Of a stretch of 64,000 nucleotides of DNA, positions 1-64,000 are shown piece after piece; position 1 is the stretch's first letter; every line of letters begins with the position of its first letter. The translations under genes and the position numbers were made by a program. The notes under the pieces were generated by a model, which was not told the origin of the DNA, searched no databases, and was given only the letters and a program-made list of their open reading frames with translations. Source of the stretch: Acarospora socialis (taxonomy: Eukaryota; Ascomycota; Lecanoromycetes; Acarosporales; Acarosporaceae); NCBI GenBank assembly GCA_025617375.2, contig JAMYGW020000003.1:1054001-1118000 (forward strand), in the 5' to 3' direction.

Positions 1-3000
1 ATCAACAAACAGGCTCTTGGTACAGCCAGCATGCTCCTAGTCAGCAACAATATGGAGGGACACCTCAGATGTGTTATCCTGGTGGCGGAGTGATAGGTCA
101 AGAGCAGGGCTATTTCCCGCGGCAAGAGTCGCCGCAAATTGGAGGGCAGGTGAACGGTTCGATGGGTGGTCTGGCATCTCAGCTCGGGGCCCTAGGACTG
201 GGAGGGGAGACCGTAGGTGCGCCGCCGGGTCATAGGAAGAGAGACAGACACGCCCATCACACTATTGAAACGCCTGGGGGCACCTCACAAGCTTTCAACG
301 GCATGCCGCACAGTGGCTTTGGCAATCCTACCCAGTACCTGAACGGGGATCCTTCACAACAACAGCAGTCTAATCACCCGTACGCCGGCCAGCCTATCAC
401 GTCAGCAATGTCACAATTTCCAGCTTCGGCCAATGCCTCTTACAGCCCAGCAGGGCAACCTTCAGCTCGGCCAAACTTTGGAGCATCCAATCCACCTATA
501 ACTCCCAGTGCTGCCTCAGGCTCAGCACAAGGCCGGGTTGATCCAGAGCAGATTCCGAGCGTACCGAGATCCCGCGATGGTCCCGCGCAGTACTATCTAG
601 ACCATGTGTACCCGACCATGGAACAACACCTTCCACCACCCGGTGCCGTACCTTTCGTCGCGCATGATCAAGGGAATTCTTCGCCCAAATTCGCCCGCCT
701 TACTTTGAACAACATTCCATCAACATCCGAGGCCCTCAGCTCGACAGGCTTACCCCTCGGTCTCCTTCTACAACCGTTAGCAGCGTTACAGGCTGGTGAA
801 AACCCCGTTCCGGTGTTGGACTTTGGCGAGACTGGCCCACCGAGGTGTCGAAGGTGCAGGGCTTACATAAACCCGTTCATGACCTTCCGCGCTGGCGGTA
901 ACAAGCTTGTTTGCAACATGTGCACCCATCCAAACGAAGTGGCCCCGGAGTACTTTGCTCCAACCGACCCATCGGGCGTCCGCGTTGATCGCGAACACAG
1001 GCCGGAACTAACAATGGGCACTGTGGAGTTTCTGGTACCAAAGGAATATTGGGCGAAAGAGCCCACGGGCTTACATTGGCTCTTTCTGCTCGACGTCGGT
1101 CAAGAGGCTGTCAACAGGGGCTTTTTGGAGGCTGTCTGCGAGGGTATACTTAGCGCATTGTACGGCGATGATTCACCAACGGACGCGGGCGCCGGGGAAG
1201 ACGGCGAAGAGCAGGAGCGGAAGCGGAAACTGCCCATAGGCTCCAAGGTCGGGTTCGTGACCTTTGACAAAGAAGTTCACTTCTATAATACAAGCGTAGG
1301 TGCCTCAAACTAAGTTCTTGTTATCATGAAATTGCTAATGTCTAGTAGGCTGGCCTGGATCAAGCGCAAATGCTGGTTATGCCCGAGATTGAAGACCCCT
1401 TCGTTCCTCTCGGCAGTGATGGGCTTTTCGTAGACCCCTATGAATCCAGGTTTGCTCAACATTCACTCATGCGCTTTGCTGTTTACTAACAGTCGCAGAA
1501 CCGTCATAACGTCTCTTCTCACCCAACTGCCAAGTCTATTTGCCCACATCAAGAATCCCGAACCTGCGTTGCTCCCAACACTGAACGCTGCACTTTCTGC
1601 CCTATCCCAAACAGGAGGCAGGATCATATGCTCGCTGTCCGTCCTGCCAACTCTAGGACCAGGGAGATTATTCCGCCGTGATGATGGGAAGATACAGAAC
1701 ACAGACGCCGAGAAGAAACTTTTTCAGACCGAACATCCTGGGTGGAGGAAAATTGCTAACAAGATGGTGGAGAGCGGTGTTGGGGTGGACTTCTTCCTTG
1801 CGGCGCCTGGTGGCGGTTACCTGGACATTGCAACTGTTGGTAAGCATATCCGAGCTACAATGCATTCAGTGCGCCCTGTGTCACAACCTCTGATGGCTTG
1901 ATAGGTCATGTATCTGCCGTCTCCGGCGGCGAGACATTCTTTTATCCGAACTTCCATGCCTCTCGTGACAGTCTAAAGCTCTCGGAAGAAATCAAGCGTA
2001 CGGTAACGCGGGAGACCGGTTTCCAAGCGCTCATGAAAGTTCGATGTTCCAACGGGCTACAGGTGTCATCCTACCATGGTAACTTCCTACAACATAATTC
2101 AGGTGCGGATCTGGAGTTTGGTGTCATCGACGCAGACAAAGCCATTGGCGTCCTATTCAACTATGACGGCAAATTAGAATCTAAACTTGACGCTCACTTC
2201 CAGTCGGCGCTGCTCTACACCACTGCCAGCGGCGAACGGCGAGTGAGGTGTACGAACACGGTTGCAAGCGTAAGTGACGGCGCAATGGAAAGCATGAAAT
2301 ATGTCGACCAAGATGCTGTTGTGAATATAATTGCCAAAGAAGGTAAGCTGCCGGTGTTGTGCGCGCAGATACCAAGTTCGCCACTAACGAATGTTGCAGC
2401 GGCGACCAGGATGACGGAGAGGTCGCTGAAGGACATTCGTGGAGCCCTGACAGAGAAGACTGTGGATATCCTTGCCGGCTATCGAAGAAACTTTTCTGGA
2501 TCACATCCTCCCGGTCAACTGGTTTTGCCGGAGAATCTGAAGGAGTTTAGCATGTACATATTAGGACTCATCAAGGCGCGACCGTTCAAAGGTACGATCC
2601 ACAGCAATGTAAGTGATTGATGGTGCAGCTAATGAGATTGTCAGGTGGGCAAGAAACTACAGATCGAAGAACCTACGAGATGCGAATGGTTAAATCTATG
2701 GGCGCCATGGAGCTGTCACTTTATCTATACCCCAGGATCATACCGATACATAACTTGGACGATCAGGTAGCTTCTGACATGCTCAAACGGCGATTTCATG
2801 GCTAACCCTCATTGCTAGGACGGCTTTCCCATCGAGAATGGACATCTCCGAGTACCTCCCGCGATCCGAGCGTCGTTCTCACGAATCGAAGAAGGTGGTG
2901 CGTACATTGTCGATAACGGGCAGATCTGTCTGCTGTGGATGCACAGCCAGGTGTCTCCCAACCTGCTCGCCGACCTGTTCGGCGAGGAGAAGACGTCCTT

Positions 3001-3328
3001 GCAATCTCTCGACCCTTCCTGCGCCTCACTTCCTATCCTCGACACGCACCTGAACGCTCAAGTCCGCAACATCCTACAATATCTCTCTACGGCTCGCGGA
3101 TCGAAGGCTTTGACAATCCAGCTGGCGCGGCAAGGACTCGACGGAGCCGAGTACGAGTTCGCGAGGATGTTGGTCGAAGACAGGAACAACGAGGCGCAAA
3201 GCTACGTGGACTGGTTGGTGCACGTACATCGGCACATCCAGCTCGAGCTGGCCGGACAGCGGAAGAAAGAGGATGGGTTGGAGAATCCGGTCGCGAATTT
3301 CACCGGGATGCGGCCGCCTTATTGGTGA
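1..3328 (+). CDS. sec24: Protein transport protein SEC24, COPII cargo adaptor (5' partial)
   Basis: Sec24 pairs with Sec23 in the inner COPII coat and selects cargo at ER exit sites. The reading frame is already open at base 3, so the start lies upstream. Exons by eye: 1-1295, 1349-1449, 1499-1839, 1905-2342, 2400-2591, 2645-2766 and 2819-3328; all junctions keep frame. The first part is a Gln/Pro-rich disordered tail. A zinc finger of two CxxC pairs follows at about 845-925 (CRRC and CNMC), then the trunk, beta-sandwich and helical regions. The gelsolin-like end runs from about 2830, with readable pieces ENGHLRVPPAIR and GGAYIVDNGQICLLWMHSQV. The intron at 2592-2644 uses the early donor (ggtacg), because only that gives the conserved FKGG...YEMRMVKSM run; the later gtaagt donor breaks frame. 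The product ends PPYW. Confidence 0.95.
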
Positions 3329-3404
3329 GTCTGATACGCATAGCGAGGTTGTTGTCGTCGTTCTTGCCCTTGTTCCCGTTGTCGGAGTTCGACGGAGCAG
3401 TCGG

Positions 3405-3440
3405 TGCTACTGCTGCTGCTACTACTACTATTGTTGTTGG
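3405..3440. repeat. Trinucleotide repeat just past the SEC24 stop
   Basis: A run of TGC/TAC/TAT/TGT triplets lies about 75 bp past the SEC24 stop codon, probably in its 3' untranslated region. Confidence 0.75.
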
Positions 3441-5264
3441 CATAGTCTGTTCGGAGGTAAATCCCAACACTCTCATAGCGGCATCGCGTGTGGCTTCACG
3501 AGAGGTTCCCCGCCCTGCGCAGCCAACTGCCTTCCTTCGTAACTTGGTACTGTAGCGGTATGCATGTAGCCCATTCGAGCCGTATCAGCGGATAGATTCG
3601 GTGGGGTCTCTGACGTGTTGGCGCACAACAGCATGCACGCCGTTTCGTAGCCTTCCTCTTGGCTTGGTGCATCGAAGGCGCCGGCCCCAATCTCGTACGA
3701 CCTGGCATCCTGGCCACTGGATGGGGATTGGAGCAAGGTTCTGCTATTTCCTCATGCGTTGCCCCCAGGATTTCGTAGCGTAGCAAACTCTAAATTATCG
3801 TACCTTATCCTGACCTTACCTTACCTACCTTATCCTCGTCTTCCTTCGCTCGCGGCCGTGTAACATTTCTTCCTACATGCCATGGCATGCCTATGCCATG
3901 CTACCTTATGCTAGAGAACATGTACTGTGGCACGTTTACCCTTTACCCCGCTGCAAGAATGACAGCGGGCCATGCCGCGCCAGTTAGGATGGACTGCCTG
4001 CCTTGAGGAACCTACTTCTCCTTCGGGCCTTCACGGATGACTGATCCGTGTAACAGGGGCCCTATCACGACTTTAGTGTTGGGAAGTTTTACTCAGTACA
4101 TGGCGTAGGATGGATCGCGCTTATACCTTACTCAACAAGGGGCCAACACTGGTTCTCTTTAGGACCCAGCGTTTGTGACACCTACCTAGTTTCCTTGAAG
4201 TCATCTTACTTTCGACTAACAGCTGCTTTGCCTAGCTTAGTGCGACGTTAGGCTACTGGAGGACTATGGGATATCTGAGCATTCACGTTACCTGTCACCT
4301 CGACTAGGCAGGTAATCCCCCGGTCAGTATAATTACACAGTCACTCCCAGCTGGTCTGCCCAGCTGGACTGGGACAATCCCTTCTCGGTGGCCCAGATCG
4401 ATTGAGAGGACGAGAGGGTCAAAGGCGCTAGTAAGTTCACAAGCCAACAAGCTTGAGAGCTTGACAGGTTGGCCTAGAGGTGTTGGCCATTGTTATTGGT
4501 GCGCAAGGAGGTTGGGGGATCAGGTGGACTCAGGACTGGACTGTGCTTTTAGGGTCCGATGTCAGGCATGTGCCTGTCCAAGTTGCGGTGGTGAGATATG
4601 ATAGGGAGCTTGGTACGAAGTCGGTGGATAGAAGTCCGCGCATTATGTCCACCGATTTCGTCCTGGCGGTGGATGGAGAACTAGTACTCTCGCGCGAATC
4701 AGGGCCTAGAAGATAGCGTAGTAAACCTTACTTGAATGAAGAATGTATCGAGCAGCTCTCCAAGGCACGCGTGCGAGTCTCCGAACTGGAGGCCAGTTCA
4801 ACAACCCACCAAACGACGGTGGAGTCAGCTGAGAGTTTGAGATACTCACAGTCCCTCACGCTCGATATGTGTCATGCCTTGCCTTGGCTTATATTACACT
4901 TACGTTGGCGTAAGGTAAGGTACTCATGCTCATGCCTTGGTTCAGCCTTAGTGAGACTTCATACAACGCAGACACTACCATGTCGCCCATTCAAGTTAGA
5001 TGTGGCAAAGCACATTGAACTGCCGCTCTTTAGGGCTCACTTCGGAACTCGGCTAGGGCCAAAGGTATCTTGTACAACCGACTGTCGATCACGCACTCGA
5101 GTGATTCCTGCTAGTATCTTGAAGCTGACAAGTAAGCTATCATGCCAGCTGCAGAACCAACAGCGGTCTCGAGCTAGACAGGTGGAGTAGGGGCACTCCA
5201 TCAATACTTGTACTGAACAAATCTCAACCTCAACACTTCGTCGATCTTTTCCCGCAATGCCCTT

Positions 5265-5289
5265 AGCTCAGCTCAGCTCAGCTCAGCTG
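5265..5289. repeat. AGCTC pentanucleotide tandem repeat
   Basis: About five perfect copies of the 5-mer agctc run from 5265 to 5289. No gene is nearby. Confidence 0.9.
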
Positions 5290-7747
5290 AAGACCAACAG
5301 GCGCATATCTAGCGACCTGCAACATCCACAGCTGCCGGATCAGCATGCATCGGCGAGAGAAGGGACGAGCCATGGTTGATCAAACCGGCAAGCGTGCAGA
5401 TTGTGCGCATGAAAGGCTTCCTGTCCGTTTGGCAGCCAAAGTCAGAGCAGCGAATACAACAGAGGGACGCCAGAGAGGAAGTTATAGCAACACCGATGCA
5501 AGAGCGGGTGACTGCGTCTCAAGTGCCCTCGCCCTTGCATCGGCCTTGTCTCGAATGGGCCAATCCCTGATTTTAAAGACCCATATCTGAACAGTCTCCA
5601 ATTGTCGCCACTATTGCAGCCATCACCGATCGGGGGAGCGGCTGCCAGGTCGGCGAAACGAACTGTTGCCCAATGCCAGAATGGTCTTAACAGTTATACG
5701 GCCGAGAGAACTTCGTCCAGGATGCTGCTCGTTCAGTCCCTGTGCTAACTAGGGACCTGGATGATAATCCAGCTTGGGGGCGAGGCTGTGATTCCGTTCC
5801 ATGACTAATGAGTGAGGCCGTTTCTTACACATGTGATCCCTCTGCACAACGAGAGACGTGGCTAAGTCTCCACTCCCAAGGACCGATAGTCTTCCTTGAT
5901 CTTAAGTCTACAAGGTTGACGATTCACTCTCAAAGTTTGTAGTCGCAGCCACTTTCGAGATCTCGCCGGTGTCTTCCCGGGGCGAGGGCCCATGTACCTT
6001 GTCCTCTTCAGCAGCTACAGCCAAAGCCCCGATGTTCTCCCCATCAACATGAAACAGGGTCGTCCACTTGTTCAAACTAGAACACATCTTTTGTTAGAGT
6101 CAGACAAGGTATTGATCCACAGTACGTATTTCCTTGTACCCCGAAATGCTCGGCAATGATCTATCAGCCGATTCGACATGAGCTAGGATAATGCGCGGGA
6201 GGTGTACAGATGGAAAGTGTCCATTGACCTGTCATATATATGAGGTCGCAGCTAATGCATAAACCTTTGCTTCTACGGCGATTATTGGGGTCAAAAGCTG
6301 ACTATTTCAAGCAGAGTCTGGAGAGGAGCGGGATCATCCTGGCCGAACATTCAACTACTTCGCAAGTGGCTGATCTAGGCTGAACTCTGTAGCGAGAGTA
6401 TTGCGGCGGGATCCCACTCATACTGTATGGAGTACGTCCATCCTCCTCTTCAAAACGGGGAAAGAAAGATTGGGAGAGTCTCTGGAGCAAGGATGAATAG
6501 CTGCTAATTCGTTGTCAAAGGTTGAATTCTGCATTCAAGGAAGTGCTGGCAGACGTGCGGAGTGCATCCGGCGTACATACCATTTGCAGCATCACCATGC
6601 ACATGGAAAACCTATAACGTTCTGGGCTTTATAGGCGGATGATTGTTGGTCGAGAAGGTGAACCATCACTGCTGATGGATCGGTAATGTGTGCGAATCGA
6701 CCAGCAATGCTGCGCTGCTGCTGCTGTGATGAGACCATTGAATGGTGTTGTTGAGGGCATGGCGTGACTCGTGAGTTAACTTAGCATCCATTGGTCATTG
6801 TCGGTTCCGCGTATGAACAATCGTTATTGATACCACTGCAAGTTGCGTAACATTGGTCGAGATGAATGAGCTTCCTCCACCTGGGTTGGTATGGATGTTA
6901 TCGGGGCAATAAGTGGTCACTCGAGCAAGACACACTGCACAGGTAGACGAGCCGAGTGACCACCGCTTCGGCGCACTGCTTGACGAGGGCTTGCTGAGTA
7001 CCGGGTAAGCGGTCCTCTCCTCTATCATCCAGTCGTACAAGAACAGTCATACCTAACTCACCGCCTACCAAGGCAGGAGATCCCTCACCCTTCGATAAGG
7101 CATGGTAGGTAGGGTAAGGGAAGGTATTCTTTACCTTAAGATAATGTTCTCGAACCCTAAAGGCCCGCTTACTCGTGCCAAGCTAGTCTGAACCAGGTTA
7201 GCCTCGGACCTTTACCTCGGCAGGTACCTAAGTATAGGTAGGTACACATTTGTTTCGGACCTGCGCACGCGCCTTCCCACCATGGCCACGACAGGAAAAG
7301 CGTGTGGGACTATTGCCGCTTGCGAAATCTGAGAAGATGCATGGAGCTTTGAACATCCTTTGCCTTGTGAGATGGGAGAGCCGTGCACCATTGGACCCAA
7401 CCTCGAGACATCACCACTAAGTTTTGCGGACTGTCCTCTCTTACTTACTACCTACATCAAGTTGTAAGTACCACGTACTCGACCGAGAAGCGCAACGCGA
7501 ACGCCAGTCAGCACTTGTCCTATTAGCCTGTCCCTCGCCCGTGGCTGACGATAGATGTCCCACGGTTCTGGAGTAAGTGTCTTGGACAACCGCCGGCCGT
7601 GGTAGTACAATAAGTACAATGGGTGGAAGATCATGAGACCCATCGAAGGATTCATCCACTTAGGACTGCTTGTATCCGGGTCCGGGCAGCTGAGGCTCTA
7701 CATATGCGAACCCACCATATGCCCCCTTGACAGATTCCCCACACTCT

Positions 7748-7771
7748 CACACACACACACGCACACACACA
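7748..7771. repeat. CA dinucleotide microsatellite
   Basis: About twelve CA units with one interruption (a gca) in gene-free sequence. Confidence 0.9.
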
Positions 7772-9549
7772 GCTGTCATGATATGTGGAGAGATTACCCA
7801 CCTCCTCCCCTGTCACAAGGGAAAAATCAGTTTCCAAACTGCTGGGAGGATTTTGCCAAGCCTGTACAAGAAGCTGTAGCGTTTGCTCGTACGTTTACCA
7901 GGTATACGGTGGTGCCCGCAGATCGCTGAGAAGGCAGGCTCTTCGACCAGCAGTACGGTACCTACCCATACTGTATGACGCTCGTACCTTTTTTCCGTAC
8001 CTCATAAGCGTGGCCGCAGCTGCGGTTGTCGATCCAAAAGCCACTTGATCTCACCCCTCCTACTGGTACTGGTACGTGGACCGAGTTGAGGATTGATACT
8101 AACATCAGCGTAATTGCGGTCCAGTCCAAATGCCCTTCCTGGAACTCAGGTGTGGGTAGTGTGGGAGGACTGCGAGGTGGAGTACGAGAAGGTGTAATCA
8201 GTAGTGTGAGGCACGTCCAACTCTACCATTACGCTGCTGCAATGCATCTGAACCGTTTGGGTGGTGATCAAGGTTGTGTGTCTGAGACTCTGAGAACATA
8301 GGTAGGTACTCCGTACATCACTCCTACACATACCCGACCACTAAGGTATCCACTGCCTTACCGCATTGACCGGATGTGAGTAAGGCAGAGCGGTGGGCAC
8401 TCAACTTCGCCGTACCTAACCATTCATAGCTGCTGGTCTGTTCGCACGTTATCATGACTACCTTACTACTGATGGTTCCCAGCCCGAAACTACACACGGA
8501 CGTAGGCTTTTTGGCGCACCATCGCATTAAACTCAATCACAAATATCTGCTGCCTGCATATCTGCTCTTTCATTCTCGACCTTTTTCGCTCCTGCAATTC
8601 GAGAGACCCGCGGCTGTGGTTGGTAACTCGTACTATCTTTTTTTCTTGCCCGAGGGTGTCCCTCCAGTCTGGGGCTGGAAGTGTTTCTGTCGCTTGATTA
8701 TCTAGGTACCTGTGCCTTGCTTGCTTGCAACCACAATAAATCATAAACTGTGGTACCTAGTAGTATGTGTAGTGTGTAGTGCCCCACAAACCCAAAACAC
8801 CCTTCCACATCAAGTACTCGGTCCTGCGTATTACAAGGACAAGCACCACGGTGGATAAACTCTTGCGATGATCGATCGCGCCCCTACGAGTACTCTATAC
8901 CTAAGTATCATATACTCCATCTTTGCGAGTAATGCAGCCACCTCCCTCGGCCCTCTGAGCCGGACGCGGCTTTTGTCTTCTGTAGGCAGTCCAGTGGCAG
9001 GGATCCCCGCTGGTCATTTGCTGCAGGCCATCTTCCGCCCACTACCTACGCATTCGTTGATCACTAAATCACCTAGTAAACGAGAAGGAAACGAGGACCG
9101 AGCAAGGCCAGAAACGATCATCGCCCCAATGCTTTTTAAGTTGCATATATAGAATCTTTTGCCTTCTTTTCGGTCTGTTTGTCACAATTCCTTCCCTTTC
9201 CTTTCCTTTCTTCTGACTCACGGTGATTCTGCAATTACGGAAAGAAGGAGACAGAGAACGGGGACAAAGGTGGCATTGCACCAGAAGACCAGGCTCAGAT
9301 GATCGGGCTCCAGTGTCCTATCATCTCCAACACACTTTCAAAATAGCGAACGAGAAGGATTCACCGTCGACCGAGCACCTTCGGTCTGGTCACGTCACAC
9401 GAAATACCCTACTGGATGCCTTGCCGTCGCCGCGCGAATGCGGCGAAACTACACTCTACGACGATCATGCACAATCTCTATGGTCCAATTTCCCATTCCA
9501 GACGTTGCGCGAAGAGCAACAGCAACTCAGTCCGAGCTCCAGCACTAGT

Positions 9550-11387
9550 ATGACCTTCAGCCGTCCGTCTGCCCACCGGTCGCGGATGGATATGGAGACG
9601 TCGTCGCGGCCAACATCTGAGTTATCGAGCACATCTTCCAGCTCAGCCACAACCTTCAGCGTTTCGGTTCGATACTCGCGTGACGAGTCCATGGAGGATG
9701 CGGACGACGACGTGGCGCCGAAAATAGAGGAGATGGACGAGGATGGGGTGGAAGACACCAAAGTGACGCCGACGTCGGAAAGCCCACAAGCAGCGCAGGT
9801 CTACCCAGAGGGTCCTCCGACCGGTGCCAAGAAGCGTGGGCGACCGCGGAAGAACCCCTGGCCACCACCGAACAATCAGGCCAAAGTCGCAAAGGGTCGG
9901 TCAAAGACAGGTTGCATCACCTGTCGGCGGCGCAAGAAGAAATGTGACGAGACGAAGCCATCCTGTAAGCATACTCTTATGAATGGTCCCCTTAGACGGC
10001 TCGTGTAGCCTTTCCCTGGGACCTGCAGTTGCTATGGCGCAGGCATTGCTGACGTGCGCTAGGCCTCAACTGTCACAAGAATGCCGTCGTATGCGAAGGG
10101 TATCCACCCAAGGGGCTCTGGAAGTCCCCGAAGGGCACGCGCGAAGAAGGTATTGGTCTTCCAGAAAACTCGCTCTGAAGCCGTTCCGTTACTAACACAT
10201 TCAAAGTCGGTCGTGGTGCCTCAGTAATTGTGCCCAGAGGGCTGCCGATTCTCATTGACGGCATCGAGACGGAGGTCGATCGCCGCTTCTTGGATCACTT
10301 TGTCTACGATTTCAGTCGGGTCTTGACGCTTATCAATGACGATTCGAATCCTTTCAAGGAGATACTCCTGCCGATGGCGACCCAAAACCGTGGACTGATG
10401 CACTCTCTGATGTGTCTGTCTGGTTCACATCTGTCATCGCGAGATCCTCAGCCTGTCTTCAAGGAACGTCGCCATTATCACTTTGATTGTGCCGTTTCCA
10501 ACTTGCGGACGCACATCACAGGATTTACGAGCAATGCGTCCAGGGAGATGATCGATGATCCAACCGTTGCATCGACTCTGGCATTGTGCTTGAACTCGAT
10601 ATGCGAAGGGGAGACCAAAGGGGAGTATCGCATGCACATGGACGCAGCAAGGCACCTTTTGGAGACACAACAGTCGCAGAACCCCGAATTCAGGAAGTTC
10701 TTGTATGAGTTCTTCATGTACCACGACGTCTCCAACTCGCTCACGGCGCTGGATCGGAGACCGCTCTTACTTACCGAGGATTTTGTCCTGCCAAGTTTCG
10801 TACAGCCAGGAGCGGGGATTCTGCTGGGTGTGTTGGATGGGCTGTTTGGCTATATGTCGAGGATCACCCTGTTACGCGACAAGATCCGGGAGAGGAAAGG
10901 CCAGGGCATCGAGCCGCCCGTGGACTACCAATCGTTGAGCGTTGCGGTAGCAATCGATTGGGGCATACGGAGCTGGGAGCCGGCGCAGCCCAGGGGCAGT
11001 CCCAGTTTCGTTGCCGCGCAGTTGTACCGACAATGCACCTGGGTCTATCTCTACCGGACCATACAGCCTTCGAAACCGAGCGAGAAGATCGCCACAGCCG
11101 TCGACGATGGACTGGAGTACCTTCGGCAGCTACCAGCAGATGCAGGCACCCAAGCTATTCTTCTCATGCCCTTGTTCTTACTGGGCTGTGCTGCGTTTGA
11201 CCCCGAGCAGCGACCGGAAATCAGGGTCGCATTCGACGGTCTGATCGCATACTCCAACCTCGGCAACATTAGACCTGCCCGGGAGATTGTGGAGAAGGTT
11301 TGGGAGAAGATGGACGCGGGGGACGAAAGTTCCTGGGATTGGGAGACCATCATACAGGAGATGGAGTATGACCTTCTGATTACATGA
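9550..11387 (+). CDS. Zn(II)2Cys6 transcription factor with AT-hook
   Basis: Fungal binuclear-cluster regulator, spliced from 9550-9964, 10063-10149 and 10207-11387 (560 aa). Start: the first in-frame ATG is at 9550; the open frame upstream to 9223 has no ATG. The N-terminus is Ser/Thr-rich, then acidic. An AT-hook (KKRGRPRKNPW, about residues 93-103) precedes the zinc cluster, which begins at about residue 122. Its six cysteines are spaced CX2CX6CX6CX2CX6C, and the fourth is split by intron 1, where exon 1 supplies T and exon 2 supplies GC. The remaining 390 residues resemble the Fungal_trans_2 (PF11951) effector region, with readable LMCLSGSHLSSRDP and DAARHLLE. It should bind DNA in the nucleus. 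Target genes cannot be told from the sequence; no pathway genes sit beside it. Confidence 0.93.
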
Positions 11388-12540
11388 GTAGTGCCACGGA
11401 TCACGCTGCTACGCGACGCTTTGGTAGCATCTTAGTTCCCTTCCTTTGCTCTTCTCGGCGTAAACGGGCGTGAGCATAGTCAGGGGGCGGCCGATTGCAA
11501 AAAAACACGTTTTGGTCGGAGAAGGGCTTTCACGCGTTTTCGGATGGGCAAAAGTGGGAGCGGATCTCTGAACATTGTCGTCGACGCGTTTAGCGTTTTC
11601 CAGCCATTCTCAGCAGGCATCGATTACGGGTCGAGGTCATTTTCCTGGTGCGCACGTCGGAGTAACAACAGCAACAACAACAACAGTATAATATCACCAC
11701 TCATAGCTGGCGTTCAGAGGCGAAAGGGGGTTTTTACGAGGCTGTGCCGGACCGCACCTTATCATTTGACTGTTGCCGATCTATTCACATTCTTATGCTT
11801 CTCTATCAAGATAACGCACAATCTGTTTTGAGATATCCAGATATGATCCAAAGCGCCTGATCAGGGTAGTTTTCATAGCGAAGGCGATACGTTCTGGATT
11901 GAGATGCGATGTCGGCTTGATGTTCTCCTGATGTGACCAGCTCCGCAGTAGCGTCAGGACCTTTGGCAAAGGGCTTGGCTTTAGGCTCAATGTTAATGAT
12001 TTCAGGTAGGTCCCCACCTGACGAGCGGCAAGAGCAAAGCCCTTCATCGTTTCGGGAATGCCATCGAATGTTCTTCCGAAGCTGAAATTCTAGATTAAAA
12101 CTTAAAACGCTTCAAGATTTGTGCCAAGGGACGGGAACGAGATCTCTATGTGTAGTTGTATTCGAAATCCCCACAAAGCAGTTGGCGCATGCAAAGCTCA
12201 ACCTTGTCAAAAGTTGCGTCAAGACTTCATCAATATAACATGCATCTACCGGCCAAGCAGACATTCCCTTACTCTTGCCTAAGTCTAGGAAGGGCTTGGG
12301 TACGACTACGGAGCACTGACCACAACAAGAAGCTAGTTCTGCAAGCAGGCGTCGTCCGAAGTATAACATGGTCGATGTATTCGGAATCAAAGTCATGGCC
12401 AACTACCGAGACGCATAGCAATGACAGATTCTGAATTTGGCAAGCCACATACGAGTTGACGGCGCCAGATGAGCCTCGCTTCTGATGCTGGGCTTTGGCG
12501 GTCAAGGCTCCTCACTATTGATATTGCGCCACAATACACA
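11388..12540. other. Intergenic stretch, no gene seen
   Basis: Contains the 3' flank of the Zn2Cys6 gene and a short CAA-rich run at about 11668-11687. Open frames on both strands (up to about 96 codons) show no domain or splice support. Confidence 0.55.
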
Positions 12541-15500
12541 AGATGGACAAAGGTTTGGAGCTTGGCCATATCCCCACACCGACAGTCGGCGTTCTCCACG
12601 CTGTTCAATATGACAAGGACGCCGGTGACCGCATCACGTTCCGCGCCATTGATCCGGTGGAGGTACGCATTCGAAATCTCTCGGTCCAGATTCATGTATT
12701 CCCAAGCGCCATCGCCAATCTTGGAAGCGCAATCACAAGGCGTAAACGAGGGCAGGAGGTGAAGATGGAAGACAATCTTAAACGAGGTCAGCGCGGACCT
12801 GCCTCGAGGAAGCTTGACGGCCATCTTGGGATGCTCTGGCAGCGGCAAGACTTCACTGCTCAACGTCGCATCGCACAGGATGAACAGTAGCAGATTAAAG
12901 GTATCTGGGCATACCTTGTAGAACAGACAAACCACCCTATCTAGCATCCGCAGTGCTTATGTTATGCAAGAAGGATGTCTTACTTCCTACGCTGACCGTC
13001 AGGGAAACGCTCCGATACGCGGCAGATCTGCGCCTTCCACCACCGACCACACAAGTAGAGCGATGGCGAGTGGTGGAGGAGGTCATACTCGAGTTAGGGC
13101 TGAGAGACTGCGCAGATATCCGGATAGGGAACAATCTCCACAAAGGTTGTAGTGGCGGCGAGAAGCGAAGAACCAGTCCTGGAGTAAAGCTGCTGGCACA
13201 CCCCTCGTTTCTCTTGCTGGATGGGGTCACTATCGGTTTGGACAGCTCAAGCGCCTTCCAGCTTATCTCGACGCTGAAGAGTTTGGCGCCACTACTATAC
13301 ATCAGCCTCGCTCCGAGATATGGATTCTTTTCGATCACATAGTCCTACTCTCGAGGCGATGTCCTCTATACAGCGGGCCGGCGGACAAGTGCTTACCTTA
13401 TTTTGAAAGCTTAGGCTATGAACTACCGTCGTTCCGCAATCCGGCAGAATACCTTATCGATTTGGCTGCTGTTGATGCTCGGTCATCCGAGCTAAAGGAA
13501 ATGTCTCTAGACAAGTCCTGGAGGGTTTACGGAGCATGGGACGACACAAGCGTAATGACGAAGTGATTATCGTAGGTGAAGGCTTAGGACCACACAGGTT
13601 GATAAACACTACCGTACACCTTTCGGACGACAATTTCGTGTCCTGACTGCTCGAACGTTCAAGGTGACGTATCGGGATCCAATGGGCTTGGCGGGCAGTG
13701 TATTCGAAGCCATCAGTATGGCAATCGTCACCGGGTGGATCTTCCTCGCCTTCGATGGTAGCTTGGCGGAAATCCGTTCTCAGGAGGGCGCCTTATACAC
13801 CGCGACATCCCTCCAGGGGTATCTGATCCTACTCTTTGAGACACATCGCCTTACCATGGACATACAGCTCTTTGATCGCGAGCGTATATAGGGCATTGTA
13901 GGCGTGCCGGCCTTCTTGATTAGTAGGGGACTTGCTCGATTCTTTGTGGAGGATGTTCCTGTACCGCTTATCTTTTCTATCATCTTCTATTTCATGGCTG
14001 GGTTCGCCCACTGGCAAGCGCAGTTCTTTGCGTTCTTCGCCGTCACACGCTTGACCCTTCATATAGCCGTTACATTCGCCACAACATGCGTGGCCATCTC
14101 TAGACATTTCGCCGGTGCTACCCTTATTGCCAACATGGGCAATACACTGCAATCCTTGGCTTGCGGGTACTTTGTACAATCCAACGAGATCCCGGTTTAT
14201 GTGCGATGGCTGAAATGGACAGCATATGTGTTCTATGCGTTTGGCGCTCTTTGCGCCAATGAGTTTGTCGGCGACACTTCGAACCCCGAAGGTCATTTCT
14301 ATGAATGTTCCCTTGCTGGAGGCATTAGCAATCCAGCTTGCAAAGAACATACTGGGCGGTATATCATGGAGTCCCTTGGATTTCCCTTGAACTAGGTCGT
14401 AAGGCCTATTCTTATGCTGCATCGTTTGCCATAGCCTTCTACTTAGGGGGCGCTGTCGTTCTGCAATAGTGGACGCTTGAAATGAGTGTTGCCAAAGCTA
14501 TACATAGTGATACGGATAAGTCTGCTGGCAAAGAGAAGATAACAACGCGCTCCATCCAGGATGCTAAGACTATCACAATAGCACTCGAGAAGTACACGCT
14601 GAATATAATCAAGCGGAAGGGTGTTGGAGAAACTCCGTTAATCTCCCAATCCTGCAGCCGGTCTCTTCAATCTTTGAACCGGGCCTCCTCAATGTTATCA
14701 TGGGCCCGTCTAAGCGGGAGTAGAAAGACGTCAATACTGAACGCAATGAGAGACAGACTGCACAGCAGCTTCTCCACCAAGTATAAGACGTCCGGAAGAA
14801 TGCTATACAATGGCGCCATGCCAACCAAGTCCGTTATTAGCTCTATTTGCTCATATATTTGCCAGGACGATAAATGCGCTCCTGCCCTCACTCACAGTTC
14901 GCGAGACACTCCGATTTGCGGCTGCTTCAAGGTTGCCGGCTTGGATGTCCAGGGCAGAAAAAACTCGGCGTGCAGATTCTGTTCTTCTGAAACTGGGTCT
15001 CCGTGACTGCGCCAATAACTTGATTGGGAGTGTCCTGGTGAAGGGGATTAGTGGCGGCGAGAGGAGAAGGGTGACAAGTGCTACTCAAATCCCCACAGAT
15101 CCGAGGGTATTGCTGTTGGACGAGCCATCTTCTGGACTTGACGGCTTCACCGCGATGTCGATCATCGAGGTGCTCAGAGGACTCGCCGAGGAAGGTCGAA
15201 CTGTCATACTTACCATTCATCAGCCGAGGTCAGACCTCTTCGAGCAATTTGGAAACATTCTTTTACTAGCTCGCGGAGGGTTAGCGTAATACGCAGGGAA
15301 GGGCAGTGGCATGTTAAAGCATCGTGAGACACTAAGTTTCTCCTGTGATCAAGATATGAACCCCGCTGATTTCGCTCTCGACGTGTTCACGGTGGCCACC
15401 CAGCATGCAGCGAGAGAAGCAGCCAGTAAGTCAGAGTTTAAGGCTCATCGAGACATGGAACATAGAGCAGCCCGCTTCTGGTCAAAGAGACCTCCACGAT

Positions 15501-16110
15501 CGCCACCCCGCGAACTTGCAAGGATGAAAAGAGGAATGACGCCTTTTCACATCGCCTTTCCTATCTTACTCCACAGAGGTACTAACAACTTCCAGCGTCA
15601 ACCGTTACTCATACTTGCCCGCATAATGTAGGTTGTCGGGCTTGCCCTTATTCTTACACTTTTCTTTGCGCCACTTAAGGATGACTTTTTGTTTCCGTAC
15701 AACCTTGTTTGGGATTCATACATCAGTTTGCGGCCATGTACTTTGTTGGCATGCTTCAGAACGTTGCAGTGTATCCTGACGAGAAGGAAGTTTTCTGTCG
15801 CGAGCATGATAACGAGGCGTATTCTGTGGAGGCGTTCTTCCTACAGTACACCTCCCTCGAGATTCCCTTCGAGGTCGCCACCTGTCGCCCATCTTGTGGT
15901 CCCTAGGCAATCTGGCACCGTATTCACTACGAGACCAGCACTTTACGTGCGACGGTCACCAGAAACTGCCCAACGGGGATTGTCCTATCAGCACCGGCGT
16001 GCAAGTCTTGCGGCTTTACAACCTGGACATGTACCGTGGTATATCGGATCTTTGCATATCTTCTATTAAAGGTGAGGAGGACGCACTGGGATGTTAAGGA
16101 ATGGTTTGGC
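12541..16110 (+). pseudogene. Decayed full-size ABCG (White-type) ABC transporter
   Basis: Both halves of a double ABCG transporter can be read in order but in shifting frames. Half 1: an N-terminal stretch (FRAIDPVEVRIRNLSVQI) in one frame, Walker A (GCSGSGKTSLLN, about 12820) in another, then LTVRETLRYAADLRLPPP. The signature reads SGGEKRR and the Walker B is damaged (LLLDGVTIGLDSSS). Membrane segments lie at 13660-14395. Half 2: Walker A reads GSRKTSILNAM (G to R) at about 14720, followed by a better kept block at 14840-15285 with ISGGERRR, VLLLDEPSSGLDG and IHQPRSDLF. Transmembrane remnants run to about 16100 (GMLQNVAVYPDEKEVF, GHQKLPNGDCPISTGVQV). One clear lesion is an extra G in the QEDVLLP region near 12970. 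At least six frame changes or stops are not explained by introns. The intact product would have been a plasma- or vacuolar-membrane exporter; its substrate is unknown. Confidence 0.88.
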
Positions 16111-17024
16111 GTGGGAAATGAAGCCTGATATATTGCTCTCCTGCATGGCATGGAACGAATTTCGATGCATAGACTCGGTGTTGGTGATTCTTTATACCAT
16201 TCGCATTGCATGGGCTTGGCCAACGATCACGCTTCAAAGTAGCTGCATTCGCGCAGGTACGAGCTCCCTGAATACTGTCGATCGAATGGTATAGAGTGCA
16301 ATTTAGTATCCGTCATGTAACCCACGCTGGCTATATCTATCAAAGTTCCAGCGTAATGGCAGGTGGGACTCATGTCATGCAGAGACCTCTCCTGGCCACA
16401 ACAGCTTTCACCTCGTTCCTGCACGGTTAGCTGCAGATCAGGCTGGTCGTGTCAAGTGACAAACAAATATCTGGCTGCTTGTTGGTGCTGGTCTCCCACA
16501 TTACAACGCGAGATAATTTCGAGAGCATATTTGCTCATCCTTCAGGATCATGATTTGCTCAATGGAGATTGGCTGTACCGAGAGATCGGGCCTGTAAGGT
16601 GTATGTCGGCAGACACTGCACATATGTGTGCAGCTGTATGAAGTATGTTTATGTGAAACAGTAAAGTCCTGAAACTCATGTGCCTTACATGACCTGATTG
16701 CTCTCACATCCCTCCACCGTGCAGAAGCGATACGTCAGCGACCGGGATCACCGCAAACCCTATGTGGTCCGAGCGTCTGAAATTAGTGCAACAAACGCCC
16801 AACATCACAAGTAACACTTCATTCTGTTTTTCTAACCTTCCGAAAACAACACTCTTTTTCTCTTCGTCACCTCACTACTCCTGATTTTCTACCATCACGT
16901 CTTCCTTCTAGTCATTCGTTTCTAGGAGTGGAGACATTTTCGACTCCCTCACAACATTCCCATCTTCGCTTTCGAACTATTCTAACAACCTGTCCACTCA
17001 TTTGCAGCTTAAGCTCGCGTCAAG
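16111..17024. other. Intergenic stretch and pyrimidine-rich leader
   Basis: No coding sequence was recognised from 16111 to about 16800. From about 16820 to 17000 the plus strand is rich in CT tracts (ctctttttctcttcgtcacc), as in promoters and 5' leaders of highly expressed filamentous fungal genes. It directly precedes the secreted-protein gene. Confidence 0.5.
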
Positions 17025-19380
17025 ATGCGTCTGTCCAAGGTGATCGCGTCTGTGGTGACGATGGGTGTGGTTGGTGTCGGTGCAGTGGAGTAAGTGGTTC
17101 ATCTCGTTCGTATGTTCTAGGGTTGTTCCCAGCCGCAATGAAGAAAATCGACGAGTCAGCGACGAGTCAGCGCCGAGCTCACCGGCGCCAATTCACGCGT
17201 GAAGCACACAAAAGCTCAGACTTTTGAGAACTTTTTCAAAAAACCACCACACACAACAACGATGGCAGTACCTCCTGCCATCGTGAGATTTCTGATCTCG
17301 GAGCGGACATACGCCAAGCTCCTCTCAATTGTCATACAAATTTTGACAATTGCACTAACGGTGCAATCCCTTAGGTCTCCCGATGGACTTTCCGTTAGCA
17401 TCGCGATTGGCAACTCGAATGGCAACAACTGCGGTCATCAAGAAACGGTATATGTTACCGTCACTGCTCCTGCTAAAACCATCGATGTGGCTGTCACGTC
17501 GGCTTCGATTCAATCTACTACCAGCGTCGGCGTACAAGCTCCCTCGAAAGTTCTCGACCTTCAGCCTGCTGTTCCGACTGATACGGCCACTGATATCACC
17601 GCCACTAGTACCATCTTCATCACCTACACTCAGTTCGTACAGGTAGCTTCAGCCACTCCAACTTCGAGCATTCCTGGATATGGTGAGCCCTATGACTTTA
17701 GCGAGCATGATGGAACAACTACCTCGCAGAACGGCAATGCTCCCTCTACAACTCAAGATTCCGTTATGAGTACTACCACCGTTCAGGCCGCACCGATCTC
17801 CACCGAGGCAACTCAGCACTCCACAAGCGATGGAACTATCTTCTTGACCCTCACATCGACCGTACATTTGACCCGAACCATTGTCGAGGTCCACAATAGA
17901 ACCTCTACCTCAGCTCGAAGCTTCACAGGGATCGGTGCGAGTGGCTGGAATGCAACGGGCACAACCTTACAGACCGTGAAAGGTGGCCAAACAGGCAGCG
18001 GCGTCAGCGCTTTGAGCAACCAAGCTCAACAAACGGGTGTCGTGCCTGCCCTCCCTAATGGTCTGCCTACTGGCCATACGTATGGTGTTCCATCTCCCTC
18101 CGGTCAAGTGTATAGGAAGAAGGAGAAACGTCAAGTGGGCGCGATCGTCGTCGCTACTATCGGGGGCGTAGTTGTTTCCTGGACAAACGCCTACGATGGC
18201 GGTGCATCTGCTACTCCCCTCCCATCTCCGCCTTCGAAAGCCCAACCTCCTCTTGTCCCAGGTACGCCTGACATAGCTCCCATCCTAAGCTCTTATGTGG
18301 ACTAATATCTTAACAGCTCCAGTCCCTTATGGAGTCGAGCCATCCTCCTCCGTTCCATCTCCGCCTTTGAAAGCCGAACCTCCTCTTGTTCCAGGTAAGC
18401 CTGACAGAGTTCCAATCCTAAAGCTCTTGTATGGACTAATATTCTGGATATGTCTAGCCCCTTCACCTGCAGGTTATGGATTCCCACAGGCCTTCTCGGT
18501 AGCCTTCCTTCCTAGCACATTGTCCCAGACCTCGGATGCTTCCAAGCAAGCCACCACCAAGACAGCAGCTCCAACAACGGTGACCGAAGGCGTTCAACTC
18601 GCTACCAGAACAACCGATGCGTCTTCTGTAATCGCACAATCTTCGTCGGCCAATGTCTCTTCATCCACTGCACCAGCCGCTCCGACTACGACCGACTGCG
18701 GTGAGGTTGGAAACTTCACTCTCAATGTGAGTACTCCGGTCAACTTACCACGCTGTCCAGAATTAGCTACTCACCTTCTACAGTTCGATGATCTCCTCGC
18801 CTTTTCACCAAGTAACAACGACACAGCCGACTTTCCGCCAATCTTCAGCCCCTACCATCATCTCTACTTCTCAGGAGGGTATGCATATGCGCCACCGCCG
18901 ACTGATCCGTTCCAACCAAGTTCTGCACCACACCTGGCTGTCTTTACCGCAAATATGACGGGACAACCTCTTGTCACTACCGGGTCGACCGACGTGGGAG
19001 ATGACATCCTCGGAGAGTTCGGTGCGGGACCAAGGGCACGCAATAGCGCATATTGGATTGATGTTTACGGGGCCTCGATGGGATGCGACAATAGAGGGCC
19101 AGAAGAGTGCATCATCACTTTCTCTGGATCTGCATACATCAAGTCGACCGATGAGGAAGTCATTCAGGTGTCAGCCAGTGCGGCAATCCCTCCGTGCCCC
19201 GAACTGCGCGACTGTCCCTTGCATCCAGTTCAACTGGGCGACAACTTCACCGGGTTGTCTGGCCTGCGCATCGTGGCTCGAGTAGGTGACAAGCCAGTCA
19301 TCTGGTTTATGGACGATGTTCAGCTGGCGTGGAGCAACAACACCTGCGCCGCTGGCCTTGAGCGTAGGCGACACCGGTAG
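17025..19380 (+). CDS. Secreted Ser/Thr-rich protein with conserved fungal C-terminal domain
   Basis: Probable cell-wall or secreted protein of unknown function. The preferred model starts at 17025 with a signal peptide (MRLSKVIASVVTMGVVGVGA). Exons: 17025-17089, 17121 or 17133-17198, 17375-18261, 17-codon-scale exon 18317-18394, 18458-18726 and 18784-19380, giving about 657 aa with every phase kept. The weak point is intron 1, only 31 or 43 nt; the alternative start is 17262, which gives a signal-anchor-like N-terminus. The middle is Ser/Thr/Pro-rich with a VYVTVTAP motif and a KR site (about 18126). The last 220 residues form a conserved domain (FSPYHHLYFSGGYAY, AYWIDVYGASMGCDN, VIWFMDDVQLAW) that I believe is catalogued as DUF7371. 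The 57-nt intron at 18727-18783 is inferred because removing it restores NFTLNFDDL. Exon 18317-18394 and its introns lie in a local tandem duplication. Confidence 0.8.
18222..18470 (+). repeat. Tandem duplication of an exon-intron unit, period 133 bp
   Basis: Copy 1 starts at 18222 and copy 2 at 18355, both with ccatctccgcct. Each copy holds a proline-rich exon end (PSPP.KA.PPLVP), a donor (gtacgc, gtaagc), an intron with the shared word tggactaatat, and an acceptor. A weaker third exon start (ggttatgga, about 18472) matches the start of the middle exon (cttatgga). Confidence 0.85.
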
Positions 19381-20079
19381 ATTACGAATCTCATGAATGA
19401 ACGGTCTGGCAACATGCATGTACCTTGATGGTGGATGTTTGGCCGGACGAATCACTGGTTGACGAGAAGGTGTTCAATCACAAGTATGATGATCACGATT
19501 GTCCGTGGTCTTGCTGTCGCTCTTGTTAGGCGGTCTTTCCTCATTGGCTAGATGCTAGTTAGGATCCATAGCAGAGCTTGCATAGCAAATGAAACGAATG
19601 TAAAAGCAGTAATTGCACTTTGTGATGATAGTTTACCAGAAGAAAGTCGTCATCACCGCCAATCCAGCAACCGTCACAACTGCCCCAAACTGGCCAGACA
19701 AATATCAGTACCTAAGGTACACCACATAGCTCTCATCTCTACCTGTAATAATGAATGCTTGCCACCATTGATGCTGCCAAACGTACGAGTATGCACCTCG
19801 TAAGGGAAACCGCATATCATAGCGAGATCACCGATCAGTTCGCGCTAGATGACCCCTTTTCTCGGTGGTTGGTCGGATGACGTATGAGGCTAAGGCAGCC
19901 AAAACAACGCGTCTCCCATGTTTACTCGAGTACCTCAGCAATAACTTATCACCCTGACTGTTCCTACCAGCAGGATCGCATCACTGTAAGCTCGTACTTT
20001 TCTACGAGCTCCTCGCCAATTGTGCAACAGTATTAAAATACTTCTTGCTCGTCAAGCAATCTGATATCAATTGCCCAAG
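19381..20079. other. Intergenic stretch, no gene seen
   Basis: Lies between two plus-strand genes. The short open frame at about 19552-19803 lacks protein-like features. The last 100 bases are AT-richer and may be the promoter of the DUF7726-like gene. Confidence 0.5.
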
Positions 20080-21241
20080 ATGTCGGACTTTGATCATAAC
20101 AAGGAAAATGCCATGCTTGAAGCATGTGCGGTGAGTTCTCTGTCTACAATCGTGGACAGTCAATTACTCATCATTTCCGACGACAGAAAAATCCTGCACT
20201 TGACAAATTTGTGGTTAGTAGTTATGCCCGCACACACAAGCCCAGACAAACGTGCTCCAACTCACTCACTGACCTTCCACCCAACCACAGAAAGACTACG
20301 AAGCGCAATGGAAAGCCAGCCACGAAGCCCATACTCGCACCTATGTCGCCACCAACCCCTCGACCAGCAGCACCACCAAGAAACGCCCCTCCTCCACCCT
20401 CGAGCACGATCAAGACCACGACCTCGACCCCGAAGACATCCACATCCCCGGCGAGAACTCGTCCGACGACGAAGACCTCGAGATCGACCAGACGTGCGAC
20501 CAGGTGCGGCACAAAATCACCGCCTTCATCAACAACGGCGGGATGAAGGTGACGGAATTCCAGCGGGCCATCGGCGTCAACGCGGGCTCCTACGGCCGCT
20601 TCACGAAGGCGCACGGGCCCGACGCCGGCTTCAACAACGGCACCTACCCCGCGGCGTACGTCTTCTTCAAGAAACGCGAGATGGCCGGGATCAAGATGCC
20701 GACGGCGGCGAAGAAGCGCAAGACGGCGACGACGGGATCGAAGAAAAGCAATGGGAGCGGTGGCGCGGACGGGGATGAGTTCGACGTGTCGGGCATCCAC
20801 CTCGACGGCGAAGACGAACAGGAAGTCGAAATCTACGACACCTGCGACGACGTGCGGCGCAAGATCGCGGCCCACCTGCGTCTCCCCGGCGTCACGCAGG
20901 CGGCGTTCCTGCGCGCGCTCTCGACGTCCTTCCCCGCGGCCGCGTCGCGCAGATTGACGGCGAAGCAGCTGAACGACTTCACGGCGAAGAAGGGACCGAC
21001 GGGTGGGTCAGGGTCGGGGGTGTTCTATGCCGCGTATGTGTACTTCGAGAAGTTGCGGATCAAGCAGGGGAAGAAGAAGGGGAAGAAGCGGGTCGAGATG
21101 GAGGAGAAGTGGGGGCCCGGGAAGCAGTATGGGGGGAAGGCCGGGTTTCCGACGAAGGAGGTCAAGTCCTTGTGGTGTAGGTCTGATGAGAGGCCGTTTA
21201 TGGATCAGTATGGGGTTATGAGTGTTCAGAGGACGAGGTAG
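20080..21241 (+). CDS. Protein with two DUF7726-like repeats
   Basis: Exons 20080-20130, 20187-20213 and 20291-21241 (342 aa), all introns in phase 0. The middle exon is only 27 nt (KNPALDKFV). After a charged, Ser-rich linker the protein holds two related units. Unit 1 reads TCDQVRHKITAFI...VTEFQRAIG...YPAAYVFFKKREMAGIK. Unit 2 reads TCDDVRRKIAAHL...QAAFLRALS...VFYAAYVYFEKLRIKQGK. Each has an N-terminal helix, a middle that resembles a small helix-turn-helix, and a K-rich end, so nucleic-acid binding is possible but is my inference. I recall this family as DUF7726, found in filamentous fungi, function unknown. The C-terminus ends SDERPFMDQYGVMSVQRTR. The third exon is strongly GC-rich with C/G in third positions, unlike the flanking DNA. 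Confidence 0.85.
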
Positions 21242-22461
21242 GGGGTGGGGGGATGCGTGGATGCGTTCTTGGTGGAAGGGGTCGAGGTGGTGGGAAGGGA
21301 GGGATGGTTCTATGTTGGGTACGTTGTCGGGCATTTTGGATGGGAGGCTTGGTGTCAGTATGCCGGAGTGTAAAATCTGCGAGTGCAGAAGTCGTGAGGT
21401 AAGGTTTATGTATTTGTACGATTGACATCTCTTTGGCTAGCGACGGTACTGTATCTGTATGATAGTTTTTGTTCAGTCAGAACCTCAATCTCCATCCAAG
21501 TTGTGCTCCTTGCAAGAAGGAAGAGCCAATTCAGACATACTGCGAAACTGCTCACTGGAGTGATGTATGCGGCTGATGTGAAGGATGAAGGAATAGCGCT
21601 TTTAGAACATACGTGTCGACTCTGGACTGCGTTGCTGGGTTTAGTGCCTCATTGTGGCGGGATTTCGGACTCGACTCTGGCCGTGAGACTCCGTTTGGCG
21701 ACGAAGGATCAGGTTCCCAGCAGAGACACCTGCTCTCTGTTGAAGGATTGCGAGAGCCAGCAGCAGCATGTTTGGATTCGACATCGCCTCCAGGGTGGTG
21801 ATTGGTTAGCAGCAGGCCCCAGCTTTTAGTATCCAATCAAGTCTTTCACTATCTTCTTACTGGCGTATGTTTTAGTGCATGTGGCAGGTCGGTGTTCGGT
21901 CACTTTTTGCCTCCGTTCCTTCAAGCTGCGCATGAACACCTGTCGAGATACGTCCATCCCTTTGAAAGGAGCAGCTCAATGATAATATCACGGTAGCACA
22001 ACCTGTGCATTGGCCCATGAGCCTTTCCCAGTTGCTTCTGCACAAGGGTAAGGTAACACGAGACGGGGTTATTGATCTAGTGAGTACCTTACTTGGTAGG
22101 TACCTGAGAGTCGAGATCCACTCACTTCCGTTCGGTTATGGGATCGCCAGATCTTAGGCTTAGCGCAGGCTTTCCGCTAACTTACCTTACTCTACATGTA
22201 CGAGTAGGTAGGTACTTGTACCTCATCCACGGCCGGAAGGCTTGGGTCCCGAGACAATCAAAGTACAAGGTCTTGCCATTCCGGACTGCTGGTTGCATAT
22301 GCTAAAATGACTAATATAAGGTAGTTCTGAATTCTGGTTTTCTCATACAAATTGTGTCTGTGCCATCAGGAGTAGCGGATTTTCCATCTGCAACCAGCAG
22401 CCTGCAGTGTCGTGACCTGTAGGTACCTATCCTTGTAGTCACTTAGTTTAAGTAAAATTGG
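21242..22461. other. Intergenic stretch rich in GTACC words
   Basis: No gene was recognised. A 135-codon open frame at 21422-21829 has no domain or protein-like pattern. From about 22040 to 22230 words such as taccttac, ggtaggtacc and gtacgagtaggtaggtac recur on both strands. Confidence 0.5.
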
Positions 22462-22726
22462 AAGACTCCCATAATCCATGCGCCTGCATAAAAGACTCGG
22501 ATAGACAACGGCCCAAAGAAAAGACTTCTATAATACATGACAACCTCACTGTCGCCGAGATCTTACTATCAAAACACTTCAAATTATATCCCTATTACTG
22601 ACCCTAACAGCCTAACCCCCTAACCAACCTAACCCACCGCAACTGACCTAACCACCATATTGTGAACAATTCAGTGTTTTGTTTTATCCGAGTCTTTTAT
22701 GCAGGCGCATGGATTATGGGAGTCTT
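22462..22726. mobile_element. MITE-like inverted-repeat element
   Basis: Two perfect 42-bp inverted arms, 22462-22503 and 22685-22726 (arm 1 begins aagactcccataatccatgc), flank a 181-bp middle. There is no open reading frame inside. The middle holds a run of degenerate telomere-like cctaacc units at about 22600-22655. No clear target-site duplication was found next to the arms. Size and perfect arms fit a non-autonomous DNA transposon that moved recently, or a fold-back element. The family cannot be named from one copy. Confidence 0.8.
22600..22655 (+). repeat. Degenerate telomere-like CCTAACC run
   Basis: About seven irregular copies of cctaac/cctaacc spaced by 0-6 bases (for example gcctaaccccctaaccaacc). 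They resemble the fungal telomere unit TTAGGG read on the opposite strand, but are imperfect and internal. Confidence 0.65.
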
Positions 22727-23074
22727 TTACCCTAGGTTCAAAGCTCATCTTTTCAAACGAGCCATGAAGGATTGCGGAAGGAGCTCACTGCATGAGACAT
22801 CAAACATGCCAGCACTAAATCCAAGGGGAAGAGCCGACCATTTAGTCTGTATACTCGTGCACTAACAGTTGGGGCTACCCATCCCCTTTCTGTGCTGCTT
22901 TCCTTCTATATTCACCTGTTTTGGCCACTTACTGTCCTCTACTCGTATGATGCGACGAACTTACTTTGTATATAACTCCAAGAATCACCGTTGAACCTCA
23001 TTCTCTCACCTCTATGACCGTGAAGTACCTAAATCGTAGCACATCTCTGCGGATCGCTCCGAAGCTACTCAATC
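22727..23074. other. Upstream region of the P450 gene
   Basis: This 348-bp stretch between the inverted-repeat element and the P450 start holds no gene. The sequence tatataactcc at about 22968 is a possible TATA element some 105 bp before the ATG. The inverted-repeat element therefore ends about 350 bp upstream of the P450 start codon. Confidence 0.45.
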
Positions 23075-24863
23075 ATGGCTGTCGAATACTATCCACAGCT
23101 AACAGTCATTGTGCCTCTCTCTCTCGTTGTTGTGTACTTCGTCTACACTAGGCTCACCTCCAAACCTCTCATCCCCGAGCACGTCCCATGGGTCGGACGA
23201 CGCTCCGAGTTCTTTTCGAGAAGTCGAGCCAATCTCAGAAGCTTCGGACGGGGCCGTGAGCTGCTGGACGATGCTTACTACAAGGTACTTACATTCTCGA
23301 GGTCAAATACCAAGTTGAGAACGTAGCTGAACAGTATCCTAGTTCTCGAAACACGGCTTGAACTGTGTTCTCCCGACATTCCAGGGCGGCGAAGTTCTTA
23401 TTCCTCCTTCGCAGATACCGTGGCTACTCTCCCAACCCGAGCACGTTCTTAACACAAAGGAAGTTCACCGTGACAGCCTCGAGGCCGATTACACGATGCT
23501 GAACCGCAAGATGGTCCGTAGTCCAACCCACGAGGACGTGATTCGGAGGGATCTGACCAGACAGCTGGGAAACTTGACGATGGACATTATGGAGGAACTA
23601 GGTAGTGGTTTTGACCAGTACTGGGGCTTCGACACTGAGAACTGGAAGGAGGCCTGCGTGTATGACAATATGATGAAGATCGTTGCGAGGACTTCGAACC
23701 GGGTTATCGTGGGGCTCCCCCTATGTGAGTGACATGCTACTATACTCATGATGAATCGGAATTGCTGATAGCTATTAGGCCGCGACGAAGATTTCCTGAG
23801 GAGCGTGGCAAGGTTTTCACAAGACATTCCACTCAGCGGTCAAGTCATCAAACTCTTCCCACAATTCTTGAAGCCTATAATCGGACCGATCGCTGTGCTC
23901 CCGAATCGGTACCACCACCGCCAATGTGCCAAACACACCGTTCCGTTAGTAAAGCAAAGAATAGCAGACATGGAGAGGAAGCGACAAGACCCTGACTACA
24001 AGTACGAGGAACCAAACGACTTCCTGACGTGGCAGATCCGCGATGCCTTGAGACGAGGCGATCCATCCGAGCAGACGCCGGAAATGATATCTCGCCGCTT
24101 ACTCGTCGTCAACTTCGCAGCGATTCACACCTCCACTTTCACCGTCACCAATACCCTCATCGACCTGTTCAGCGCTCCCCCGGAGAAGGGCTACCTGGAA
24201 GGCATCCGCGAAGAAGCGCAAAGGGTTCTGAACGAGTACAACGGCGTCTGGACCAAACCCGGCTTGGCCAAGATGATCCGTGTCGACAGCGCCATCCGGG
24301 AGAGCATGCGTCTCTCGGGATTCTCAAGCCGAGGTCTAGTCAGGAAGGTCATCTCCGACGAAGGTGTCACGCTGGAGGACGGCTTGCATCTGAACAAGGG
24401 CACCAACATCGGCCTGTCCGCGTACTCCGTCCATCACGACGAAACCATCTTCGAAGATCCGATGACCTACGACGCCTTCCGCTTCTCCCGACCCCGCGAA
24501 GCCTTCGCCACGTCCCAGGACATCCCCATCGGCGACCTGACCGCCGACGAACAACCCCTCGCAAACGGCACGGCAACGGGAACGGAGAAAGGGGAGAACC
24601 TCACCGAGGTCCTCAAACACAAGAACCTCTCCATGGCCAGCACGGGCGAGACTTTCCTCGCCTTCGGTCACGGCCGCCACGCCTGTCCCGGACGCTTCTT
24701 CGCCGCCAACGAGCTGAAGCTTCTGATCGCTTACATGGTGCTCAATTACGACGTCAAGCCGTTGCCCGTGCGGCCGCGGAATGTCTGGTTCGGTGACACG
24801 GTTCTGCCGCCCATGAAGACTACCGTGCAGGTTCGACGGAGGAAGACCGAGGTTTCGGGCTGA
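23075..24863 (+). CDS. Cytochrome P450 monooxygenase
   Basis: Membrane-anchored heme monooxygenase, spliced from 23075-23284, 23343-23724 and 23779-24863 (558 aa). The N-terminus carries one hydrophobic anchor (LTVIVPLSLVVVYFVY) for the ER face. Near residue 372 is the K-helix ExxR (ESMR). The heme loop is FGHGRHACPGRF, with the axial cysteine at about residue 499. The I-helix region reads NFAAIHTSTFTVTNTLIDLF. This layout and the heme loop resemble the ent-kaurene-oxidase-like group of fungal P450s that act on terpenoid and other secondary metabolites. I cannot assign a CYP family or substrate. No synthase gene sits beside it; neighbours are a MITE-like element upstream and a DUF2434 gene downstream on the other strand. 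Confidence 0.95.
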
Positions 24864-25584
24864 TGGTCCTCGGATCTGGCGATGCTTACAGGATTAGTGG
24901 GATGATAACGGCTTCTTAGCACTGGCGTGCTTGCTTTGCATTCTGGCAGCGAATACACTGGATCGTTCCATAGCTCTAGCTGTTGGCCTGCGTCATATCA
25001 GTGTATCTCCCTACCGACGAGCTTAGATCACTGTCGCTGCCGATTAGGTCGCGGAAATTGCATAGTGTAATGTGTTCTGCTCGTACGAGTAGTTGACAGC
25101 GAAAGTGCCTTGGGGAGGACTGTCAAGTTCTAGAAAACTCCTATCCTTCACCTCGCAAGCTTACGCAGGTTTTATCTGGCCTGGCACTTGCGATGCGCAT
25201 CGCATGCCGCACGCAACCGGTAAAAGCAACAGTCATCGACATTCATGCTTCAAACACACATCAACCTGATGGGCAAACAGTAAACCTACAGCACGGCTAC
25301 TTCGTTCTCATGATCATCTCACATAGACAAACAAGGACTAGAGGACGAATGTATAGGATTGTCATAGACCGACGCCGCCCTGTCCAAATCCGCAACGCTT
25401 CCCTTCCCATATCATATCATCCCACCCCAACGCCCATTTGATCCAGCCAGCAAAGAACACTGATCCGCCATCACTGCCCTCACCTCCAGGAGGACGTGAT
25501 GCAATGTGAGACCGTTCAATCAACTTCGCCAACCTTCTAGAGTAAACGGCACATCCTTCACATAAGCGCTTGCGGGCCACGAGA
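24864..25584. other. Intergenic stretch between convergent genes
   Basis: Lies between the 3' ends of the P450 and DUF2434 genes. No gene was recognised. Confidence 0.5.
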
Positions 25585-27242
25585 CTATATATCCAGCATG
25601 CTGCGCACCTGCTGCGGCCTTGCATCACTCGTCGCCGAGCTCATCGTCCTTACACTCATTGTCCTCCTCGACCTCTCATCACCAATTCCATCACCATCGT
25701 CATCACTACCCCAGCTCCCGCCCGCCACCGGCTTCCGATTCGCCGGCGGCTCCTCCTCCTCGACCGCAGCAGCTTCATCCGAAAACGGATTCTCGTGCTG
25801 TTGCTCTCCCCTCGGCCTCGCAGCCGGCATACTCCCCAACTCGATCGTGCGCTCCAAATTCCTTTGCGTCGCCCTACCACCCCCGATTTCCGTCGTCATG
25901 GCGCGGAGGCGCGACTCCGTCGACAGATGGTTGTCGCCGTGCAGCTTACTCCACCACGACGGCTTCTGATTCAAGCCGAGCTCGGCATCGATGGAGCGGC
26001 CCCGTTCGGCGCGCTGGCGTAGCAGGTCGCGGTCCTCGTTGGGGTCGAGGTAGCCCCAGACGTTGAAGAGCAGGAGGACGAGGAGGGCGGGGCCGTAACC
26101 GAGGCCGTACATCCAGGCCGGGTTGACGTCGTATTTGAGCGGGCTGATGGACCAGAGGAAGGAGGTGGCGATGTCGTAGCCGACGCGCACGCCGGTGAGG
26201 GGGATGATGAGGAGGAATTTGAGAGGCGCGTGGCGGAGGAAGCCGAGGAGGCTGGGGAAGAGGCCCGGATTGCGTGGTTTGTAATAGTGGATGGAGTGCT
26301 GCAGGCAGTAGCAGATCATGCACCACGCCAGAAAGGCGAGGAAGGCGCCGGCTTTGAAGCGCGCGTCGGTGCCGGAGGGCTTGGCGTAGTCGGCGATCTG
26401 CTGGGCCGAACGTTGGTATTCGATGTTGCTCCATGGTCGGGGGATCGTCATGAAGAAATTCTGGAAGATACGTTAGCACGTTCATGCCGGGGAGAGAGGA
26501 CCGAAGGCACTGACCAGCCATGCAAACATGTAGAAGATGAGCGGCATGAAGAACTCTTTCCTTCCTCGCAAGTCATCTTGAGGTATTAGGAATGGATCTC
26601 GGTCGCAGATCTGACGTTCTTGCCACGAGCCCCTACCTCCAGTCAGCGAACCAGGCCCACCTATTGGTATGAGTAGGGTAGATATTACCAGTGCCTGACG
26701 GCCTCCCACACAGCAGCCAACAACCCAGGCATCATCAGGTAGTAAAAGAAGACATTGAGGACAATGGCCAGATTTTGAAGATAATCTCGGTCCACATCGA
26801 CGCTCGTCACCCCACTTATTATCCCGCACGTAGCAACAAAGGTCATCCAGTACCACTGCCACCGCCGGCCAATGGCCCGAAACCTCTTCTCGCTCGGCAG
26901 GAACAGTCGTCCGTGCTTCCGCAGGTTGATCAAGGTAAACATGATGCTGGCCGCGAAGAGGCAGGCAAACGCCACACCCAGACTTCCGCGTTTCGCTATG
27001 CTGTAATACGGAGCGTAACATGACGTGCCGTTGATGAAGGTGCCGTTCCACAGCATGGAGGGTTGGTAGGCGTCGAAGGTGAGATAGCAGCTCGACCCGT
27101 TCGAGAGTGTGCCATTGTCGTAGAGGGTGTAGTTGAAGAAGTTGAGGGCCGTTCGGTTGAAGTGGACGCCGTTGATTAGGACGTCAGTGGAGTTCGCGCC
27201 GGACGGGAATTGGAGGAGCTCGCGGACATTGAATAGAGGCAT
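25585..27242 (-). CDS. DUF2434 family multi-pass membrane protein
   Basis: Fungal membrane protein of unknown function, exons (minus) 27242-26689, 26632-26515 and 26460-25585, 515 aa with phases kept. The N-terminal part is luminal or extracellular in style, with several N-glycosylation sequons (NST, NRT, NYT, NGT, NGS). Membrane helices follow: GVAFACLFAASIMFTLINLR, WYWMTFVATCGIISGV, LAIVLNVFFYYLMMPGLLAAV, FFMPLIFYMFAWL, AGAFLAFLAWCMICYCLQ, FLLIIPLTGV and GPALLVLLLFNVWGYL. The tail is hydrophilic and acidic. The signature block RLFLPSEKRFRAIGRRWQWY is one I associate with DUF2434 (PF10361). It may be a plasma- or internal-membrane protein; no transport motif is visible. Confidence 0.9.
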
Positions 27243-28092
27243 AGTCGGTGATCCCCGGGGCTGCAGATTGTCAAGCTCATGCGGCGTTGGAGACGATCAC
27301 GGGAGCCCTGGTATGGGAAACTTTCGTGTATGCAGAATATAGAACAACGAAGAGATTAAGGAAGAACGGTCGTTGATTAAAACTATGGCTGCATGGAACA
27401 GTGAAGGTATCGAGGTGGTCGGGTTGACTTTTGGCTTTGGCCGTCTCGGGAGGATCGGATGGTGAGAAAATAACGCAGTCGCGAGCACTGGAATCTGTAC
27501 ACAGTATCTTACTCAGCTCTCAGATCACGCGAATAGGATCCGAGCTGTCCTCGAATATACTTACAGGTATTCGAGAATCTCCCCGATTTGATTGCAGCAG
27601 CCCAGTGTGAGTACGTCCGCATTCACATGCGGTCGATGACGAAAAGTTACTTCGAAGAGCAGTAAGCTACTGGTCAGTGCGTCTATCAACCGAACCCTTA
27701 TCTACAGAGGTAGGACTATCATCAAGGAGATCGTCGTACGGAATGACTCGAGAAATCAATCTAACGTCATAAGATCTGTAACAATTCATAATATCTTCGT
27801 ATACAAGGAGCATCACGATATAGTTATTATACTACGGTAGGTGAATAGGACCCAGCATCACCACAACAGTCGAGAAATCCTTGTATCATTGACACGGTCC
27901 ATACAACGTGAAACCTACCGCTTCATCCGTCCCGTAACAGCTAGCTTGCTGCCTGTTGCACGAATCGCGTTGGAGGCGTTTCCTAGTTGCGTCGTGACAA
28001 ACACACAAACTCCTCGCCAAGGACAGCCAAACACAGCCAAACGCCAGTTTCTTAGACTATCTGCCGTGTTGATCATCAAAGTCTCTCGCTCC
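27243..28092. other. Intergenic stretch, no gene seen
   Basis: Separates the DUF2434 gene start from the end of the proline-rich protein gene, both on the minus strand. Open frames (up to 109 codons) are not protein-like. Confidence 0.5.
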
Positions 28093-29962
28093 TTACTCAC
28101 TCGCCCTTCTGATCTCATATCTTCCTCTCAATTCGTCGACCTCCTTTTGCAGCGCGGAGAGATCGGCTAAGATGTCGTTCGCGTTCGTTCCAGACACCGA
28201 GTCAGGCATCTGACTCGATCCTTTAGTTGGCGCCTCAGAATCCTCTGGGTGACACTCTTTGCTGCTCCACCTTAAACCCAAGCTTGACTCAGTTGCGCTT
28301 GGCTTGGGCAGCATGTCGACACGCGTATTATCGAAGCTGCTTTGACTCGAACCTCGGTTCCTTGGTGGCGGAATAGGTGGAGCTTTCGCGACTGATGATG
28401 CAGCAGGTGGTGGTCGATAAGGACGTTTAATACTTGAGATAGAGTGCGTTCGGGTTGGCGGTAGCGGAGGTCTGGTCTGCTGTTTTTCGGGCCTTGTCGA
28501 ACCAGCAACGGTTGAAGTTGAACCAGGGAGCACCGTCCCGCCCAGAATTGAATTATCGGAAGAAGACTGAGCTCGTCCCGGTAGAGTACGGCGTGTGGGT
28601 GGAGGTGGAGGTGTTCTTACATCGGTAACTTGCAGGCTCCCGAGTCCATGAGCAGGGGGTGGTGGAAGTCTGGCGGAGTTGCTTCGAGATAGTATGGGGT
28701 TTGAAGAGCGCAGCTGACTGTGACGTCGAGCCAGCGGAGGTGTTGGGGGTCTTTTCTTCTGCGATATCGATGACGGTGAAGTAGAGCGTAACCTGCTCGA
28801 CGATTCGTCTGGTCTGAAGAAGCCTTGCTGGATGCTTGTCAACTGCTCTGGTTGCTTGCGACTAGGCGGTAGGGGTAAAGGTTTGTTCAGATCAGTTGGT
28901 ATCTGTGATAGCGAATTTGCGTTAGAGGCCTGAACATCGGTTGTGTATCGTCGACTCTCCAGAGTTGTTGATGGCATTGACGAGTCAGCCAACGAGACTT
29001 TCCGAGGCATGCTGCTGTTGAGGGAAGCTTCATAACGAATGTTACTCGGCTGAGGTTCGGGATTTCTGGTAGCGAAGCTTGAAGCTCCTGCAAGCTGTTG
29101 CCGCTCGTCATCGGAGACAGATATCTCATGTGAAGTCCGAGGTGTATCAGTTGCAGCTTCTGTCATAGACTCAAATAAAGATTGTCGAGATATTGAGGAG
29201 GTATCAGTATTGCTGCTGCTGTCACCAAGAATGTTCTGCGGCGTAAGATTCTGGGCAGAAGGAGTCGGAGGAGCGCCGGATACAGTGGTACCCATGTCAC
29301 CAGTCATGATAAGTCTCTTGAACGCATCCACATCCAATGACGCTCTTGTTGTACCGGACCCAGCTCTGCTGAATGCTGTTGGGCGGGCTCTCCGCTTGTC
29401 CGCATCTGCAAAGCCACTTTTTGATGGCTCTCCCCGTTGTACAAGTGACTTTTGAAAATGATCCACCGGGCGTGTTGGATCTATATAATGAGAAGATGCA
29501 GGTACCGTGGAGTTCTGCCGGGTATCATTGAGCGCTTCCTGACCTTCCGAATCTTCGTCTTCCTCCTGGACCTCGGCCTCAAAAGGATTGACATATTGCG
29601 CTTCGTTGAACTCTGAGTTCGAGGGGAACGAAGAGTGCAGCGAGGTGCTTTGGTCGAGATCATACTTGAGTCCACCTGTAGGATCACGATGACCTGTTTC
29701 TGGCGTACCTCTTTGGTCCTGTGATGCTATTGGCGGTGATGCTATACGAACTGTTTTCGTTCCAGAATTTGGCCATATATTCTCTTGGCCAAGAGCTGCA
29801 GTGTGTCAGTACGCCTGGCGATTCAAAGTTTGGGAGAGATTAACCTGGTGTCGGAGGTGAGAAGTGCTCTGCAGATGCAACCGTCTCCACTTGCCCTAGG
29901 TTTTGACTAATTGGACTCGCATTGCTCAATATGCTACGGCGGAAAGGATTTGACCCAGACAT
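28093..29962 (-). CDS. Disordered proline-rich protein (SNPFRR N-terminus)
   Basis: Unrecognised fungal protein of 606 aa, spliced from 29962-29845 and 29795-28093. The model rests on the first exon MSGSNPFRRSILSNASP joining in frame across a 49-nt intron. Most of it is low-complexity Ser/Pro/Thr sequence. Polyproline clusters (PPPPPTRRTLPG, PPLPPTR, PPPAASS, PPIPPPRNRG) could bind SH3 or similar domains. The C-terminus, about 30 residues, is a short coiled coil (ILADLSALQKEVDELRGRYE). An NPFEAE-type NPF motif also occurs, as in endocytic EH-domain ligands. A scaffold role in endocytosis or polarity is possible, but this is inference from motifs only. Confidence 0.85.
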
Positions 29963-30279
29963 AGCGGCCCGGGCAGCAGAGAGCCGTCATGAGAGCTGAA
30001 GATTGTAGGCTGGGAAGGAAGGTAGATGTTCTAAAGTCGCCAAGCCTCTACAAGTATAGCTCGAGCAACTGCAGGGCATCAGCTTTCGGAGTTTACGTGG
30101 TTCCGGTTGCGAGTAAGGTTTCGCTACAATTTCACTAGCGCTGCCTTGCCGACCATGGGATTGGTAAGGTGTCCACTACCTTTAAGGAACCGATGATATT
30201 GTACATGCTGAAGGTCCCTTTTGTTTATGAGTATAGTCTGATACCTCTATAGATATCATGAGCTTATCTAGGGGCGGTT
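29963..30279. other. Short intergenic spacer
   Basis: A 317-bp gap between two minus-strand genes, ECO1 upstream and the proline-rich gene downstream. It must hold the ECO1 3' end and the promoter of the proline-rich gene. No distinct element was recognised. Confidence 0.5.
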
Positions 30280-31586
30280 TCATCGCTCAACATACACATG
30301 CCACCTCTGCGCATCCTCAAACCAGTTCTGCGCCAATAGCCCACCGCTTTCCGTCGGCTGACTGAAAGCAACCATGTCCTTTGGAATCTGTACGCCATAG
30401 ACGAAATTGCGCCTGGCAGTGTCCAGCAATGCTGCCGCAACTCCTTTCCTTCGATACGAGACTGAGGTCCAGATACGAGAGATACCTAAGATGGCTGGCT
30501 TCGCGTTGGGACTGATAGAAATCGACGAGCTTTTGGATATTCCCAGATTCGACTTGCTCGTGTCGGCGTCGTCGTGGTTTTGGTACTCCACCTCGTGCGC
30601 CTTTGAGATTCTTTCAGCGAGACAAAGACCTATGCACTTCTCCCCAGACACGAAGAGGAAGACTTTGAAGCGATCGCCGCAGGACTTGGTCCTCTCGTCT
30701 CCCGCTGATGCTGATACAATGCCATCCAAGTCGTCCTCTGCTCTGTCAGTGGCGTCGGGGACAACCTTTTGACCCCACAGCCTTTCATCCTCAATGTCCA
30801 CGGCCGAAAGTTCCGTATTAACTACCTTTAGAACCCGCCGAGCCTTATTCTTCTCCGCCCTCGAACTCCTTCTGTTAACAACCACCACGAAACCCTGCAC
30901 ATGACCCTCCTGCGCCGTCGCATCCTTCGATGATTCCCAAACTACACTCGACCCATATCTCTTCAAGAAGCCCTTGCCAACATCCACACCGCCAACATTG
31001 GCGACATGGAACTCCTTATGCAGCGCCGCGTCCTGCGCGTTCGACGGAATATACTCCATTCCACACACCTTGCAAGCCGTTCGGATCTCGCCGCCCAGAT
31101 CAATCTGCATTTGCATCAAACGCGCCTTCTTCGCCGGACGCTTTCGGCCTGGGACGGAATTGGTGATATCCTCCAAGGGTCCGACCGCAGTGCGCTTCCG
31201 CTTCAAGAACGAGAACGCAGGCTTCCGGGTTCGCATAAGCGGGGATGGGAGGCGCGGTGGTGGCGAAGATGGCGGCGTGTTGTTCCCTTCTTCGGGCGAG
31301 TCGGAGGAGGTAAGAGCATGCTTGTAGGGCGGCGGACTCGATGGTGCCGTCGATGATGATTCAGTCTTTTCTCCAGCAAGGTTTGTGTATTCTTCGACCA
31401 CCACACCCGTCTCGTCCATTCGTATCCTCTTGTGCGTGAACCCCGCGTCCTCGGTGGCGACGACGCGCTTCTGCTGGCGTGAGTATGTTTTGGTGATTCC
31501 TCTGCCTGCGCGTCAGATCTTTCCACAATACACCAAGAATGTTGTAACACGTACTTCTTGAACGAGTTCGAAATTCCGTAAGGCAT
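30280..31586 (-). CDS. eco1: Sister-chromatid cohesion N-acetyltransferase ECO1
   Basis: Eco1 acetylates cohesin Smc3 in S phase so that sister chromatids stay linked. Exons 31586-31555 (32 nt) and 31501-30280 give 417 aa; the short first exon encodes MPYGISNSFKK. Order of parts: basic N-terminus (KTYSRQQKR), disordered Ser/Pro region, C2H2 finger (CKVCGMEYIPSNAQDAALHKEFH), linker, then the acetyltransferase domain. The acetyl-CoA site reads RRKGVAAALLDTARRNFVYG, preceded by GISRIWTS and followed by AFSQPTESGGLLAQNWF, all hallmarks of Eco1/ESCO. A start at 31419 (MDETG) is also open but would lose the basic motif. It acts in the nucleus. Nothing looks damaged. Confidence 0.95.
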
Positions 31587-32629
31587 GATTGTGATGTAAT
31601 TTATTCCGCAGTGTTTTGCCGGAGATGTTGAGGAGGGCGCTGTGGATTTGCCTTTCTGATTACGAACTTCGACTAAATATGACCGCGGCACGGCACGCGT
31701 CGCGCTGCGAATACGTAGTAATTTACACTAGGCTCAATGTGGGCGAAATTGAAGCCACCAGCACTCAAGTCCTGAGGAAGGAGCACTACGCTTCACAGGT
31801 ATGAAAGAAACCCCGGAAGTGATAGAGTTTATCTACAGAGTCAGTTCTGCTTTGTTGACACAATGTCCCAACCAATGTAGTCTTTGGCTGCCAAAGAGCA
31901 CCACTCGTAGGCCAACAGTATCATCTGCCCTGATCCTGCAACGCAGCCAGCTTATACGCACAAGACTTCTTGTCAAGGCAATACCCAGGGAAACCGCAAC
32001 CTTTCGTTCACAAGCTCGACGATGCATTGATGGACGAGCCAGTGTGTTTACTTGACAATATGTCCGAGTCAGGCGACGCCCTTGCAACAATCGGTATGCA
32101 GAATAGAGTGGTGCTGGTGCTCGATAAGCGCTGAGCCATCCTACCGTTCGCCTGCTCCGCAGTGGACGGTGTCGAGAAAGTTATGTCTCGTTACGTGTCA
32201 GATGAGATGGAGCGCTGTCATTTACCAGCGTTCGGATTGAGTCGTTGGCTGGAAGAGACGATGAGTCTGGAATCGGGTTGGGGAAGCTGCAGTGGGCTGT
32301 TGAAGGTTCCGTAACTGAGAGAAACAGAATTGGTTCGACGCTCTCAACGCCGGCCGTAGGGTCGAGCTCTACGGGCTCAAGGCTTGGTGTCGATGACCTT
32401 ACTTGGCCTGCATTGCCTATTGAGCTCTCGGTACTCGGGCCCCTTGTGCCGACCGACGGTTCGGTGCTGGAGATTCCTGACTTTCTGTTCCGCCTTCGAC
32501 GAGCCCTGGCGAGGTTCGTATCTGACCTGGCCCCTAATTTGGTGCTCTTAGGACTTGTTCTGAGTGCACTCCAGCGTCTTATAATATGCTCTTTAACCGG
32601 CTGGATATATACGGGATGATCTTCGGACC
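31587..32629. other. Intergenic stretch, no certain gene
   Basis: Upstream of ECO1 and downstream of the doubtful minus-strand gene. Long open frames cross it on the minus strand (32181-33404), but their composition (Arg- and Ser-rich, no conserved blocks) looks like a shadow frame. Confidence 0.4.
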
Positions 32630-33962
32630 TTAGGACAGGTTGGAATGAGTACCTGTGGGTGTATGTTGTGCCGTATGCCCACCTATGACTTCCAACTGCA
32701 TTGAACCTGCTGTTGCGCCATATAGGCCGAGCTCCTTGTAATTCTGAAGTTTGAGACAGTGGGCCGGTCGGTGGACTATCAAAGCGCCTGGGCCGACCAT
32801 ATATTCTATCAACTTTTCGCCGCTGGGAAGGTGCTCTGTGTGACATTGTTGTCTCCGTGCTACTGCGGTTACGACGCCGAACGGATGTTGACATAACACG
32901 CTCACTTTTTCTCTCCATCTCTGCTGAGGAATCAGTACTCCAGGCGCGGCGTCTGTTGGGATTTGTTCCCAGTCGCGGTTTTGCTAGGGGCTGTAGTCGT
33001 CGCTGCCTCAAGAACCCTTCGGCATGGCGTTCCTCCCGTGAAGGTGGACTTCTGCAGTCCGGCCAAGCAAGAGCAGGAGAACAATTTCTGGCGTGGTGAC
33101 CTAATGCAGGAGAATTCCGGAAGTACGTGTGTAGCCTTAAGCTACTGATCAACGTTGGATGTGATGAAAGGCCAATCGGGCAGCATCGTTCATGGTAGGA
33201 AGCAGAAGGACGTAAGTATCCTTCGGACTCTGGTGGCAGGGTGAAACACGTAGCTAGTAGCTGGACTGCGATCATAGTGATGAATGCTTGGAAGCGCTCC
33301 CGACCATTGGTGCCATCGAATGTAGCGACTTCTAAGGGTTTCTCGGAAGATGGGAGATGCTGGAGTAAATTTGCCGTGTTAGTACGACATATCCATAAAC
33401 GCAATAGACCATTCCGGTACCCACGTTGCTGTATCCTCGTAGTCGATGAAGCTGACTTGGCTCATGACAGTCTATTATCTCTTTCTGGATGACCTCCCAC
33501 ATTCGAACATCTAGCTGCTTGGCCATCCCGCTTCCGCTTGCAAAGACCATCGTACCAGTACCGTTCTCGTTTGACATGTCCTCGCCCAGAACAATATCCG
33601 CAGCGGGACTAGTAGTAGTGAAGGATGCCCGCAATAGTCTCGTTATATCAGTTGGGTCCTCAAAAGGCATTCTAGCTACATCTTTGCATCGTGTAAGCGG
33701 CATCGTTTCTTCTTCTCCATTGTCTCGAAGCGGTCGCCGAACCACATTATCCAGCATCTTCTGGCTCTCACCTGTCAGCAAAGCCAGCTCTGCAACGGTC
33801 CAGCACCGGTGCTGCCTGCCAAAACACGTCGATTGGTTCGTCAATGGTTGAGTTGTATGGATGTGATATGACAGCAACGCAGATGCGCAAGGACGTAGTA
33901 TGATAAGGATAAGGACTGAAAAAACCTGGGATATAGAAGTATCTCGCTCATAGGGCTCGGAG
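32630..33962 (-). CDS. Hypothetical multi-exon gene (doubtful)
   Basis: Two minus-strand stretches read like protein but no family was recognised. The first, about 33962-33400, begins with a hydrophobic segment (VFSVLILIILRPCASALL) and continues RCWTVAELALLTGESQKMLD and QLHRLRGYSNVG. The last, about 32905-32630, reads LPSGEKLIEYMVGPGALIVH and LQNYKELGLYGATAGSMQLE. They lie in different frames. A candidate intron with a ctaac branch site and acceptor near 33345 follows the first part, but at least one further intron between about 33300 and 32980 would be needed and I cannot place it. The outer ends are the first ATG and the last stop of those stretches. It could also be a decayed gene. Confidence 0.35.
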
Positions 33963-35066
33963 AGACACAAGTGGTAAAGTAGGCGAAGAGGTCATGGAAG
34001 CTGGCCTATCATGATCCGCCTGGAGCAATACTCGCGTAAAGTATATCTGGAAAGTAGGTAGCAAGGATGGAAAGGGGTATAAGACTTGAAGTCCTAAGCT
34101 CAATAGGCGATGTAGCCTCAGTGAAGACTGGAAGGAAGGTGCAATGGTAAACATAAACGCGAATTGTTCGGAGTAAACCAAACTGCAAAGGTGCCAAGTT
34201 TGCACGTAACAATTTCCATTTTACACGGCCATCCTTCCATTGATTGATGCAGCTTGCCAGAGAGCTGTGCTGCTGGGCCCAGACGGTCCTCATTAGTTTC
34301 CGATGCTGTCAGGTGATCGAAGCTTGGTGTTGTCATGAGATTTCCAAGGACGCATGCTGGGTTCTTAGCATTTTACACCGCATTGATACATATTGATGCC
34401 CTGTACCAATGGCGCTTACTATGTCATGCCTCGAAAGAAGACCGCAAGACGATTTTGTCTCCGATTAAGGACGGTTATGACTCGCAACCAGGTAAGCCGC
34501 CGACCAACCAAGACCAACTCAAAAAGGGGATTGGGTGGCGTCGTCCCTAGCTTTGGCAATATGAGATTGTCAGTGATGGTTTGCTTGAGGAGATCATGCC
34601 ATTGAGATCGTATCCAATGGCGGATCGCAGAGGTTCTGAGTGAATGCTGAAAAGGCCGAATTGGGTAGAGCTTGTGGATTTAGGGTAACACAAGCTTTCA
34701 GCCCGCCCGCTACAACGACTCGTCTGACGAATCACACTCTAGTAGGTGCAAGCCAAGCGTTTTTCCTAACAGGACGGATATCGGGCGTTGCGCATATGAG
34801 AAATACATTCCATGCGTACTACGCCCAGCCAATGGGTAGAGTATACAAGTGCATCTACAGAGCACGATAATATACTTGCTCAGACTTGCATTCTCCATTC
34901 GGGCTCGCTACGTCAGCAAGAAAAAGCACGTCCAGGACGAATCGAAGATTTCTAGCGCATAAGCAGGAAGAACAATAGCCACCGAGGGTATAGGCAACCT
35001 TGAAACAATGCAAGAGACTCGAGCCACCATCAACGTGCTATCGCAATCGCGCCGCCATCCACCCAT
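33963..35066. other. Intergenic stretch, no gene seen
   Basis: Separates the doubtful gene from the PARG gene, both on the minus strand. No domain or splice-supported frame was seen. Confidence 0.5.
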
Positions 35067-36017
35067 TTATCTGTAAGCTGTTTTGAAAACGTTGGAAGGA
35101 TCGAACTCCTGCTTGAAGACGTCATAGTCGGTCAGGCCTCCGTTGGCATTGCCTGTCTGACTGCTTTCCACTGCAAACACTACGTTGGTAAAGGCTCCTT
35201 GAAATTCCTCCTCCGAGAAGAGGATATCTCTCCACATCGACGCGACCTCCTTGACCGGATTGCGGAATCCGGGCCCAACGCCAAAGGGCCCCATGCACAG
35301 CTCGCGGTGTTCCCACTTCGCAGCGATCCGGAGCACGGTGCGCATTTTCTCTTTCATCAACTCCTTCTCCTGTGCAAAGGAGTATTGTGTACCAGACTCA
35401 TCGAGTTTCGGTCGCCGCACGGGGGCCACAGATATCACCGGTAGTGCTTTGAAGTCTCTCCAAACCTGATACCGTTCGGGTCCAGATCGGAATACTACTG
35501 CAGGGTCTGTCAGTCTTGAGGAGGTCTGAGATCGACGGTAGGATACTGTACCAACATAAGGCGAATAAATGCCACCTTTGGTCGGGATTGGGTAGTGTGC
35601 ATAGGCAGGATATGCATCCCAAGGGGTCGTGAGAGCATGCACAAGATTGCTCCTTCGGCAAAGGCACTCTTCAGGGGCCATCAGTCCGGATTCCCAATCT
35701 CCTCCTGCGCGTTTCTCGTTGGCCATGTTGACCACCGGAATGCGTTTCACGGCTTGGACGGAGCCATTGGTGGCTGCTGCGGGGTTCTTAACACTGTACT
35801 CGTACCAATCCAGCGCTACGTCCACCGGATCTCCATCGATGACGGCCACTCGCAATCTTGTATCATTGCTCTGCCTTCGAGTGATTCGCAACGAGTTGGA
35901 GTCGAGGTGCAAGACCGACTTGCGTGGGTATTCCGGGAGCTTTTGCTCTACGTAAGGAATATAGGTCTTTTTAGCTTCTGCGGCTATCTCGGAAGGCTTC
36001 GGTTTGGCTAAGGGCAT
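35067..36017 (-). CDS. Microbial-type poly(ADP-ribose) glycohydrolase (TIGR02452 family)
   Basis: Single-exon 316-aa enzyme of the bacterial/fungal PARG group, a macrodomain fold that removes ADP-ribose from proteins. Start at 36017 (MPLAKPKPSEIAAEAKKTYIP) is preferred because similar N-termini are usual in the family; the frame stays open to 36200 but the extra residues look like leader. The catalytic loop reads VVNMANEKRAGGDWESGLMAPEE followed by CLCRRSNL. It replaces the usual GGG..QEE with AGG..PEE, a form seen in fungal members; the second glutamate, the presumed catalytic one, is kept. Later blocks are ELCMGPFGVGPGFRNP and FTNVVFAVE. The sequence cannot show whether it acts on poly- or mono-ADP-ribose. 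Confidence 0.88.
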   Translation of the reverse strand: MPLAKPKPSEIAAEAKKTYIPYVEQKLPEYPRKSVLHLDSNSLRITRRQSNDTRLRVAVIDGDPVDVALDWYEYSVKNPAAATNGSVQAVKRIPVVNMANEKRAGGDWESGLMAPEECLCRRSNLVHALTTPWDAYPAYAHYPIPTKGGIYSPYVGTVSYRRSQTSSRLTDPAVVFRSGPERYQVWRDFKALPVISVAPVRRPKLDESGTQYSFAQEKELMKEKMRTVLRIAAKWEHRELCMGPFGVGPGFRNPVKEVASMWRDILFSEEEFQGAFTNVVFAVESSQTGNANGGLTDYDVFKQEFDPSNVFKTAYR

Positions 36018-37650
36018 GTCGACGGCAGCATAGGAGCAGGCTATCGAACCGACACCGTAACGGCAGTGGAGTAAGTAATGGATAGAAAGAGAAATACTAA
36101 AATAGACGGTCGCAACAACGCGATTCGTAAAGCAAGTTTTCCTCACTCGGGCGAAGAATACAAATGATAGTTGGCTCGCCGTGAGTTGGTGAGAGTACAT
36201 GCTGGGATTTATATGTGGTTGGGTTGAGGTGTATTTCCGGGCAGAGGCAGACCATGTTAGAATGAGCGCGGATCAAAGAGAACACCGAACCAGTTGATTC
36301 GGTCAAAACGGTTGTAAGATCCAGTGAGAAGAGGCCGCTGGGGCCGCCGCTACGGGCGAGGCGTCGAGCTTTGGCTCCCATGGCTGATCCAAGACTTGCG
36401 AGGCCCTCAACATTCTACCACGCTTCACCAATCCATGGTTCCCGACGGCGTTTGAGTGTTGGCCGGAATCACGAATCGATGGAGTGCGCATCCGTCGGCA
36501 GTAACACATCTGGGATAGAACCTGGGTGATTTCAACGGGTAAAAGTATGGTAAGGTCGTGAAGATCGAGAGGTAGCTCCCCGCCCTGCAAGATTAGCGGC
36601 CTCCGCATTGCATGATCGGATGCGAGATCAGATCTTGGTAAGGTACTGTAAGGCAATGCAGACTGGGTACTCCGTACCTTATGTAACACCAGATCTTGTA
36701 GAATTGAGTCGACGATGCGCGCCTGTTCTATCCATGTACACACAAGGACCTACATTCACAAAAGTTATGTCAGGGCAAGCTCTCTTTCTGCGTGCTGCAT
36801 GTTGCAAGCTGCAGCTGGTGGGCCACATGATGTAGGTAAGGTCAGGTAAAAGGTACGGTGGTTTAGGGCTAATGTACGAGTAGATGCAGAATGTGTGAAC
36901 AGACCAGGCGGTCGGTGCGGTCGATGCAGTCGATGCCCTTGTTTCGGAAAATCCGTCGAAGCGGGTCCTCTCACGGGAGCGCGGTTATGGATATGGAGAT
37001 ACCTTCTAGGTTAATGTAAATGTAGATGCATTGATCTCCAAGGATCCCGTAGCCGTTAGCTCTTTCCTAACATCTATATCGTAGCTTTGTGGAACGTAGA
37101 TATCCACGTATGACCACGGGGTTACCTTGTTGTCTGGATAGCAGGTAGGGCCCTCGGCGGATCGAGAACGGCTCCGTGCAACAGAGGGCATAGGAAAAGA
37201 ATAGGGATCTAGGGTAGCATCGGCCTAGTCTCCACACTCAGCGTAAAGTGTCCATCCATTCGCTCTACTCGTAAGATATATCGTCGAGTGTTGGTTGATC
37301 ATGATGGCATCGGCATGGTGAATAGAATATTAGCTGCTACTGGCTCGCCCACTACACGGCAATAATGCTCGAAATCTGAGCCCAGAACACGTCACTCGTA
37401 GCACAACGAACCGTTCATTCCTCCAGGTAGTACTAAGACAACCTAGCTCTGCATTGCTCTGTGGATGTATCATCTTCACATGTTTTCTCATCCCGACTAT
37501 GCGAACTGGGTTTCATGCTCCTATGACTGTGCACAAGCTCTTCACCGCCCGGCAGCTACGTGGTCTGTTTGGCGAGCTTCTTAGAGCTTCTTGCGCCCCT
37601 AAATCCAGCTGTGGAATTCCTTGTAATCCTGCGATAGACCGATCTAAGTC
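36018..37650. other. Divergent intergenic region
   Basis: Separates divergently transcribed PARG (-) and asparaginyl-tRNA synthetase (+), so it should hold both promoters. Open frames up to 146 codons show no protein-like pattern. GTACC-type words occur near 36640-36680 and 36835-36860. Confidence 0.5.
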
Positions 37651-39422
37651 ATGACATGGCGTTATCCCCGCCAACCATGCCTCGCTATCAGGTGCCTTCA
37701 ATTACAAATCTGTCGGCGACACTCATCGAAACCACTGGTAGGAGGATATCGAACAATAGCTCAAGTCCTAGAGTCTTCACACACATCCGATAGCGATCCG
37801 CCGAGCCTCATTAGCATTACCGGGACTGTCCGCACAGTACGGAAGCAGAAGAGGATCTCGTTTGCCGCTATTGGTGATGGATCGACTATCCAACCACTCC
37901 AGGTGGTATTGGAGCCTGGCCAGGCTGAAGGGTACGGGCAAAATATATCTAGGGCCCGTTTGAGTAGGTCCACCAGCTCTAACTGTTGGATTGCTCCATA
38001 GGTTGCACACCGGCACAGCCATCCAGGTCACAGGGGAATGGGGACCGTCCCCGGCTGGCAAAGAACAGAGCCATGAACTCAAGGCACAGAGAGTTCGTAT
38101 AATTGGCTCGGTTGATGCAGAGGTACGTGGAAGAAGGACGCCCGAATGAGTGCTGTGCATCTTCTCCGTAGGCTGACAACTCTTCTGCTCAGACCTATCC
38201 GTTGCAGAAGAAATACCATACGCCCGAGTATCTCCGCACCATTCCTCACTTACGGCTACGGACACCTTTCAATACTTTGATGACGCGCCTCCGCTCGGAA
38301 AGCGAACACCATTTACATGATTTCTTCCATCATCAGCAAATCATTAAGGTGCAGCCGCCCATCATCACCTCCTCTGACTGTGAGGGCGCCGGAGAGGTAT
38401 TTACGCTGTCAGCCACGCCCACCGACTCTACAGCTACCTCAGATTCCACATCTTTCAGAACTACACCAGAGTCGTTCTTCCGGACAGCCAGATATCTCAC
38501 CGTTTCATCGCAATTACATCTGGAGACATTCCTACCTCAGCATCAGGGTGTGTGGAGCTTATTACCAACTTTCAGAGCAGAGAAAAGCGACACACCACGC
38601 CATCTCAGTGAGTTTTCGATGCTTGAGGTCGAGATAAGGACTGAACATCTGGACGAAATAATGGACCTGGCGGAAGGCCTCATCCGGCATTTAGTAGGTA
38701 GGTTGCAGCGATCGAGGGTTGGGTATGAGATTTTGAAGTCCAGAGAAGTTGGAGGCAGTGGAGAAAGCAGAGAGGGCAGGGTGACTGCCGAAGATATCAG
38801 ATATCGCTGGGAACGTCTCGTTGGCCAGCCATGGCCCCGCGTCACCTACAGCCAAGCTCTGGAGATGCTACGCTCAGCTGCATCGAACGGTCATGCCACT
38901 TTTAAATCCGAGCCCTCATGGGATCGTGGATTCCAATTAGAACATGAAAGAATCATTACTAAGCACTTTGGAAGAGGAAGCCCCGTGTTTATCACCGACT
39001 ATCCGAAGAGAATAAAACCTTTCTATATGTTACCATCGGAACACGTGCAAAAGTCTTCGTCGGGCGGGTTGTCTACGGTAGCATGTTTCGATCTACTGAT
39101 GCCAGAGGTCTGTGAGGTGGTAGGTGGCTCCCTTCGGGAGCATCGCCTGCCACAGCTCGTTGAGGCCATGAGACAGCAGGGGTTGAGTACGCCACGGCAG
39201 ACTTCAGAGAATGCGGATGAAGCCGCTCACAGCCAAGACTCCCATTTGTTCAAGGAAGATTTCGGCAGCTTGGATTGGTACGTTGACCTCCGACGGTACG
39301 GAAGCGTACCTCACGGTGGCTTTGGGCTCGGCTTCGATAGACTGCTAGGCTATCTTGCAGGTGTCTCTAGCATCAGGGACGTCGTGCCTTTCCCGCGATA
39401 CTACGGCACATGTGATTGCTAA
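37651..39422 (+). CDS. slm5: Asparaginyl-tRNA synthetase, mitochondrial
   Basis: Class II aminoacyl-tRNA synthetase that charges mitochondrial tRNA-Asn. Exons 37651-37931, 38002-38122 and 38193-39422 give 543 aa, with frame kept. The N-terminus (MTWRYPRQPCLAIRCLQLQI, then CRRHSS) is basic with no acidic residues, as expected for a matrix-targeting sequence. An OB-fold anticodon domain follows (ISITGTVRTVRKQKRISFAAI, LHTGTAIQVTGEW). The catalytic domain has motif 2 (FRAEKSDTPRHLSEFSMLEVE) and motif 3 (HGGFGLGFDRLLGYL). Its length is close to other fungal mitochondrial AsnRS, and the targeting peptide rules out the cytosolic paralogue. The symbol follows the S. cerevisiae name and is by similarity. 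The next gene on the same strand is a UBC4/5 E2. Confidence 0.93.
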
Positions 39423-40216
39423 AGTGCTCCCACCTTTATATTACTTCTTCGGCGGCGGCTATGTACTTTCTCAAATGTTTGGATGAATGGCGTTGCTACT
39501 GTCATTTTTTGCGGACCAGCGTACGGATTGACGACGCTTCATCCGCCACCGTCTCATATATCCTGACGGCACATGGCCGAATTTGGAAGCGTAAACATTA
39601 TTTCGCGTTCTGAGAGATAGGGTCGTAAATTGCTTTGCAGATAGGTCAGAGATGAGAAGGGGCGTCGCCGTCAGAGCATCATCCAGTCTTCGAGGACTCT
39701 GCGGGAGGACATAAGCCCTGACGCGGAAACGCAGCGGAGGGCCTGAACATACAGACCGGACATGGGGTTTTCAAGGTAGTATGTGGCCCATTGAGACGAA
39801 CATTAGAATAGGCATAGATAATGTTATTGTGTATAACATCTCCTGTCCTCTATCTTACGACCGCTCATCTGATCATTACAGTCAGACGATCCGCATGTAC
39901 TGTAGGTAATGATCGTGCACACTGTGATCTAGCAAAGTGCAAAACATCTAGCTGATAAGGACCCTTTATACCATCGCCGAGTAGATCCTTCAGCCGGAGG
40001 GTATCAGACCGCCTTGTTTCCACGAGTCGCATGCAGCTCGTAAGCTCACCCAGTACCTAAAGCGGACTAGTAAGTTATTTACCTCAACTTACTCAGCTTT
40101 TCTCGGGTCCCTTCCCGGCAATCGCCTTCAATCATCCACCACTTTCTGTCACTCCTACAACTAACGTCACTACGACAAGGCTCAAAGAAAATCTCCTCCT
40201 AAACACAAATTCTTCA
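39423..40216. other. Intergenic stretch, no gene seen
   Basis: The 3' flank of AsnRS and promoter of the E2 gene. The final 130 bases are pyrimidine-rich on the plus strand (cactttctgtcactcctaca), typical of a strong fungal promoter and leader. Confidence 0.5.
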
Positions 40217-40306
40217 GTAAGTATCAACACTCACTGTCTGCACTGCGTCTTTCTGTGCTTCTTACGCCACTTGTTCGTCCTCCAGCTCTAACCAACACTA
40301 CTATAG
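40217..40306 (+). other. Probable 5' UTR intron of the E2 gene
   Basis: A consensus donor (gtaagt) at 40217, branch-like ctctaacc and an acceptor (actatag) ending at 40306 fit an intron about 70 bp upstream of the ATG. Confidence 0.6.
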
Positions 40307-40378
40307 CGCACTTCAACCTCGAACCGCAGCCGCTCGAAGCAATAATAGCCTTACTACCTCCACGCACACGGGCTCGAA

Positions 40379-41243
<865 letters not shown>

Positions 41244-41947
41244 CGACCATCAACTTCTTTCCCTTTCTCTGGTATCGATCGATTTTGCTGCTTGCGGTTT
41301 ATACATCACGATGTTGAAGTTGCTCCTGTCGTTGGTGGTCCCGAGGCAAGGAGGTTGGCGGTTACGAGCACTTGGGGGATCAGGGGTTGTCCTATGATGG
41401 AAGGGGGAGGTCCTTTAGCTAGACTTCTGCGAGGATGATGCCGGGTTTCTTTTCTCCACGATGCATGCCAGCTACAATACAGGGTTGAGCGTTACAGGCG
41501 AAATTGCAATCCATTTTCGGGTCCAATTAAGGCCATGATTGACGATTACTTTACTCCGTTGATGGGATCCTGCATTGTAGTGGAAAGGCCTGTGATGACC
41601 TCCGCTTTGTTACACCCTAGCAACTATGTTCGGAACGCTATCCCCTCAACACGTACGCTCGAGGCAATAACTGTTTGAAACCGATCCTCCTGATTGAACC
41701 GTAAGGCACTCGGAAGGTTTTGTTGGTTCCGCAGCCCGGTATCGCTGCGCCGTAACGCGTCGTTCTCTCGCTTCAACCGCATCACTTTCATCAAGTCCCT
41801 GATCTCATCACAGATTCCACTCAACAAGTGCCCGTACCTTAAAACAAGTGGCTTCTGGTATTGTTATACATGACAGGCCAACTATCCTGAACTACACTTC
41901 ATCCTTGCTTGCGACAGTTCAAAGACATTCCTGCCTTGACACACTTT
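41244..41947. other. Intergenic stretch, no gene seen
   Basis: Between two plus-strand genes. A 67-codon minus frame (41624-41827) looks coiled-coil-like but has no supporting context. Confidence 0.5.
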
Positions 41948-42793
41948 ATGCCTCAACGCAGCTCTAACGTTCTTCCCTCCACCTTCCCTTTTGTTGCATT
42001 ACCGTTTGAGCTCCGTTTAGAGATCTACCGCCATGCCTTTTCCATCTACCCTTCTATTCGTGTCTGCGCTACCTACGCTGCCCTCGTACCGGAGGGACAA
42101 CCTATGAAGATATTCGAGGTCATTTCTCACTTCAATCCTCCAATCACGCGCGGTTCCAGCACGCCCCCGACTAGATTTATGTCAGATGAAGAGCAACAAC
42201 GGCGTGGCGAATACCGGTACCCGTGTCAATCGTTCCTCTCCATCCTTCTCGTCAGTCGAGCCATCTATGAGGAAGCGATGCCGTTATATTACTCAGAGAC
42301 CTTCTTCGTCCTCCCATGCGACATGTGGCCAGCTATTCGTTTTTTGAAGGGTATTGGTGCGAGACGACGAAAACACATCAGACGCTTGAGAGTTCAATTC
42401 TACAGCTCGGAGATAGGGGAGCTCATGGGCGGAGACGGGGACATGCGGATGCTCGTTGATCAACTCGTGGATGCGGAACGAGTGGACACCCTGGAGATAG
42501 TTCTACCGAAAGTATCGGAACTCAGCATCCTCAATAACGTCCGCCGGCGTTCTAGGAAGAGTTATTGTCTCTCACCCAGTTCTCGTCTTGAGTCTTACTT
42601 GGGATTCACACAGTTGAAGAGATTGAAATCGCTTAGATTATTGCGGTTAGTTGGAAGGTGGATGGCGCTGCCGCTTGACCGTGAGGGCATGCTGCAGAGG
42701 CTGGAGACGGAGAGCCTGGGGGAGGAAGGGCCACATAGACCCACTGTGGAGTTCGTCCTACGTGATCAAATAGGGCGATATAAATATGGCTGA
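41948..42793 (+). CDS. F-box-like domain protein
   Basis: Unspliced 281-aa protein starting at the first ATG of the frame (41948). Near the N-terminus it carries the fungal F-box-like signature LPFELRLEIYRHAF, then LLVSRAIYEEAMPLYYSETFF, the usual second block of these proteins. A region of Leu- and Arg-rich segments follows (RRRKHIRRLRVQFYSS, LKRLKSLRLLRLVGR). Such proteins are very numerous in filamentous fungi and may link targets to SCF ubiquitin ligases; a role for this one is unknown. Its place two genes from an E2 enzyme is probably chance, as the E2 is a general housekeeping gene. Confidence 0.82.
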   Translation: MPQRSSNVLPSTFPFVALPFELRLEIYRHAFSIYPSIRVCATYAALVPEGQPMKIFEVISHFNPPITRGSSTPPTRFMSDEEQQRRGEYRYPCQSFLSILLVSRAIYEEAMPLYYSETFFVLPCDMWPAIRFLKGIGARRRKHIRRLRVQFYSSEIGELMGGDGDMRMLVDQLVDAERVDTLEIVLPKVSELSILNNVRRRSRKSYCLSPSSRLESYLGFTQLKRLKSLRLLRLVGRWMALPLDREGMLQRLETESLGEEGPHRPTVEFVLRDQIGRYKYG

Positions 42794-43866
42794 AGGAGAT
42801 CTTTTATCGATGTAGTGCGGGCAACGGTATCACATATGCTATCGTCTTACTCTTAATATGATGATTGCATTGCATAATTTATTGCAACATTTCCCCGGGC
42901 AGCGCAAACGTTGATGAGACAGCTGCCAAACGTAGAAGGGGAGTCCTGCGTTCAAGCGAAATTCGCCGCAACCACACTCGCGTTTTGACCTCCTACCTGG
43001 GAATACTTCACCTACTGCTTGGGCAAAAGCTTCTAGTGCGGATTTGCGGAAGGCTTAGTGATTAATACGAACGCATGATCTTGCGCGCATTGTCCCCACG
43101 GTGTACCATAGATATGAATATAGGGATTCAATGCGAGATTGACACGTCCACTGCGCCAGCCACTCTCTGTTCAATGATTCTTATGCCCTGTGCTCTTCAC
43201 AGATGCTCCGCGCATAATTCGAAGAAACCCTTGTGCCCCGTTCTCCGTGGGCGCCGAGCTCTCTACATTGCTCAGCATGACTTCCTCAAGTCGATTGTGT
43301 CTAGACCGAGCGTGTCACTATTCCTGTTCATCTAATATCTATGCACCTAAGAGGTTTCCCAATCTTGTAGTAAGGAAGACTATTCTGTTGTTATCTGATA
43401 TGACAGTCCCGGAGAGTCGTGGTAAGTCCCCGCTCCTTCTGTTTTCGTGTCTCCTACTCTTGCGCTCTCTGACTGCTCGATTGGGCAGGCTCGGTCGTTC
43501 AATCTTTCCTGATCCACATCTATCTCTTTTGTTCGACTCATCAGCTGGCTCTGACCAGTCCGTTTTCCATCCCTCTCAAGTGGAGCGTAATCATCAACCC
43601 ACTCGCCCTGAACACTGCTCTACAGTGTGACTCTCCCTACTCACGCTGTCAGTCATACATCAAGGATAGGTCTCCAAAAAGATGTCGGATAGAAGCAGCT
43701 TGGGCTCCGGGAAACCGGAAAGGTCACGATGGCCACCATTGACGAGGATGCTGATGTCCGGGGAAATGAACGAGGAGGGTTCGAGGCGCCTGCCGTTGGG
43801 TGCAAGAATTAGACTCTGGTAGTGCTGCTCGAGGCTACAGTTACGATTCAACTAAAGAGATATAGG
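42794..43866. other. Intergenic stretch upstream of noxB
   Basis: No gene was recognised; open frames at 43075-43630 look random. It should carry the noxB promoter and 5' leader. Confidence 0.5.
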
Positions 43867-45804
43867 ATGGTCTATAGAGGATACCAGATATTGTACGGAC
43901 ACGGTCTTACGCCCCTATGGTCTGTTAACGGTACCAGGTTTCTGGCAGCCTTCGCCATCGTCCAGGCCGCGACTTTCGCATACGGTTTCCTAAACTACTA
44001 CCTCAAAGTGCTTGCTTCGGAATATTGTTGTGAAGGGCGTGCTGATGGTCTCTAGTCAAACTTTGCTGGGGCACGTTCGACATTTGGTGTCACGTATCCA
44101 ATTGCTCGAGCATCGGCATTGGTACTCCACTTCGATGTCGCGCTGATCTTGTTACGTTGGTTGTCCCTGGTTGTGCACGCAGTGTCAACAAACGCACTAA
44201 CAGATCGAAGCTGTCTGTCGTACCCTAGTTTCGTTGGCGCGCCAGACGCCGCTGAGTGGCGTAATACAGCTTGGTACGTTAAGTCAGTGAATCCTCCAAT
44301 AGACTGTGCTAACAATAACCCCAGATAAGAACATCCGATTCCACAAGTGCAAGTTACCCTTAAAGCGGGGAGGGCTTCAACAGCGCGCTTACGTTGTAAC
44401 AGTGGTGGCATGGTCCATTGTATTCTTCACCTGGGTCCATACCATAGCGCACTGGAACAACTTCGCCCAGCTTTCTGCTAAGAATAACCAGGGTATCAAA
44501 GGCTTTCTGATGGCCAACTTTGCAACCGGACCTGGCTTGTCCGGCTACATTATGCTCACAATCCTGATGACCATGGCCTTTACGTCCCTTGAGAAGCCTC
44601 GCCGTGCGAATATCGAGCGTTTCTGGAATATACACCATCTGTTCATCGTCTTCTTCCTGTCTTGGTCAATGCACGGAGCATTTTGTATGATCAAGCCTGA
44701 CGTGGCACCTTTCTGCGCTGGGACCGGACTCTTCTGGCAGTATTGGGTGTACGGCGGGGTCGTTTACCTTATCGAGAGGATACTGAGAGAAGTTCGGGGG
44801 AAGCATAAGACATTCATCTCCAAGGTCATTCAGCATCCGAGCAATGTAGTAGAGATTCAGATCAAGAAGGAGCATACTAAATCCAGGGCTGGCCAGGTAA
44901 CGCATACCGCAAATAGGTACGCACCTTGCTGGTTGCTGACCTTGTGTTAGTATGTTCTGCTCTGTTGCCCCGAGGTCTCTATCTGGCAATACCATCCGTT
45001 TACTCTTACCAGCGCGCCGGAAGAGGACTATCTATCTGTCCATATTCGTTGTGTTGGCGACTTTACCAGAGTGTTAAGCAAAACTCTAGGCTGCAACTTC
45101 GAGGCAAGCGGTGAGAAGGATGGATCTGCCGGTTCTGCTGTCGTTGGCATCGGTCGAAGTGCCATTCGTGCCGACGTCGATCCAAGGATTCGAAGAATCA
45201 TGCCGAGAATCTACATTGATGGTCCTTTTGGTAGTGCTTCTGAGGATGTTTTCAAGTATGAGGTCGCAGTACTTGTCGGCGCCGGCATCGGCGTGACCCC
45301 GTTCGCTTCGATCCTTAAGAGTATCTGGTATAGGATGAACTACCCTCACCAAAAGACTCGACTCCGAAAGGTGTATTTCTTCTGGGTGTGCAGGGACTTT
45401 GGCTCGTTCGAATGGTTCAGATCGCTGCTCATGGCCATCGAAATACAGGATATGGACAATCATATCGAAATCCTTACGGTGAGCCTTACGCCCAAGGCTC
45501 TATGCTTTGCTAACGGGTACCGTATCAGTATCTCACCGCCAAAATCGAAGCTGACGATGCCACTAACATCATGATCAATAACGCCGATGCCGACCATGAC
45601 ACGATCACAGGTCTCCGCACGCCAACAAACTTTGGCCGTCCAAACTGGGATGCCGTCTTCAAGTCTATCCGCAAGCTCCATGACTCGACAGATGTAGGTG
45701 TTTTCTATTGCGGGCCGGAGCTTCTAGCAAGCCAGCTACAGAGCAAGTGTAACCTGCACTCGCGACCTGGGTTCAAGTTTGTTTGGAAGAAGGAGAATTT
45801 CTAG
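43867..45804 (+). CDS. noxB: NADPH oxidase, NoxB (Nox2) isoform
   Basis: Flavocytochrome that moves electrons from NADPH across a membrane to oxygen, giving superoxide. In filamentous fungi NoxB/Nox2 serves spore germination, fruiting or host penetration together with NoxR. Seven exons: 43867-44007, 44056-44155, 44211-44273, 44325-44348, 44403-44896, 44951-45478 and 45529-45804. They sum to 541 aa without a break. The start MVYRGYQILYGHGLTPLW is characteristic of NoxB. Membrane-heme region: LVLHFDVALILLPVCR, WVHTIAHWNNFA and HHLFIVFFLSWSMHGAF. FAD site: WQYHPFTLTSAPEEDYLSV. NADPH sites: GAGIGVTPFASILKSI and FYCGPELL. The end FKFVWKKENF is typical of Nox. Two details: exon 4 is 24 nt, and the intron after it (44349-44402) begins with GC (gcaagt), which must be used to keep FHKLVAWS. 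Exon 3 is set by acceptor atcgaag, restoring LLPVCR. Confidence 0.93.
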
Positions 45805-46463
45805 CGAACGGACACCATGTAAGGGGAGTTTCTCTGCTGGCTATACTAGGCTTTTGCTCTCCGAATTCGTAGCCTGCTACTATCAGTTCGCAAGCTTGCA
45901 TCTCTTTGATCACCTATTTGCACATAGCTTACATTGGCTTGCGCTCCACACATTCTTAGGCAAATACAAGCAAAGTAGGTATGCAACAGTGGGATAGCGC
46001 GCGCACCAACCACTGCTATGACCGGAACTGGGTTTTGAGCATCATCGTCGAACGTCTCAAGGAGGAGAGCTCCCTTCCCTCGATGAAATTACGTTGTAGT
46101 GCTGAACCCACCATTATTGCACTGACGATGAGGGCATCCATTTTCTCGTGCTACTAACCCAATGTGGGGTTTCTGAATGTTGTTGTCGAACGTCTCAGGG
46201 AGGGGAGTGCTCCCGTCCCTCGTGCACGAAGATCGAATGCAGTCTTCATCATCAGGCCATGATGGCTCACTCATATAGACCATGCCTCGTTCCAAAGTAC
46301 GATGGTGACTGAGACGTTGGACGTTCATCATGGGGAACTCAGATCCGTCCTAATGTATTCTATATGCTACAATTCATTCATCCTGGTTCCGTCTAAGCCA
46401 GAGCTGCCCACGTACTGAACTCGCCAGTCGACGATCTGTCGGTATAGCCCACTTGTACAAGCC
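45805..46463. other. Intergenic stretch between convergent genes
   Basis: Between the noxB and GFA-enzyme 3' ends. No gene was seen; an imperfect direct repeat is listed separately. Confidence 0.5.
46048..46223 (+). repeat. Imperfect direct repeat, spacing about 137 bp
   Basis: Copies at about 46048 and 46185 share gtcgaacgtctca followed by a g/a-rich run and tccctcg. The matching block is about 36 bp with a few mismatches and a 2-base gap. A weaker match continues upstream of each copy. Confidence 0.65.
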
Positions 46464-46959
46464 CTACGACCGCTCCTCATGAGGCGGCTCCTCCTCGAAC
46501 CTCTCCACGCCCTCGGGAATAGGGACAATTGCCCTCTTACACCAGATGTGCTTCACGCCCTCGAGCCTCAGACCTCGAACACAGCCGCCCTTGACCGAAA
46601 GCGTGCTCTCGCCCTCGCACTTGTGCATCAACCGCGAGCCGCACTTTTGACAGAAGTAGCAATCCAACTTCCTCCCCGTCAGGGTCTGCCGGCTGTAGCA
46701 GCCGAAAGGTGAGGCGAGTCTTTTGCACGATCAAGAACAGAACGTCGATGAGCAAACTCCCTTCCTATAAATAGTCGTGCCTATTGTACTGTAAGAATGA
46801 GTGGCACGTACCGATGGTGAAGGTGGGGAAGATGGCGGAGATGCCGAAGGCGGAGGAGGATTGTCTCTGGCATTCGAGGCAGTGGCAGATGTAGAGGTTC
46901 AGAGGGGCGGGGAGCGGGGTGAGGAAGGTGACGGTGCCGCATTGACAGGAGCAGTTCAT
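46464..46959 (-). CDS. GFA/CENP-V family zinc enzyme (formaldehyde-glutathione type)
   Basis: Small zinc protein of the glutathione-dependent formaldehyde-activating (GFA) superfamily. Start at 46959 gives MNCSCQCGTVTFLTP; the frame is open further upstream but only this start matches the family. Zinc-ligand pairs read CSCQCG, CHCLEC and CQKCG (in LDCYFCQKCGSRLMH). The end has STLSVKGG and KHIWCKRAIVPIPEGVERFEEEP. Preferred model: exons 46959-46790 and 46719-46464 (141 aa, in frame), but the obvious donor at the GGTACG further upstream gives the wrong phase, so the junction is uncertain. Substrate is unknown; members of this clade are largely uncharacterised. If the junction is wrong the gene could be broken. 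Confidence 0.75.
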
Positions 46960-47619
46960 CGTGTTGTCTCTGGTTGTAGGGGCAAGGCTCAGATGATAAT
47001 TCAATTCCGTTGGAGGTGGTGGTGGTTAAGGTTACGCTTGTGGTTACACAGCAGATGCTTCGATCGGGTTCGTTAACCTAAGGATTGTGGCATCGTGATC
47101 CTTGTCGACGGTGGGCAGCCTTTCCACAGATCTGCCTTGGCATCGTTACACGAAAATGTTCGTGTCACCAGCGAGAATCTGCTGCTCTCTTCCATGGCTG
47201 GATAGATAACCCCCTCACTCATGGTACTGAAAGCAAACAAGCACATGTCTACGAAGGTTTATGATATCTTTTAGGGCCGGCCGATAAGCTACCCGAAAGA
47301 AGCGTGATCTCGAAGCCCCACTCGAGCCGCGGCCACGATAAACATCTCGACGGCTGCACTTGTACAGATGCACACACCTCATTTTCTTGTCTTCATCATG
47401 GCGCAGCTACAGTATGCACCTGGTAGCCTCATTTGGATGACCACTATGCCTTGCATGCATTTCAGAGTACATGCTACTGTTGTCTGAGCCTTCCTGCAGC
47501 CGATTCGAAAGGCGCAATCTGCCTGGAGAGAAAGACTACCATTTCTGACCGTCGCTCGTTGAATCCTTCTTTTTATACTCGCTGTTTGGAACCTTCTTGA
47601 ATATCCTCGATCAATTGAA
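46960..47619. other. Divergent intergenic region
   Basis: Separates the divergently transcribed GFA-enzyme and MFS permease genes. No coding frame was recognised. Confidence 0.5.
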
Positions 47620-49377
47620 ATGGCGATCATTGGGAAGTCAGACATTAGGGATGAGGGCATGCGAACCCCCTCCCAGGATTCACCGAGGAAGCTTGAGGAC
47701 TCTGGGAGCGACGAGATCGACCATGTTGCGGAGAAGAAGCTGGTCCGCAAGTTGGACTTGTATATTATTCCCGTGACGATGTTGTTATATCTTTTGAGCT
47801 TTTTGGACAGGTATGTAGTGTTTGATAAACCCTTCGATTGCGGTCAGAGCTAACTTTGCCCTTGAACAGAGTAAATATTGGAAACGCAAGGTTCTTTCTC
47901 CTAGAGTCAATTCAGGGCTGAGAGCATGATTGACTGAATAACCAGGCTATACGGGATGGAAAAAGACCTTGGCCTCGTCGGGGATCAGTTCCAAACTGCT
48001 GTTAGCTTGCTATTTGTGACATACATTGTGTGTCTATCCCTATCCATCTTCCCGCACCCATTACTGATGCATACAATCCACCTGCAGTTATCCGAACTTC
48101 CCAGCAATCTGGTGATCAAGAAGTTCCGCCCGTCTCGCTGGATCTCATGCATCGCCATAGTCTGGGGCATCATCGCCACCCTGACCGGTCTCTGCAACAA
48201 CTACGGCTCCCTCATCGCCTGCCGCCTCCTCCTCGGTCTCGTCGAAGGCGGCCTCTTCCCCGGCATGGCCATCTACCTGACCCTCTTCTACACGAAAAGA
48301 GAACTCGCCCTCCGCATCGCCTACCTCTTCGTCAGCGCCGCCCTCGCCGGCGCCACAGGCGGCCTCCTCGCCTACGCCATCGGCTTCATGGACGGCGTCG
48401 CCGGCCTCCGCGGCTGGCGCTGGATCATGATCATCGAGGGCCTCCCGACCTTCGTCCTCGGCATCGCCACCTTCTTCATCCTCGCCGACGACCCCGCCCA
48501 CGCCTACTACCTCACCCCCGCCGAGAAAGCGCTCATGATCGTGCGGCAAAACCGACAAGCCGGGCAGACGACCTCGGCGCAGAAATTCCACCGCCAAGAC
48601 GTCCGTCACGGCCTCACGGACTGGAAAGTGTACGCCTTCTGCGTCGGCCAGTTCGGCGTCGACACCATGCTGTACGGCTACTCGACGTTTTTACCGACCA
48701 TCATCAAGACCTTCGGCCACTGGTCGACGGCGCAAGTGCAGGCCCTCACAATCCCCTGCTACGTCCTGGGCGCGGCGACGTACCTGCTCGTCGCGCGCCT
48801 CTCGGACCGCCAGCAGCTGCGCGGCCTCTACTGCGTCGTCTTCGGCGCCATCTCCGTCGTCGGCTACGGCATCCTGATGGCCGACACGGGGCCCGGGGTG
48901 CACTATTTCGCCTGCTTCGTCATCGCGCTGGGCCTGTACGTCGTCGTCGGCCTGCCGCTCGCTTGGCTGCCGGCGAATTGCCCGCGTTATGGCAAACGCA
49001 CCACGGCGGGCGGGTTGCAGTTGATGATCGGGAATACCAGTGGCATCATGGCGCCTTTTGTGAGTTGTCTCCCTTGCCCTGCCCTACCCCACCCATAACG
49101 CCAATCCGCCGTCATACTGCGCCTCACCGTACTGACTCGTCACGTAACGGAACAGCTGTACCCGACGGCCTCCGGCCCCCGCTACATCAAAGGCCACGCC
49201 GTCTCGCTCGCCATGGTCGGCTACGCGACCGTGCTGTACGGCTGCATGTCGCTGTACTTTATGCGGGTCAATGCGCGGCGGGAGCGAGGCGACGAGGATG
49301 GCAAGGTGCAGGGGATGAGCGAGGAGGAGGTTCGAGAGATGGGGGATCGGTCGCCGAGGTTTCGGTTTACTTATTGA
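47620..49377 (+). CDS. MFS permease, anion:cation symporter (Dal5/Tna1-like) family
   Basis: Plasma-membrane transporter of the major facilitator superfamily. Exons 47620-47810, 47870-47890 (21 nt), 47946-48027, 48088-49059 and 49156-49377 give 495 aa with all phases kept. After a charged cytoplasmic N-terminus (EKKLVRKLDLYIIPVTMLLY) comes the family signature LDRVNIGNARLYGMEKDLGL, read only after splicing the micro-exon VNIGNA. About twelve hydrophobic helices follow, for example LFVTYILSELPSNL and YGSLIACRLLLGLVEGGLFPG. The signature points to uptake of small organic anions such as nicotinate, allantoate or pantothenate; which one cannot be told. Exon 4 is strikingly C-rich in third positions compared with neighbours, as in highly expressed genes. 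Confidence 0.93.
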
Positions 49378-50615
49378 GCGAGTGGTTTGGTTCGAAGAGG
49401 AGGAAGAGAGGAAGTAAGTGGGAGGGTAGAGGAGGGGTGATGAGATAAGACAGGTTGTGGAGTGGAGTGGAGGAGAGCGTGATGTCTCGGCGATGAACGA
49501 GCGGTGGCGTTAGGGGTAGTGAGGGGATGTGATACCTGCCCCTTGTGATACTACATGTATAGACCATCCATTCACTTGTTGTCAACGTGGCCGATCATAA
49601 ATGTTCAGCACGATGGAAATCCACGGTCCGATGCGCAACATCTCCACACCTATGGAAGTTTTGTGCGACCGGGAGCCGGACATCCTCGACAGTTCAAGTC
49701 AATGCTCTCAGTCGAGGCCAGATGGCACAACAGACGGCATCTAGACATCACGCATGAACCATCCCTTTCAAAAGAATCGGGAGAGGAGAAGGAGCAAGAT
49801 GTGTATCCTCGTCAAGGCCCCTACCCTACATAAAACGACACCTAAAGCCAACATGAATGCAAACGTAACCATCAATGCATGCATACATCCATCCAGCCTC
49901 ATCGGATTCCGTTATCTAGCCCTAGCCAAATCCCAAGACGAAGCCACACCACGCCACGACACGTCGTCCAACCCAAGGAAACAGGAAGCCGAAAGGGCGA
50001 AGGAGAAAACAGGAAGCAGCAGTAGCAGCGATGAGCGAATACGACGAGAAAAACGTATGTCGATGTAACGAATGAAGCGATATAGATGGTGGGCCATGTA
50101 TATGTTCCGTCGAGCGCGTGGTATCCGCAACACAGCGATGCATAAAAACAAACGAAAGGATAAATGGTACGGGCATATGGAGCGTTGATGGCAGAGACGT
50201 GTATCCTCCGAGTATAATGGGAAAAGCTAGCGTACGGGAATGACAAATGCAAGAAAGCCCAGCGGAACCGTGAAGAGCACGTCGGTCGTTCGTTTCATGA
50301 CAGCCCCAATCGAGCAAAGAACCAACAAACGCCCTCCCGCTGCAAACAGAAAAAGCAAAAGCTAGCAAACCGCTCCTCCCTTGGCCTGCTCGTCGCTCAT
50401 GGCATGAGCGGTTGTTGCTATGTATCGAGAATCGATCGAATAGGCGTCGTCGCGGCGTAAAGCTCATAAAACCGGTTCGTAACGGTCGTAAAATCGTCAG
50501 TCTGTGGGATTCGTTTCACTCCCCTTTGTGGGGTGGGTACAGCCGTGGAAGGCTAAATTTCATAATAATTCAGTTGTCGGAATCGAATCGAAATTCGGGA
50601 GGGTGGGATCGTTGT
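49378..50615. other. Intergenic stretch between convergent genes
   Basis: Covers the 3' flanks of the MFS and C2H2 genes, 1.2 kb. Overlapping open frames on the minus strand (49922-50467) look random. A long 3' untranslated region of the C2H2 gene is possible. Confidence 0.5.
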
Positions 50616-52908
50616 TTAGGCGGTGTGAGTTGCCGCCTGCTCTTCGCTGGTGGCCACGGCGACGAGGGCCTCGAGTCCACTCATATCTCGGTCTTTCTGG
50701 CTTGGTGGCTCGGCCACGGCTCGCGCTCCTGCATCAGGTGGCAAAGGATAGGCAACAGCGTGGCCGCTCGTACTGGTATAGTTCTACACATGAATACCAT
50801 CAGCATTGTCTGATCTTCTAATTGGGTTCCCCAAACTAACATTCTGAGCGGCAGTGGCAGCCGCAATCCCGACGTGATTAGATTCTATATATCCATTGCT
50901 GTGCACAATGGACGGATGGTACTCGATAGAAGATGTAGAAGGGGTTGGGACGCCTTCACTACTGCTCGAGTCTTCGGGAGATGTGCGCTGTAGGTATGCT
51001 TGTTGGGTATTTGGGAGTGGTCCGTTGTACCATCCGTGCCTTTTGTTCTTCCTTGGCGTCACCGGGGCTGGTTGCAGCCGTGGAAACGGCTCGACTGGGC
51101 GTCGTTGTGCATATTGATGGACAGTTACACCGGCACTATGGCTGTACGGGTGGGTTTGGAAAGAGTTTCCCGGGCGTAAGGCTGCGTTCTGGATCTCTGC
51201 AATGGTCTGTTGGCCCCAGGCCCCGGCATCCTTTGGGGGCGTACCATTGGCTATATCAAGCCTAGTGAGATTGCGATGCAGTGACATGTCCCAAGAAGCG
51301 TGCCCGCGCCGGTTGTCCGGCCCAGATGTTGAATGCTCAACTGGGCCCGGGAAGATGGGTGGTTTGCTGGGCGTGTCGACGTGCATTGCACTTGAGCCAT
51401 GGCGCGGTGGTGTGGATGGTCGATGCTGGACGCTGTCGAAGCTCTCAATGCCGGGTAGTCGTTGCGATTGACCAGCCGCGGTCAGAGCTTGCGGTGAAAA
51501 TGCCGGCTGTGGAGCATCAGGTGTCTGATAATAACTCAGGCCACTTGTAGCCGGACGTGGGTAAGCCGAGTACGACGATGGGTGCCATGTCCGCCTTCGC
51601 CACTCGGGTTCTATTGCGGCGGCCGAGTCTTTTCGCGAGTAGGAGTAGTTCGAGCTCGTAGGGCTCGCAAACGCACTGCCGCTGTTGCTGAATGTTGATG
51701 CGGTAGATGATGCAAGAGGACTGAGGTAAGGTGGCGGATACGTGCTGCCATGCGGCGATTGAAATGGGTTCGCTCCCGAAGGGACCGAAAGTCGGCGATT
51801 AGGTGTCCTTCCGCTAAACAGACCAACGTTGCGTGACACCGTAGCAATCGGAGATCCCAGAGACGATCCATTATTAGGGCTGCCGGGACCGGTGGAAAAC
51901 GTAGCAGAAGTCGGCGTGCTGAAACCCCCAGGCGATTGATGGGAGTACGACCTATATTGATTGGATGGAGTTCCTGGAGGTGATCTCATGGTATCCAGGG
52001 TAAGTCTGGCACGTGCTGCAGGATCATTGGCCATAATCAGTGGTGGTGGTCGTCGCCGTGGTTCGTCCCGTTCACTGGCATTAGAAACCGTCGATCCGAC
52101 GCTTGAGGTTGACAAATTTCTGCTGTGACCTCGACCGTGACTGCCCTGACTTCCGATCGTAGAGGCCCGTGATCGATGGCCTGGCGGCCGGACTCGGTCT
52201 GTCCGTATTTGCCGCTGGAATCTCGTGCCAGTGGCCGCAAGAGAATCTCCCGGTATCTCTTCGTTGACATGCACCGTTTGCGCATGTTGCCGCAGGTTGT
52301 CCAAACGTGAGAACCGGCGGGCACAATGGCACTGGAAGGGTCGCTCCCCCGTATGTTTCCTATAAGGAATGAGAATCACAAACAAAGGATTACGCGGCCG
52401 GTATAAGACAATCATACCTGATGTGCCTTGCGAGATGCTCACTTCTCGTGAAGCTTAGCGTGCAAGGAGGGAACTCCGTACAAAAGAACCTTTGCCCTTT
52501 CTTTTTCTTCGACGGCCGGCCAGATTCGCCCCCACTTTCATCGCCGGACACATCTTCGCCGCCTTCGGAATCGTCCATCTCGATATCTTGAGAGCCGGTT
52601 GACTGAACCGACCGATGCGAATCTTCCCGAGTCAACGCACCTAGTTGAGGCCGCGCTGTTCCAAGATGTTGCGGCGTCACCGAGGTCGAAAACGGCGAAG
52701 TTGGGAGAGGTCGTTGACCGGTCAGGCCGCCAAAGCTATGTCGAGTCGGTGTGTTCGGGGTCGATTCCTCTTCTCGGTGTCCAGCAAGGTCGGCTGGGTG
52801 ATCGACACTGGTCGGACGTGGTGTCGTAGGCGTTCTTGCTTCTCCATGATGTTCAACGGGGTGGTCTTTCGGCGCAAGACCGCTATTGACGGCGCGGAAG
52901 GCAGCCAT
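50616..52908 (-). CDS. Two-finger C2H2 transcription factor
   Basis: Nuclear DNA-binding regulator of 725 aa. Exons 52908-52418, 52359-50841 and 50783-50616. Two adjacent zinc fingers start near residue 145: [24 protein letters not shown], then [30 protein letters not shown]; the first intron cuts between them. The linker TGERPF is canonical. A conserved run ([20 protein letters not shown]) follows directly. The N-terminus is Pro/Thr-rich with an acidic patch and a basic KKKK stretch that may be a nuclear signal. The long C-terminal part is Ser/Pro/Gln-rich and disordered. The last exon is added here: its end [20 protein letters not shown] looks conserved, while reading through the intron gives an earlier stop (50784). 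I do not know its targets. Confidence 0.92.
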
Positions 52909-55406
52909 GATGGTGATGGATATGATCTGCTACGCTATTGATGTGATGTTTGGGTCAGCCGCTAGCCATGGACGTTGTAGCTCAGATCAAGTCGTGGGGC
53001 GGCTGCTGCAACCGGAGGCTGACCGTCGGGCGGGTTGGTCGGATGCCGAAGGGTGACGACCAAACACAGATGAAACACCAAATCCTCCTCGAACCTCTCT
53101 CAGGATGTAGTGTTCTCGAACAAACCGAGTTGAGGCTGTGTAGAAGCGATGGGACGTAAGATAAGGCAATCGTACCACGTGTGGTTCAGCAGCGGAAGAC
53201 CGTTGACAAGACCAACCGGTACATAATCGGGCGCAATAGGAAGGATACCAGGTAGTTATGTGTGTATTCGTTCAAGAATTGAACCGCGTACACGACCTTT
53301 GAGAATGAATGGGGTCGCAGTCGCTATAGAGTCGGTCGAAAGCGGCCGGTGGGGTGAGATAAGGCGGCCGTGAGGCGGTACCTGATGGACGAAAGGTTCC
53401 AAGCAGTACAGTAAGGCAGGTTGGACGAGGGGCGGCACAGCACACCAGCCTGAATATACGAGTAAGGTACGAAGTACTATAGGGTGGTATCCGGTATGGA
53501 GGCGAGGGCTAGGGTAATAAAGAACCGGCGAGAATGAGAATATGATGTTGTGATGATGGGGATGAGAGTCGCAACGGGTAATAATAATAATGATGAGATG
53601 ACACAACGCTTCTTGGTCTCTCTTCGACCTCGCCCTGTTAGAGGTAGCAGGTAAGGTATGTTCCTCTCTCCGACTCTTCTCTTGGAGAGAGAACAAGGTG
53701 TCGCAATGGAGGGGTCGATTCCCGTTAGTGTTCATTCAACAGAGACTAAAATCCGACTAAGTCCTATGTACCCTTGTACTCGCTACTTGCTACCAGGGTA
53801 CCGATATGACTGAGCCCTCCCGTACTCGTCCTACCCACCCAGGGGGCAGTCTACTTAAACGAGCTGTGCCTGCCTGCCAGCCTCTCGTCCTCTTCTGCGA
53901 ATCCACTTACTACAAAAGTATAAGTAGGTTCCTTTTAATCCGGATTAATATTCATTACATCTCGTTCTGCCCATGCACAAATGATGTGCATCAACGTTGG
54001 CCGATCGGGACTAATACCTAGTTTGGGGTATTTCCGATAGAGCCCTAAGGAAACCTGCGCGGTAAGGTCGGATAGCAGAGGACTGATGGGCGGCTTTACC
54101 GTATGGGCCATGACATGAACATATGGCCTGAGGAGTCGGATTCTCATACGGAGTATACTTCGTTTCGATCCATTAAGCCTGTTGAGGAGGGTAGGGCAGT
54201 GCTTGGACTTCCTACATGTAGTCATATCCTCTGCCTTACGGCGCCTACCTTGGTAAGTGTAGTCTGCTTTGCAGGAGGCGTTGCAGGAGGCTAGGGAATT
54301 GCTTGCTGTAGAGACCTTAGTCCAGCCATTCATTCGTACCTGTAGAGTACAGTAAGCCGCCAATAAGCGACGTCGCAGAGTGTGAGTCGCAGAGTGGTGA
54401 TATATTACTCCGGTGTACGAATGTATGACTATTGAACGGGTGCAATCAGCTGCTTAGACGTACATATATTCGTCCACTTTCCCTCCAGCTCGGACGTTTT
54501 CCGGCCTTTCTCGCACCGAACTCGCTCCCGGGGCAAACTGTTGACTACGACACCGTAGTCTTCATTCTCTTCGTGTACCGGTACTCGTGCATCTCTTGGC
54601 AGTAAGCATGCAAAGGCCAGTGACCGGTACGAACACAAGAGACTGAGCAAATCGAAGCGAAAAGATGCTTACAAGTCCTCAATCTTTACTCCATTGTTGT
54701 TGTTTTTGCGCCCCTCAAGGAAGGCATCTTGGAATTACTCGTACCTTGTACTCAGTTAGCGGTGTGGCCTAGAGGAGTCAACACGCAGGGGTTCACCCCG
54801 CCAGGTACTCGTATCTCAGGTACCCGGGTACTTGTATTATACCTAAGGTAGGTACGAAGTACGTGAAGTAAGGTTGACCTCAACCTCGCATTTGCCTTAT
54901 CTTTGCATCGGAGGATGAAACGTCGGAGTCCTCTCAACTTAGGATGGGGTCCGCTCATTACTATTTTACGAGAGTTTAAAAGCTGCTTGCTGTTGGTACT
55001 GTACCACAACATTATCTATGCGCATCCAGCTGATTGCTCGGGCTTACTTCGTCCAGCCTGATGGGGCGGGGGGGACTAAAGGATCAATACTCGTAAGACT
55101 TTATGCTTTGTAAGCTTTGTAATCGATCAGCAGGGCGGGGACAAGGTCAGCTGTCAGGGTCCCTGGAGCTATCATTGGACGCTATGATATGCCGCCGAGC
55201 CTCAACACCACAAGTACTGTACCGACCTACCTTAGGTGCCAAGGACAATCTTGCTGGTCACTGCGCTGACCAATTGTACATTGGACATTTCTTACTAAGG
55301 TTAGATGGGACTACAGCTCAAATGTGCTAATATACTCTGACGGACCTGTAAGGATCAGTCCTCTCATAATCTCCTGTGACGGCGCAGGTAGCTGGTAATG
55401 CTGCTG
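52909..55406. other. Intergenic stretch, 2.5 kb
   Basis: Upstream of the C2H2 gene and downstream of COG5. A minus-strand frame at 53256-53735 (159 codons) is low-complexity and probably part of a long leader. It holds a TAA microsatellite (53577-53592). A GTACC-rich patch lies at about 54800-54865 (ggtacccgggtactt, ctaaggtaggtacgaagtac). No gene was recognised. Confidence 0.5.
53577..53592. repeat. TAA/AAT microsatellite
   Basis: About five TAA units in gene-free sequence. Confidence 0.8.
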
Positions 55407-56813
55407 TCATCTTCCCAAAACGCCGGTGACGGATCCGACCATGACAGCCGCTTCCCGTTCCCAATTCCCAACAGAAACTGATCTGCTCTTGACTACCGAG
55501 CCAGCCGGCAGTTGCGAGCCACGAAGGACACAGTCTCGGATCGCGTCCCTGACCCTATCCTTGTTACTCCTCAGCGTCCGTGCCGAGACGCCTCCGCGGA
55601 CCACAATGTCCAGCAGCCTCGACGAAAGAGAGGATGCAAGAGAGCGCCAGAAATAGGAGGGAAGCGATGAAGTATCCAGCGCTACCAGCAGTGGCTGGAG
55701 CAAATTTGGCGGCGTTGCAAGAGGCTCTCGGGCTTCATCACCAACATATGCGTTGGTTTCTGAGATTGAGTGTGAGCTAGACTCGAGTAGAGGATGCGCG
55801 GGTGGCGGGATGGATTCCAAGAGTGCCTCCAAAGCTACAATGTTTTGACACCGTGCCGATATCTCATTAAGGGTGCGGTCAAGGGTTGGAAGGGTGCCGA
55901 GGGCTCGGGCCAAGGCCGCCAAGGACGACGTGATGGCGGTTTGTAGATACGCCTGAAGAGCGGCTAGGAGGAGTAAAGGTTGAAAGGTGTCTGAGGACGT
56001 CGCGTCGACTGTAGGTGAGAGCAGATAAAGAGAGATAAATGCAGAAGTTGCGCGTGACTTGGTGTCCTCAGTCTGCGCATACGTAGACCCGGACGAGGGA
56101 GCGGTATTAGAACTGGCTGCAGAAAGTGACGACATTGAGAATTCTCGGACAATCTGCTGCGCCCTTGACCGGATGTTGTTCTCTGCTGGTGTGATAAGAT
56201 CGTTCCGCAGTGTTGTCACCACGTTAACCCTATCCAAACCATACCCTTCTTGCCCAGCCTTCGAAGCAGCGAACAGTTGCCGTATTGTCAACAAAGTGTC
56301 GCAGGCCCGGACCATTGCTCTATGATCCTCTCTTTTCCCTCCACTCGTTCCAACACTACCCAGTTCGGTCATCTGCGTTTCGAGCTGTCGTCCGAGCTGC
56401 AGACATCGCCCCACAGACCTTCCAATGCTCACCGTCTGCCACAACCTCTCCACAGCTACCCTGACCTCATCAGCGGCCTCGTGTCGCCACAACACCTCCT
56501 TCTCAAGCCGTTTGTATCCATCTGTCAAGCTTGCAATCTTCGCTTCCACCTCGTTGATGACCCGCTCGCTTGCTTCTGTCTGCTGCTGCGTATGCGAAAG
56601 GAGTGGAAGTGCAGATTTGGTGGTGAGCGTGTGAATGTGCGTATCAACCTCCTGCACATCAAAGAGAACCCTTGAAAGAGGCGTCGAGAGGTCAATTGGG
56701 CTATCGGAAGGATTGTTGGTGGCTGTTACGAGGGTGTTTGCGAATAATGTCGGGGAGAAGGATGGGTCGAGAAAGGCCTCATAGTCAATGTAGGACGGCT
56801 CTAAATCTGTCAT
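55407..56813 (-). CDS. cog5: Conserved oligomeric Golgi complex subunit 5
   Basis: COG5 is part of lobe B of the COG tethering complex that brings recycling vesicles back to the Golgi. The gene has no intron and encodes 468 aa, a usual size for filamentous fungal COG5. The N-terminus (YIDYEAFLDPSFSPTLFANTLV) matches the family's opening block. Next come helical segments (SRVLFDVQEVDTHIHTL, EVEAKIASLTDGYKRLEKEV) and VERLWQTVSIGRSVGRCLQLGRQLE. The rest is mostly helical, with the end YFWRSLASSLSSRLLDIVVRG, NKDRVRDAIRDCVLRGSQLP. The start at 56813 is the first ATG and fits the family. The next gene upstream is divergent and encodes an unknown secreted protein. Confidence 0.93.
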   Translation of the reverse strand: MTDLEPSYIDYEAFLDPSFSPTLFANTLVTATNNPSDSPIDLSTPLSRVLFDVQEVDTHIHTLTTKSALPLLSHTQQQTEASERVINEVEAKIASLTDGYKRLEKEVLWRHEAADEVRVAVERLWQTVSIGRSVGRCLQLGRQLETQMTELGSVGTSGGKREDHRAMVRACDTLLTIRQLFAASKAGQEGYGLDRVNVVTTLRNDLITPAENNIRSRAQQIVREFSMSSLSAASSNTAPSSGSTYAQTEDTKSRATSAFISLYLLSPTVDATSSDTFQPLLLLAALQAYLQTAITSSLAALARALGTLPTLDRTLNEISARCQNIVALEALLESIPPPAHPLLESSSHSISETNAYVGDEAREPLATPPNLLQPLLVALDTSSLPSYFWRSLASSLSSRLLDIVVRGGVSARTLRSNKDRVRDAIRDCVLRGSQLPAGSVVKSRSVSVGNWEREAAVMVGSVTGVLGR

Positions 56814-57244
56814 GGTTTTATGCTTAAGGTAGTTATGTTCTTTGCAAAGCCCATGGCACGTCTATGCCATAGGTTCTGCTTTACGTGATATCGAGGGCAA
56901 AGTCCATGTCGCTTACGTAAGCTAGATTCCCGAGATAGGTTTCGGGCTGAATGCGGTCACGTCTCCCCATCGTATACGCGTTAGTTGCTGTTTGCGGCAA
57001 GAAGGTGGGAACTGAATTCAAACACTGCTAGCTTTATGAGCCACAACAAAGACTAGCAACCAGAATAGAAGGCATGGCTTCAATCAATGCTATGTCCTCT
57101 GCCACTTCCCCATAAAGAGAAAACTATGATTGATAAAGGGTCCGCAGAACAACATCGCCATGTTGGCTTGCTACCACTCATTATTATCCCCGAATATTCA
57201 TAACATCTAGTAATAATAACCTTATTTCATTCTTGAGGACCAGC
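56814..57244. promoter_or_regulatory. Divergent promoter region, COG5 / secreted protein
   Basis: A 431-bp stretch between the starts of COG5 (-) and the secreted-protein gene (+). No specific binding site can be named. Confidence 0.5.
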
Positions 57245-57876
57245 ATGGAATGGCTCCTTTGGCTTCTTGTAGTCTTGTTGCTTGAGACCGCAACGGAAGG
57301 AGCTGTGGCGAACCGACGAGTATCGATAGAGGCACAAAGGACACCGGGATTACAAAAGCCCATCAATGAACATACCATCCATCGGCCAGTGGCGCCCCAG
57401 GATTCCTTCGTTCCAATCGGGCTTGAAAGATGCGCCTTCGACCACGAGCCAGAAGTCGTGGTTGGCCTGGTGTTTCATTCCTTGAACGCGAAGCACAAGG
57501 CAGAGCGATCTTATGTGAGGATTCCTTTACGTCAACGTCTTCAGCCTGGTAAGGAAACCAGATATTCTTTCTATTCTGCGCAGTTTCCTGACCGTTATTA
57601 GGCAGCTTTCCTGGGCTACCGCGTCGGCCAAAGACCGCCCGAATATGCTCGTCTCAGATCACGCCGCGGTCACGAAGCACCCAGAACATCGTCTGTCATG
57701 CCTATCCGGTCTTATCGCCTGAAGAACTGAGCATGCGTGGTAGACACGGCCGGTTTAGGCGACCAGGGGTCGATTCAGTCTGGTTTAAGATTGGTGACCG
57801 CGAGGTAGATTTCGCGGACCCGAAGAAGATGTGGTTTCTGGCAGGGAGAGAAGTTGAAAGTTATGAATGCTTTTAG
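57245..57876 (+). CDS. Unknown small secreted protein
   Basis: Two exons, 57245-57548 and 57602-57876, give 192 aa. The intron has a clean donor (gtaagg), a branch-like ctgac and acceptor ttattag, and the second exon stays open to its stop in the phase set by the first. This makes chance unlikely. The N-terminus MEWLLWLLVVLLLETATEGAVA is a strong signal peptide. The mature part is basic, with four cysteines (ERCAFDH, RICSSQ, NIVCHAYP, SYECF), enough for two disulfides. Protein-like blocks are SFVPIGLERCAFDHEPEVVV, SYVRIPLRQRL and SVWFKIGDREVDFADPKKMW. I recognise no domain. It could be a host-interaction or surface protein, but size, signal peptide and cysteines are the only support. Confidence 0.8.
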
Positions 57877-58878
57877 CGTTCGTTGCGCGTTCTAAAAAGC
57901 GCATTTAATTAGTAGATCCACCGCATTGTATTCAACGACGGATGGATGGCGGCGCCGGTTGCGGTTGTATAAATTGGACATTGAACCGTGGGAGATAGTT
58001 GTGCTCAGCTTTCTGGCATTCCGAAAGACTGAGATAGTAGAGTCGGCTGCGTTGGAAGTCGTTGCTTTGCAGACTATAGAGCAGCAACAGGAGCAGATGA
58101 AAGTGAACCCTTTTCGCCAACGCATCTATTCTCCCAGGACCTCTACGCTTGACGCGTGTATGCCGTAGGATTGCTGCTCTTGGAGACATCATCACGCTCG
58201 AGCCAAAAGTATAGCTTTCTCAAAATTCAACATATAAGCTATGGAAAATAACAAAAAGTTCAGATCCCTTTTTAGGGGGATCCTATGAAAACCTCGAGGT
58301 TTATCTCCGCCGGCCGTACTCGAATTCCGCCGGCCGTATACGATTTCGAGTTCCCCCACCCCGGTTAACCCCGTGCCTTTGACCTGACTCCCTCGAGGGA
58401 GCTAACGAGAATGTGTTAGTGAGTTTGTGAGGAGCTTTAGAGCAAGCAACTTACCGCCAGACCACGGGGCCGTAGAAATTTTACCAACAAATTAAATATA
58501 TATCCTCGAAACCTTCATATACACATCATAAGAAGTTCTTCCTCAACCCATCAGTTCTAGCCACATCCACAACAACTTTATGATCCCAGCGCCGAGTCAG
58601 AATAGTATTGATGCACATCCTTGACATGCAACTCGGAAAGTCTGCGAATGGAAGCAGGTGTGATGTTTATTTGATAACTGCAGACTCTCAATCTCCGCGA
58701 TCCACCAAACAGCACAGCTTAACACGATTGTGATTGGTACAAACCAGTAGACACCGAAAAAGCGCTCGTCAATGACTCCGAGTGCGAAGTGCAATGGTAT
58801 TCCGGAACTCCGCGCCATGCGTATGACCTTTGTACATCACCGTATAATCATAACACTACCACCGACCGTATCGAAGTT
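57877..58878. other. Intergenic stretch with palindrome cluster
   Basis: Between the secreted-protein and SYS1 3' ends. A 73-codon hydrophobic minus frame (58597-58818) is probably chance. The palindromes at 58263-58401 are listed separately. Confidence 0.5.
58263..58401. repeat. Cluster of palindromes and a repeated 13-mer
   Basis: Inverted repeats: gatccc..gggatc (58263-58282, 8-base loop); aaacctcgaggttt (58289-58302); actcgaa..ttcgagt (58318-58324 with 58345-58351); ggttaacc (58363-58370); ctccctcgagggag (58388-58401). The 13-mer tccgccggccgta occurs at 58306-58318 and 58326-58338. Confidence 0.85.
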
Positions 58879-59592
58879 TTAAACGTTGGTCTCCGCCGCT
58901 TCATTCATCCCAACCATCTCGTATTCCCCCCCTCCGTCCCTCCCTCTACCTCTGCCCCTACCCCGCCCATGGCCACCTCCCTCGTCTTCGAGCGATGCAA
59001 CAGACTTAGTTTCTTGTCCCTCTCCTTTTGGTTCAGTTTTAGCACCGAATGTCATTGGCCGCAACTCGCGCCACTGACAACTCCATATCCCAAGCAATGT
59101 CATCAGGACAGCGCTCGCCACCTGAAGACCCCACCACAGCCAGTTTGTGGGCACGGAACGAGAATAGAAAGAAGTGATGACAAGGTGGAGGAGATGTATG
59201 GTTATGGCGAAGTCGGGCACGAGTTTCGAACGGGAAACGAGGAGGAGTAAAAATATAACCCTGGGAGATGGCCATCAGTAAGATAGATTGACCAGCGCAC
59301 AAGAACAGCAGACTGCTGCTGACATTTGGTTGAGAGGGACATACGCAAGTAGGCTATTTAAAATCCAACACAATCCCAGCGTCCAGCCAACAGTGGTATC
59401 GCCTCTTATGCTCCGCCAGTTTAAAATCAGATCAAAAGTGAACGATTTGCCCGCTACCAGAGTACTGAACAATATGAGGATGGTTGCGCAAAGGTAATAG
59501 GCCGACTGCAGGAGGACGATTTGCCTCAAGATCTTTAAAGGCGGTAGATCTGTCAGAGCGCCTGCCCTTGGAGGACGCCGACGACGTGGCAT
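58879..59592 (-). CDS. sys1: Golgi integral membrane protein SYS1
   Basis: Sys1 is a four-helix Golgi protein that recruits the small GTPase Arl3 (human ARFRP1) and so helps endosome-to-Golgi traffic. Exons 59592-59345 and 59260-58879 give 209 aa. Start at 59592 (MPRRRRPPRAGALTDLPPLK) is the family's usual basic N-terminus; the frame is open further upstream without similarity. Helices: IVLLQSAYYLCATILILFST, TVGWTLGLCWILNSLLA then VIFLLLLVSRSK across the intron, LLHLVITSFYSRSVPTNWLW, and LQVASAVLMTLLGIWSCQWR. The conserved blocks RGDTTVGW, VPTNWLWW and WSCQWRELRP are complete. The tail is Gly/Arg-rich then acidic. It is divergent from COA6 across a 454-bp promoter region. Confidence 0.94.
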
Positions 59593-60046
59593 CAAGGCTT
59601 CGATGTTAGGTGGAATGGTTGCGAGCACTCTTTCATGCTTGTCGACATGTGGAATTGGTGTCTTCCCGTATGGCGGTTGAATAATGATGAACCAGATGAG
59701 ACTTAGATGCACTTTGCGATGCAGCGGCCGGATGCCTGTCCCCCTGACGTCGGCGCGGGTGGCTCCGTGCTTGGCAAGCTAAGGCTTCCGGGGAAAGCCG
59801 TCGATCATCAAGGTTGAGGAAGTTATCACGGTTGACCCCAAACATCCACTAAGAGAAAGCCCTTCATTGACTGTAGAAGTGGTGATGTCCACTATGTTCC
59901 ACTTCTAGGACGTCAGTACTCTTGCAGAGGATTTTGGTGAATCGCCATCAACTGATACCAAGCTAGAGCGCCTCCAACAAAGGATATCTACGGTTTCTCC
60001 TACGAAAGGTGTTTCTAGCTTCACCACCTTCCCTGGCCAATCTGCC
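59593..60046. promoter_or_regulatory. Divergent promoter region, SYS1 / COA6
   Basis: A 454-bp region between two divergent starts, so it should hold both promoters. No specific element was recognised. Confidence 0.5.
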
Positions 60047-60459
60047 ATGGGAATCTTTTCAACAGGCGCCACCACGGAACCCAGTCCCAAGGCCTCCACC
60101 GACGGCGCCTTCCAAGCTCCGAACCGTACGGAGAGAGCACATTGCTGGGAAGCCCGCGACGCCTTCTTCAAATGCCTGGATCACCACAGTATCATTGATA
60201 GCATCAAGGAGCACAGTTTGGCTGGAGAAAGGTGTGGCAGAGAAGGGCAGGCGTTCGAAAGGGATTGTGCGAGCAGCTGGGTGAGTGGCAGAAGGAGCCC
60301 ATGATCCGTGAGGTGCCGGTTTTGACTGTGGAATAGGTTCAATACTTCAAGAAGCGGCGAGTGATGGAACACAATAAGAACCAGACGCTCGAGAAGCTTA
60401 AGGCCGAAGGTGTGAGGCCTCTACCTGGAGGTGGCGGCGGGCCCGGAACTTTACCTTAA
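60047..60459 (+). CDS. coa6: Cytochrome c oxidase assembly factor 6
   Basis: Coa6 is an intermembrane-space protein that helps deliver copper to the CuA site of cytochrome oxidase subunit 2. Exons 60047-60280 and 60337-60459 give 118 aa. The twin-cysteine CHCH fold is clear: C33-X9-C43 (HCWEARDAFFKCLD) and C63-X10-C74 (RCGREGQAFERDC), the CX9C..CX10C spacing specific to Coa6. It is followed across the intron by SWVQYFKKRRVMEHNKNQTL, the usual end block. A Gly-rich tail (GGGGGPGTLP) closes it. Import would use the Mia40 route; no presequence is needed or seen. An overlapping frame in another phase begins at 60009 and is not coding. Confidence 0.95.
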
Positions 60460-63400
60460 CCACGAGCATAACACAGCGTCTTTCGCACCCTTTTCTCCAC
60501 TTACCTTTAGGACTGTACAGTAGATTGGGCGTCTACAGCATATTTCAGGCGTCACGAGGCGGAAAGGCAGTGCCGTCACACGAATGTACTCCGCTCGCAA
60601 CGCCAGCATCTGGTCGTTCCGACGGGAGGTTGTTGACTGGCCGTTACAAATGGACATGGTGCCAGGGTACTCAACAATTATCGCTCCATACCAACGGTTT
60701 TGCCAACTATCAGCCAGATCACAATTTCCCGATATTCCTGCCCCAGTACTCCCATATTCAGGGCAATCAAAGCTGTCATAGTCACCTGGACTTGATTCAC
60801 ATTACGTCACTATGGACGTGGAAGGTGCCTCGGTCCCAGCCTACCAGGCAAGGAGATGTGCTTGAGGGTAGGATGGCGCTCATCGGAAGATGCGGGGCAA
60901 CTTCTCATACCTATACGTGGGGTTCGAACTTGGTCGTCTTCACTCCTCGCCAGATCTCCGCTACTTTGTACTGAGGGGGAAGTCTGCTCCGAGGGAGGGT
61001 TTCGGAGCGCGGCTCTAATAACAGTAGAGAAACATTATCAAGCAACTTCTCGTAGACTACGCGTAAGTCGCTGCTTGGCGTTTGCTTAGTCGAACCATGG
61101 CTTCCCATGGCTTCCTGATAAACGAACGCCAAGAACCGAAATAAAAGCCAAATTGATTACACGTACGGCCTTGACGCTCACGACAGGACGCCGAGAAACC
61201 GATTCCGCAAATCAGAGGAAACACAGCAATTAAAACATTGTCTCAAAAATCGGAAACCTTGATTTATGGTCCACAACATTTGGCCAGGGAGAAAGCCCGC
61301 GAGCTTCACACCAGATGTGCGTGCCGCATTCAGATAGAGTTGGGAAAGCGGCATGCACTCGGGTCCGAGATAAGTTTAGGTTTGAACAGCTTTATGCTTA
61401 CCTGCAAGTGTCCTCCTCCACTCGAAAGCTTGGCTTACTCTAAAAGCACGTCTGTCGAAATGCCCTCGCTCTCTCCTTCGCTGGCACAAGCCACCTGGAG
61501 AGATTAGTGACCGTCAATATCACTGGCGCACACAAGGCCTACAAGCCATTACTCAAGAGTCAAGGATACATATCTTATTATTGCTGCGCTTTCCGAAAGT
61601 GCTCCCTGATATGGCATGCTCACTGTAAGGTGCAAAAAATAGCCTAGCTGACGTTTCACCAGTTGGGGGCGGAAGCTGTTCAATAATGCCCCCACTCCTC
61701 GAGCTGTGGCACCACTGTACACGAGGCGACGAAGCCACAAACAGGACCTTACAACTCCGGTATCTCCTTACCTTTATGCTCGTAAGGTATCGTACAAGTA
61801 CTCTACCTAAGACACATAAATTTCACTCTCGGGGCATGGAAAGTAAGCTTATAAAGATTAGTAAGGTGTGACTGCGGATGCAGATGCGGACTTAATGGTT
61901 AACTTTATCTCAAGGCTTGGCATCCAAGGAGCTTATTGCAAGACTTCGGTACCGCGGTGACTGACTCGGTATCCCTTATATTTGGACAAAGTAGGGAGAC
62001 TCTTGTCGTACTCTACCTACTCTCGAAGCGCCAATCGGCCAACGGATGGAAGCGTTCTTTTTCCCTCGATGGTAAGATAGGGCCGCTCCCCGCTCAACAG
62101 CCGGTTATATCTATTATTGTTCCTTACGTCCCCAGGAGCTGACGCGGCCTTCAACCAACGTTCAAGGGACAATTCGCTGTCGTTCCTTACCGTCATCATC
62201 AATACTCATTACCGGAGGCAGAGGTTTTCCGAAGCCTTGGATATCGTTGGCGCCTTGTAACCACTCCGTAATCCGAAGGCATCTCTGGTGTATAGATCTC
62301 CCCGAACTAGACCGATCCTCATGCTCCTATCGGCTTTAGATATGCTCTGTGGAGTCGGTGGATATATATCAAGACGCTCAAACACGAGCTCGCTGTACAA
62401 GCTACAGAGGGCATTTCACTTCTAAAACGTGCACACAAGGACCACGTTGCAGCAAGGCTACCGTCTACTTCCCAGCTCGAACAGGTATCGATACCTCGTT
62501 GCAGCAGCTTATACTCCGGCGACATGGAAACCTAAGAGGCAGACACAACTCCCTGTACTGGGAAGGATGCCAACATGCTTTGCACGAATGTTGCGCCTCG
62601 TTCTCAACATGACCTTGGCTCTGAGACAATTAACGGCGATGCAATAATGTGGGTCAGGTAATAATTATCGGGTAGGATCTGACACGAGCTGGGATGTTTT
62701 CAAGGCTTCCAATAATGTCCTATCCAGCATGTAAAGTAACTGCATCGTACTTGGCTGGGTCAGATCATGATTGCAGGCATCGGAAAAGACGGACTCCTCC
62801 AAACAATCCAAATACTCGGCATGACTTTACACTTTCGTGGCGTCATTCAAGCTTAAAAGGATTCAATCACTTCGCCTTTCGGCGCCGGCTTTTGACGACA
62901 TCCACATCCGCATCATCTTACGAGGAGGGCTACCAAGATGTCACAGCCATGCAGGTCTTGAAGGTAACTTCAGGTTCATTTTGCTGCAGGTGGTATCTAC
63001 GAACAACTCAAGGCAAGTATCATAGTACCTGCTCCAACAGTCTATGCAGTTCGCCAGGCTGCATCGATCCCTTTGCTGTACAAAAATAAAAGTTCATCCT
63101 GACAAACATTGCCATGTGGTCACTGGTTCGTCTCTTCTTTAGGGATCAAGCAAAGCTGGACTTTTGAAGTAAAACCTCAGCAAGAAGGACAACACAAGAT
63201 GTGTCGGACATGCGGGGAGGCTTGAAGAAACTATCGGGTCATGGTTTCTTAATAATGCGCCGTCATTGATAATTAGAAAGCAACAGGTGGAAGTGTAAAT
63301 TACCAGACATCATCGTCTGGTATTATTGGGCGACTGATTAAGGTATCAGTTATGCTTAACTGGGGTGGTACCTTGTACATACTACTTGAACTCTAAAGCC

Positions 63401-64000
63401 ACCTTATTCACCCTTAGGTACTCTAACGTTAAGGTTACTTTATAGTTACTTATAGCGTTGGCTTAGAGGCTAAGCTATCAGTCAGCAGTTGACCAATGAT
63501 ACATGATTACGTTAGGTGGACCTCTCTGGAAGCCTCGAAGGGTGGATTGATGTGATTGATTACTGTATCTACTAGAGTAGCATCAAACATAACCAACATA
63601 CCCACTCCCTTTTGTTGTACTCCGTACTGCTCAATTATCATCGGCGTGTACCTTAGGTCCTCTGAGGGATGACAAAAGCTCGTGGACTGTGCGTGGAAAC
63701 TGCCAAGACGTCACTGTTTATAGAACAACGACCCCAACACAGCAGACAATCTGTGCCACAATCCTTTCAGGTGTACCCATAGTCTTACTGTGGCCGTTCC
63801 ACGTCAACCAACACAACGGACGTTGAAACCAGATCGTCAAATACCCATATCTCCGAGTCACACAACATCGGGCAGACTACCAGCGCTCAGCTATGTTACC
63901 CGGACCACTATGTGAACCATTGCAAAACTGATCCTACAATCATTTGTGAGTCTCGCTGTCCCTTCTTCTCCATCAGATAGTGTTGCTCGCCGTTGTTTCT
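60460..64000. other. Gene-poor 3.5-kb end of the window
   Basis: No convincing gene was found on either strand; frames up to 149 codons (60525-60974) and 131 codons (62694-63089) have no domain, splice support or protein-like composition. A small hairpin (taccagac, 6-base loop, gtctggta) lies at 63301-63322. GTACC-type words occur near 63367-63420. A gene start just beyond the edge is possible, since the last 100 bases are pyrimidine-rich. Confidence 0.5.

Follow-up and report, generated by a model that had tools for sequence, protein, structure and literature searches.

A slightly damaged copy of a probably Mutator-like MITE family with a CCTAAC-rich interior upstream of a P450 gene in Acarospora socialis

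Structure of the locus

The window analysed here is a stretch of 64 kb of the Acarospora socialis genome (C3:1054001-1118000), and coordinates given without a contig are positions within it. It contains a P450 gene, whose ATG at position 23075 and open reading frame at 23808-24860, which matches the Pfam p450 family (E 2.5e-34), are joined into one gene by our own reading of an intron. Upstream of this gene lie two arms, at 22462-22503 on the forward strand and at 22685-22726 on the reverse strand, that are complementary at 42 of 42 positions and flank a spacer of 181 nt. When the window was scanned for perfect inverted repeats at least 18 bp long whose starts are separated by less than 1.5 kb, this pair alone was found, and the rough chance expectation of a perfect inverted repeat of 42 bp is about 1e-18. 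The fold predicted for the element strand has an energy of -101.6 kcal/mol, compared with a mean of -41.7 for shuffled sequences (z -14.7), and was equalled by 0 of 200 shuffles. The repeat is confirmed as real and not a product of chance, and the original prediction, which had described two identical 42-bp arms, is borne out in this respect.

The same prediction had placed the element at 22462-22726. The arms are where it put them, but the true right end lies six bases further, at 22732. The sequence and its comparison with the ends of other copies identify the right terminal hexamer, TTACCC, at 22727-22732 (reverse strand). On the left side, the six bases at 22456-22461 (forward strand) read AATTGG in place of the GGGTAA of other copies. 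The feature at 22462-22732 (forward strand) is annotated as a copy of a miniature transposon family, named F1, with a complete right end and a missing left terminal hexamer, on the evidence of 28 other places in the genome and of its ends. The likeness of its left arm to other copies continues beyond the perfectly pairing part, to about 22526. The start of the P450 gene had been put about 350 bp downstream of the element, which agrees with the 349 bp between the claimed span and the ATG and with the Pfam match of the downstream reading frame.

A second inverted-repeat element, unrelated to F1, occupies 22264-22421 (no strand assigned), 40 bp upstream of the F1 copy. A genome search placed this repeat at 20 further sites (28 pieces altogether), and the six copies that were fetched all end in TACAGG...CCTGTA. 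One copy of it (C2:81445-81591) is nested in an F1 copy (C2:81206-81631). The promoter of the P450 gene therefore carries two unrelated repeats.

The F1 family and its relatives

A DNA search of the same genome (31.1 Mb, 38 contigs) yielded 91 matching pieces, which correspond to the window copy and 28 other F1 places. All 28 were fetched with their flanks; the pieces were grouped into places by us and the copy counts are lower bounds. This number of copies, which answers the suggestion of the original prediction to search for more of them, rules out a single-copy structural element within this genome. The proposal that the element is a MITE holds, because the family is multicopy and dispersed, has inverted ends and shows 9-bp target duplications in its better copies. 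The best full-length sisters of the window copy reach 86-87% identity, and among partial sisters identity is 91% over 188 of 265 query bases, 93% over 108 bases and up to 100% for single arms. A 21-base arm pattern allowing up to three mismatches occurs at 59 sites of the genome, compared with none for the reversed pattern used as control. For 22 of the 29 places, among them the window copy, the positions of both ends were established, and these 22 copies are the base of the counts that follow; L019, L023, L030, L031, L033, L035 and L036, with one or both ends not set, were left aside.

The outer ends of F1 are GGGTAA...TTACCC. Read from the outside, an exact GGGTAA is found at 25 of the 44 ends, and at both ends in eight copies. 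The window copy measures 271 bp, and 21 of the 22 copies fall between 205 and 422 bp, the remaining one (961 bp) containing a nested insertion; with an interior too short for a transposase, F1 copies carry no such gene. The arm comprises up to three direct repeats of a unit led by AAAAGACT. In L017 these units start at positions 5, 35 and 64 of the arm, and in L009, at its other end, at 5, 34 and 63, which gives F1 arms a length of roughly 70-80 bp. The right arm of the window copy is one unit, about 29 bp, shorter than that of many copies, and this is why pairing ends at 42 bp. In the alignment the same unit is absent from L010, L011, L022 and L027, and the identical absence in these four copies indicates that the short right arm may have been inherited.

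The nested insertion, in L012 (C1:451453-452413), is nearly 700 bp long, lies inside the tract and has inverted ends of its own, recognised by eye as TTATGGGC...GCCCATAA. Arm tips like that of F1 (GGGTAAAAGACT-like) were also observed with different interiors at L086:2993-3458, L090:2936-3227, L083, L084 and L088. The arms of L086 are alike over 75 bp at 91%, L090 matches L086 at 91% over 292 bp, and in L083, L084 and L088 one end only is present within 6 kb. An arm tip common to elements with differing interiors makes F1 one of several families that share their ends. Long AT-rich sequence adjoining the ends of L088 and L090 was considered as the remains of long, decayed F1 relatives and discarded, given that the L086-like sequence stops after 292 bp in L090. 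By eye, the AT-rich part of L090 looks like a retrotransposon.

Target-site duplications and base composition

With free offsets, a perfect 9-bp target-site duplication was found in 5 of the 22 copies and in none of 462 control pairings, in which the left flank of one copy was combined with the right flank of another. It sits exactly at the boundary in L013, L017, L020 and L021 and is shifted by one base in L011. When one mismatch was allowed the figures were 9 of 22 copies versus 6 of 462 pairings, and with two mismatches the test became weak (13 of 22 versus 79 of 462); with the boundary fixed and at most one mismatch, they were 4 of 22 and 2 of 462. Among the eight copies with both hexamers exact, the duplication was missing in L010, L012, L016 and L028, and recombination between copies could account for such cases. 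The comparison of flanks proposed in the original prediction has therefore revealed duplications in part of the family but none that is recognisable in the window copy, where TAGGTTCAA (22733-22741, forward strand), the expected right duplication site, has no clear left partner and the best flank match contains 3 mismatches in 9.

The flanks of the 22 copies are of ordinary composition (G+C 0.45-0.54, mean 0.50). The pooled indices of F1 are 1.04 for TpA/ApT and 0.99 for (CpA+TpG)/(ApC+GpT), values that by the usual thresholds would point towards RIP. These values are nevertheless not read as RIP, since C>T and G>A changes relative to the majority base (99) do not outnumber T>C and A>G changes (116), and the CpG level (0.83) is close to normal. 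A separate set of AT-rich repeats (L088:3100-6001, L090:3300-6001, L049 and L050) has 27-34% G+C, a CpG observed/expected ratio of 0.00-0.28, compared with 0.94 in the window, and an excess of CpA and TpG (1.34-1.57). These dinucleotide indices do not bear out classical CpA-to-TpA RIP in the relics, and the composition of the four repeats suggests a decay directed at CpG.

The CCTAAC-rich tract

The interior of the window copy contains a CCTAAC-rich tract at 22601-22653 (forward strand), with unit spacings of 8, 8, 9 and 19 bp. Exact CCTAAC occurs five times, compared with a mean of 0.26 in shuffled sequences, and 0 of 5000 dinucleotide shuffles reached five. The units noticed in the original prediction are real, although the figure of about seven is attained only when degenerate ones are included. 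All 22 copies contain CCTAAC, between one and six times each, several of them retaining just one or two that are exact. The tract has a common position in the rows of the alignment, including the diverged L095, and is very degenerate in L081. Sister copies carry it at the corresponding position, which implies that it was inherited with the family, while the number of units varies. Searched genome-wide with at most two mismatches allowed, a three-unit tract pattern matched eight sites, versus two in the control; six of the eight are within four F1 copies and the others are at C6:917911 (exact) and C11:400179.

The origin of this tract can be read in several ways. Genuine telomeric DNA might have been captured, for example at a healed break, and then spread by the element. 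The abundance of CCTAAC units, far above chance, is in line with such an event, as is the telomere of the host, CCCTAA, with which 6 of the 12 contig starts examined open. Against it, of the 59 intervals under 40 bp between C[CT]TAA[CT] units in the 22 copies, 53 measure 8, 9 or 10 bp and none measures 6 or 12, and two adjacent CCCTAA hexamers, sought in the same copies, were found in none of them. This spacing and the sharing of the tract among sister copies make telomere capture very improbable, and of the telomere-like interior originally described the excess of units stands while a telomeric origin does not. Decay of a six-base telomere array followed by the gain of spacers retains some slight plausibility as a source. 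It is also very unlikely, though conceivable, that the CCTAACC tract has been kept as a cis-element which either the transposase or a telomere-repeat-binding factor recognises, in which case the family would have scattered sites for telomere factors into promoters, that of the P450 gene among them. The stretch is a short repeat common to the F1 family and probably not captured chromosome-end DNA, and most likely it would be passive cargo, a short minisatellite present in the founder of the family. A bacterial MITE that contains a minisatellite has been reported (PMC4596501); among the matches listed in the open-licence literature, none was a fungal MITE whose interior resembles telomeric sequence.

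Contigs C9 and C12 contain 22 and 24 CCCTAA hexamers, respectively, in their opening 3 kb (L045 and L048), in arrays that do not lie at the opening of the contig. An internal array of this kind means that other sequence lies outside it or that the assembly is chimeric.

Age of the window copy

The age of the window copy was examined on an alignment of 23 rows, composed of the 22 copies without L012, excluded for its nested insertion, and with L081 and L095 added. The two arms were compared in 21 copies, L024 and L095 not being comparable. According to the original prediction the element is young, with arms that had had no time to diverge, and a very recent insertion would indeed explain why the window copy has the lowest number of arm mismatches of the 21 (0 of 42, against 1-11 of 34-42 in the other 20) and no private change in 84 arm bases. 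The interior speaks otherwise, with 5 private changes in 192 positions, compared with 0 of 249 in L017, a copy with a perfect duplication, 2 of 232 in L013 and 3 of 229 in L009. Furthermore, the left hexamer has been lost, the best flank match has three mismatches and the genome holds no near-identical full-length sister, the closest being those at 86-87%. The private-change rate of the window copy is the 12th lowest of the 23 rows, and the contrast between its arms and its interior is not significant alone (no arm changes were found where about two were expected). A very recent insertion is therefore unlikely and the description as young is doubtful: the copy appears to be of middling age rather than the youngest, and its identical arms may reflect this moderate age together with chance or gene conversion.

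Mobilisation of F1

The window element is quite likely an old copy, with slight damage, of a non-autonomous MITE family that by its anatomy is Mutator-like (Hop/VdMULE). The assignment is made because the 9-bp duplication, the composite arms and the GG..AA tip resemble those of fungal MULEs, and it rests on this anatomy without a partner transposase. Target duplications of MULEs are described as 8-11 bp long (PMC6446971), a range that includes the 9-bp duplication seen in 5 of the 22 F1 copies. The long, repeat-bearing arms match the pattern described for fungal MULEs, whereas the tip agrees only loosely (GGGTAA versus GGNAA). A transposase supplied in trans would recognise the repeats of the composite arms, cleave at GGGTAA/TTACCC and integrate the element through a 9-bp staggered cut, and the window copy would have been inserted in this way before its left end decayed. 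The dispersed copies, the common ends and the 9-bp duplications in part of the copies are observed directly; from them we infer a Mutator transposase and its binding sites in the arms.

An autonomous partner was sought in the genome through the MULE, hAT and IS1595 families and through arm patterns, and was not found. The exact tip GGGTAAAAGACT occurs at 39 sites, versus 6 in the control, with facing pairs at most 961 bp apart. Two relics with a MULE domain (PF10551) are present, at C3:3010154 and C1:54147, both with stops; their loci have 28% and 34% G+C and are 87% alike over 2.6 kb. No F1 arms were seen near them, and a scan for arms tolerant of transitions in the two relic regions and four other loci detected none, the best score in the MULE regions being 9 mismatches in 45. 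The lack of a partner leaves some room for a DNA transposon other than Mutator, such as hAT or another group with 8-9-bp duplications, as the source of mobility. hAT target duplications are 8 bp long. Seven genome matches to the hAT domain exist, all with internal stops, and IS1595-type transposases gave none. Fungal MULEs are the better match for the 9-bp duplications, the long composite arms and the GG..AA tip, so that a non-Mutator mobiliser is rather unlikely and a Mutator-like enzyme is favoured.

The window copy is a real but ordinary transposon, from a family of a structurally known kind, and its interior only resembles telomeric DNA. F1 is a further, probably Mutator-type MITE family, accompanied by related families that share its ends, and at this locus two unrelated repeats have inserted into the promoter of a P450 gene. 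If the copies in the promoter do alter the expression of the P450 gene, this would be a usual case of regulatory change driven by MITEs. The tract also calls for caution, as short runs of CCTAAC are insufficient for calling telomeric DNA.

Comparison with known systems

Several described elements share features with F1, as far as the cited accounts describe them. The MITE families of Zymoseptoria are fungal and located in gene-rich DNA, and one of the thirteen has 8-9-bp duplications; their likeness to F1 is one of description (PMC4522978). The TBE elements of ciliates are, like F1, DNA transposons with inverted repeats and telomere-like sequence, but they have genes and carry that sequence at the tips of the arms, whereas in F1 it is internal, degenerate and periodic at 8-10 bp (PMC7325037).

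Closer in anatomy are the fungal elements Hop1 and VdMULE1-3, with arms of similar length, repeated units and a GG..AA tip. VdMULE1/2 have arms of 82-86 bp with three repeats of 15 or 17 bp and a GGNAA consensus in common with Hop1, and short defective VdMULE members are known, from 363 bp upward (PMC3441728). As described there, Hop1 and VdMULE1-3 encode a transposase and measure 3.4-3.6 kb, whereas F1 is non-coding and of about 200-420 bp; the F1 tip, GGGTAA, is one base longer than GGNAA, and one VdMULE has an 8-bp duplication compared with the 9 bp of F1 (PMC3441728). The Tm1 Mutator/Foldback elements of root-knot nematodes differ in their animal host, their asymmetric 7-bp end motifs and their known transposase-coding members (PMC3169594). 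Like F1, however, they combine composite arms with a repeated motif (about 14 bp in Tm1), 9-bp duplications and MITE-like members, and some of their copies are without duplications or end motifs (PMC3169594). Tm1 is a good structural parallel to F1.
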